Part shown: piece by piece, positions 1 to 43,489 of the stretch | Numbering within the stretch: position 1 is the first letter of the stretch | Layout: each line of letters starts with the position of its first letter | Assembly: GCA_035495615.1 (NCBI GenBank) | Contig: DATJFP010000016.1 | Location: 1-43,489 of the forward strand | Source of the DNA: Verrucomicrobiia bacterium | GTDB taxonomy: Bacteria > Omnitrophota > Omnitrophia > Omnitrophales > Aquincolibacteriaceae | DNA length: 43,489 nt | Direction of reading: 5' to 3' | The notes under the pieces: generated by a model | What the model was told of the DNA's origin: nothing | The model's input: the letters and a program-made list of their open reading frames with translations, nothing else | Databases searched by the model: none | Program-made: the position numbers and the translations under genes

Positions 1-116
1 ACGAGGACGGGCTTCGAGTCCAGTTCATGGAATAACTTCGTCGGCCCCTTTTTCCCTTGGGCCTTGGAGAAGCGGCTGCCGGTTCCGCCGGCAGCCACGA
101 TGAGTGAAATGCGCAT
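1..116 (-). CDS. ispD: IspD, 2-C-methyl-D-erythritol 4-phosphate cytidylyltransferase (N-terminal fragment)
   Basis: Only the first 38 codons are inside the window; the gene runs off the left edge. The visible N-terminus begins MRISLIVAAGGTGSRF, the nucleotide-binding AAGxGxR loop of CTP-dependent cytidylyltransferases, and continues with a PTKLFHEL stretch typical of IspD. IspD makes CDP-methylerythritol in the non-mevalonate isoprenoid pathway. The ATG lies 2 bp after the stop of the upstream yacL-like gene, with GAGG as a ribosome-binding site inside the end of yacL, so the two are co-transcribed. The yacL-ispD order is the same as in Bacillus. Other nucleotidyltransferases share the first loop, so the assignment rests on motif plus context. 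Confidence 0.82.
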   Translation of the reverse strand, partial: MRISLIVAAGGTGSRFSKAQGKKGPTKLFHELDSKPVL

Positions 117-118
117 GA

Positions 119-1234
119 CTACCTCGCGGGCGCCTGATCTCCGTTCGTGACGGGCTTCTTCATCTCGGGCGCGGCCGTCTGGGGAACGCGCGCGGGACGC
201 GCGGCGCCGCGGCTGCGGTCGAAATCGCGTTCGGAATCCTCGGAAAGCTTGGCGAAGATCATGCGGCCGGCCTGGGTCTGGAGCACGCTGGTGATCGAGA
301 CGTTCAGCGTCTGGCCGATGCGGCGGCGGCCGTTGTCCACGACGACCATCGTTCCGTCGTCGAGATACGCCACGCCCTGGTCGTGTTCCTTGCCTTCCTT
401 CAGAATTTTCACCTGCATGAGTTCGCCCGGCATCACGATGGGCTTCAGCGCGTTGGCCAGCTCGTTGATGTTGAGCACTTTCACGCCCTGCAGCTCGGCC
501 ACTTTGTTGAGGTTGAAGTCATTGGTGAAGACCTTCGCGTTCACGACCTGCGCCATTTTCACGAGCTTGGCATCGACGGTGTTGAATTCCGGGAAGTCCA
601 TCTCGTTGATCTGGACGCGCACGTTGGGGTTGCCCTTGATGCGGTTCAGGATGTCGAGCCCGCGGCGGCCGCGGTTGCGCTTCAGCGGGTCGGAGGAATC
701 GGAAATGAGCTGCAGTTCTTTCAGGACAAAGCGCGGCAGGATGAGCTTGCCGGAAAGAAAGTGCGTTTCGCAGATGTCCGCGATGCGGCCGTCGATGATG
801 ACGCTGGTGTCGATCAGGATAAGCTCTTCGCCCGAGCCCTTGGTGTCCAGCTTCACGAACGGGATCATGAGCGTGAATTCGTCCTGGCCCCGGAGGATGG
901 TGATGACGCCGAGGTAGGTGAAGACGATCGCGGTGGAAATCCCGAACTGGCGCATGGCTTCGGGCGTGAAGCCCATGTAGGCCACAACCATCATGGTAAG
1001 CCGGTGGACGAGCAGGCCGAGCGCGGCGCCGATCAGGACGGACAGGATGTTGCGGACGGTGAAGCGCTTGAAGAAGACGTCAATCGAGACGACGAGAAGG
1101 CCGGTAAGAAATCCGATGCCGGCTTTCACGAGAGGAAGGTCCGAGAGATGGAATGCCGCAAACCAGGAATTGTCCGCGTAGTACATGAAGAGGCTGCAAA
1201 GCAGAATGAAAAGAAAACGAATGAAGAGGATCAT
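119..1234 (-). CDS. yacL: YacL-like membrane-anchored PIN/TRAM domain protein
   Basis: The 371-residue protein has four hydrophobic segments in residues 1-115, then a PIN-fold nuclease domain (about 137-265) and a TRAM-like RNA-binding domain (about 270-330). Likely PIN metal ligands are visible: D142 in [14 protein letters not shown]173, D221 and D239. The tail after 335 is low-complexity, rich in Arg, Pro and Ala. Family members are predicted membrane-bound ribonucleases; the substrate is unknown. It sits directly upstream of ispD, as yacL does in Firmicutes, and downstream of mlaD after a 179-bp gap. The ATG is preceded by AAGGAG. Family identity is clear; the biological role is not. Confidence 0.9.
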
Positions 1235-1296
1235 GCGGTGTGCTCCTTACGTTAGACAAACGGAAGAATGAAATGAGATGAAAAATCATGCTCCAT

Positions 1297-1313
1297 ACTG
1301 TATTGACTGTATT
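1297..1313. repeat. tandem 8-bp direct repeat in the mlaD-yacL gap
   Basis: ACTGTATT occurs twice separated by one G (1297-1304 and 1306-1313), a 9-bp period. It lies 63 bp upstream of the yacL start in a 179-bp gap (1235-1413) that otherwise holds no gene and no clear terminator. On the minus strand the repeat reads AATACAGT twice and may supply a weak -10-like TACAGT. It could be a regulator site or part of a promoter; I see no convincing -35 for it. Confidence 0.35.
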
Positions 1314-1413
1314 AACCGTAGCAGCTTTACGAAACAGACTCACGAAGTACCTCTAGTAAATTTAGTAAGGATCGAACAAGGAACGCCTCCGCACCTGGAA
1401 GCGCCGCCTTTTA

Positions 1414-2214
1414 TTAAAAAATGCCTAAAAACTTACCGCCCCCGTCCTTTTTCATCAGCCTCCAGGGGTGGGTCTTGATTTCCTTCACGAAAGCGTCGAG
1501 CTCTTTGTACAGGTCGTCCTTCATCAGAAGCTGGCCGGCCGTGCCTTCGCCGTTCTTCATGTGTTCGAGAATCTGGCTGAGCGAATCCGCGGACGACTGG
1601 ATGTTCTGAATGGTGGTCTTATTGTTCTGGCCCGTTCCGCTCATCAGGGTGTTCAAAGAGTCGGTCAGGTTGCCCAGGTTGATCACGATCTTCTTGAAGG
1701 ACTCGCGGCCTTCGTCTGTCGCAAGCGCGCCCTCGAAGCTGGACAGGATGTTGTCGAGGCGCGTCGCGATGTCGTTGGCTTTTTGGACGAGGGTTTCCAC
1801 GGCAACCGGGTTTTCCCCGTTCACGATGGCGCCGGGCTTGATCGCGGGCGCGTTGCCGGGTTTGGGCGTGACTTCGATGTGCGGCTCGCTGAGGACGTGC
1901 GTGCCGCGGATGAAGAAGCCGTAGTTCTCGCGGATCTCGGTTCCTTTTTCGATAAAGAGCTTCACGTGGACTTTCGTGTCCCCGGTCGCGGGATCGAGGA
2001 CCAGCTTCACGCCGTCCACTTCGCCGATGCGCACGCCGGCCATGCGGACGGGCGCGCCTTTGTCGAGGATGCTCACGTACTCGTAAACCACGTCGAACTT
2101 GTAGCCCGGACGGAAGAGGTAAACGCCGCTGACGAAAAACACGAGGACGGTCAGGATGATGAATCCGATGATGACGAACATGCCGACGACGACTTCATTG
2201 CGGTTCTTTTTCAT
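1414..2214 (-). CDS. mlaD: MlaD-like MCE-domain substrate-binding protein
   Basis: A 266-residue protein with one N-terminal membrane anchor (about 8-31) followed by an MCE domain (about 38-117) and an extended, mostly helical C-terminus (120-266). MCE proteins form periplasmic rings that hold phospholipid for the MlaE/MlaF ABC transporter in the inner membrane. The C-terminal region carries a GxGTAGQLLMKDD stretch of the type seen in long MCE proteins; it is longer than in E. coli MlaD (about 183 aa), so it may form a longer helical barrel. The gene follows mlaE and mlaF in the usual order. No mlaC or mlaB is present in the window. Confidence 0.9.
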   Translation of the reverse strand: MKKNRNEVVVGMFVIIGFIILTVLVFFVSGVYLFRPGYKFDVVYEYVSILDKGAPVRMAGVRIGEVDGVKLVLDPATGDTKVHVKLFIEKGTEIRENYGFFIRGTHVLSEPHIEVTPKPGNAPAIKPGAIVNGENPVAVETLVQKANDIATRLDNILSSFEGALATDEGRESFKKIVINLGNLTDSLNTLMSGTGQNNKTTIQNIQSSADSLSQILEHMKNGEGTAGQLLMKDDLYKELDAFVKEIKTHPWRLMKKDGGGKFLGIF

Positions 2215-2278
2215 AAGTGCCTTTCGTTATTCAACATAACACCTTAGGAAGCCATTTTCATCCATCCGGGGCTTTGTT

Positions 2279-3034
2279 TCAAGAACTTTTATCCTGCGTG
2301 ATCGGGCCTTTGGCCGAACCGCTGATAAACTGCCGGATGACCGGATCCTGCGTATTCTTGAATTCCTCGGGCGTCCCGAGGCCGATGATCTGGCCCTTGT
2401 AAAGCATGGCCATCCGGTCTCCGACCTTGAACGCGCTCGTCATGTCGTGGGTGACCACAATCGACGTGACCTTGAGCTTGTCCGACATCCGCAGGATGAG
2501 ATCATTGATCACGTCCGAATTGATCGGGTCCAGGCCCGTCGTGGGCTCGTCGTACATGATGATTTTCGGGTCGTTGCAGATGGCGCGCGCAAGGCCTACG
2601 CGCTTTTTCATGCCGCCCGACAGCGCGGCCGGCATGTATTCCTCGATGTCGTGCAGTCCCACCAGTTCCAGCTTTTCGCGGACTCTCTCGCGGATCACGT
2701 CCTCGGTGAGATGGGTATGCTCGTAAAGCGAGAAGCCGACGTTTTCACGCACGTTCAGGGAATCGAAGAGCGCCGCGCCCTGGAACAGCATCGAGAGCTT
2801 CGGACGGAATTCGTCCAGCTCGGCCGGTGACAGCGTGAAGATGTCTACGCCGTCGATCAGCACGGTCCCCTGATCCGGTTCGAGAAGCGCCAGGATGTGC
2901 TTGATGAGCACGCTTTTCCCGCAGCCCGACTGCCCCATGATCACCATGGTTTCGCCGTCTTTGATCGTGAGGTTCACGCCTTTCAAAACGTGATGGCTGC
3001 CGAACCACTTGTGCAAATTTTTGATCTCGATCAT
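2279..3034 (-). CDS. mlaF: MlaF-like phospholipid ABC transporter ATPase
   Basis: A 251-residue ABC ATPase. Walker A is GQSGCGKS at 34-41, the signature LSGGM is at 138-142 and Walker B IIMYDEPT is at about 158-165, with a downstream His in VVTHDM. The LSGGM signature and the MlaE/MlaD neighbours place it as the ATPase energising phospholipid movement between the membranes. It ends 64 bp before mlaD and starts 8 bp after mlaE, so the three form an operon. No MlaB STAS subunit is encoded here; homologous systems in many non-proteobacterial diderms also lack it. Confidence 0.93.
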   Translation of the reverse strand: MIEIKNLHKWFGSHHVLKGVNLTIKDGETMVIMGQSGCGKSVLIKHILALLEPDQGTVLIDGVDIFTLSPAELDEFRPKLSMLFQGAALFDSLNVRENVGFSLYEHTHLTEDVIRERVREKLELVGLHDIEEYMPAALSGGMKKRVGLARAICNDPKIIMYDEPTTGLDPINSDVINDLILRMSDKLKVTSIVVTHDMTSAFKVGDRMAMLYKGQIIGLGTPEEFKNTQDPVIRQFISGSAKGPITQDKSS

Positions 3035-3042
3035 CGCGAATC

Positions 3043-3864
3043 CTAGAAAAAGTAAAAAACGGCGGTGAAAAGGGCGTCGGAGGCAATGATCAGCACGAGC
3101 GCGCAGACGACGGCCATGGTCGTGGCGCGTCCCACGCCTTCGGCGCCGCCCGAAGCCCGGAACCCGAAATAGCAGCCGACCGTCGAAATAATGCCGCCGA
3201 AAAAGAACGCTTTAAGAAGCCCGGTCATCACGTCTTTGACGACCATGACGTCCACGCTGCGCTTCAGGTACTGGTGCGAGCTGATGCCGAGCTTGAAGAC
3301 GGCGATGAGATAGCCGCCCATCATGCCGACAATGTCCGAATAAATCGCCAGCATGAACAGCATGAAGAACGCGGCGATGAAGCGCGGGACCACGAGGTAG
3401 CGCACCGGGTCCACCGCGAGCGCTTTCAGCGCATCGATCTGTTCCGTGACTTTCATGGTGCCGAGTTCCGCGGCAATGGAAGCGCCGACGCGGCCGGCCA
3501 CGACCATGGCCGTCAGCACGGGTCCCAGCTCGCGGCAGATGGAAAGCGCGACAAGGTCTGAGATGAACTGCTGCGCGGCAAAAAGTTTCAGCTGGTAAGC
3601 GGACTGCAGCGCGAGCACCATGCCGGTGAAAAGGGCCGTGAGAAAAACGAGCGGCAGCGAAGTCACGCCGATCTTCTGCATCTGGTTCACGGTCAGCTTC
3701 CACTTGATGGGCGTCTGCGTCATGGATTTGATCGTGTCGACGAAGAGAAGGCTGAGGCCGCCCGCGTGATAGGCGAGCTGCATGGACAGGACTCCCACCG
3801 TGCGGAAATAATGATGGATGGGCAAAAATTTGCGCAGCGTTTTCAGATTTTCGTTCACGTGCAT
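3043..3864 (-). CDS. mlaE: MlaE-like phospholipid ABC transporter permease
   Basis: The 273-residue membrane protein has the MlaE permease pattern: an amphipathic N-terminal helix and about five membrane segments, with the conserved core ELGPVLTAMVVAGRVGASIA and ELGTMKVTEQIDAL. It forms the inner-membrane channel of the Mla phospholipid pathway with MlaF and MlaD. The start chosen (MHVNENLK) gives a length close to the family norm of about 260. It lies downstream of an AsmA-like gene, separated by a 71-bp gap that contains one copy of a dispersed 48-bp repeat. Confidence 0.92.
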   Translation of the reverse strand: MHVNENLKTLRKFLPIHHYFRTVGVLSMQLAYHAGGLSLLFVDTIKSMTQTPIKWKLTVNQMQKIGVTSLPLVFLTALFTGMVLALQSAYQLKLFAAQQFISDLVALSICRELGPVLTAMVVAGRVGASIAAELGTMKVTEQIDALKALAVDPVRYLVVPRFIAAFFMLFMLAIYSDIVGMMGGYLIAVFKLGISSHQYLKRSVDVMVVKDVMTGLLKAFFFGGIISTVGCYFGFRASGGAEGVGRATTMAVVCALVLIIASDALFTAVFYFF

Positions 3865-3884
3865 AAGTCGCTTCTTTCCATTGC

Positions 3885-3932
3885 CCCCTCACCCTTCCCT
3901 CTCCCCTTAGGGGAGAGGATTAAGGAGAGGGG
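3885..3932. repeat. 48-bp dispersed repeat, copy 1 (inverted relative to copy 2)
   Basis: The element fills the gap between the AsmA-like gene and mlaE. It contains the inverted repeat CCTCTCCCC-TTA-GGGGAGAGG (about 3899-3919) flanked by further pyrimidine/purine-rich arms. It matches the reverse complement of 20571-20618 at 46 of 48 positions by eye. The hairpin could act as a weak terminator or mRNA-stabilising structure, but there is no T-run after the stem on the minus strand. Confidence 0.8.
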
Positions 3933-3935
3933 CGG

Positions 3936-5834
3936 TTAAAATTTGATCTTGGGCCCCACGGCCGCGTAATTTTCTTCCGTCAGCGGGTCCGACTCGCCGA
4001 GCCGCGTCCCCTTGTTTTCGTTTTTCAAATCCAGGTTGAGCGTGGACAGGCGCGAGAGCACGTCCAGCTCCAGATTGCTGTCCGCCTCGTTGGCGCTCAG
4101 CGACATTCCCTTCCACAAAATGAGCTTGTCCGCGGTCTCGACGCGCACGCCCGCGAGGATGTTGTCCAGCGAGAGATCGAACGCGCCGACCAGATGCAGC
4201 GTGGTCCTGCCCTTGAAGATGCGCGAGTCATCCAGCGCGAGATACGGCGGGAAGCCGCGGAACTGGATCATGGCGCGGTCGAATTCCAGCTTGCCGAGCG
4301 CGCCGTCTTTGATGCTGAAAACGCCGGAGACGTCGGGCTTGCGCGCCGCGCCTTCGATCTTGAGCTTGCCTTCGGCCACGCCGCGGAGCGGCGGCAGCGG
4401 GCGCGCCGCGAATTCCTTGGCGCCGGCCAGGTCGAGGCCGGAAACTTTCAACGCGAGATCGCATTCCGGCTCGCGGCGGTCCAGCATGACCTTGCCCGTC
4501 ATTTCGAAAATGCTGCCCCACGCGCCGGAAAAATCCTTGATGCCGCGCGGGTCGAGACGGAACTTGCCGCGGAAATCATCGAACGGCTCCTGCTCGAGGA
4601 TAAAATAGTCCGTGGAGAAATTCGCCTGGAATTCCCACGCGTCATTGCCCCAGCTCGGCTCCACGGGCGTAAGTTCCACACGCGAGGCCATGACGAGATC
4701 CATGCCGAAAAAATCCAGGTGATTCAGGTCGAGTCCGAGCGTGAAGTCCAGGCCGCTCAGATTGGACGTGACGCTCAGGCGCTGAAAGCCGTTTTCGAAA
4801 GCGAGAGAATAATCCCCGCTTTGGAAATCCAGCATGCCGCGCCCGGACTGTCCGCCGCTGGTCGTGAGGTTTTCGAGAAAAATTTTCGTGGCCTCGCGGC
4901 GGATTCCGCCCTCGAATTCGAAGCGGCGGCCCGCGAGAAAACCCGCGGAAGCATGAATTTTTTGTTTGGCCAGGTCCACGGACGCTTCAAGCCTGCCGAG
5001 CCTTTCGTTTTTACCCAGGTCCATGGCCAGGCGCAGCACAGGCGAATTTCCGCCGTCCATCGACGCCTCGAGAACGCTTTCCCATCCATGCGACTTCACT
5101 TTGAGAGGCCCGGCGCGGAAATTTCCGTTTTCCAGCGTGAGCGCGCCGCGGATGTCTTCGAGGTCCACGGGAAAATCACCGGACAGGCGCGCGCCTTCCA
5201 GCATCACTTTGATGCCGTACTGCTTTTTCAGCAGGTCGACGTAGGCCTTGAGATGAAACGGCCCGCTCAGCACGCCTTCGGCGCTGGCCTTGAAGTCCAG
5301 GTTGGCAATACCGTTGAAGCCGGGCCTGAAGCTGCCGCGGATTTCGCGCAGGATGACCGGCGTATTAATTCCCGGCACCCGGCACTTGATGCGCCCGTCC
5401 CGGAAATCGATTTTCGAAAAAAGCGAACGCAGCGCTTCGTTCTGGGAACCGGCCAGGACGTCGCGCAGGACAAGCGGATCTTCCACTTCCAGGCGCGGGG
5501 CTTCCAGGAAGATGCTGCTGGGAATCCTGAAATTGCGGCTGAGAAGCTGCGTCAGAGGATAGCGGAAAACCGCCCGCGGGATTTCGAGGCCCACGCGGGA
5601 CGGAGCTTCGCCTTTTTCGATGACGATGCCGGTGAGAAGGACTTTGTTGAAGGAACGGACCTGGATGCTTCCGATGGCCACCCGGCCGCCGAACTTGGCC
5701 TCGAGGTGCTGCATGGCCGCGGCCTTGAAGGCGCCCGTCTGGACGTAGCGCTGCAAGAAACCATAGGCCGCGCCCATCGCGAGCAAAAAGCAAACCGACA
5801 GGCCGGCAAAGAAACGGCGGAAGCCTTGGGTCAT
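3936..5834 (-). CDS. AsmA-like lipid-transfer family protein
   Basis: A 632-residue protein with an N-terminal signal anchor (about 8-27) and then a long periplasmic region rich in alternating beta strands. The opening after the anchor, with a conserved Leu-Glu-Ala-x-Phe-Gly-Gly-Arg-Val pattern near 43-52, is the AsmA/TamB-like entry module. These proteins form hydrophobic grooves that carry phospholipid between membranes. It starts immediately after clpC (11-bp gap) and is followed by mlaE-mlaF-mlaD, which supports a lipid-transport role. It is shorter than TamB and YhdP and closer to AsmA or YicH in size. The family call is by pattern and context rather than by a diagnostic residue. Confidence 0.72.
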   Translation of the reverse strand: MTQGFRRFFAGLSVCFLLAMGAAYGFLQRYVQTGAFKAAAMQHLEAKFGGRVAIGSIQVRSFNKVLLTGIVIEKGEAPSRVGLEIPRAVFRYPLTQLLSRNFRIPSSIFLEAPRLEVEDPLVLRDVLAGSQNEALRSLFSKIDFRDGRIKCRVPGINTPVILREIRGSFRPGFNGIANLDFKASAEGVLSGPFHLKAYVDLLKKQYGIKVMLEGARLSGDFPVDLEDIRGALTLENGNFRAGPLKVKSHGWESVLEASMDGGNSPVLRLAMDLGKNERLGRLEASVDLAKQKIHASAGFLAGRRFEFEGGIRREATKIFLENLTTSGGQSGRGMLDFQSGDYSLAFENGFQRLSVTSNLSGLDFTLGLDLNHLDFFGMDLVMASRVELTPVEPSWGNDAWEFQANFSTDYFILEQEPFDDFRGKFRLDPRGIKDFSGAWGSIFEMTGKVMLDRREPECDLALKVSGLDLAGAKEFAARPLPPLRGVAEGKLKIEGAARKPDVSGVFSIKDGALGKLEFDRAMIQFRGFPPYLALDDSRIFKGRTTLHLVGAFDLSLDNILAGVRVETADKLILWKGMSLSANEADSNLELDVLSRLSTLNLDLKNENKGTRLGESDPLTEENYAAVGPKIKF

Positions 5835-5845
5835 GGCCGGGTGCC

Positions 5846-8308
5846 TTAGCTGCTTTTCTCGAACGCGATCACTTCCCCGCGAAGCTCCGCGCGGATCTTG
5901 TCCCCGTCCTGGAATTTGCCGGAGAGGATTTCTTCGGCCAGGACGTTTTCGATGTAGCGCTGCAGCGTCCTCTTGAGCGGACGCGCTCCGAAAACGGGAT
6001 CGTATCCTTTGTCGATGAGGAATTTGAGCGCCTCGGGAGAAAGGCTCAGTTCCATCCTCTTGTCGCGCAGGCGAAGCTTGACCTCTTCGAGTTCCAGATC
6101 GATGATCTGCTCGAGGTCCTGGCGCGTGAGCGGGTGGAAAACGATGATGTCGTCGATCCTGTTCAAAAACTCGGGGCGGAAAACGCGCCGGGTTTCATCC
6201 AGGAGCTTTTTCTTCATCGTGTCGAAATTGACGGCCTCTTCCTTGGGGTTGCCGAAACCAAGGTTGGCCTTGCTTACGAGTTCCGCGCCCACGTTGGAGG
6301 TCATGATCACGATCGTGTTCCGGAAGTCGACCTTGCGGCCGAACGAGTCCGTGAGACGGCCTTCTTCCATGAGCTGGAGAAGGATGTTGAACACGTCGGG
6401 ATGCGCTTTTTCGATTTCATCGAAGAGCACGACCGCGTAAGGCCGGCGGCGCACTTTCTCGGTGAGCTGTCCGCCTTCTTCGTAGCCCACGTAGCCCGGG
6501 GGCGCTCCGACGAGGCGCGACACGTTGAATTTTTCACCGTACTCCGAGCAGTCGACCACCGTGATCGCGTCCGCATCGCCGAACATGAATTCCGCGAGGC
6601 CGCGCGCGAGCAGCGTCTTGCCGACGCCGGTGGGCCCGAGGAAAATGAACGTTCCGATCGGGCGCTTCGGGTTGCGCAGGCCGGAGCGCGAACGGCGCAC
6701 GGCGTGCGAAATGGCGCGGACGGCTTCGTGCTGGCCGATGACGCGCTTGTGCAGTTCTTCTTCCATGCGCAGGAGGCGGCTCGTCTCTTTTTCTTCGAGA
6801 CGCGACACCGGAACGCCCGTCCACTTCGCCACGATCGTGGCGATGTCTTCGTCCGTCACCTGGACTTCGACTTCGGACTTGGATTCCTTCCAGCGCTTCT
6901 TCACGTTGAGGAGTTCTTCCTTGGCCTTGCGTTCGTCGTCGCGGAGTTTCGCGGCTTTCTCGAAATCCTGCGCCTTGATCGCGGCTTCTTTTTCGCGTTT
7001 GAACGCCTCGATGTCCTGTTCCAGCTTCTTTAAGTCCTTAGGCATCGTGGTCATCGAAAGACGCGCGCGGGAAGCGGCTTCGTCGATGAGGTCGATGGCC
7101 TTGTCCGGCAAAAACCGTCCGCTGATGTAGCGTTCGGAGAGCTTCACCGCAGCCTCGATCGAGGCGTCAAGGATCTTCACCCGGTGATGCGCTTCGTACT
7201 TGTCGCGCAGGCCTTTCAGGATCAGGATGGCCTCGTCGACGGACGGCGGGTCCACCATGATCGTCTGGAAACGGCGCGCGAGCGCGGCGTCTTTTTCAAT
7301 GTACTTGCGGTATTCGTCAAGCGTCGTGGCGCCGATGCACTGGATTTCGCCGCGGGCCAGAGCGGGTTTCAGGATGTTCGAGGCATCGATCGCGCCTTCC
7401 GCGCCGCCGGCACCGACCAGCGTGTGGATTTCGTCGATGAACACCATGACATTGTCCGAACGGCGGATCTCGTCCATGACGGCCTTGATGCGCTCTTCGA
7501 ACTGGCCGCGGTATTTCGTGCCGGCCACCATGAGAGCAAGGTCGAGGACGACGATGCGCTTGTCCGCGAGAATTTCCGGAACGTCGCCGGAGATGATGCG
7601 CTGGGCAAGGCCTTCGACAATGGCGGTCTTACCGACGCCGGCTTCTCCGAGAAGCACGGGATTGTTTTTCGTGCGTCGCGCGAGGATCTGGATGACGCGC
7701 TCGATTTCATCGTGACGGTTGACGACGGGGTCCAGCTTGCCTTCGCGCGCAAGCTGCGAAAGATCGCGGCCGAACGCGTCGAGCGCCGGCGTTTTCGCCT
7801 TCGTCTTTCCGGTCCCCATGGCGCCCTGAGAACCCTGGGCGGCATGTCCTCCGGCGGAAGCGCTGGGCGTGGAAGAACCGAGCAGTTTGATGACCTCGGC
7901 GCGGACTTTGTTCAGGTCGAGGCCGACATTCATGAGCACGTGGCTGGCCACGCCCTCGCCTTCTTTAATAAGGCCGAGCAGCAGGTGCTCGGTGCCGATG
8001 TAGTTGTGGCCGAGCCGGCGCGCCTCGTCCATGGCCAGCTCAATGACTTTCTTGGCCTTGGGCGTGAACGGGATGTCCCCGGAAACAATCGTGGCCGGGC
8101 CGAACTGGACCAGCTTCTCGACTTCCAGGCGAATCGTATCCAGGGAAAGGCCCAGGTTTTGAAGGACCGCGGCGGCAACGCTTTCCCCTTCCTTAATAAG
8201 TCCCAGGAGGATGTGCTCGGTTCCGATGTAATCGTGGTTGAAGCGCTTGGCTTCTTCCTTGGCTAAGATGATGACTTTTCTGGCGCGTTCCGTGAAACGG
8301 TCAAACAT
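5846..8308 (-). CDS. clpC: ClpC-type AAA+ unfoldase
   Basis: An 820-residue Clp ATPase. It has two Clp-N repeats (about 1-145), AAA+ module 1 with Walker A GEAGVGKT at 221-228, a middle domain containing a UVR motif ([16 protein letters not shown], about residues 440-455), and AAA+ module 2 with GPTGVGKT near 550. The UVR segment and length match ClpC rather than ClpA or ClpB. ClpC unfolds substrates for ClpP and in Firmicutes recognises proteins phosphorylated on arginine by McsB. The gene follows mcsA-mcsB, consistent with that system. No clpP or ctsR is in the window. The start ATG has GGAGG just upstream. Confidence 0.97.
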
Positions 8309-8440
8309 GACAACCTCCGACGTTATGATGCCTAAGTGCTTCTAATATATATCTTTTATGCATCTTCCAGCTCTATATTTTCGAACCTTTTGGCTAAAAC
8401 CCGCAATTCTTTTTTCTGGGTCTCATTAAGATAAGTCTGG
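8309..8440. other. mcsB-clpC intergenic region
   Basis: This 132-bp AT-richer gap separates mcsB from clpC. It could hold a clpC-specific promoter; a weak minus-strand pair TTTTAG-16-TATAGA is present. I found no CIRCE element (TTAGCACTC-N9-GAGTGCTAA) and no convincing CtsR tandem heptamer. It contains no gene. Confidence 0.4.
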
Positions 8441-9505
8441 CTATAGGGTTACGTTCTTTAATTTTTCCCGGATCAGGTCGGCCCGGGCCTCGTCCCGCTC
8501 CCCGGAATTGAGGGCCTTGGCCTTGAGCTTCTGCAAATGCGCGGGCTGAATCAAAAGGAACAGCCCGTTCAAATCCTGCTGGGTCAGGTTGATCTTCAGC
8601 ATCCCGGCCTGCACGCCGAGCTGGACCAGCGACAAATGCTGGGTCGCCTCGGTCGACGATATGATGCGGCCGCATTTGAGCGCCCCGAGCGCGCGCCAGA
8701 TCTGGTCCTCGAACTTGCCGGATTTTTTGCTCAGCAGATGCGTCCGCGCCTCTTTCTCGTGCTCGACGACCTGGCGGATGACCCGCTCCAGGTTGTCGAT
8801 GATCTCGTCTTCGCGCTGTCCCAGCGTCATCTGGTTCGAGAACTGGAAAAGATTTCCCGTCGCCTGCGTGCCTTCGCCGTAAAGCCCGCGCGCGGCCAGA
8901 TTGAGTTTCGCCAGCGCCTGCAGGACTTTGTGCACCTGCTTGGTCAGGACAAGCCCGGGCAGGTGCAGCATGCAGGACGCGCGAAGCCCCGTGCCCACGT
9001 TCGTTGGGCAGGCGGTCAGATAACCGAGCCCGGGATTAAACGCGTATTCCATCGAGCCGTCGAATTCATTGTCGATCTTGTTGATGATCTGCCAGGCCTT
9101 TTGCAGGTCGAGCCCCGACTGGAAGGCCTGAAGCCGGAGATGGTCTTCTTCCAGCACCATGATGCTCACCACTTCGTCCGGGCTCATGGCCACGGCGCCG
9201 GCCTCTTTCTGTCCCGCGTGCTCGCGGCTGATCAGGTGCCGTTCGACCAGGAACTGCAAATCCACTTCCGTCAGGCCGTCGAAGCGCACGATCTCGAGAT
9301 TTTTCAGGGCCTCGTTTTTTTTCAGAGACTCTTCCACCGCCTTCACGATCTGCGCCTTCTGCCCGTTCTTCAATTTTTCCAGGAACGGAAAGCCCAGGAT
9401 GTTGCGTGCCAGGCGCAGCCGCGAGCTGACCACGACGTCGGACATGGGCCCCGAAGCGCGCAGCCATTCCGCCGGCTGTCTGACCAAATCGCTCATGCGG
9501 CTCAT
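8441..9505 (-). CDS. mcsB: McsB-like protein-arginine kinase
   Basis: A 354-residue member of the guanidino phosphotransferase family. Visible signatures are the SSRLRLARN phosphagen-kinase loop (27-35), the EEDHLRLQ segment (119-126), which is the bacterial counterpart of the creatine-kinase NEEDH motif, and GEGTQATGNLFQFSNQ (210-225). McsB phosphorylates arginines on proteins to mark them for ClpCP. The chosen ATG at 9505 overlaps the mcsA stop (ATGA), with GGAAAG 8 bases upstream; an alternative ATG at 9496 is possible. Phosphagen kinases of animals are longer and would not sit beside McsA and ClpC, so the arginine-kinase role is well supported by context. Confidence 0.95.
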   Translation of the reverse strand: MSRMSDLVRQPAEWLRASGPMSDVVVSSRLRLARNILGFPFLEKLKNGQKAQIVKAVEESLKKNEALKNLEIVRFDGLTEVDLQFLVERHLISREHAGQKEAGAVAMSPDEVVSIMVLEEDHLRLQAFQSGLDLQKAWQIINKIDNEFDGSMEYAFNPGLGYLTACPTNVGTGLRASCMLHLPGLVLTKQVHKVLQALAKLNLAARGLYGEGTQATGNLFQFSNQMTLGQREDEIIDNLERVIRQVVEHEKEARTHLLSKKSGKFEDQIWRALGALKCGRIISSTEATQHLSLVQLGVQAGMLKINLTQQDLNGLFLLIQPAHLQKLKAKALNSGERDEARADLIREKLKNVTL

Positions 9506-10017
9506 TCTTTTTTCTTTCCTTTTTTCAGGCGCTGCTCGATGGTCTTGATTTCGTCGCGGAGGCGGGCCGCGTCTTCGAAGTGTTCGTTCTCGACGCTCTT
9601 GCGCAGCCGGTCCTGGAGGACCCGCAGGTCGTAGGCGGCCGTTTCGGACTTGGGCATGTTCTTGGGCTGTTTGCCGGTATGCTGCGTCGAGCGCTGCACG
9701 CGCTTGATGAGCGGAAGCAGCATTTTCGTGAACGCCCCGTAGCAGCCCGGGCATCCGAGGCGGCCCGTGCGGCCGAAATCATCGTAGGTCAGGCCGCACT
9801 GCTCGCATTTGAGCGCGGGTTTTTCGACCCCGAGGAGGGACATGGCGTCCATGTGGGAAAGGCCGGTGAGCAGCTCGCCCACGTTGAAGTGCGTTTTGAA
9901 GTCCGAGCCTTTTTCCTGCGCGCAGTTCTCGCACAGGTGCACTTCGACCATGTGGTCGTTGACGATTTCCGTCAGGTGAAGCGTGGCTTCGTTGTTTCCG
10001 CAAATGTTGCAGTTCAT
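9502..10017 (-). CDS. mcsA: McsA-like zinc/UVR activator protein
   Basis: The 171-residue protein has paired cysteine motifs at C3/C6, C29/C32, C71/C74 and C89/C92, then a C-terminal UVR motif (about 130-170: LRKSVENEHFEDAARLRDEI). In Firmicutes McsA is the zinc-binding activator of the arginine kinase McsB. It overlaps mcsB by 4 bp and lies downstream of the branched-chain aminotransferase gene rather than downstream of ctsR. All eight zinc-type cysteines are kept, which suggests a functional adaptor. Confidence 0.94.
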   Translation of the reverse strand: MNCNICGNNEATLHLTEIVNDHMVEVHLCENCAQEKGSDFKTHFNVGELLTGLSHMDAMSLLGVEKPALKCEQCGLTYDDFGRTGRLGCPGCYGAFTKMLLPLIKRVQRSTQHTGKQPKNMPKSETAAYDLRVLQDRLRKSVENEHFEDAARLRDEIKTIEQRLKKGKKKE

Positions 10018-10082
10018 GGAGTCTCTTTCTTCCTCTGATTCCGGTCCTTCATTATATCACGCAGGAACAGACCGCCCTCGGC

Positions 10083-10976
10083 TCAGAGCTTGTAACGGAC
10101 GCCCCGCTTGGAAGTCAGCTGATGAAAGGCCTTGCGAAGGACGCCGGTCACTTTGCCGGGCTTGCCCGTCCCGATGACGCGCCCGTCGATCTTGACGACC
10201 GGGATGACTTCCGCGGCCGTGCCGGTCAGGAAAACCTCGTCGGCGTTGAACAGGTCGTGCCGCGTCAGGATCTCCTCGCGCGCCGGGATGCCTTTTTCCC
10301 CGGCAAGATCGAGAATGGCCTGGCGCGTGATGCCTTTCAGCGCGCCGAGATAAATCGGCGGCGTCAGAAGCTCCGCGCCCCCGCCCTTAAGGGATTTCAC
10401 CATGAACACATTGTCGCCCGTGCACTCCGTGACGTAGCCCTGGTGGTTGAGCATGAGCGCTTCCACGCAGCCGGAATTCTTGGCCTCGATTTTCGCGAGG
10501 ATGTTGTTCAGGTAATTCAGGCTCTTCACCGAAGGGCTCACGGCCTCCGGAAAATTGCGGACGGTCGGCACGGTGATGATGTCGAGGCCGTTTTTGTAAA
10601 GCGATTCCGGGTAGAGTGAAATCTTATCCGTGATGATGAAGACCGACGCGACTTTGCATTTGGCCGGATCGAGTCCGAGATCGCCGACACCGCGCGTCAC
10701 CACCGCTCGGATGTAGCCATCCGTCAGCTTGTTTTTCCGCAGCGTCTCGATGATCGCCTTTTCCATTTCCTTTTTCGAAATGGGAATCTCGATCATGAGC
10801 GTGTGCGCGGATTCCCACAGCCGGTCGAGGTGCTCTTCCAGCATGAAGACGAGCCCCCCGTACGTGCGGATGCCTTCGAACACGCCGTCGCCGTAAAGCA
10901 GGCCGTGATCGAAGACCGAGATCTTCGCCTCGCTCTTGGGGTACCATTTGCCGTCGATGTAGATTTGGAGTTCCAT
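10083..10976 (-). CDS. ilvE: branched-chain amino acid aminotransferase (class IV)
   Basis: The 297-residue protein has the fold-type IV PLP enzyme pattern: FDHGLLYGDGVFEGIRTY near 22-39, the likely PLP lysine K151 in SVKSLNYLNNILAKIEA, and EALMLNHQGYVTECTGDNVF. It would exchange the amino group between glutamate and branched-chain 2-oxo acids. D-amino acid transaminase is a close relative, but the EGIRTY and TECTGDN segments favour IlvE. The start is set at 10976 because AGGAG precedes that ATG; an in-frame upstream ATG at 11027 lacks this. The gene lies between lolD and mcsA. Confidence 0.9.
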   Translation of the reverse strand: MELQIYIDGKWYPKSEAKISVFDHGLLYGDGVFEGIRTYGGLVFMLEEHLDRLWESAHTLMIEIPISKKEMEKAIIETLRKNKLTDGYIRAVVTRGVGDLGLDPAKCKVASVFIITDKISLYPESLYKNGLDIITVPTVRNFPEAVSPSVKSLNYLNNILAKIEAKNSGCVEALMLNHQGYVTECTGDNVFMVKSLKGGGAELLTPPIYLGALKGITRQAILDLAGEKGIPAREEILTRHDLFNADEVFLTGTAAEVIPVVKIDGRVIGTGKPGKVTGVLRKAFHQLTSKRGVRYKL

Positions 10977-11041
10977 TTTTTCTCCTATGCTTGGGATGAG
11001 TTCCGAAATAATTGCGGCGCCATTCAACCCCGGGCTGGGGC

Positions 11042-11752
11042 TTACGGCATCTTTTCGATGCTGACCGGACCGCGGTTTTGTTTCATCAGAACGCCGTCGA
11101 CAAGACGGTAGACGTCGTGCTTGCGGGAGGCCATGGATTCATCGTGCGTTACGATGATGAAGGCCTGGCCTTCCTTGCGGTTCAAATCGTCCATGAGCGC
11201 GGATACCGCGGCGGCGGTTTCCTCGTCCAGGTTGCCCGTGGGCTCGTCGCACAAAACTACCGAGGGGCGGTTGATCAGCGCGCGGGCGATCGCGGCGCGC
11301 TGCTTTTCGCCGCCGGACAGCTCGAAGGGATAATGGTCGGCGCGGCTGAACAGCTTCACTTTGCGCAGGCACTCTTTGGCCCACTTGTGTTCGGGCCTTC
11401 CCGCGATCAGGCTGGGCAGGAGGACGTTTTCGTACAAGGTCAGTTCGGGCAGCAGATGATAGAACTGGAAAATAAACCCGATGCGCTTGTTGCGGACGCG
11501 CGCAAGCTGGCGCTCGTTCATCTGCGTGATGTCTTCACCTTCGAAAAGCACCTTGCCGGAGGTGGGATGGTCGAGACCTCCCAGGATATTGAGAAAAGTC
11601 GTTTTGCCCGAGCCCGAGCGCCCGAGGATGTAGACCATGTCCGCGGCGTTCAGGGTGAAGTTGACCCCTTTCAGGATCTGCAGCTCCCCGGCCGGGCTGT
11701 CGAAGTCTTTGGTCAGTTCGTACGTGCTGAAAAGCGGGCCGCGCTCATTCAT
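11042..11752 (-). CDS. lolD: LolD-like lipoprotein-release ABC ATPase
   Basis: A 236-residue ABC ATPase of the MacB/LolD type. Walker A is GRSGSGKT at 44-51, the signature is LSGGEKQRAAIARAL and Walker B is VVLCDEPTGNLDEET. LolD powers the release of outer-membrane lipoproteins from the inner membrane to LolA. It overlaps the 3' end of the lolC-like gene by 8 bp, so the two are translationally coupled. Other ABC exporters such as FtsE or MacB share the motifs; the coupled FtsX-type permease with LolC/E layout decides the call. Confidence 0.9.
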   Translation of the reverse strand: MNERGPLFSTYELTKDFDSPAGELQILKGVNFTLNAADMVYILGRSGSGKTTFLNILGGLDHPTSGKVLFEGEDITQMNERQLARVRNKRIGFIFQFYHLLPELTLYENVLLPSLIAGRPEHKWAKECLRKVKLFSRADHYPFELSGGEKQRAAIARALINRPSVVLCDEPTGNLDEETAAAVSALMDDLNRKEGQAFIIVTHDESMASRKHDVYRLVDGVLMKQNRGPVSIEKMP

Positions 11753-13046
11753 AGTGCAGGGCCTCCACGGGATTCAGGCTCGCGGCGCGATGCGCGGGAT
11801 AAATGCCGGCAAGCACCGCGGCAATCATGGCGAAGACCACGATCAGCGCAACGTCGGGCGCGTGCACTTCCGTCGGAATCTTGTCAAAATAATAGATGTC
11901 GCTCGGGAAAACCTCGAGCCCCGTCGTCTGCTTCAGGAAATCGGACACCGCATTCAGGTTGAACGCCAGCGCCAGGCCCGCAAGCGTGCCCGCGGCCACG
12001 CCCATGATCCCCACGCCGAAGCCTTCCAGCACGAAGATGCGGCGGATACTGGCCCGCGTCGCGCCGAGCGCGCGCAGGATGCCGATGTCTTTTGTCTTCT
12101 CCATCACGATCATGATGAGTGTCGACACGATGTTGAACGCCGCGACCAGGATGATCAGCGCGAGCAGGATCGTCATCACGGATTTTTCGACTTTCAGGGC
12201 CTGGAAAAAATTGTGGTTCATGTCGTACCAGGAGCGCAGGAAATAATCCGCGTTGAATTCCCCGCGCAGCAGGTATTTCCACCGCTGGGCCTCGTCCACG
12301 TCGTGGAAGCGGAGGCTGATGCCGGTCACGCGGTTGTCGAGATGATAAAGCTTCTGCGCCTGGTGGATGTCGACCAGGACGAGCGCGGTATCGAAATCAT
12401 TCATGCCCACGCGGAAAATGCCTTTCACGACGAACGGCGTGCTCTGCGCCCGCTGCGGCAGGAGCGATTCGGGATTTTCCTGGAAGGGCGAGATCAGGTT
12501 GACGCGGTCGCCCACGTGCACGCGAAGAATCGCGGCCAGCTCTTCGCCCAGGAGGATGCCGCCGATTTCTTCGTGGATCTTCCTGTGGAAAAACAGCAGG
12601 CGGCGCTTGGTCGTGTCGCGCGCTTCGGAAGACAGATCCAGGTTTCCGTAGAGGATGTGCCGCTCGAAAATCCCCATGTCTTCCCGCGCCGTGTCCATGC
12701 CCTTGACGATGACGCCGGTCGCGCTGTCGTTGGAACGGATGATGCCCTGCCCTTCCACGAACGGCGCCACGGTCTTGAGGTGCGTGCCGCCGGCCGCGCG
12801 GATCTTGGCGATGTCCGACTCGGCCGTATCGATGCCGCCCAGCTTTTCGATGCGCAGGTGCGGCTGCACGTTCACGATCTTGTTTTTGAGCTCGCGGTCG
12901 AAGCCGGACATGACGGCCAGCACCACGATGAGCGCCATGACGCCCACGCCGACGCCGGCGATGGAAATGAACGTGATGAGGGAGATGAAACCGGACTTGT
13001 GGCGGTTTTTCAGGTGCCTTGCAGCAATAAACGTTTCAAAACGCAT
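11745..13046 (-). CDS. lolC: LolC/LolE-family lipoprotein-release permease
   Basis: A 433-residue permease with a first membrane segment at about 20-48 (FISLITFISIAGVGVGVMAL), a large periplasmic domain, and three C-terminal membrane segments with an FtsX domain (LRALGATRASIRRIFVLEG). It extracts lipoproteins for transfer to LolA. Only one LolC/E gene is present beside lolD, which suggests a homodimeric permease, although a second gene elsewhere cannot be excluded. It follows lysS after 12 bp and starts with GGAGA before the ATG. Confidence 0.9.
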   Translation of the reverse strand: MRFETFIAARHLKNRHKSGFISLITFISIAGVGVGVMALIVVLAVMSGFDRELKNKIVNVQPHLRIEKLGGIDTAESDIAKIRAAGGTHLKTVAPFVEGQGIIRSNDSATGVIVKGMDTAREDMGIFERHILYGNLDLSSEARDTTKRRLLFFHRKIHEEIGGILLGEELAAILRVHVGDRVNLISPFQENPESLLPQRAQSTPFVVKGIFRVGMNDFDTALVLVDIHQAQKLYHLDNRVTGISLRFHDVDEAQRWKYLLRGEFNADYFLRSWYDMNHNFFQALKVEKSVMTILLALIILVAAFNIVSTLIMIVMEKTKDIGILRALGATRASIRRIFVLEGFGVGIMGVAAGTLAGLALAFNLNAVSDFLKQTTGLEVFPSDIYYFDKIPTEVHAPDVALIVVFAMIAAVLAGIYPAHRAASLNPVEALHYE

Positions 13047-13058
13047 ACGTTCTCCGGA

Positions 13059-14477
<1,419 letters not shown>

Positions 14478-14521
14478 TTGTGCGTTAGCCCTTGATTTTT
14501 AAAGACTTAGATTGAACGGGG

Positions 14522-14551
14522 ATTATAGTACAGCGGTCTCTCGCCTGTCAA
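14522..14551 (-). promoter_or_regulatory. strong sigma70-type promoter of lysS
   Basis: On the minus strand TTGACA (14551-14546) and TATAAT (14527-14522) are perfect consensus hexamers with an 18-bp spacer. The -35 overlaps the stop codon of the upstream RND transporter gene. The predicted leader is about 38 nt and carries AAGGG before the lysS ATG. This is the best promoter in the window and probably drives lysS-lolC-lolD-ilvE-mcsA-mcsB and perhaps further. Confidence 0.85.
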
Positions 14552-16899
14552 TGCGCGCCCGGAGGGCTCATGGCGTTCTCGGATTCTCCTAAAACCCTTT
14601 TGGTACGCCGCTTACGGCGGAAAAGATTGCTGCGGCCGAAAGGCTTGGTAATCACGGCGCAGACCGGAAGGACGAGAAGCGTGGACGTCATGGACAGGAA
14701 AATGGCGAGGCTGGTCAGAATGCCGAACTGGATCGTCGGCCGGAAGCCGGCAAAGACGCTGGTGGAAAATCCCGAGATCAGAATAAGCGTGGAAAGGACA
14801 AGCGACTGCCCCATGCTGCGGTAGGTGTGATGCAGGGCCTGCAGGTAATTTTCCCTTTGCTCGTATTCCCGCCGCAGCCGGTAGAGAAAATGGATCGACG
14901 AGTCCACGATGATGCCCAGCACGATGCTCGCGATCATGGCCGTGGAGCTGGAAAGCTCGATGCCCATGAATCCCATCATGCCATAGACCATGCCAATAGG
15001 CAAAAGGTTGGGAATGGCCGCGAGCAGGCCCATGTGGAGCGACCCGAAAATCAAGGCAACCAGCGTGAGCGTGGCAAGGAACGCGAAGCTGAAACCCTGG
15101 ATCTGCGACTCGACGAGGTCTTTGGACATGCGGCCGAGCAGCACGACGTTGCCGGTCATGTGGCAGTCGAAATAAGGCGAAAGCACTTCCTTCATGTAAC
15201 GCCGCGACGCTTCTTCCACGGTCGCGCCGTCGCGCGTGCCCACCGCGTGCATCTGGGCCTGGACGTTCACTTCACGCAGGTCGCGGGATATCATGGACCA
15301 GAGTTCGTCGTCCGCGTTTTCAATAATGCCCTTGAAGTAGAGCTTCACCATTTGCGGGTCGCGCGGGATCTTGTAATCTTCCGGACTGCCGCCCCGCACT
15401 TCATGGATTCTTTTGACGAGCGGCGTGATGCAGTTGACCTTCGCGATGGCGGGCATGCTTTCCAGAAAGCTCTTGAAGGCGTCGATGCGCTCGAGCACCT
15501 GGGGATCGTCGATGGTCTCGCCGTTGCGCGTCCGGAGCACGAAGCCCAGCGTGTACACGCCCGTGATGTTTTTATCGATGAAATGCGTGGCCACGGCGAG
15601 CGGCGAATTCGGCTTCATCTGTTTGACGATGTTCGTGTCCACGTTCAGCTTGCGGATGCCCATGTAGGAAAAAATCACGCATCCGATCACCGAAACGAGA
15701 ATCAGCCATTTCCCCTGGAATTCCAGGCGCTCCACGAAGTGGATCACGAACTTGTTGAAGAAGTGGCCCTCTTCCGACAGCGTGCGCTTAATGCGGTACG
15801 GCAGGATGGGCAGCATGACGGGCGTCAGCAGGATCGTGATGATGTAGGAAAACGCGATGCCGCAGGCCGCGAAGAGCCCGAATTCCTGGATGGCCGGAAC
15901 CTTGCTGAACGAAAGCGACACAAACCCCAGGCACGCGGTCATGTGCGTGAGAAAACACGGCAGGACAAGCTGCTCCATGGTCAGGATGACGGATTGGCGC
16001 ACGCTCGCGTGGTGGGCCCGGATGTTCAGGAAAAACCCGATGAAGTAAATCACATCGACGACGGAAACGATCATGATGACCGGCGCGAGCAGCGACGTCA
16101 CGAGGTTGAGCTCTTTGCCCAGCGACGAGATCAGGCCGAACGTCCAGATCAGCGTCATGAACACCGCGGTCATGGCGAGCACCACGCACGCAAAACTGCG
16201 GTAGATCAGCCACGTGGTCAGGACGAGCAGGACCGTGATCATGGGCACGAACGTGAACTGGTCTTTGCGGATCAGGCGCACGAAATCGTATTGCTCGACG
16301 GGCGCGCCCGCCACGTAAAATTTCACGCCGGGAATCTCTTCCTCCGCCAGGAAACCGCGCAGGTCCTTGATGAAATCCGCGCCCTTGCCGCGCGAGGAGC
16401 TGGCCTTCAGCTTCAGGACGATGTTCGCGTGCTTGCCGTCTTTGGAAACCAGGTTGTTGACGTAGAGTTCGTTGGACAGGATGGCATTCCGGGCGTCTTC
16501 CAGGGTCCGGGTGCCCTCGAATACGCCGGCCAGCGCGGGCACGATTTTCACCCCAAGGAATTTGGAATGGATATCCATGACGCGCGCCAGGCTGAGGACG
16601 TTCTCGACCTGCGGAGCGGCGGCGATGTGGTCGCTGACTTTCTTGAGAAGCTTCAGGTTCCTCTGAGTGAAGAGGTCGGTCGTTTCCATGGCCACGGCGA
16701 CAAGCTGGTCGCTGCCGTAACGGTCGCGGTATTCACGGTAGTAGCGGTATTCGTCGGACTTCTTGATGAAGAGGGATTCCACGGTGGGGTCGATCGCGAG
16801 GTGCGTGGCGGCAAAGCCCGCCATGAGCGTGGCCAGCATGAGCCCCTGGAACAAAGGCCACTTGATCAGCAAAACAAATTCCGCGCATTTTCGAATCAT
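14548..16899 (-). CDS. RND/MMPL-family exporter
   Basis: A 783-residue membrane protein with the two-fold RND layout: a membrane segment near the N-terminus, a periplasmic domain (about 35-215), five membrane segments, and then the same pattern again from about residue 400 onwards. It resembles the single-component MMPL/COG1033 exporters that move lipids or hopanoids and that accompany aryl-polyene clusters. The start at 16899 (MIRKCAEFV) is preferred; an upstream in-frame ATG at 16956 would run through the divergent promoter region. Neighbouring glycosyltransferase and ketosynthase genes suggest that it exports a lipid product, but this is inference. Confidence 0.85.
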   Translation of the reverse strand: MIRKCAEFVLLIKWPLFQGLMLATLMAGFAATHLAIDPTVESLFIKKSDEYRYYREYRDRYGSDQLVAVAMETTDLFTQRNLKLLKKVSDHIAAAPQVENVLSLARVMDIHSKFLGVKIVPALAGVFEGTRTLEDARNAILSNELYVNNLVSKDGKHANIVLKLKASSSRGKGADFIKDLRGFLAEEEIPGVKFYVAGAPVEQYDFVRLIRKDQFTFVPMITVLLVLTTWLIYRSFACVVLAMTAVFMTLIWTFGLISSLGKELNLVTSLLAPVIMIVSVVDVIYFIGFFLNIRAHHASVRQSVILTMEQLVLPCFLTHMTACLGFVSLSFSKVPAIQEFGLFAACGIAFSYIITILLTPVMLPILPYRIKRTLSEEGHFFNKFVIHFVERLEFQGKWLILVSVIGCVIFSYMGIRKLNVDTNIVKQMKPNSPLAVATHFIDKNITGVYTLGFVLRTRNGETIDDPQVLERIDAFKSFLESMPAIAKVNCITPLVKRIHEVRGGSPEDYKIPRDPQMVKLYFKGIIENADDELWSMISRDLREVNVQAQMHAVGTRDGATVEEASRRYMKEVLSPYFDCHMTGNVVLLGRMSKDLVESQIQGFSFAFLATLTLVALIFGSLHMGLLAAIPNLLPIGMVYGMMGFMGIELSSSTAMIASIVLGIIVDSSIHFLYRLRREYEQRENYLQALHHTYRSMGQSLVLSTLILISGFSTSVFAGFRPTIQFGILTSLAIFLSMTSTLLVLPVCAVITKPFGRSNLFRRKRRTKRVLGESENAMSPPGAH

Positions 16900-16940
16900 G
16901 AGATGAATCCGGTTTGATTTCGGGTCCGGGGAATAATTCC

Positions 16941-16967
16941 TTGTCCGAACACACAATGTGTTATCAT
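16941..16967 (+). promoter_or_regulatory. putative glycosyltransferase promoter with internal palindrome
   Basis: TTGTCC (16941-16946) and TATCAT (16962-16967) are separated by 15 bp, a short spacer. Between and overlapping them lies an inverted repeat AACACA-CAA-TGTGTT (16948-16962), placed where a repressor would block RNA polymerase. The region is the 86-bp gap between the divergent RND and glycosyltransferase starts. Confidence 0.45.
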
Positions 16968-16985
16968 ATCGGCCTCAAAAACAGT

Positions 16986-18152
16986 ATGGCCAACCTTTTT
17001 TTTGTGTATTTCCTCGCCGTTTTCTTAGTCTGGAGCGCCCGCGCCGCGCACGCCCTGCGCATGCTCGCCACGGCCCCGCGCGTGTCTTTACTAAAGTCCG
17101 GCGCTTCCGGGCGGGAGCTCGTCACCATCATCGTGCCTGCCAAGAACGAAGAGAAAAACATCCGCGCCTGCATCGAAGGCCTCCTGGCGCAGGATTATCC
17201 CCATTTCGAAATCATCGTGGTGAACGATAATTCCACGGACCGCACCGAAGAAATCCTCTTGTCCCTCGGCGCGGCGGCCCTTTCCGGAAACGCGCCGAAC
17301 GCATCCACAGGCCGGCTCAAATACCTGAACGGAAAAAAAACGCCGGAAGGCTGGACGGGTAAAAATCATGCCCTGCACCAGGCCATCCCGCATGCGCGGG
17401 GCGCCTGGTACCTTTTCACGGACGCGGACACGCGCCACGAACCTTCCTGCCTGTCCTCCGCGCTGGCCCATGCCCTGAGCAACGGGCTTAACCTGCTGAG
17501 CCTGCTTCCCCGCTGCCTCGCCGAAAGCCCCTGGGAGCACCTGCTTCAGCCTCCGGCCATGGGCTACCTGGGGCTGTGGTTTCCTCTGGATAAAATCAAC
17601 GATCCCGAGTCGCCGGTTTTTTTCGGCAACGGGCAATACCTTTTGATCCATTCGGAGCTGTATGGAAAAACCGGAGGACACGAGGCGGTGCGGCACGCGT
17701 TTCTGGAAGACTTCGCGCTGGTGGAAAAAACCAAGGCGCTGGGGCAGCGCGCGGGCGTGGCCATGGGCATGGACGTCTACGGCACGCGCATGTACTCGTC
17801 TTTCGACGAAATCTGGCGGGGCTGGCGGCGCATCTACCTTCACGCCTTCCAGAGCAAATTAGGCGCGCTGGTTTTGAAGGCGCTGGATATCCTCTTCTTT
17901 TCCGTCCTGCCGTTCGCGATTTTTCCCACCCTGGCCTTCCTGGTTTCGCAGGATGTCCGCTACATGACGGCCGTCATTCTGGCCGTCGTCACCGTCCTTC
18001 TGGTCCTCGGGACGGCCTACAAAACCCACCAGATCGTGCGCGCGAGAAAAAGATTCTGCCTGGCGCATCCGCTGGCCGCGGCTGTGCTTTTCGGCGTGCT
18101 CATGGATGCGTGCGGGATGGCGGCCTTCAAAACAAAAACCGTCTGGCGGTAA
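16986..18152 (+). CDS. membrane-associated GT2 family glycosyltransferase (CrtQ/HpnB-like)
   Basis: The 388-residue protein has a hydrophobic N-terminus (1-25), a GT-A glycosyltransferase domain starting at VTIIVPAKNEEKNI (46-59), a VNDNSTDRT turn (79-87), a GWTGKNHAL segment (122-130), the DAD metal-binding triad (146-148) and a downstream LEDF acidic motif, then two or three C-terminal membrane segments. This layout matches glycosyltransferases of carotenoid (CrtQ) and hopanoid (HpnB) loci. The start at 16986 is chosen over an upstream ATG at 16914 because the latter would overlap the divergent RND gene. It is one of two plus-strand genes and ends 2 bp from the convergent reductase gene. 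A role in glycosylating the locus product is inferred. Confidence 0.82.
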   Translation: MANLFFVYFLAVFLVWSARAAHALRMLATAPRVSLLKSGASGRELVTIIVPAKNEEKNIRACIEGLLAQDYPHFEIIVVNDNSTDRTEEILLSLGAAALSGNAPNASTGRLKYLNGKKTPEGWTGKNHALHQAIPHARGAWYLFTDADTRHEPSCLSSALAHALSNGLNLLSLLPRCLAESPWEHLLQPPAMGYLGLWFPLDKINDPESPVFFGNGQYLLIHSELYGKTGGHEAVRHAFLEDFALVEKTKALGQRAGVAMGMDVYGTRMYSSFDEIWRGWRRIYLHAFQSKLGALVLKALDILFFSVLPFAIFPTLAFLVSQDVRYMTAVILAVVTVLLVLGTAYKTHQIVRARKRFCLAHPLAAAVLFGVLMDACGMAAFKTKTVWR

Positions 18153-18154
18153 GT

Positions 18155-19261
18155 CTAGCTCTTCTGCAGGGCGAGATATCCGGAATCCACCGCGTAGTCC
18201 AGCAGCGTGCGGAGGAATTTCTTGTCCGTGCTGGGAAACTCGATCCCGGTCCCCTTTAACGCCTCGTCCGTATTCTTCGTGTCGAACGTCAGGTTGTCGT
18301 TCAGGTATCCCAGGTACGGCTCCAGCATCTGGTAGACGAACTGCTCGTTCGTGTCCAGACTTTCCTTGTCGAAGCCTTCCGGATCCAGGATCTGGATCGC
18401 GGGCAGCTCGCGGTATTCTTCCCGGCCGATCTCGAGCAAAGAGCCGACCGCAGGCGGATTCTTGGTGACGAGGTGAAACGCCTTGCCGATGGATTCTTTC
18501 TGCTGCGAAATCGCGAGCGACGCGCGGATCACGAAATCGATCGGGACGATGTTGAAGGAATTGTCCAGCCGCGTGGGCAGCTTCGTCAGGATGCCGTGCG
18601 CGTAGAGTTTCAGGAAAGGATAGATGACGTTGAATTCGGAGACGGCGCCCGTGCGCGAGTCGCCCACCACGATGCTCGGGCGGAAGATCGTGACGTTCAG
18701 GCCGTCTTTCATGGCCTGGCGCACGGCCGTCTCGGCCTCGTACTTGCTCGATTCGTAAAAATTCGCGTGCGCGGGATGCCCGGGCAATTCGTCTTCGCTC
18801 GAGCAGTAGGTCTGGCGGCTGCCTGCCACGAACGCCGTGCTGAAATAAAAAAACCGTTCCAGCTTCCCTTCCCTTTTCAGCAGCCAGGCGAGTTTCAGGG
18901 CTTCCTGAGTTCCCCCGATGTTGATCTTGCGGCATTCCTCTTCGGTGCCGTTCAGCGACGTGAGCGCGGCCACGTGGAAGAAATGGTCCACGTTGTGCAG
19001 GAGCAGGTGCAGGTCATGCGCCTGGAGCCCGAACTGCGGCTGGCAGATATCGCCTTCGACGACCTGCACGCGCGTGCCGAGCAGCGTCTCGAGGCCGAGC
19101 GGCGCGAGGATCTTCCGGACGCGGGCCCAATGGGAAAGCTGGCTTTTGCGGCGGATCAGGAGAAACAGGCGGTCCTCGGTCGTGAGCAGAAGTTCCTGGA
19201 GCATTTCCTTGCCGAGCGTTCCCGTGATTCCCGTGATCAGAATATTCCGCTTAGATTTCAT
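18155..19261 (-). CDS. thioester-reductase-like extended SDR
   Basis: A 368-residue extended short-chain dehydrogenase with an N-terminal NADP-binding GITGTLG (11-17), an STAF segment (141-144) and the catalytic pair Y169-xxx-K173. The pattern, including FRPSIVVGDSRTG, is that of the NAD_binding_4/fatty acyl-CoA reductase and carrier-protein thioester-reductase group. Such enzymes reduce an acyl thioester to an aldehyde or alcohol. It is the last gene of the ketosynthase operon and overlaps the ketosynthase gene by 11 bp, so it could release the acyl chain from the carrier protein. A nucleotide-sugar or sterol-type epimerase role is the main alternative. Confidence 0.75.
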   Translation of the reverse strand: MKSKRNILITGITGTLGKEMLQELLLTTEDRLFLLIRRKSQLSHWARVRKILAPLGLETLLGTRVQVVEGDICQPQFGLQAHDLHLLLHNVDHFFHVAALTSLNGTEEECRKINIGGTQEALKLAWLLKREGKLERFFYFSTAFVAGSRQTYCSSEDELPGHPAHANFYESSKYEAETAVRQAMKDGLNVTIFRPSIVVGDSRTGAVSEFNVIYPFLKLYAHGILTKLPTRLDNSFNIVPIDFVIRASLAISQQKESIGKAFHLVTKNPPAVGSLLEIGREEYRELPAIQILDPEGFDKESLDTNEQFVYQMLEPYLGYLNDNLTFDTKNTDEALKGTGIEFPSTDKKFLRTLLDYAVDSGYLALQKS

Positions 19262-20558
19262 AATGTTTCACCGCCAGGCATATGTTTTGTCCGCCGAAGC
19301 CGAACGAGTTTGACAAGGCCGCGCGGACCCTATGGGCCCGTGCTTCGTTAGGAACGTAATCCAAATCGCATTTCGGGTCCGGCGTCTCGTAATTGATCGT
19401 CGGAGGCACCACCGAATCCCGGATCGAGAAAAGACACGCCGCGAGCTCCAGGGCGCCGGCTCCCGCGATCATGTGGCCGACCATGGACTTGATGGAGCTC
19501 ACCGGAATCTTGTAAGCACGCTCGCCGAGCGCTTTCTTGATGACGAGCGTTTCGATCGCGTCGTTGATCTGCGTCGCGGTGCCGTGCGCGTTCACGTAAT
19601 CGACGCCTTCCGGCGTCAGTCCCGCTTTCTTCATCGCGATTTCCACTGCGCGGCAGGCCCCCGCGCCTTCCGGGTCCATGTCGGTCATGCGGTAGGCATC
19701 GGACGTCGCGCCATAGCCCACGATCTCGCCGTAGATGCGCGCGCCGCGCTTTACGGCATGGGACAATTCTTCGACGATCAGCACACAAGCGCCCTCCGCG
19801 AGAACAAATCCGTCGCGGTTTTTATCGAAAGGACGTGAAGCCCGCGCCGGATCGTCGTTGCGGGTCGAGAGCGCCGTCAACAGGCTGAAGCCCGCGATCC
19901 CGAGGGGATAAACCATGGAATGCGAGCCGCCGGTCATCATGATATCAGCATCGCCGCGCCGAATCCATTCAAAAGCTTCGCCGATGGCCTGCGACGACGC
20001 GGCGCATGCGGTCAGGCTGTTGCAAACCGGCCCGCGCAGGCGAAACCAGCTCGCCAGATGCGAGAGCGTCATGAAAGGCTGGGCCTCGAGCTCGGCCACG
20101 GCGCTCATGTTGCGCACGGCGGCCGTAATATATTCCCCCGGATGAATCTCGGGAGTGCCGGGCACGAAAGAATCGGTCATGGTCTGCGCGAACGCGTTGA
20201 AATCGAAACCGCTGTCCGCGGCGCCGAAATAAAGCCCGAAGCGGCGAGAATCGTAAGCGCCTTCTTTCAGGCCGGAATCCCGGACCGCCTCTTGGGCGGC
20301 GCGGAATGCGAAGAAGGTCCCCCGCCCGGCTTCGCTAAGGCGCGGGTTATCGCGGACGGCCGCGCCGAAATCGAAATTTTTCACTTCGCCCGCGATGCGC
20401 GTGGGAAAATCCGAGGCGTCAAAAAGCGAGATCGCGGCGATGCCGGATTTCGCGGCCTTCATGTTCTCCCAGTTTTCCGCCGCCGAATTTCCGAGCGGCG
20501 TGACCGCGCCGATGCCCGTGACCACGATGCGGCGATTTTTGCAATCCGTTGCTGCCAT
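19251..20558 (-). CDS. beta-ketoacyl-ACP synthase, catalytically complete (KS-alpha-like)
   Basis: A 435-residue thiolase-fold ketosynthase of the FabF/type II PKS group. The full Cys-His-His triad is present: C185 in SLTACAASSQ, H325 in NAHGTAT and H362 in SMVGHMIAGAG. It would condense an acyl thioester with malonyl-ACP. The next upstream gene encodes a related protein without the Cys, so the pair looks like KS-alpha plus chain-length factor. A 48-bp dispersed repeat lies between the two. As a lone gene it could be called FabF; the pairing and the cluster make a specialised role more likely. Confidence 0.9.
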   Translation of the reverse strand: MAATDCKNRRIVVTGIGAVTPLGNSAAENWENMKAAKSGIAAISLFDASDFPTRIAGEVKNFDFGAAVRDNPRLSEAGRGTFFAFRAAQEAVRDSGLKEGAYDSRRFGLYFGAADSGFDFNAFAQTMTDSFVPGTPEIHPGEYITAAVRNMSAVAELEAQPFMTLSHLASWFRLRGPVCNSLTACAASSQAIGEAFEWIRRGDADIMMTGGSHSMVYPLGIAGFSLLTALSTRNDDPARASRPFDKNRDGFVLAEGACVLIVEELSHAVKRGARIYGEIVGYGATSDAYRMTDMDPEGAGACRAVEIAMKKAGLTPEGVDYVNAHGTATQINDAIETLVIKKALGERAYKIPVSSIKSMVGHMIAGAGALELAACLFSIRDSVVPPTINYETPDPKCDLDYVPNEARAHRVRAALSNSFGFGGQNICLAVKHYEI

Positions 20559-20570
20559 GTGTGCCTTTTT

Positions 20571-20618
20571 CCCCTCTCCTTTATCCTCTCCCCTGAGGGG
20601 AGAGGGAAGGGTGAGGGG
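20571..20618. repeat. 48-bp dispersed repeat, copy 2, between the two ketosynthase genes
   Basis: Reverse-complement copy of 3885-3932 with two mismatches by eye. It holds the inverted repeat CCTCTCCCC-TGA-GGGGAGAGG and ends directly at the stop codon of the chain-length-factor-like gene. It is the only sizeable insertion inside an operon whose other junctions are overlaps or short gaps, and it could form an mRNA hairpin that changes the ratio of the two subunits. Confidence 0.8.
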
Positions 20619-21902
20619 TTAACATTTTTGAAATACGAGCGAGGCGTTCTGCCCCGCGAAGCCGAAAGAATTCAGAAGAAAACGGTTCCACGTGCCCTGC
20701 CGAGGCGCCGCGCGCACGAAATCAAGGCCGCCCTCGGGATTTTCGAGATTCATGAGCGGCGGAAGCAGCCCTTCCTTTAAAGAAAGCAAGCCGCCCGCGG
20801 CTTCGACCGCGCCGGCGCCGTACACCAAATGGCCGGTCACGGGCTTGAACCCGGTCACCGGCACTTTGCCGCCGCGGCCGTTGAAGACGGAATGGATCGC
20901 GGCCGCTTCCTCCAGGTCCTGACGCGGCAGGCCGCTGCCGTTGGCCACGATAAAATCCACATCCGAGGCGCTGAGGCCCGCGTCCTTGAGCGCCGACGCC
21001 ATGGCCTGGGCCTTGCCTTCGCCGTCGCGCGTGTCGCGCGGGTCGGTATCGAAATCCGAAGACGAGCCGTAGCCGGTGATCTCCGCATAAATCCGCGCGC
21101 CGCGCGCTTTCGCGTGCTCGTAAGCTTCGAGGACGAGCAGGCCCGCGCCTTCCCCGATCACGATGCCGTCGCGGGATTTGTCGAAGGGCCGGTAAGCCGT
21201 GAGCGCGTTTCCGTTCCGCACCGACAAAAGCCCGAGCAGGTGCAGGCGCGAAAGGCCCATGGGATTGACTTCCGATTCCGTGCCGCCGGCCAGCATGCAG
21301 TCCGCGTCGCCGCGCTCGATGATGCGGAAGGCCTCGCCGACCGCCTGCGCCGCCGCGGCCGCGGAAGTCGTGATCGTGTTGCTTGGGCCTTTGATGCCAT
21401 GCGCGATGGAGACGTGGCAGGCGGGCATGTTCGGAACGTACTTCAAAAACCAGAGCGGGAAAAGAGAGCGGATGCCTTCGCGCCCGAATTTGGAAATGCC
21501 GAAGCGGCCTTCCGCGTCCAGGCCGTTGCGGATCCCAACCCCCATTTCATCGAGCTCGGTGTTGATGGGCGCGCTGACGCCGAGCGCCACGCCGAAACGA
21601 AACACGTCCGTCTGCTTCGGATCGAGCCCCGAATCCTGGACGGCAAGCTCGCTGGCCGCGACCGCGAGCTGGATGTCGCGCGACATGACTTTGAGGGACT
21701 TTCGGTTGCGGACCATTTCTTTCGGGTCCGCGTTCAGGACCTGCGCGGCAAAACGCGATGGAAAACCATTGAGAGAAAGGCCCTGCATCGGATGGATGGC
21801 GGAACGCGACTGGCAGGCGGCTTCCCAAAAAGGCTGCCAGCCTTTGCCGCAGGCGGTCATGAGCCCAAGGCCCGTGACGACCACTCTCCGACGCTGGCCC
21901 AT
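20619..21902 (-). CDS. ketosynthase-fold protein lacking active-site Cys (chain-length-factor-like)
   Basis: The 427-residue protein aligns along its length with the neighbouring ketosynthase, but the nucleophile position holds Ala (A181 in TITTSAAAAAQAVG) and the first His is Asn (N321 in VANGSG). The second His is kept (H358 in PVTGHLVYGAG). Loss of the nucleophile in a gene next to an intact ketosynthase is the hallmark of KS-beta/chain-length factors in type II PKS and of the ApeC-type partner in aryl-polyene synthesis. It would dimerise with the intact ketosynthase and shape the product length. Its start overlaps the upstream dehydratase stop by one base (TGATG). Confidence 0.87.
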   Translation of the reverse strand: MGQRRRVVVTGLGLMTACGKGWQPFWEAACQSRSAIHPMQGLSLNGFPSRFAAQVLNADPKEMVRNRKSLKVMSRDIQLAVAASELAVQDSGLDPKQTDVFRFGVALGVSAPINTELDEMGVGIRNGLDAEGRFGISKFGREGIRSLFPLWFLKYVPNMPACHVSIAHGIKGPSNTITTSAAAAAQAVGEAFRIIERGDADCMLAGGTESEVNPMGLSRLHLLGLLSVRNGNALTAYRPFDKSRDGIVIGEGAGLLVLEAYEHAKARGARIYAEITGYGSSSDFDTDPRDTRDGEGKAQAMASALKDAGLSASDVDFIVANGSGLPRQDLEEAAAIHSVFNGRGGKVPVTGFKPVTGHLVYGAGAVEAAGGLLSLKEGLLPPLMNLENPEGGLDFVRAAPRQGTWNRFLLNSFGFAGQNASLVFQKC

Positions 21903-22339
21903 CAGGCTTCCTCCCCGAGATAGAGCCGCACGGAAAAATGGTCCATGAAGGCCTTGTGAAAGGTGACGGGCTCGGCGCGGCCGGGCACCAGATGCCCGAC
22001 GTTCATGAGCAGAATTTTACCGCCCGCGATTTTCCCGGACGGGCCGGAGACCGAGCATTCGAACCAGGCGCCTTCTTCGCGGAGCTGGTCGGAGAAAGCC
22101 GTGATCTCGAGGAAATCGCCGGCCGCAAAATCGCCGGTGAAGGCAAGCTCCTGGATCTTGGCGAAAATGAGGTCATCCGCGTAATCTTTTTCCGCGCCGA
22201 GGACAAGGGCCGCGGTTTGGGCCATCATTTCCGTCATGAGGGTTTCGGGGCTGACCGTCCCGGACGGGACGCGCGAGCGGGTGCGGGCCTCTCGGCCGCG
22301 GCAAATTTCGAGGATTTCTTCCAACACTAGCCAGCGCAT
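21902..22339 (-). CDS. ApeP-like hotdog-fold protein, FabZ-type catalytic His absent
   Basis: The 145-residue protein has a hotdog fold with a central-helix segment SPETLMTEMMAQTAALVLG (about 30-48) like that of 3-hydroxyacyl-ACP dehydratases, including the acidic residue E38. The usual HFPxxPxxPG element that carries the FabZ catalytic His is not there; the equivalent stretch reads RVPSGTVSPE. This resembles the ApeP/COG4706 group. It may be a partner subunit, use other residues, or bind acyl-ACP without catalysis. The start at 22339 gives a normal hotdog N-terminus (MRWLVLEEIL); an ATG at 22372 is less likely. It couples to the next gene by a TGATG overlap. Confidence 0.75.
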   Translation of the reverse strand: MRWLVLEEILEICRGREARTRSRVPSGTVSPETLMTEMMAQTAALVLGAEKDYADDLIFAKIQELAFTGDFAAGDFLEITAFSDQLREEGAWFECSVSGPSGKIAGGKILLMNVGHLVPGRAEPVTFHKAFMDHFSVRLYLGEEA

Positions 22340-22362
22340 GCTTTTTCCTGTGGGGCGGGGAT

Positions 22363-22713
22363 TTAATCCCAAAGAATAATTTGAGCTCCGATAAGGGAAG
22401 GAGTCCGGAAAAAACAGCCATAGGCCGGCGCAGCCGACCGGAGACCGTGCAACGATTTTACCTGAAAACGGTCCCGAGGCAAGAGTTTAACGTCCATGCG
22501 CTCAAAAACAGGAATTCCCCCTCCGGCCGCCTTGAAATAGGCTTCCTTGGCGGAGAAAAGCTTGGCGAAAACAACAGGGCTGAGGTTCTTGGCGAGATAC
22601 CGCTTTTGCTCGGCAGGAGTCAAAAGACGGCGGATCTGGGACTTGGGATGGCGCAGGAATTTGCGGACACGCTTCAGGCTGATCAGGTCGATCCCGACGC
22701 CCAAAACGTTCAT
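22363..22713 (-). CDS. acpS: AcpS-type 4'-phosphopantetheinyl transferase
   Basis: A 116-residue protein with the two AcpS signatures: GVGIDL near the N-terminus (D9) and KLFSAKEAYFKA (51-62, E57). It transfers phosphopantetheine from CoA to the serine of apo-ACP. The length matches trimeric AcpS enzymes. It overlaps the stop of the upstream ACP gene by one base (TAATG), so the carrier protein and its activating enzyme are made together. It may be the housekeeping AcpS or a dedicated copy; the window cannot tell. Confidence 0.92.
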   Translation of the reverse strand: MNVLGVGIDLISLKRVRKFLRHPKSQIRRLLTPAEQKRYLAKNLSPVVFAKLFSAKEAYFKAAGGGIPVFERMDVKLLPRDRFQVKSLHGLRSAAPAYGCFFRTPSLIGAQIILWD

Positions 22714-23108
22714 TACGTCGTGCGGACGTTCTTGGCCAGCCTGTCGCCGAGGTAATCCAGCACCATCTGGACCGTGAAGAACTCGGCCAGGCGGCTGATC
22801 TGCGGATCGCGGGAAAAGCCGTCCACGTCGAGATAAGGCAGCTTGGTGCGGAGTTCCTGCAGACCCGCGGCCGTGACGGTCCCGCTCTGGACGAAACGGG
22901 GATCGTTGAGAATGTTTCCGGGAAAAAGATCGCCGCTGGGAATTTTGATGTCGAAGGTCTTTTCGAGACGGAACATGATGTCGATGAAATCGATGGATTC
23001 GGCGCCCAGATCGCGCGTGAGAGAAGATTCGGGCTTGATGTCGCTTTTTTCGACGCCCAGCGCATTGGCCAAAGTTTCCTGGACTTTCTCAAAGATGATA
23101 GGTTCCAT
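22713..23108 (-). CDS. acyl carrier protein, extended form
   Basis: A 131-residue acyl carrier protein. The phosphopantetheine site is S38 in DLGAESIDFIDI, followed by the usual helix FRLEKTFDIKIP. Standard FabC/AcpP proteins have about 78 residues. Here the region after helix II holds an insertion of roughly 45 residues (about 58-105) before a final helix FTVQMVLDYLGDRL. Extended ACPs occur in secondary-metabolite and specialised lipid loci. AGGAGG lies upstream of the ATG. It sits between a FabZ-type dehydratase and AcpS. Confidence 0.9.
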   Translation of the reverse strand: MEPIIFEKVQETLANALGVEKSDIKPESSLTRDLGAESIDFIDIMFRLEKTFDIKIPSGDLFPGNILNDPRFVQSGTVTAAGLQELRTKLPYLDVDGFSRDPQISRLAEFFTVQMVLDYLGDRLAKNVRTT

Positions 23109-23123
23109 TATCCGTCCAACCTC

Positions 23124-23546
23124 CTAATTAGGCTGTCGTGTTTTGATGCATTCGAAAACGAGTGACGCGGAAACCGCCGCGCGTCCTTCGTGAACCAGCT
23201 TGCCGTGGCATGGAATGCGTTCCAGGCCTTCCGGTGAAAAAACGAGCTTCACTTCCCAGGCGTCGCCGGGCTTGAGATACGCCGCGAACTTCGCCGACTC
23301 CACTTCTCTCAGGCGGAGCGCCGTGCCCGCGGTGCCGGGCAGAGAGTGCCAAAAAATGTCCGCCGCCTTCTTCATCAGTTCCAGGGAAAGCACCCCGGGG
23401 ACCACCGGAAAATCCGGAAAGTGATCTCGGAAAAGTTCGAGGTCCGCGGGAATCACGCCGGAAACGTGGATGCTGTCATGCTCCGGAGCCGACAGGACTC
23501 GGGCTTCTCCCAGCATTCCCAGATCGATCGTACCCGTTCCGTTCAT
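23124..23546 (-). CDS. FabZ/ApeI-like 3-hydroxyacyl-ACP dehydratase
   Basis: The 140-residue hotdog protein keeps the dehydratase motif DHFPDFPVVPGVLSLELM, with the catalytic His and the acidic residue (Glu) four positions after PGV. It would dehydrate 3-hydroxyacyl-ACP to the trans-2-enoyl form. The start at 23546 is set by GGAAGGG just upstream; this makes the gene overlap the 3' end of the methyltransferase gene by 71 bp, a long overlap for this operon. Together with the neighbouring ApeP-like protein the cluster has two hotdog proteins, one with and one without the His, as in aryl-polyene loci. Confidence 0.87.
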   Translation of the reverse strand: MNGTGTIDLGMLGEARVLSAPEHDSIHVSGVIPADLELFRDHFPDFPVVPGVLSLELMKKAADIFWHSLPGTAGTALRLREVESAKFAAYLKPGDAWEVKLVFSPEGLERIPCHGKLVHEGRAAVSASLVFECIKTRQPN

Positions 23547-24174
23547 TCGTCCCTTCCGGCTCAGGCCCCACTTCGAAAACAAAAACTCCGTTCAGGATGC
23601 GCAGTCCCGACAGCCAGGTGTAAACCTGGGTTTCTTTCACAAGCTTGAAGCCTTGGCTTTCGAAGAGCTCGATCCATTCCGCCTTCTTCCGGAACTGCTG
23701 CGGATGGCCGAAAAATTCAAAATTATAAAGCTGGTCTCGCAGGACCGTCCACTGACGGCCCCAAAAATGATGATAAAGGTCTTCGACCACGACCACGCGC
23801 CTGCGGGTGACACGCCGGCATTCGCGGAGGATGTCTTCGACGTCCGCGATGTGATGCAGCACCGTGATGAAGAGGCTTACGTCGAAGCTCTTGTCCGGAA
23901 ACGGCATCACGTCCCCGTCGTAGATCACGACAGGGCATTTCTGCAGCGTGGGCCGGACAACATCCAGCACCAGGCATTCGTGCCCGCGGGAAACGAGCGG
24001 CTGCCGGTAAAATCCCCACCCCCCGCCGATGTCCAGAACACGGCTTTGGCGGGGAAGATCGTTTTCAAAAAGCGCGACAAAGTCTTCCGCCCGGCGATCC
24101 AGGCCGAGCTTTGGATGGCGGCTCACGACAAAGTCGAGAATCGTGCGCTGCCACCTGCGGATGAGCTTGAGCAT
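23476..24174 (-). CDS. class I SAM-dependent methyltransferase
   Basis: A 232-residue Rossmann methyltransferase with SAM motif I RVLDIGGGWGFY (about 45-56), the post-I region VLDVVRPTLQ and MPFPDKSFDVSLFITVLHHI, which is the Methyltransf_11 pattern. The substrate is not evident. It is the first gene of the ketosynthase operon, with GGAG before the ATG and a TATAAT box about 55 bp upstream. The C-terminal 20 or so residues are low-complexity and overlap the next gene. In aryl-polyene clusters a methyltransferase modifies the head group; a comparable tailoring role is plausible here. Confidence 0.85.
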   Translation of the reverse strand: MLKLIRRWQRTILDFVVSRHPKLGLDRRAEDFVALFENDLPRQSRVLDIGGGWGFYRQPLVSRGHECLVLDVVRPTLQKCPVVIYDGDVMPFPDKSFDVSLFITVLHHIADVEDILRECRRVTRRRVVVVEDLYHHFWGRQWTVLRDQLYNFEFFGHPQQFRKKAEWIELFESQGFKLVKETQVYTWLSGLRILNGVFVFEVGPEPEGTNERNGYDRSGNAGRSPSPVGSGA

Positions 24175-24199
24175 CGGTCTCCGGTTCTTTGAGACGGTC

Positions 24200-24237
24200 C
24201 GGCCTGCCGAGGCCGATTTGAGTTGGAGATTATAACA
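24200..24237 (-). promoter_or_regulatory. extended -10 promoter and leader hairpin of the ketosynthase operon
   Basis: On the minus strand TGTTATAAT gives an extended -10 (TATAAT at 24234-24229, TG at 24237-24236). The -35 is poor (TTTTAT-like at 17 bp), as extended -10 promoters allow. In the leader the inverted repeat CGGCCT-CGGC-AGGCCG (24215-24200) can form a tight hairpin before the methyltransferase start at 24174. The 131-bp gap is shared with the divergent enoyl reductase promoter. Confidence 0.65.
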
Positions 24238-24269
24238 CAACCCCTTCGGCCATAAAAACATAAATTTGT

Positions 24270-24298
24270 TTGATTTTTGGGCTTCCCACGCTTATCCT
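24270..24298 (+). promoter_or_regulatory. putative fabL promoter giving a leaderless mRNA
   Basis: TTGATT (24270-24275) and TATCCT (24293-24298) have a 17-bp spacer. Only 7 bases separate the -10 from the fabL ATG at 24306, so transcription would start at or within a base or two of the start codon. There is no Shine-Dalgarno sequence, which agrees with a leaderless transcript. Confidence 0.5.
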
Positions 24299-24305
24299 GC
24301 GGGCT

Positions 24306-25064
24306 ATGGCAAGACCTTTTGAGCACAAAACAGCCTTGATCACGGGCGCTTCCCGGGGCATCGGACGCGCCACGGCGCTTCGCCTCGCTTCCCAGGGGGC
24401 CGACATTGTCCTCAATTACGTGCGAAACGAGGAAGCGGCCAAGAAGACCGCAAATGAAATCCAGGCGCATGGGGTGGCCGTCACCCTTTTCCAGGCCAAT
24501 GTCGGGGAAGAATCCGAAAGCAAGGCGCTTACCGAGCACGCGATCAAGGAATTCGGCGGCATCGACATCCTGGTCCACGCGGCCGCCATGGGCGCCTTCA
24601 AGCCCGCGCACAAGCTCCGCGCCAATCAGTGGGACCTTTCGCTGGACATCAACGCCAAGGCCTTTCTTCTGCTTGCTCAGGGCGTTATCGAGTCGATGGC
24701 CAAACGCGGCGGCGGCAGCATGATCGCGCTTTCCAGCCTGGGTTCGCGGCAATTCATTCCCAATTACGGCGCCATCGGTATCTCCAAAGCCGCGCTCGAA
24801 GCGCTGGTGCGCTCCCTCGCGGTCGAGCTGGCGCCGAAAAAAATCCGCGTCAACGCGGTCTCCGGAGGCCTCGTCAAAACCGACGCCATCCAGTTTTTTC
24901 CGGAGCACGAGAAATTCGAGAAGGAAGTACTGGAACGGACGCCCGCGGGAAGAATCGCGGAACCGGACGACCTGGCGCGCATTGTCGCCTTTCTCGCCTC
25001 TTCCGATTCCGCCTGGATCACGGGGCAGACGATCGTGGCCGACGGCGGCCTGTCGCTGATTTGA
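24306..25064 (+). CDS. fabL: FabL-type enoyl-ACP reductase (SDR)
   Basis: A 252-residue SDR with GASRGIG (15-21) for NADPH binding. The catalytic pair is Y154-x6-K161 (NYGAIGISK) instead of the Y-x3-K of FabG ketoreductases. The Y-x6-K spacing, and segments such as SKAALEALVRSLAVEL, VNAVSGG and TPAGR, closely follow Bacillus FabL (enoyl-ACP reductase III) as I remember it. It would saturate the trans-2 double bond of enoyl-ACP. It is divergent from the ketosynthase operon and could be part of it or the general fatty-acid enzyme. The start at 24306 is preferred; an ATG at 24270 would run through the promoter. Confidence 0.85.
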   Translation: MARPFEHKTALITGASRGIGRATALRLASQGADIVLNYVRNEEAAKKTANEIQAHGVAVTLFQANVGEESESKALTEHAIKEFGGIDILVHAAAMGAFKPAHKLRANQWDLSLDINAKAFLLLAQGVIESMAKRGGGSMIALSSLGSRQFIPNYGAIGISKAALEALVRSLAVELAPKKIRVNAVSGGLVKTDAIQFFPEHEKFEKEVLERTPAGRIAEPDDLARIVAFLASSDSAWITGQTIVADGGLSLI

Positions 25065-25130
25065 AACGCCTGGAGTGGCCAAGCCGCTGAGGCTGCTTGC
25101 AATCGAAGTTGATCCTGCACGCAACACTTT

Positions 25131-25156
25131 GGGGACAGGTCTAAAGACCTGTCCCC
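25131..25156. repeat. REP-like palindrome, copy 1
   Basis: Perfect 12-bp arms GGGGACAGGTCT and AGACCTGTCCCC with an AA centre, preceded by T and followed by GTCCA. It lies between the convergent fabL and putA genes (a 100-bp gap), where it could also act as a bidirectional hairpin. Copies 2 and 3 at 34904 and 37461 have the same flanks and orientation. Confidence 0.9.
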
Positions 25157-25164
25157 GTCCATTA

Positions 25165-28086
25165 TCACGTTCCCTGATCCAAAGGCGCGAAGCCGTGCCG
25201 GGCGACATTTTCCGTGACGGTCTGAGGGATGCAGAATTCCCGGAGATAATCAGCCGAGCCCGCTTTGGTTCCCCCGCCTGAGAGCTTGAAGCCCCCGAAC
25301 GGCTGGCGCCCGACCACGGCGCCGGTGACGCCCCTGTTAAGGTAAAGATTTCCCGCCTGGAACGCGTCTTTGGCGAGCGCCAGATGCGACGGCGTGCGGC
25401 TGAAAACGCCGCCGGTCAGCGCGAATTCCGAGCGGTTGGCGATTTCGAGCGCGGTCTTGAAATCCGGCGCGCGGATCACGCAGAGGACAGGCCCGAAAAT
25501 TTCTTCCAAAAGCAGCGCGGAATTTTCCGGGAGCTCCGAAAAAATAACGGGCGGCACGTAAAAGCCTTTCAGGTCCGGCGGCAGCTTGCCTTCGAACAGG
25601 AGCCGGCCTTCGGCTTTTCCTTTTTCCACGTAGCCCTGGATTTTCTGCAGCGCCGCGGCATCGATGACCGGCCCGCACATCGTTCCCGGGTCCCAGGGAT
25701 AGCCGGCCGGAAAACTTTCCGCGGCCTCGGCCAGGCGCTTCACGAAAGCCTCGTAGACATCGTCCACCACGATGAGCCGCGACAGTGCCGAGCATTTCTG
25801 CCCCGCGTACCCGAACGCCGAATAAAGCACGGCGGGAAGTGCCTGGTCAAAATCCGCGCTGCTGTCCACGATCACCGCGTTCTTGCCGCCCATTTCCGCG
25901 ATGACTTTTTTCACCAGGCGCGGGCCTTTCGTTTTGTCGTTCGCATTCTGCAAGAGCGCAAGCCCGGTTTCCTTTGACCCCGTAAACGCGATGACGGCCG
26001 TGTCCGGATGCCCCACGAGCGCGGACCCCACGATTTCGCCGAAGCCGGGAAGGAATTGCACGACACCCGCGGGAATGCCCGCGGCTTCGTAAGCCTGGAA
26101 CACTTTCCATGCGCAGAAAACCGACTGCTCCGCGGGTTTCAGGATGGCGGTATTGCCCGTGACCAGCGCGGCCGCGCTCATTCCCGTCAAAATGGCCATG
26201 GGAAAATTCCAAGGCGCGATCACCGCGGCCACGCCGCGCGGCATGAGGCGCAGCGCGTTCTTCTCATGGTCCAGATAATCCGTGGCTTCCGTTTTCATGA
26301 GGCGCGGGGCATGAAAGGCGTAAAAATTCAGGTAATCGACGGCTTCCACCACATCCGCGTCCGCCTCACGCCAGGTCTTGCCCGCTTCATAAACCTGCAG
26401 CGCGGCGAGCGACAAGCGGTTTTCCAGCATCCACAGCGCGGCCTTGCGCAGGTACCCCGCGCGGACGTGCGCCGGGACGCGCTTCCAGGATTCGAAATGA
26501 TGGCGTGACGACGCCACGGCCTCTTGCGCGTCTTCCGCGGACGCCATGGCAACGGACGCAACCCGCGTCCTGCCGTCGGCCGGCGAAACCGTCTCCATGC
26601 GTGACTTGGTCGGACGGCGCTTGCCGTCGATCATGACCGGAATCGATTCGCCCAATGCCATGGGGATTTTTTTGAGCGCTTCCCGGAACGCGTGATGAAT
26701 GCCCTCGCGGTGGAATTCCAGGACCGGCGTGGCGCGGTAGTCCTGAAGTTCGCCGGTTTCGGCCGGCGCGGTTTCAGGCAAAGGCTCGGGCGGCGGGGCC
26801 AGCAGCGTCTTCGACTGCGCGGGATCGTGAATGCCGCGCCGGACAAAGGACTGCGACGAAACGTTTTCGAGAAGCCGGCGTACCAGATACGCCATGCCCA
26901 CGACGGGATCGCCGATGGGCATGTACACGCGCGGCGCATAGCCCGCGGCCTTGATCGCGGGGATGAGCGGCGCGCCCATGCCGTACAGCACCTGAAACTC
27001 GAGGTCCGGCGCATGCCGCGATTTTTCTTCCGCGAGCGCCATGGCGTAAGCGATCGAGCGCACGTTGTGCGTGGCGACCGCCAGACGCACGCGCGGTTCG
27101 TCCATGAGACGACGGATCAGTTTCTCGAACATCCAGTCCGTGTCGCTTTTGCGCGTGAAGACCGGAACCGGCCAGCCCAGCTCCCGCGCCTTCATGATCT
27201 CGCTGTCCCAGTAGGCGCCGCGGACAAGGCGGATCGTAAGCGGTGCCGGCAGCTTCCGCGCCCAGGCCAGGATTTCCTCACAGCAGGCGTCTGCGTCTTT
27301 CAGGTAAGCCTGCAGGACGATGCCGGCATGCACGCCGCCGCGGAACGCTTCCTCGTTCAGCAGCTCGCGCACGATGCGCAGCGTCAGGCCGCGGCTTTCG
27401 TAATCCTCCATGTCCGTATGCAGGAAGACCTCGCTCTTGCGGGCGATCTCGAAAAGGCCGCGCAGGCGCTCGCGCACGCGGCGGCTCGTGCCTTCGGGAT
27501 CCGCGGGATGAAAAAGCGGGTCAAGCGCCGACAGCTTCACGGAAACGTTCTGCTTTTCCGGGCCCAGATGCTCGCGGCCCAGCGTTTCGATCAGCCGGGC
27601 GTAGCGGGCCTCGTATTCGAAGGCCTCCTGCGGGCTGGACGTTTTTTCGCCGAGCAAATCAATGGAGGCTCGCACGCCCTGAGCATCGAGTTCCCGCACG
27701 CGGCGAATGGCCTGCCCCTCGTCCGCGGCGGCAATGAAAAGCGAAGCCATGTCGCGGTACATCCGTTCGGTGACTTTGCGGAAGGCAAACTTCGTGAGCA
27801 GCGCGGGTTTTCCGAGCAGCATGCCGGCGCGCAGGGCCGCGGGCAGACGGTGCTCGGACGCGGGAAAATATTCCTGGATGTGGCGGAGCACCGCATCGGC
27901 GGTCTTGAGGGACGGGAAAACGTCGATGAAGCGGAACGTGCGCGTGCGCAGCTCGTCGTTTTTCATGCACCAGTCCAGCAGCGCGGATTCGAGCCGGTGC
28001 TTTTTCTGCAGGGCAAGCTCCTCCTGCCTGGCGGCGGCCAGGAGCTTCTGGCCCAATTCGGCGGTGCGTTTCTCGAGGTCGGACAT
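25165..28086 (-). CDS. putA: bifunctional proline dehydrogenase / glutamate-semialdehyde dehydrogenase (PutA)
   Basis: A 973-residue fusion of an FAD-dependent proline dehydrogenase domain (about 60-430; RLVRGAYWDSE and YGMGAPL are visible) with an NAD-dependent aldehyde dehydrogenase domain (about 485-965). In the latter the catalytic Cys is C765 (YAGQKCSALS) and the general-base Glu lies in IAEMGGKN. Together they oxidise proline to glutamate with channelling of pyrroline-5-carboxylate. There is no N-terminal ribbon-helix-helix domain, so this is the short, non-DNA-binding form. The ATG is preceded by AAGGAAGGGGG, whose purines form one arm of a leader palindrome. Confidence 0.95.
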   Translation of the reverse strand: MSDLEKRTAELGQKLLAAARQEELALQKKHRLESALLDWCMKNDELRTRTFRFIDVFPSLKTADAVLRHIQEYFPASEHRLPAALRAGMLLGKPALLTKFAFRKVTERMYRDMASLFIAAADEGQAIRRVRELDAQGVRASIDLLGEKTSSPQEAFEYEARYARLIETLGREHLGPEKQNVSVKLSALDPLFHPADPEGTSRRVRERLRGLFEIARKSEVFLHTDMEDYESRGLTLRIVRELLNEEAFRGGVHAGIVLQAYLKDADACCEEILAWARKLPAPLTIRLVRGAYWDSEIMKARELGWPVPVFTRKSDTDWMFEKLIRRLMDEPRVRLAVATHNVRSIAYAMALAEEKSRHAPDLEFQVLYGMGAPLIPAIKAAGYAPRVYMPIGDPVVGMAYLVRRLLENVSSQSFVRRGIHDPAQSKTLLAPPPEPLPETAPAETGELQDYRATPVLEFHREGIHHAFREALKKIPMALGESIPVMIDGKRRPTKSRMETVSPADGRTRVASVAMASAEDAQEAVASSRHHFESWKRVPAHVRAGYLRKAALWMLENRLSLAALQVYEAGKTWREADADVVEAVDYLNFYAFHAPRLMKTEATDYLDHEKNALRLMPRGVAAVIAPWNFPMAILTGMSAAALVTGNTAILKPAEQSVFCAWKVFQAYEAAGIPAGVVQFLPGFGEIVGSALVGHPDTAVIAFTGSKETGLALLQNANDKTKGPRLVKKVIAEMGGKNAVIVDSSADFDQALPAVLYSAFGYAGQKCSALSRLIVVDDVYEAFVKRLAEAAESFPAGYPWDPGTMCGPVIDAAALQKIQGYVEKGKAEGRLLFEGKLPPDLKGFYVPPVIFSELPENSALLLEEIFGPVLCVIRAPDFKTALEIANRSEFALTGGVFSRTPSHLALAKDAFQAGNLYLNRGVTGAVVGRQPFGGFKLSGGGTKAGSADYLREFCIPQTVTENVARHGFAPLDQGT

Positions 28087-28095
28087 GGGGCCCCC

Positions 28096-28111
28096 TTCCT
28101 TATATAAGGAA
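28096..28111. promoter_or_regulatory. 16-bp perfect palindrome in the putA leader
   Basis: TTCCTTATATAAGGAA is a perfect palindrome 10 bp upstream of the putA start. Its 3' arm overlaps the purine-rich ribosome-binding site, and a minus-strand TATTAT box lies at 28139-28134. It could be a repressor operator or an RNA hairpin that hides the ribosome-binding site. Confidence 0.55.
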
Positions 28112-28155
28112 ACGTCCTTTTCGGTCCCCTTCTATAATAACACTTCGGGGGAAGC

Positions 28156-29274
28156 CTATTGGGGGGCGCTGGAGAACATCACGATCAGCTGGTCTTCGGA
28201 GAGCGGCTCGACCCGGGCGACTTCGAGGTTTTCACGCACGTGCGCGGCCGACTTCATGCCGACGAGCGCGGTGGTGATGCCCGGCACGGAACGTACGAAC
28301 TGAAGGCAGCGCTGAGCAGGCGTCTCGAGGCCCTGAAAATGGCGTCCCAAAAAATCCGGGAGAGACGTGAGGAGTTTCGCCTGAAGAAGCGACGCGCTTG
28401 CGATAACGGTCATGCCCGTGCGCGAGGCCGAATTGAGGAGCGACACTTCCGTGGGGCCGAGCCGCTGATTGGGAAGGATCCAGGCTTCAGGCATCGCGAA
28501 ATTAAAAGGAAGCTGGACGACCTTGAAATGATTTTCCATGCCTCCGGCTTCACGGCCGAGCACCTGCAGCTCCTGGAGGTTCAGGTACTGGCGCGTGGTG
28601 GCCGCGGCGCGGTACCCGCCCCAGGTGGCCGTGCCGTACCAGCGGATCTTGCCTTCCTTCACTTTTTCTTCGAGCCACCCCAAAGCGGCCTGCATCCTTT
28701 TTTTGAATTCGAGAAACGGCACGGCCGCGAGCTGCGTTTCGGGATTGTGCAGGTAATAAACGTCGATCGTTTCGACGCCGAGGTTGGCCAGGCTTTGATT
28801 CAGCTGGTTCTCGAGATAGGCCGGCGTCATGCCGTGGCAGTCCTGGGCGATGTCTTCCGGCTTCAGCAGGCCGGTATCGATGAACGTCTTCTGCACGTAG
28901 GCGCGGGGATCTTTGGGATAGCCGCCGTCGAAAGGAAAGTAGCCGCCCTTCGTGCACAGGATCACTTCTTCCCGCTTCAAGCTGCCCTCTTCAATCTTCG
29001 CGCGCAGCACCCTGCCGAAGCTGCGCTCGCTTCTCTGGCAGCGGTAATTGGCGGCGGTGTCGAGCACGTTGATGCCGGAATCCAGCGCCTCGGCCGCGGC
29101 CTCTTCATAGAGCCTGTCAGTCGCGTCATCGGGTTCCCCGAGATAGCTGCCGAGGCCGATCGAAGAAAACAAAATCCCGAGTGATTCGCGGAAATGAGAG
29201 TCGCGCAGCTCGCCTTCGAACCGGCTGCGGTAGGCTTTCGTCCCCTCGGCGGTGGCATGTCCCTTGATGCTCAT
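28156..29274 (-). CDS. aldo/keto reductase family protein
   Basis: A 372-residue TIM-barrel oxidoreductase of the AKR superfamily. Visible features are GLGSYLG near the N-terminus, the catalytic Asp-Tyr region ALDSGINVLDTAANYRCQRSE, the YYLHNPET strand with the conserved His, and a C-terminal TTALVGMKSAAHVRENL cofactor-binding loop. The substrate cannot be deduced. It follows lnt after 10 bp, with GGAG before the ATG, and precedes putA, so it may be read through with either. An extra 25 or so residues precede the barrel compared with typical AKRs. Confidence 0.88.
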   Translation of the reverse strand: MSIKGHATAEGTKAYRSRFEGELRDSHFRESLGILFSSIGLGSYLGEPDDATDRLYEEAAAEALDSGINVLDTAANYRCQRSERSFGRVLRAKIEEGSLKREEVILCTKGGYFPFDGGYPKDPRAYVQKTFIDTGLLKPEDIAQDCHGMTPAYLENQLNQSLANLGVETIDVYYLHNPETQLAAVPFLEFKKRMQAALGWLEEKVKEGKIRWYGTATWGGYRAAATTRQYLNLQELQVLGREAGGMENHFKVVQLPFNFAMPEAWILPNQRLGPTEVSLLNSASRTGMTVIASASLLQAKLLTSLPDFLGRHFQGLETPAQRCLQFVRSVPGITTALVGMKSAAHVRENLEVARVEPLSEDQLIVMFSSAPQ

Positions 29275-29284
29275 AAAGTCTCCG

Positions 29285-31045
29285 TCACTCGTTCGTGATA
29301 TTGGGCTGGTAAGGGTCGCGGTTCACGATCTTGGTCGTGTCGAGCGCCACTTCATGCACGCTCGCGGTTTCGTCTTTGGCGCCCTTGTGCCAGGCGGACG
29401 CGGAAAGCCGGAGGCAGCCCGGCTGGAGGCACGCGGCTCCGAGCGCGGCGGCTAAAAGGAGGGGGAAGGCTTTCTGGCCCACGGCGCGGGCGCGCGCCGC
29501 CGGACTTTCCCTTTTATAAAGCGAAGGCAGCACGATCATCATCACGAAAATGCCCAGGACCACGGTCGTAAACAGCCAGCCGATGCGGCGGTAAAAAGTA
29601 TTTTTTTTCGTGAGCGCGAGCGCGAGAGTCTTGTGGCCCGCCACGAAAGTATCCTTGCCGTCGCGCGACACGCGGTCGAGCACGCGGCCCGAAGAATCGA
29701 TGAACCCTGAGACGCCGGTATTGGCGGCGCGCACGACAGGGATGCCGTTTTCCACGGCACGGAAAACAGAAGCCTGCAGGTGCTGGTAAGGCATTCCCGT
29801 CGGCCCGAACCACGCGTCGTTGGTGATGACCGCAAAAAAATTGACGTCTTTTTCCGCGAATTCGCGCGCGAGCAGCGGGAACGTGTCCTCGAAGCAGATC
29901 AGCACGGCGAAGTGCTGGCGCGTGCCGTCCAGCAAAAAAATCGTGCGGTCCAGGCCCGCGTAAAAATCGCTGACCCCCAGCGAATGCGCAAGCGGCTGCA
30001 GCCATCCCAGCACCGGGCCCATCGGCAGGTATTCCCCGAAAGGCACGAGCTTGATTTTATCGTAACGTGATTTGATCTGGCCGTCGCCGTCGATGAGAAA
30101 CGCGCTGTTGTAAGCGGCTTCGAGGCTCTCGAAATAAGGCGCGCCCACGATCATGGGAACGTTCATGGAGCTGGCAAGATCGAAGACGGCTTCGGCCATG
30201 GGATCGCGGTTGAGGTAGCCGGGAAAAGAAGCCTCGGGCCAGATGACAAGGTCCGGCCTGTCGAATTCGGCAAGCCGCGAAAGCTTGACGTGAATTTCCA
30301 TGATCTTGTCGCGCGCCATGGTTTCCCACTTGAGCGACTGCGGGATGTTTCCCTGCACCACGCTGATGCGCACGACCGGCGCCGCGGGCTCAGGCCGGCG
30401 CAGCTCATGGCGGCCGTACGCCGCGGCCGCCCCCAGCAGGACGAGGGCGAGCAAGGCATGGACAGCCGCCGTCCGGAAGGCGTCGATTTGCCGGTAAAAT
30501 TCCCGTGAAGAAAAAAGCGGCAGGCTGAGGATGCTTTCGGCGACCGCCAGGTTGAAAAAGGCCATGAGAAAGCCGAGCCCCGTGGCGCCGATGAGGTTGG
30601 CGATCTGGATGAGTGCCACGTGCGAGGCCTGGGAATACGCAAGCAGGTTCCAGCCGAATCCGAACACCGGAAAGTGCATACGCAGGAATTCCATGGACGT
30701 CCAGCCGAGCGCGCCCATGAGCGGCCGCAGCACCGGCATGGGCATGCGCCGGCAATCGGAGCTGAAAAAACCGAAAAGCGAAAAGATCAGCCCGTGGAAC
30801 ACGCACACGAAGATCCATCCGAAAATCGTCACGTAGCGCAGGCCCGAAACGGAAAGGAACAGGAACACGAAGCCCGTGATCCAGGCGAGCAGCGCGGCGC
30901 GGCCCCGCGTCCCGCAAGAGGCAAGGGCGATCCACAGCGGCACGAGCGCGATCCAGGCAAGAAAGCTGAGCGAGATTTTAGGGAAAGCGGCGGTGAGCAG
31001 GATGCCGGAAAGGAGCGCGAGCAGCAGGCCGGTCCGGCGCGTCAT
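29285..31045 (-). CDS. lnt: apolipoprotein N-acyltransferase with C-terminal extension
   Basis: A 586-residue inner-membrane protein. Six or so membrane segments fill residues 1-210, followed by a nitrilase-like domain (about 225-480) with the catalytic triad E271 (WPEASFPG), K332 (YDKIKLVPFGEY) and C384 (LICFEDTFP), and a last membrane segment at about 488-508. Lnt adds the third acyl chain to lipoproteins. E. coli Lnt is about 512 residues long; here roughly 70 extra residues follow, including a second hydrophobic stretch (527-540) with cysteines at 539 and 544 and a polar tail. The gene follows secA after 24 bp. Confidence 0.93.
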   Translation of the reverse strand: MTRRTGLLLALLSGILLTAAFPKISLSFLAWIALVPLWIALASCGTRGRAALLAWITGFVFLFLSVSGLRYVTIFGWIFVCVFHGLIFSLFGFFSSDCRRMPMPVLRPLMGALGWTSMEFLRMHFPVFGFGWNLLAYSQASHVALIQIANLIGATGLGFLMAFFNLAVAESILSLPLFSSREFYRQIDAFRTAAVHALLALVLLGAAAAYGRHELRRPEPAAPVVRISVVQGNIPQSLKWETMARDKIMEIHVKLSRLAEFDRPDLVIWPEASFPGYLNRDPMAEAVFDLASSMNVPMIVGAPYFESLEAAYNSAFLIDGDGQIKSRYDKIKLVPFGEYLPMGPVLGWLQPLAHSLGVSDFYAGLDRTIFLLDGTRQHFAVLICFEDTFPLLAREFAEKDVNFFAVITNDAWFGPTGMPYQHLQASVFRAVENGIPVVRAANTGVSGFIDSSGRVLDRVSRDGKDTFVAGHKTLALALTKKNTFYRRIGWLFTTVVLGIFVMMIVLPSLYKRESPAARARAVGQKAFPLLLAAALGAACLQPGCLRLSASAWHKGAKDETASVHEVALDTTKIVNRDPYQPNITNE

Positions 31046-31069
31046 GAAAAAAACGCTCCCGGGCCTGCG

Positions 31070-33673
31070 TTATTCATCGGTCCCATGGCATTTTTTGTAC
31101 TTCTTGCCGCTGCCGCAGGGACACGGATCGTTGCGGCCGACTTTCGGCTCGCCGCGCTTGGCGGGTTCGGCCGGTTCCTGGGTCATGATGTCCGCCCCGG
31201 GAGCCACGACGCGGGGCGCCTGCCGCGGCGCCGCGGGCTTGGCGGCCTGGGCTTCGGGCATTCCCCCGCTCTCGGGATGAAGGAACTGCGCGCGGGAAGT
31301 CATGGAGCTTTCCATTTTTTCCTCGCGCACGGCCTGGATGCGGAAAAGGAATTCCACGGCCTCGTCCTTGATCGTGTCGACCATGGCCTGGAAAAGGTCG
31401 AAGGCCTCTTTCTTGTATTCGATCTTGGGATCGCGCTGGCCGTAAGCGCGCAGCCCAATGCCCTCTTTCAGGTCGTCCAGGCTGTGCAGGTGCTCCTTCC
31501 ATTTGGAATCGATCATCTGGAGAAGGATGTAGGACTCGAGGAAACGCATGCGCTCGGGGCCGAATTCCCTTTCGCGGTGCTCGTAATGCTCGCAGATTTT
31601 TTTCAGCAGGTCCTCGCGCAGCCAGTCGATGTCCTTTTCCGATTCGTCCACGATCGCGGAAAGATCCGTGCCGAATTTCCCCTTGAGCGCTTCCTTCAGC
31701 CCGTCGGGATTGCGCTGGTCCATGCTCATGTCCGGATGCACGTAGCGGCCCAGCATCTCCTCCAGGATGTCCTCGATGAACTCGGTGATGTGCTCCTTGA
31801 GCTTGTCGCGGTAGAGCACGCGGTCGCGTTCCTTATAAATAAGCTCGCGCTGGCGGTTCATGACGTCATCGAATTCGAGCAGGTGTTTGCGGATCTCGAA
31901 GTTGCGGCTTTCCACGCGCTTTTGCGCGGTCTCGATGGCGCGGCTCACCATGGGATGCTGGATGTCCTCGCCCTCCTCCATGCCCATCTTCTGCATGAAC
32001 GAGGAAATGCGGTCCGAACCGAAAATGCGCATGAGGTCGTCTTCCAGCGAAATAAAAAACTTGGAGGAGCCGGGATCGCCCTGGCGTCCGCAGCGGCCGC
32101 GCAGCTGGTTGTCGATGCGGCGAGCCTCGTGGCGCTCGGTGCCGATGACGGCCAGGCCGCCCTTGGCCGCGACGCCCGGGCCCAGCACGATGTCCGTGCC
32201 GCGGCCGGCCATGTTGGTCGCGATCGTGACCACGCTGTCCTGCCCGGCGGAAGCGACGATCTCGGCTTCGCGTTCGTGGTATTTGGCGTTCAGGACCGTA
32301 TGCGGGACATTGTACTTTTCGAGCATGCGGCTGACGCGCTCGGATTTTTCGATGGAGATCGTGCCGACAAGGACGGGCCTTCCTTTTTTGTGCTCTTCGA
32401 CCACTTCCTTCACGACCGCCTCGAACTTTTCCTTCGCCGTTCGGTAGATGACGTCGTTCGCGTCCTTGCGGATATTGGGCTTGTTGGTGGGCATAACGAC
32501 GACGTCGAGCTTGTAGATCTTGTCGAATTCCACGGCCTCAGTGGAGGCGGTTCCGGTCATGCCTCCGATTTTTTTGTACATGCGGAAATAATTCTGGAAC
32601 GTGACGGTCGCAAGAGTCTGGTTCTCGCGCTCGATCTTCACGCCTTCCTTGGCTTCCAGAGCCTGGTGAAGGCCGTCCGAAAAACGGCGGCCCGGCATGA
32701 GGCGGCCCGTGAATTCGTCCACAATAATGACCTGGCCGTCTTTGACCACGTAGTCCTCGTCTTTTTTGAAGAGGACGTGCGCGCGCAGGGCCTGGTTCAC
32801 GTGATGGATAATGTCGATCTGCGTGTTTTCATAAAGGTTCTCGATGCCGAGCAGCTCTTCGCAGTGCTTGATGCCGTCTTCGGTAAGCGCGACCGTACGC
32901 GCCTTTTCGTCCTGCTTGTAGTCGTCCTCGGCTTTGAGGCGCGGCATGATGCGGTCGATGCGGTAATACTTGTCGGTCGATTCTTCCGCGGGGCCGGAAA
33001 TGATGAGCGGCGTGCGCGCTTCGTCGATCAGGATGGAGTCCACTTCGTCGACGATCGCGAAATTCAGCTCGCGCTGCACGCGGTGCTCGAGCGAGACCAC
33101 CATATTGTCGCGCAGGTAATCGAAGCCGTATTCGTTGTTGGTGCCGTAGGTGATGTCGCAGGCGTAGGACTTGCGGCGGTCTTCGGGCTTCATGTCGTGC
33201 TGGATCACGCCGACGGTCAGGCCCATAAATTCGTAAATCGGCCCCATCCACTCGCGGTCGCGGCGCGCGAGATAATCGTTCACGGTCACAAGGTGCACGC
33301 CCTTGCCCGAAAGCGCGTTCAGGTATACGGGCAGCGTGGCGACGAGCGTCTTACCTTCACCGGTTCCCATTTCCGCGATTTTACCGCCGTGCAGCACGAT
33401 GCCTCCGAGCACCTGCACGTCGAAGTGGCGCATCTTGGTCGTGCGCCGCGACGCCTCGCGGACCGCGGCGTAAGCTTCGGGAAGGATCTGATCGAGCGTC
33501 TCGCCCTTGGCCAGCCGCTCGCGGAATTCCACGGTTTTATTGCGGAGCGCCTCGTCGGAAAGCTGCTGCATCTGCGGTTCAAGGGCATTGACCTGGTGGA
33601 CAATCGGCCAGAGTTTGGAAAGCGTACGGGTGTTCTGAGTGCCGAAGATTTTTTCAAGGATAGGTTTGATCAT
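31070..33673 (-). CDS. secA: SecA preprotein translocase ATPase
   Basis: An 867-residue SecA. Walker A is MGTGEGKT (102-109), the DEAD-like box [13 protein letters not shown] is at about 210, [10 protein letters not shown] marks the second motor domain, and the C-terminus ends in the zinc-binding [16 protein letters not shown] that binds SecB or ribosomes. It drives proteins through SecYEG. The ATG directly abuts the prfB stop codon (TAAATG), so the two genes are coupled; prfB-secA adjacency is common in bacteria. Confidence 0.98.
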
Positions 33674-34814
33674 TTATTTTTTAGAGCCGTCTCCGTCCGA
33701 GACGACTTCCCTTTTTACGAATTTTTTGAGGTAGGCCTGGATGAAGGCATCCAGGTCGCCGTCCATCACGGCCTGGACATTGGAAGTTTCGTGAGTGGTC
33801 CGGTGGTCTTTGACCATGCTGTACGGATGGAAAACGTAAGAGCGTATCTGCGAACCCCAGGCAATGTCTTTTTTTTCGCCGTACTGGTTGAGCATCTCCT
33901 TCTCGCGGTCCTTGCGGTACCGCTCGTAAAGCCGAGCCTTCAAGACTTTCATCGCCACCATCTTGTTCTGATGCTGCGACCTTTCGTTCTGGCACTGCAC
34001 GACGATGCCGGTGGCCAGGTGCGTGAGGCGCACGGCGCTCGCCGTCTTGTTCACGTGCTGGCCGCCCGCGCCGCCGGCCCGGTAGGTGTCGATCCGGATC
34101 TCGCTTTCTTTCACTTCGACTTCCGGAATGTCGTCGACTTCGGCGATGATGTCCACCGAAGCGAACGATGTGTGCCGTCTCTTGTTCGCATCAAACGGCG
34201 AAATGCGCACCAGGCGATGCACGCCCGACTCGGCCTTCAGGTAACCGTACGCGTACGGGCCTTCGATCATGAGCGTCGTGTTCTTGATGCCCGCTTCTTC
34301 GCCCTGCAGAAAATCGATCGTCTGCACTTTGTAGCCGTGCTGCTCAGACCACCGCAGGTACATGCGTAACAGCATCTCCGCCCAGTCGCACGACTCCGTG
34401 CCGCCCGCGCCCGCGTTGATGCTCAGGATCGCGTTGTGGCTGTCGAACTTGTCCGACAAGAGGCGCTGAAACTCGAGGCTTTCAACATCGCGCTCGAGCT
34501 TCTGGACCTCTTCTTCCATCTCGCGGACCGAATCTTCCTGGTTCTCGTCGAGAAGTTCGAGGAGCTCCTTCAAATCGGAAGCCGACTTGAAGGCCGCATG
34601 CCACGGGTCCACCACTTTTTTCAGCGCTTTCAGATTCTCGACTGTCGTCTGCGATTCCTGGGGCTTGTCCCAGAAATCCGGCCGGGACATCTTTTCGTTC
34701 AGCAGCTGGACTTCTTTTTCGCGGCGAGGGAGGTCAAAGATACCCCCTTATCTCCTGGAGCTTTTCCAGAAGATCGCTGACTTTCTTTTGCATGGCCTGA
34801 ATCTGTTCTTTCAT
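33674..34814 (-). CDS. prfB: peptide chain release factor 2, with programmed +1 frameshift
   Basis: RF2 ends translation at UGA and UAA. The first 26 codons run from the ATG at 34814 to CTT, then an in-frame TGA (34736-34734). A +1 slip onto GAC (34735) opens the main frame of 353 codons, for a 379-residue protein. The main frame holds the codon-recognition tripeptide SPF (VRISPFDANK) and the peptidyl-hydrolysis motif GGQ (AGGAGGQHVN). The slip site equals the E. coli one base for base, so this is autoregulation by RF2 level, not a pseudogene. A promoter lies 10 bp upstream and secA follows directly. Confidence 0.97.
34733..34748 (-). promoter_or_regulatory. programmed +1 frameshift signal in prfB
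   Basis: AGGGGG-TAT-CTT-TGA-C: a Shine-Dalgarno-like hexamer 3 bases before the CTT slip codon, followed by the in-frame UGA with C after it, the poor termination context. Low RF2 lets the ribosome slip onto the +1 frame and make more RF2. Confidence 0.97.
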
Positions 34815-34824
34815 AAGTCCGGAC

Positions 34825-34853
34825 AGTGTATCAATCTTTTGGGTGTTATTCAA
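34825..34853 (-). promoter_or_regulatory. prfB promoter with near-zero leader
   Basis: On the minus strand TTGAAT (34853-34848) and TACACT (34830-34825) are separated by 17 bp. Ten bases separate the -10 from the prfB ATG, so the leader would be only about 3-4 nt. No Shine-Dalgarno is present before the ATG. Confidence 0.65.
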
Positions 34854-34903
34854 TGCCGCAACGGCTGGCCTGCTTTCTCGAGAAGTCCTGCATTCCCGGC
34901 CGT

Positions 34904-34927
34904 GGGGACAGGACTAGTCCTGTCCCC
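34904..34927. repeat. REP-like palindrome, copy 2
   Basis: Perfect palindrome with 12-bp arms GGGGACAGGACT and AGTCCTGTCCCC and no spacer. The T before and GTCCA after match copies 1 and 3. It lies in the 132-bp gap between ubiD and prfB. Relative to copies 1 and 3 the T to A change in the left arm (GGT to GGA) is matched by a compensating change in the right arm. Confidence 0.9.
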
Positions 34928-34946
34928 GTCCACGCTGGCGGATCTA

Positions 34947-36779
34947 TTAAATAATTCCGTGCAAGGGCCCGCCCTGGACGCCCAGGCGGTTGACCTTCTC
35001 GGTGATCTTCGGGTCTTCTTCGAGCGGGGGGGCATGATGGGGTTTCAGGCGGGCGTCCAGGATCAGAGGCCCGCGGCATCCCCAATGCTTGAACTCGGTG
35101 AAGCTCCCCACCCCATGAATGTCATGGGAGGGATTAGAACGGGTAAAGGCCGCCCAGAGAAAATTCTCCAGGTTCGCGGCCATGAAATCGCTGTCGTCGG
35201 CCAGGACAATCAGCGGGACTTCTTCCAAACCTTCGGCCTGCTCCAGCGCCTTGGCAAAGAGCTGCACTTCCACGTTGGAAGAAACGTAATCGCGGAAGGG
35301 AGGCGCCTTCACGGCCATCACGCCGGGCAGGACAAAGCGCGGCTTTTCAAAGCCGATCATGGACGGCATGTTCCGCGGAATGTTTCCGCCCAGGTTTCTT
35401 TTCTTGGGCCCGGCCGCGGCCATGACGACTTTGGAGCCGCGGTTCAGCCCGGTGCCGGAATAATCCAGCGTGTCGATCGTTGTGCGCGTCTGAAAATGCA
35501 GGTCGCGCGCCCAGTCGATGCGCTCCAGCACGTGGCGCAAAAATTTTTCGATGTCCTTCGCGTCGAGCTGCGGGTCGTCCTCCGCCGCCGCAATCATGAG
35601 GAATTTCGCGAGCGAGCACGGCCCGTAGCCGAGCAGCGCGTTCGCGTGCGTGAGCAGCTCCTGGGGCTCGCGCGCCGCGTAAGGCACATAGCGTTCCTTG
35701 CCCACGGCAAGGAGCAGCGGGTGCACACCCGACGCATCCACCGCGTGCACGGACGTGACGCCGGGAATTTCCACCGGGATCATAGGCCCCGCGACTTCAT
35801 GCACGAGCTTTCCGAAAATAGAATCTTCCTGCGGCGGCCGGCCCACGACCGTGAACGGCCAGATCGCATCCTTGCGGTGATAGACCGCGTCGACGTTGAG
35901 CACGGGAAACTCGTGCTTCAGGCTGTAGTAGCCGAGATGGTCGCCGAAAGGCCCTTCGGGCTTGGTCACGCCGGGATTCACGGTCCCGGTAATGCAAAAG
36001 TCCGCGTCCATGGAAATGCCGTAGCCGTTTTTATACCCGTAGCGGAACCCACGCCCGGCCAGCGCGCCTGCAAAGGCGGCTTCGGGCAATCCTTCCGGAA
36101 GATACATGACGGCCGCGAACGCATGCGCGGGCGGTCCGCCCACGAAAACGCTGACACGCAGCGGCTCTCCCCGCTCAAGCGCCGCGTGATGGTGGATGCC
36201 GATGTCGCGCCGGATCTGATAATGAAGCCCGGCTTCGTAATTTTTCCGGTACTCGTTGCCCGACATCTGCACGCGGTACATGCCCATGTTGGATTTCATG
36301 ATACCGGGCCTCGCCGGATGTTCCGTGTAGACTTGCCCGAGCAGGACAAAGCTGCCGCCGTCTTTGGGCCAGCAGCGGACCTGCGGGAGCTGGTCCAGGT
36401 GCGTGACGTTTTCCAGAACGGGCCCGGACGAAATCTTGCGCGGCAATGCGTGAAGCGCGGCGCGCGCGGCGCCCGCCAGATCGCCTGGATTTTTCAAGGC
36501 GCGCGACGGGTCGGCCTTCAGGCCCACCATTTTTTTGACGTCTTTCAGCGTGTCGTGGAAAAGATACTGCGCGCGCGCCCAAGTCCCGAAAAGATTGGAC
36601 ACCGCGGGAAACGGGCTCCCCTTCACCTTCTCGTACAGGATCGCGGGGCCGCCCGCGCGGAAAACGCGGCGGTGGATCTCCGCCATTTCCAGGTCCGGAT
36701 CCACTTCCTCGCGCAGGCGCACGAGGTGCCCCTGCTTTTCCAGGTCGAGGACGCATTCTTTCAGGCTGCGGTAAGGCAA
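34947..36779 (-). CDS. UbiD-family decarboxylase
   Basis: The 610-residue protein has the UbiD fold pattern: a UbiD-like N-terminus MPYRSLKECVLDLEKQGHLV, then GPFGDHLGYYS (the glycine-rich prenyl-FMN-proximal region), PPQEDSIFGKL and TSVHAVDASGVHPL. UbiD enzymes remove carboxylate from aromatic or unsaturated acids using prenylated FMN made by UbiX; no ubiX is in the window. At 610 residues it is longer than E. coli UbiD (497) and resembles the long form annotated in menaquinone-type pathways, but the substrate is uncertain. The start is a TTG at 36779 with a weak ribosome-binding site, chosen because the family N-terminus begins there. Confidence 0.88.
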   Translation of the reverse strand: MPYRSLKECVLDLEKQGHLVRLREEVDPDLEMAEIHRRVFRAGGPAILYEKVKGSPFPAVSNLFGTWARAQYLFHDTLKDVKKMVGLKADPSRALKNPGDLAGAARAALHALPRKISSGPVLENVTHLDQLPQVRCWPKDGGSFVLLGQVYTEHPARPGIMKSNMGMYRVQMSGNEYRKNYEAGLHYQIRRDIGIHHHAALERGEPLRVSVFVGGPPAHAFAAVMYLPEGLPEAAFAGALAGRGFRYGYKNGYGISMDADFCITGTVNPGVTKPEGPFGDHLGYYSLKHEFPVLNVDAVYHRKDAIWPFTVVGRPPQEDSIFGKLVHEVAGPMIPVEIPGVTSVHAVDASGVHPLLLAVGKERYVPYAAREPQELLTHANALLGYGPCSLAKFLMIAAAEDDPQLDAKDIEKFLRHVLERIDWARDLHFQTRTTIDTLDYSGTGLNRGSKVVMAAAGPKKRNLGGNIPRNMPSMIGFEKPRFVLPGVMAVKAPPFRDYVSSNVEVQLFAKALEQAEGLEEVPLIVLADDSDFMAANLENFLWAAFTRSNPSHDIHGVGSFTEFKHWGCRGPLILDARLKPHHAPPLEEDPKITEKVNRLGVQGGPLHGII

Positions 36780-36789
36780 GGCGGGCTCG

Positions 36790-36978
36790 CTAATCTTTGA
36801 AGAAATAAAGGTACGTGACGCGGACGAGGGCGATGACGGCCACGATCAGAAAAGGATTTTTGTAGGCATGAAATGTTTCCGCATGACACGAGCCCAGGAC
36901 GATCCCGAACAGGAAAAAGCTGACGATCAGCTCCCCGAGCTGCATGGGGTGCCACTTTTTGGTCGGCAGAAAATACAT
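36790..36978 (-). CDS. small two-helix membrane protein
   Basis: A 62-residue hydrophobic protein with two membrane segments (about 15-31 and 42-58) and a basic-acidic tail FFKD. AAGGAG precedes the ATG, and the gene fits between msrB (20-bp gap) and ubiD (10-bp gap), which supports real coding. I do not recognise the family. It could be a small partner of either neighbour. Confidence 0.65.
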   Translation of the reverse strand: MYFLPTKKWHPMQLGELIVSFFLFGIVLGSCHAETFHAYKNPFLIVAVIALVRVTYLYFFKD

Positions 36979-36998
36979 GGTTTCTCCTTCTCGTTTTT

Positions 36999-37391
36999 CT
37001 ACGTTTTCTTCAGCTTGAGCGAAACGGAATTAATGCAGTAGCGCAGCCCCGTGGGCCTGGGTCCGTCGTCAAACACGTGGCCGAGATGCGCCTCGCAGCG
37101 CGAGCAAAGCACTTCGATGCGCCGCATGAAATGGCTGTTGTCCGCTTTTTTCTCCACGGCCTGTTCATTCGCGGCCTTCCAGAAACTCGGCCAGCCCGAG
37201 CCGGAATCGAATTTCGTGTCCGAAGAAAAAAGCTCCTGACCGCAGCCGGCGCACTGGTACACGCCTTTTTCCTTGGAATTGCAGTACTCGCCCGTGAACG
37301 GGCGCTCCGTTCCTTTTTGGCGCATGATCTCATACTGCTCGGGCGTCAGCTCTTTTTTCCATTCCGCGTCGGATTTTGTAATTTTGTCCAT
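36999..37391 (-). CDS. msrB: peptide-methionine (R)-S-oxide reductase MsrB
   Basis: A 130-residue MsrB. The catalytic Cys is C119 in RYCINS, the zinc ligands are C47/C50 and C96/C99 (CAGC, CSRC), and GSGWPSF and [10 protein letters not shown] are the family signatures. It reduces methionine-R-sulfoxide in proteins with thioredoxin. There is no signal peptide, so it acts in the cytoplasm. GGAG lies upstream of the ATG. A stand-alone MsrB without MsrA is common. Confidence 0.97.
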
Positions 37392-37460
37392 GGATCACTC
37401 CTTCCTTAATTGCCTGCATACGCTCACACGCACGCGATGGGCCTCTTGCATTCAACGTGT

Positions 37461-37486
37461 GGGGACAGGTCTTTAGACCTGTCCCC
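37461..37486. repeat. REP-like palindrome, copy 3
   Basis: Perfect 12-bp arms GGGGACAGGTCT and AGACCTGTCCCC with a TT centre, preceded by T and followed by GTCCA. An outer TTGCAT/ATGCAA pair (37446-37451 and 37491-37496) extends the symmetry. It lies in the 110-bp gap between msrB and a small secreted-protein gene. Confidence 0.9.
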
Positions 37487-37501
37487 GTCCATGCAATGGG
37501 A

Positions 37502-37885
37502 TTAATAGTTTGAAAATGCAATGGTCCTTTTCTTGCCCGGGTCGCGGATGAAAAGCTCGGCTTCGTCCGGGCGGTGATAATACGCCGCGATCCAGTGGTC
37601 TTTATAGGTCTCGCTGAAATCGATGCCGGAAAACGTCACGTCCGGCGTGTTGACCCTGTCATCGAAAAAACACACAGTGGTCATGGTTCCGGGCCCGTCC
37701 CACGCCTGCGCCTGCGCGAATTTTTTCATGCCGTCCCAGTCGAGCTCCGGCGCGTACACCGAAATCACGCGATCGTATTTGCCGCTCTCGATTCTTTTTT
37801 CGTTTTTTCCCACGATCTGGAAATCGGCGGCAAAGGCCGGCGCGGTCAAAAAAAGCGAGAGGACAAGGGCCGCGAGCGTTTTCAT
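37502..37885 (-). CDS. small secreted protein of unknown function
   Basis: The 127-residue product has a clear signal peptide (MKTLAALVLSLFLTAPAFAA, about 1-20) and a mature part of about 107 residues with one cysteine (C72) and no motif I recognise. Its start overlaps the stop of the upstream trypsin-like protease gene in an ATGA arrangement, so the two are co-translated. The protein may be a substrate, inhibitor or partner of the protease; only the coupling supports that. Confidence 0.75.
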   Translation of the reverse strand: MKTLAALVLSLFLTAPAFAADFQIVGKNEKRIESGKYDRVISVYAPELDWDGMKKFAQAQAWDGPGTMTTVCFFDDRVNTPDVTFSGIDFSETYKDHWIAAYYHRPDEAELFIRDPGKKRTIAFSNY

Positions 37886-38826
37886 GCCGAAGGCTCCCCC
37901 ACCGGGCCGGCCAGCTCGGTTTGCACGGCCGCCGCCGGTTTTTGCCGCGCCTTTTCGATCACTTCCAGGATGGCGTCCATAGGGACGACCACCGAATAGC
38001 CGGAATTTTCGATTTCCCTGATGTTGAAGGGCCTCTGGATGCCGTACCACTTGTCGTCGAAAGGAATGAACTCCGCGACCATGCCCACGATGGCATAAGA
38101 CGTGCCGGAAAGTCCGATCGGTTCCGTTTCCACAACCGGCCCGCCGCTGTTGCCGTAAAAGACCGGGCAGTCCAGGATCATGGTTTTCTTCTCGTTGTTT
38201 TTTCCCGCGATCACGCCTTTGCGCAGAAGCGGCCGCGTGTAATCGATCTGCGGATAATTCTCGATGCCGAGCGAATTCGGGTAACCGAAGATGAACACGT
38301 CGTTGCCGATCGGCACTTCGTCGTACTTTTTGATCATGGCGCGGCTCGCGCCCACGATGCTGCCTTCGCTCGGCGTTGTCCCGGCCTTGACCACGCGGTC
38401 CACGCCGCCGTTAAACTGCAGCGACTTGCCCCGGGGCGTCAGAACCACGCTGCCCAGCTTGATGACGGCCACGTCGTTGGTCTCGTGAGAATAAATAAAT
38501 CCCGCCACATTGAGGACCTTGAGATCGAGCTGAATCAGGATCGGCTCCTGGAACTGGTCTTCCTGAGGGTACGACGACAGAAGCGCCTTCTGCCCTTTCA
38601 GGTCCGAACGGCCTTCCTTGGCCTGATCGTAAAACAGCAGGTGTTTGGCCGTGACGAAATAGGCGTCCCCGTTGTCATCCATTATATAGAAGCCGCTCGC
38701 GGCCCGGCCGTCTTCCAGCGTGACCGAAACGGGATATTTAATGTAGTCCGCGGGCAGGGCCGCACCGGCATGAGCCGAGGGCGCCCAAATCAAGACAGCG
38801 ATCAGAAGAAGGAAAAGTTTTCTCAT
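37882..38826 (-). CDS. periplasmic trypsin-like serine protease
   Basis: A 314-residue protein with a signal peptide (1-20, ending SAHA) and a chymotrypsin-fold domain. The catalytic triad is visible: H62 in FVTAKHLL, D118 in ETNDVAVIKL and S227 in GNSGGPVVE. There is no PDZ domain, unlike DegP/DegQ. The start overlaps the stop of the thiamine-binding-like gene by one base (TAATG), and the downstream gene encodes a small secreted protein. Role and substrates are unknown; quality control or processing of a secreted protein are the obvious options. Confidence 0.85.
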   Translation of the reverse strand: MRKLFLLLIAVLIWAPSAHAGAALPADYIKYPVSVTLEDGRAASGFYIMDDNGDAYFVTAKHLLFYDQAKEGRSDLKGQKALLSSYPQEDQFQEPILIQLDLKVLNVAGFIYSHETNDVAVIKLGSVVLTPRGKSLQFNGGVDRVVKAGTTPSEGSIVGASRAMIKKYDEVPIGNDVFIFGYPNSLGIENYPQIDYTRPLLRKGVIAGKNNEKKTMILDCPVFYGNSGGPVVETEPIGLSGTSYAIVGMVAEFIPFDDKWYGIQRPFNIREIENSGYSVVVPMDAILEVIEKARQKPAAAVQTELAGPVGEPSA

Positions 38827-39137
38827 TATTTTTTCAGGGAGCGTCCCAGCGTTTTTTCCACGGATTCGACTTTGGACTCGAGGCGTCCGGTCCTGCCTTT
38901 GCGGTAATCGGCCTTGATGGAAATCGTGATGCGCCCGCAGTCGCGGCCCATGGCCTCGTAGCAGCGCTTCACCACGTCCATGACTTCGTCCCATTCGCCT
39001 TCGATGCACGTGCCCATGGGCCCGAGGCGGTAAGGCAGCCCGGACTTGTCGATGATCTCGAGCGAGCGCGCTACGTAGGCGCTCACGCTCTGTCCTTTGT
39101 CCATCGGCGACATGGAAAGTTCGAGTAACAGGCTCAT
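38826..39137 (-). CDS. MTH1187/YkoF-like thiamine-binding family protein
   Basis: The 103-residue protein matches the small ferredoxin-fold family of MTH1187 and YqgV: an N-terminal LLLELSMSPMDKG, an internal YRLGPMGTCIEGEWDEVMDVVKRC and an Ile-Ser-Ile-Lys strand. Members bind thiamine or related molecules; the biochemical role is poorly known. GGGAGG precedes the ATG. It is coupled to the protease gene, a pairing that I cannot explain functionally. Confidence 0.82.
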   Translation of the reverse strand: MSLLLELSMSPMDKGQSVSAYVARSLEIIDKSGLPYRLGPMGTCIEGEWDEVMDVVKRCYEAMGRDCGRITISIKADYRKGRTGRLESKVESVEKTLGRSLKK

Positions 39138-39192
39138 GGTTTCCTCCCGGCTATTTTATCCCGGCGCGCCGGGCCACGCTCGTTTTTTTTAG

Positions 39193-40161
39193 TCACCTGT
39201 CTTGATTCCCGGCCAGCTCTTCCTCCTCGCGAGACAAGCGACCCATTTCCGTGCCGAACGAATCGTCGGCGCGGAAGCCAAGTTCTTTGGGCCTGCCGAG
39301 TTTGTCTCCGAATGGGTCCGGCGGCTGGAAGCGCGGATCTTTCGGGATCAAATCATCGTCCGCATCCAGGTCATAATCGAGGACCGAGCCGTCCTCTTTC
39401 TCGCGGTGATAGTGATGCTTCCAGGTCCCGTCCGGCTGCCGCGTCGAAGTGATCGTGCCACCGCTCGGTGTTTTCGTCACGACCGGCTCCTCCGGCTTGA
39501 CCGTCGGCGCGGAAGATTTCGGTTCTGCCGGCTTCGGCGGATCGTAAACCGGATGGCCCTTGGGATAAAGGTCGTCGTCGGGCTTCAAGTCGTAATCCAC
39601 AACGTTGCCGTCTTTGTCCTCGCGGCGGTAATGATGGCTCCACGAGCCATCCGGATTTTGCGTATGCGTTACGGTGGCGCCGCTTGGCAAGGTGTCCGTT
39701 TGAGTCACCGGAGGGAGCGCGGGAGGCGGCGCAGGAGCTCCTGCCTTTCCCCCGTCTGCCGGCGGGACCGCGGGGTCCCCTGAATTTTTTTCTCCGCCGG
39801 CCGGCACGGTTTCGACGAGTTTTCCGTCTTTGTCGACAATGTCATAGCCGCCGTCCCCGCGGGGACGCAGCCCGCCTCCCGGCGGCACGCGGTCCCAGAC
39901 CGTGCCCCTCATGTCTTCGGGACCCCAGGGTTTTTGCGGCGCGGCGGGCGCAGGCGCCGGAGAATCCCCGGCCGGTTTTCCCTCCCGCGTCACAGTCTTG
40001 ATCACCTTGCCTCCCTTGTCGACGACGTCGTAATTTCCATCCTGCCGCGGCCGGATCCCTCCGCCCTCAGGCGCGTGGTCCCACGGCGTGCCCGCGGCGG
40101 CAAGGCCGCAATGGAAAGCAAGCCCCGCGGCCAAAAGAAAATATCTAAGACTTGCACGCAC
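39193..40161 (-). CDS. secreted protein with two pairs of tandem repeats
   Basis: A 322-residue protein of unrecognised family. A signal peptide (about 1-23) is followed by two copies of an approximately 40-residue repeat A (24-66 and 86-123; common core GGG-[IL]-RPR-x-DG-x-YD-[VI]-VDK), a Pro/Ala-rich linker, two copies of an approximately 54-residue repeat B (156-208 and 229-283; core PDG-[ST]-W-x-HHY-x-RE, then DYDL and a DDDL cluster), and an acidic tail. The Asp-rich ends of repeat B could bind metal. The start is GTG with AGGAG upstream. No function is assigned; it is predicted to be periplasmic or surface-exposed. Confidence 0.8.
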   Translation of the reverse strand: MRASLRYFLLAAGLAFHCGLAAAGTPWDHAPEGGGIRPRQDGNYDVVDKGGKVIKTVTREGKPAGDSPAPAPAAPQKPWGPEDMRGTVWDRVPPGGGLRPRGDGGYDIVDKDGKLVETVPAGGEKNSGDPAVPPADGGKAGAPAPPPALPPVTQTDTLPSGATVTHTQNPDGSWSHHYRREDKDGNVVDYDLKPDDDLYPKGHPVYDPPKPAEPKSSAPTVKPEEPVVTKTPSGGTITSTRQPDGTWKHHYHREKEDGSVLDYDLDADDDLIPKDPRFQPPDPFGDKLGRPKELGFRADDSFGTEMGRLSREEEELAGNQDR

Positions 40162-40173
40162 GGCGGTCTCCTT

Positions 40174-40875
40174 TCATGACGGACGTTTCATCCAGGATTG
40201 GTTGAGAAAGACCCGCATCTTTTTATAATGTGATCCCGGCCAATAAATTCGGCAGCATTGGCAGCATTGGAAAAAACGGTTGAAATGCCGGCGCGTGTTC
40301 GGAAGCAGGCGGTCCAGCACCGCGGCTTTGCTGACCCGCCTTAACCTTCCGTTGCATGCCAGGCACAAACGAAACGGCCGCGGCCGGAGCCCCGGCATAC
40401 GCGCGAGAACCTCTTTTAATTGAAGCGCCGGCGCATCGTTCCTGAGCCAAAACCCGCGCGCCCGGCGCCGCTTCAAAAGCCCGACGTCGCGCGTCAGCAC
40501 AAGCCGTCTTTCTCTACGAGCCTTCTCGACAAGCGCAGCGTCATCATAATCGTTGCGGTAGGCCGCGTCAAAACCCAGAAGCCTCAGATGCCGCGCAAGT
40601 TTGCCGAGCGGAACGTCCAGCGCAAACCGCGCGCTGCGCCGCGCGCCGAAATCCGCGGGCCAGGCCTCCACTTTCCCGCTCCCCGCGCGCCGCGAAAGCC
40701 GCGCCGCCCTGCCGTCCAGCGTCACGCGCCCGATCTCCGCCTGCGGCACGCCCAGCGCCTGCAGCGTATCCAGAAGCGCCGGGATTCCCCGTACGTCCAG
40801 TTCGAGCCAATGGTTCCTAGACGCAGGCCTCAGAAAATCATTCAAACAGCCGTGAAAGCGTACCCGGATCTTCAA
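40174..40875 (-). CDS. Mut7-C family putative ribonuclease with ubiquitin-like N-terminus
   Basis: A 233-residue protein. The N-terminal 80 or so residues look like the ThiS/ubiquitin-like Mut7-C-associated domain; the middle (about 85-170) is the PIN-like Mut7-C domain with LGKLARHLRLLGFDAAYRND and LVLTRDVGLLKRR; the C-terminus holds a zinc ribbon with CLAC and CCQC pairs. Related proteins are predicted RNases. The start is TTG at 40875 because GGAGG lies 5 bases before it and it begins 14 bp after the uvrC stop; a longer TTG start at 40914 would overlap uvrC. Confidence 0.8.
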   Translation of the reverse strand: MKIRVRFHGCLNDFLRPASRNHWLELDVRGIPALLDTLQALGVPQAEIGRVTLDGRAARLSRRAGSGKVEAWPADFGARRSARFALDVPLGKLARHLRLLGFDAAYRNDYDDAALVEKARRERRLVLTRDVGLLKRRRARGFWLRNDAPALQLKEVLARMPGLRPRPFRLCLACNGRLRRVSKAAVLDRLLPNTRRHFNRFFQCCQCCRIYWPGSHYKKMRVFLNQSWMKRPS

Positions 40876-40889
40876 GACCGCCTCCGGTT

Positions 40890-42362
40890 TCAGCCTTGAT
40901 GGAAATAACTCCAAACTTTTTGAGCGAGGGCCTCGTTCATGCCCGGCAGGCCCGCGAGCTGGTCGACGCCGGCGCGCTTGAGTTCTTCCACCGAATCGAA
41001 ATGGCGGAGCAGCGCGAGTTTTCTTTTGGTGCCGATGCCTTCGATGGCGTCGAGCACGGATTCTTCCAGGCCCTTTTCCTTTAATAAGCGGTGGTACGTG
41101 ATCGCGAAACGGTGCGCCTCGTCGCGGACTTTCTGCAAGAGGTACAGCGCGGGCGAGTCTTTCGGGAGGCCGAGGTCTTCCCCGCTTTCGGCCGTGCCCG
41201 CGAGCATTTGCTTGGCGGAATAAATCGTCTCGAAACGCTTGGCAATGGAGATGAGCTCTGTCGTTTCAAAACCCTGCTCTTTCAGGACGGCCGCGGCCGC
41301 GCTGAGATGGCCCTTGCCGCCGTCGATCATGATGACGTCCGGGATGAAATCCTCGCGGCCTTCCTTCAGGCCGACCAGCATACGGCGCAAGGCCTCCTGG
41401 ATCATGGCGAAGTCGTTGATGCCTTCCACGGTCTTGATCTTGTAGCGGCGGTAGCCGAGCTTGTCCGGCAGCTCGCGGTGGAACGCGACTTTGGAAGCCA
41501 CGGCCTCGTCGCCCTGGATGTTGGAGACGTCGAAGCATACGATGCGTTCGGGCAATTTTTCCATGCCGAGGATGCGCTTGAGTTCCAGCGTGGCCGAAAG
41601 CCCGATGCCGGCCTCGGGCTTGCCGGGCGTGAAGCGCTTCTTTTTCAATTTTCCCAGCGCCTCGATCTGTTCCTTGTAGAACTGCGCGTCCTCGAAGCGC
41701 AGTTCTTCCGCGGCCTGCAGCATGCGGTCGCTCAGATATTCGACGAACGTTTTTTTGCCGCCGCCCAGGAAATCGCGCACTTCCTGCACGCATTTGCCGT
41801 ACGCGTCCTTGACCTCGGGCTTGATGCACGGCGCCAGGCATTGGCCGATGTGGTAATAAAGGCAGGCGGTTTTCGGAAGCTTGCGGCATTTGCGCAGCGG
41901 GAAAAGGCTGTTCATGAGCGAGATGGCCTCGCGCAAAAGCTTCGCATCCGTGTACGGGCCGTAATAAAGCGCTTTTTTCTCCGACTTGTTGCGTGTGAGG
42001 ACAAGGCGCGGGTATTCGTCGCCCGTGATCTTGAGCAGCGGGTAGCTCTTGTCGTCCTTCAACTCGATGTTGTAATGCGGCCGGTGCTTGCGGACAAGCT
42101 GGGCTTCCAGGAGAAGCGCATCGACTTCGGTGGAGGTTTCGACGTACTCGATGTCGCGGACTTTGGTCATGAGCATCGCGACTTTGGGGAGCTGCATCTT
42201 GTTGATCAGGTAGGAACGCACGCGGTTGCGCAGGATGCGCGCTTTTCCGATGTAGAGGATCTCGCCGCGTTCGTCCTTCATGAAATACACACCGGGCCTC
42301 AGGGGGATTTCGGCGACAACGCTTCGCAGGTGCTCGAAAGGGTCTGTCTTCGATGCGGTCAT
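40890..42362 (-). CDS. uvrC: UvrC excinuclease subunit, compact form
   Basis: The 490-residue protein makes the dual incision in nucleotide-excision repair with UvrA and UvrB. A GIY-YIG domain covers about 20-100 (PGVYFMKDERGEILYIGKA), followed by four cysteines C159, C167, C175 and C179 that match the reported iron-sulfur ligands, a UVR motif (about 204-239), the RNase H-like endonuclease domain with D278 (CFDVSN), D347 (IDGGKGHL) and His in RDEAHRF, and C-terminal helix-hairpin-helix motifs. E. coli UvrC has 610 residues; the missing length lies between the UVR motif and the RNase H-like domain. All catalytic residues are kept. Confidence 0.95.
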   Translation of the reverse strand: MTASKTDPFEHLRSVVAEIPLRPGVYFMKDERGEILYIGKARILRNRVRSYLINKMQLPKVAMLMTKVRDIEYVETSTEVDALLLEAQLVRKHRPHYNIELKDDKSYPLLKITGDEYPRLVLTRNKSEKKALYYGPYTDAKLLREAISLMNSLFPLRKCRKLPKTACLYYHIGQCLAPCIKPEVKDAYGKCVQEVRDFLGGGKKTFVEYLSDRMLQAAEELRFEDAQFYKEQIEALGKLKKKRFTPGKPEAGIGLSATLELKRILGMEKLPERIVCFDVSNIQGDEAVASKVAFHRELPDKLGYRRYKIKTVEGINDFAMIQEALRRMLVGLKEGREDFIPDVIMIDGGKGHLSAAAAVLKEQGFETTELISIAKRFETIYSAKQMLAGTAESGEDLGLPKDSPALYLLQKVRDEAHRFAITYHRLLKEKGLEESVLDAIEGIGTKRKLALLRHFDSVEELKRAGVDQLAGLPGMNEALAQKVWSYFHQG

Positions 42363-42369
42363 GTCGAAC

Positions 42370-43489
42370 TCAGGCGGTTTTTTTACGATTCCCGAAAAAC
42401 GCGAGCGCTTCCTGCAGTTCCGGCACGCGGAAGAGGAAGCAGTAAACCGGATAGGAAAGCGTGGCCAGCGTGATGGCGCCGAACACGCGCAAGGCCTGGA
42501 CGGATGCGGATACGCCCGGGAGGCGGCCTGCGAGAATATGATAACAAAAGACGGCCGTGACGGCCATGGCCGCGGTGGCCATGAGGATGCGCAGGAACGA
42601 AGTCATGATTTCCTTGATGGGCAGCGGGCTGACGCGGCGGTGAAAAATGACGATGAGCGCGACGAAATTGAAAATGCCCGAGATCGACGTGGCCATGGCA
42701 AGCCCGGCCTCCCCCATGGGCCGGAGAAGCGTCGCGTTGAAAAACACGTTCACCAGCAGCGCCGCGATCGAGACTTTCATGGGCGTGCGCGTGTTTTGCA
42801 GCGCATAAAATCCGGAGATGATCACCTTTTGCCCGGCATAACCGAGCAGGCCCACCGAATAGCACCAGAGCACGGCGGCGGTGCGGCGCGTGGACTCCGC
42901 GTCGAACTGGCCGCGCTCGAACAGGAACCTCACGATCGGCGTCGCCAGCACGATGAGCCCGGCCGCGCACGGAAGAACGATCAGGCATACGGCCCGCATC
43001 GAAAACGAAAGATTTTTCTTGGCGATGTCCGGGCGTCCGGCCGCGAACTGCTGGGAAATCGTGGGGAGCAGCGCGGAGCTGATGGCGATGGCGAAAACGC
43101 CGAGCGGAAATTGCATCAGGCGGTTGCCGTACCACAGCGCGGAATTGGCGCCCGGCCCGGCCCAGTAGGCGAACGCCGAGTCCACGACGAGGTTGATCTG
43201 CATGACGGAAAATCCGATCAGCACCGGCATGATGAGCTTCTTGCACTTTTGAATGCCGGGGTGATGCGGGTTCCATGACCAGCGGAAATGGAAGCCGATG
43301 CGCTTCAGCGCGGGAACCTGGAAAAAAACCTGGCCGATGCCGGAAGCCACCGTGACGAGCGACTGCCACCGCAGCTGCAGCACGAGGTCCCGCGGTCCGT
43401 AAGTCGTGATCAGGATAATGCCCGCGATCCAGCCCACGTTCATGATCACCGGACCGAAAGAAGATGTGAGAAACTCCTTGTGGCTGTTC
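42370..43489 (-). CDS. murJ: MurJ-like lipid II flippase (5' end beyond the window)
   Basis: At least 373 residues of a MATE-like/MOP-superfamily membrane protein. The open frame continues past the right edge, so the N-terminal third is missing. Recognisable parts are WYGNRLMQFPLGVFAIAIS (the MurJ-type helix 7-8 region), the FERGQFDAESTRRTAAVL loop and many membrane segments. MurJ flips lipid II across the inner membrane for peptidoglycan synthesis. It ends 7 bp before uvrC. A polysaccharide flippase of the same superfamily is the alternative, but the QFPLGVF and FERG segments favour MurJ. Confidence 0.92.
   Translation of the reverse strand, partial: NSHKEFLTSSFGPVIMNVGWIAGIILITTYGPRDLVLQLRWQSLVTVASGIGQVFFQVPALKRIGFHFRWSWNPHHPGIQKCKKLIMPVLIGFSVMQINLVVDSAFAYWAGPGANSALWYGNRLMQFPLGVFAIAISSALLPTISQQFAAGRPDIAKKNLSFSMRAVCLIVLPCAAGLIVLATPIVRFLFERGQFDAESTRRTAAVLWCYSVGLLGYAGQKVIISGFYALQNTRTPMKVSIAALLVNVFFNATLLRPMGEAGLAMATSISGIFNFVALIVIFHRRVSPLPIKEIMTSFLRILMATAAMAVTAVFCYHILAGRLPGVSASVQALRVFGAITLATLSYPVYCFLFRVPELQEALAFFGNRKKTA

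Follow-up and report, generated by a model that had tools for sequence, protein, structure and literature searches.

A probably exported Omnitrophota protein built from two different pairs of duplicated modules

The locus and the A-A-B-B gene

The window, the whole stretch of DNA that was analysed (43,489 nucleotides), is one entire contig; the draft genome to which it belongs has 106 contigs and a size of 3.16 Mb. On its minus strand, a gene with a GTG start (39193..40161) encodes a protein of 322 aa with two internal duplications in the order A-A-B-B. The gene call is supported by the open reading frame coordinates, which agree exactly with the initial annotation, and by a homologue with identical module order. 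The ribosome-binding site AAAGGAG (40168..40174, minus strand), read directly in the sequence, lies 6 bases 5' of the GTG and overlaps the stop codon (40174-40176) of the upstream Mut7-C gene. Because of this overlap, the two genes are probably translated from a shared message. A promoter and terminator scan gave nothing useful, and shuffled sequences contained more terminator-like sites than the real one.

The minus-strand neighbours are, in order, uvrC (by sequence), the Mut7-C gene, the A-A-B-B gene, and genes encoding an MTH1187-type thiamine-binding protein, a trypsin-like protease and MsrB (by sequence). The protease, two genes downstream on the same strand (37882-38825), is probably exported and matches Trypsin_2 at E 5.6e-9. 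The homologue's gene sits between genes encoding a SPOR-domain protein and a glycine-cleavage T-like protein (the latter by sequence); since the neighbourhoods of the two homologues differ, the neighbours give no function. Mut7-C was found in 4 of the 27 family genomes, the own genome counted; the other three are without the A-A-B-B gene, and none was seen in those three loci. In both genomes a gene identified by sequence as MsrB is no more than about 2 kb away from the A-A-B-B gene, once on the one side and once on the other (36999-37391 in the window; 3790-4311 in locus L007), and this proximity is probably a coincidence.

The protein has a charged start followed by FLLAAGLAFHC and then LAAA/G. 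From the sequence and its hydropathy, an N-terminal signal peptide is plausible, probably residues 1-23 (40093..40161, minus strand) with a cut at LAAA/GTPW. The protein would thus probably be located outside the cytoplasm, which agrees with its initial description as secreted. Pro (13.4%), Gly (12.4%) and Asp (11.5%) are prominent in its composition.

Module layout, age of the duplications and predicted fold

All modules and linkers lie on the minus strand, and the modules were delimited by repeat comparison and AlphaFold2. Module A1 (residues 24-64; 39970..40092), predicted as a three-stranded meander, is followed by a Pro/Ala-rich linker (39907..39969; pLDDT <50 at residues 65-86) and module A2 (residues 86-125; 39787..39906). 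A Pro/Ala/Gly-rich linker containing APAPPPALPPV (39703..39786; pLDDT <50 at residues 123-150) leads to module B1 (residues 154-211; 39529..39702), which is predicted to form a meander of four strands, with turns at NPDG and DKDG, and has an Asp-rich tail. The linker B1-B2 (39484..39528; pLDDT <50 at residues 203-223) precedes module B2 (residues 227-283; 39313..39483), also predicted as a four-stranded meander. The two earlier linkers are predicted to be disordered, as is the charged C-terminal tail (39196..39312), which is poorly conserved in the homologue comparison.

Both duplications stand far above chance. A1 and A2 gave a local BLOSUM62 score of 130 with 59% identity over 37 residues, and B1 and B2 a score of 173 with 60% identity over 50, the top score in 2000 shuffles per pair being 56 for A and for B. 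A against B scored 25, the level of the shuffles, which bears out the claim that the two duplications differ. The idea that A and B diverged from a single module was ruled out on this score, and also by an hhalign probability of 1.4% and by the A profile, which reached 4.8 bits on B against 9.2 for the top shuffle.

The repeat cores GGGxRPRxDGxYDxVDK and PDGxWxHHY had been read correctly for the window protein. The homologue is less strict in its A core, which reads GGSLEPKSDGSYVIRDK and GGTWTPMADGSQVIRDR, so neither RPR nor the Tyr defines it; constant across the four A copies are the residues G, W, D, P, GG, P, DG, D and T.

In the codon-level comparison proposed in the initial annotation, the same codon was used at 8/21 identical residues between the A copies (8.9 expected) and at 11/26 between the B copies (11.7 expected), with the expectation derived from the codon usage of the A-A-B-B gene. 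Codon sharing is at chance level; the synonymous sites have therefore reached saturation, and conservation has acted on the protein sequence. Both duplications are old, without recent homogenisation at the DNA level.

The AlphaFold2 model of the full-length protein (2 sequences) had a mean pLDDT of 56.8 and a pTM of 0.23; values of 70-90 were reached by 109 of its 322 residues, with beta elements nearly all within the four modules, and the linkers stayed below 50. For B2 alone (38 rows), the mean pLDDT was 76.2 and the pTM 0.54, with 16/66 residues at 90 or above. This model has four strands at 10-13, 19-24, 30-37 and 43-48, in blocks at pLDDT about 83-90, and the Asp-rich tail is its low-confidence part (about 58). 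B is thus predicted as an antiparallel meander of four strands with turns of the PDG type and A as a meander of three, and this prediction supports the suggestion that the repeats form small beta modules.

Foldseek gave 0 matches at E ≤0.001 for both models (full length and B2). VIA-align on the same models gave best Z values of 4.4 and 4.8 and no row at 5 or above; among the sub-threshold rows were a teneurin-like protein, PUR repeats and blades of beta-propellers, all of which were taken to reflect a common meander arrangement. Weak PDB profile matches were an RNA polymerase subunit for the B-type repeats (E 0.00042) and the amylase-binding protein AbpA for A (E 0.0089).

The homologue and the kin of the B module

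The search in related genomes, which had likewise been proposed, returned one homologue, in genome G031, from another family of the same Omnitrophota order. It has the identical A-A-B-B order, 47% identity and a signal-peptide-like start, and an orphan or artefact was ruled out since it retains the module order. The full-length search matched 3 of 39 genomes at E ≤0.1, namely the own genome, G031 and G019; the G019 match (E 0.036) falls in a helicase-like ORF (by eye) and was taken as chance. With the own genome counted, the protein is present in 2/47 genomes of the order and, by a two-row profile, in 2/384 genomes of the phylum, and it had no match among the plasmids, phages or viral contigs searched. 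Of the 73 pattern matches from a scan of genome contigs with A-module patterns only, 1 was a relative. The A module was matched in 22/384 further genomes at E ≤0.1 (best 0.002), where about 38 are expected by chance, and these were taken as chance; one A-profile match (L036) lies inside a secretion-type inner-membrane protein (by eye).

For B, identity across species is 70% between the B2 modules and 59% between the B1 modules, compared with 60% within the window protein and 70% within the homologue. QNPDGSWSH is common to the B1 copies and T-R-x-PDGTW to the B2 copies in both species, which favours a B duplication that predates the split of the two species. The A copies are 64% alike within the homologue, compared with 41% between the A1 modules across species, and these data do not settle the order of the A duplication and the species split.

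Beyond the two known proteins, the B profile matched 20/384 genomes at E ≤0.1, fewer than the about 38 expected by chance. Its top extra match (E 0.0032), in genome G036, leads to a protein with 11 head-to-tail copies of 48 aa and the pattern T-G-I-T-T-T-S-T-R-N-x-D-G-S-R-T-V-T-x-T-D. This locus (L010; G036:C20, about 173309-175021) is an open frame of 762 aa in which one partial copy precedes the 11 tandem NPDGS repeats of 48 aa, and a search of plasmids with nine of the copies as query gave no match.

A profile (A5) was built from the 11 G036 copies alone, without the window's B modules. It matched 11/368 Omnitrophota genomes at E ≤0.001, the source genome among them, and it found B1 of the window protein (39595-39699) at E 3e-4 and B1 of the homologue at 2.4e-5. 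Its scores on the two A-A-B-B proteins were 19.3 and 20.2 bits, whereas the top score in 10000 shuffles (5000 of the whole protein and 5000 of the B half; 2211 and 3649 gave any score) was 6.3. On B2 alone, A5 scored only 6.8 bits in the window protein and 9.9 in the homologue. Comparison of the B profile with A5 by hhalign gave a probability of 88.8% and a pair E of 2.5e-6; for the A module against the NPDGS repeat, the probability was a weak 19%. The simplest reading of these profile matches would be that B and the NPDGS-type repeat share descent; the alternative is that B resembles the repeat by convergence on a simple Thr/Asp/Gly hairpin.

B shares with the unnamed NPDGS-type repeats (L010, L082, L084, L089 and others) a strand-turn-strand of the form G-x-T-x-T-S-T-x-N-P-D-G-[ST], a second D-x-x-G turn and probably exported hosts, and the profiles match both ways, weakly from B and clearly from the repeat. 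B differs in 2 extra residues in strand 3, in W-x-H-x-Y-x-R in place of a Thr row and in its Asp-rich tail, and the NPDGS-type copies are closer-set and often lie within far larger proteins. The W/H/Y row is thus a peculiarity of the A-A-B-B proteins, Thr residues forming this row in the wider repeat. The B1 and B2 cores start at residues 170 and 243, 73 residues apart across a linker predicted to be disordered and not in 48-aa head-to-tail spacing, so B is a relative of the tandem NPDGS type and not a member.

A strongly hydrophobic stretch (11-residue mean ≥2.4) was observed in the first 80 residues of 10 of the 12 other NPDGS-repeat ORFs examined, and the two without it (L010 and L083) are both 5'-incomplete in the sequence used; the repeats therefore probably occur mostly in exported proteins. 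In L082 (G001:C122) and L084 (G189:C1), large and probably exported, the repeats are followed by long charged coiled-coil-like stretches. These two proteins have long conserved parts in common (by eye), though they come from different families. The last stretch of L084 contains a VHEYAHS motif, and L084 reads like a protein whose C-terminal domain is variable. L085 (G189:C2), an ORF of 906 aa, combines two NPDGS repeats with a motif like that of metalloproteases (HELGHAIGMPHH), and it matches Pfam Peptidase_M66 at only E 0.061.

RHS/YD repeats (PF05593) of exported bacterial proteins are short and form beta-hairpins that turn at DxxG, features that the B modules would share. PF05593 matched neither the window protein nor its B module, and 1/38 members of the B-type alignment at E 0.0012. 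TIGR04203-type repeat-containing surface proteins also carry tandem surface repeats; 3/38 alignment members match TIGR04203 (best E 0.00012), and the window's own B module gave no match. A match to a known domain family, which would have removed the novelty seen in the initial annotation, was sought, and none was found for the window protein in Pfam or NCBIfam, nor a significant one by Foldseek. The description "no recognised family" holds in this sense; as a claim of orphan status it fails, as B resembles a diverged Omnitrophota repeat.

Proposed role and alternative explanations

We would give an even chance to the reading that the A-A-B-B protein is exported and serves the cell envelope as a modular scaffold or binding protein (or adhesin) with no enzymatic role. 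Two A and two B beta-meander beads would hang on flexible Pro/Gly/Ala-rich linkers, and because each bead pair would present its binding surface twice, individually weak contacts may sum (multivalency). A multivalent binder or scaffold would be the simplest function for duplicated beads on such linkers. Pfam and NCBIfam searches found no catalytic or anchoring domain in the protein, and the analysis revealed neither a partner nor a surface anchor nor a signal for outer-membrane export.

The binding surface of B would be one face of the open sheet, with exposed Thr and Trp-His-Tyr-Arg residues. Constant in 4/4 B copies (numbering of alignment A4) are T10, T12 and T14 in strand 2, W21, H23, Y25 and R27 in strand 3 and D36 in strand 4, and E28 and the turn residues are constant as well. 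Because the former residues alternate along neighbouring strands joined by a PDG turn, they should lie on one face of the sheet, as worked out from hairpin geometry and not from coordinates. Candidate partners would be a polymer of the envelope, some other protein or an adjacent cell. The scarcity of the protein even in closely related genomes argues against a general envelope role.

This rarity (2/47 order genomes, 2/384 phylum genomes) and the differing neighbours would also fit a lineage-specific, fast-turning surface or periplasmic protein, a modular filler with no single key partner whose beads are kept for folding only. We consider this unlikely, since saturated synonymous sites together with 59-60% identity between copies indicate long selection on the protein sequence, and the A-A-B-B order is kept between families.

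The initial annotation had proposed metal binding through Asp clusters, and the Asp-rich B tails or the His-rich strand HHYHRE might hold calcium or a transition metal. The B modules end in DYDLKPDDDLYP and DYDLDADDDLIP, strand 3 of B2 has three His, and the first His and an acidic residue of the next strand are constant in 4/4 B copies. However, the first His alone is constant among the His, the Asp tail is poorly predicted, and no EF-hand, dockerin, RTX or other calcium- or metal-binding family was matched in Pfam or NCBIfam. The turn Asp is no sign of metal binding because Asp is ordinary in PDG-type beta-turns. The case for metal binding does not extend beyond composition, and we regard it as improbable.

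It is similarly doubtful that B works like the TCP (G-box, PF07202 Tcp10_C) domain of CPAP/Sas-4, with aromatics binding proline-rich strands, perhaps linkers of its own type, which would lead to self-assembly. In the account of PMC3776556, the TCP domain is a stable single-layer antiparallel sheet with PDG turns and no hydrophobic core, in which aromatic, His, Thr and Glu residues bind a polyproline-II peptide. The predicted B sheet resembles it in being open and antiparallel with PDG turns and exposed aromatics in a W/H/Y/R row, and a proline-rich linker lies directly before B1. One of the 38 B-type alignment members matches Tcp10_C (E 0.0051), and a Sas-4 chain (4mpz) appeared at E 1.2 in the profile search. 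Against this, neither B2 nor the whole window protein matches Tcp10_C, PDG turns are widespread in beta-hairpins, and the TCP domain has about 20 strands where B has 4, and is eukaryotic and intracellular. A full exported bacterial counterpart of the TCP/G-box principle, in which core-less sheets would bind proline-rich strands, own linkers included, to form an extracellular network, is very improbable.

Nothing points to an unusual mechanism for the A-A-B-B protein, and a modular binder or scaffold of the cell envelope is the reading that we prefer. Large extracellular proteins of Omnitrophota are thought to serve adhesion and are described as poorly understood in one account (PMC10066038). 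To these, the present analysis adds a probably exported protein and a wider repeat, both without a curated family, and the NPDGS-type repeat family is a more useful lead than the single A-A-B-B protein.
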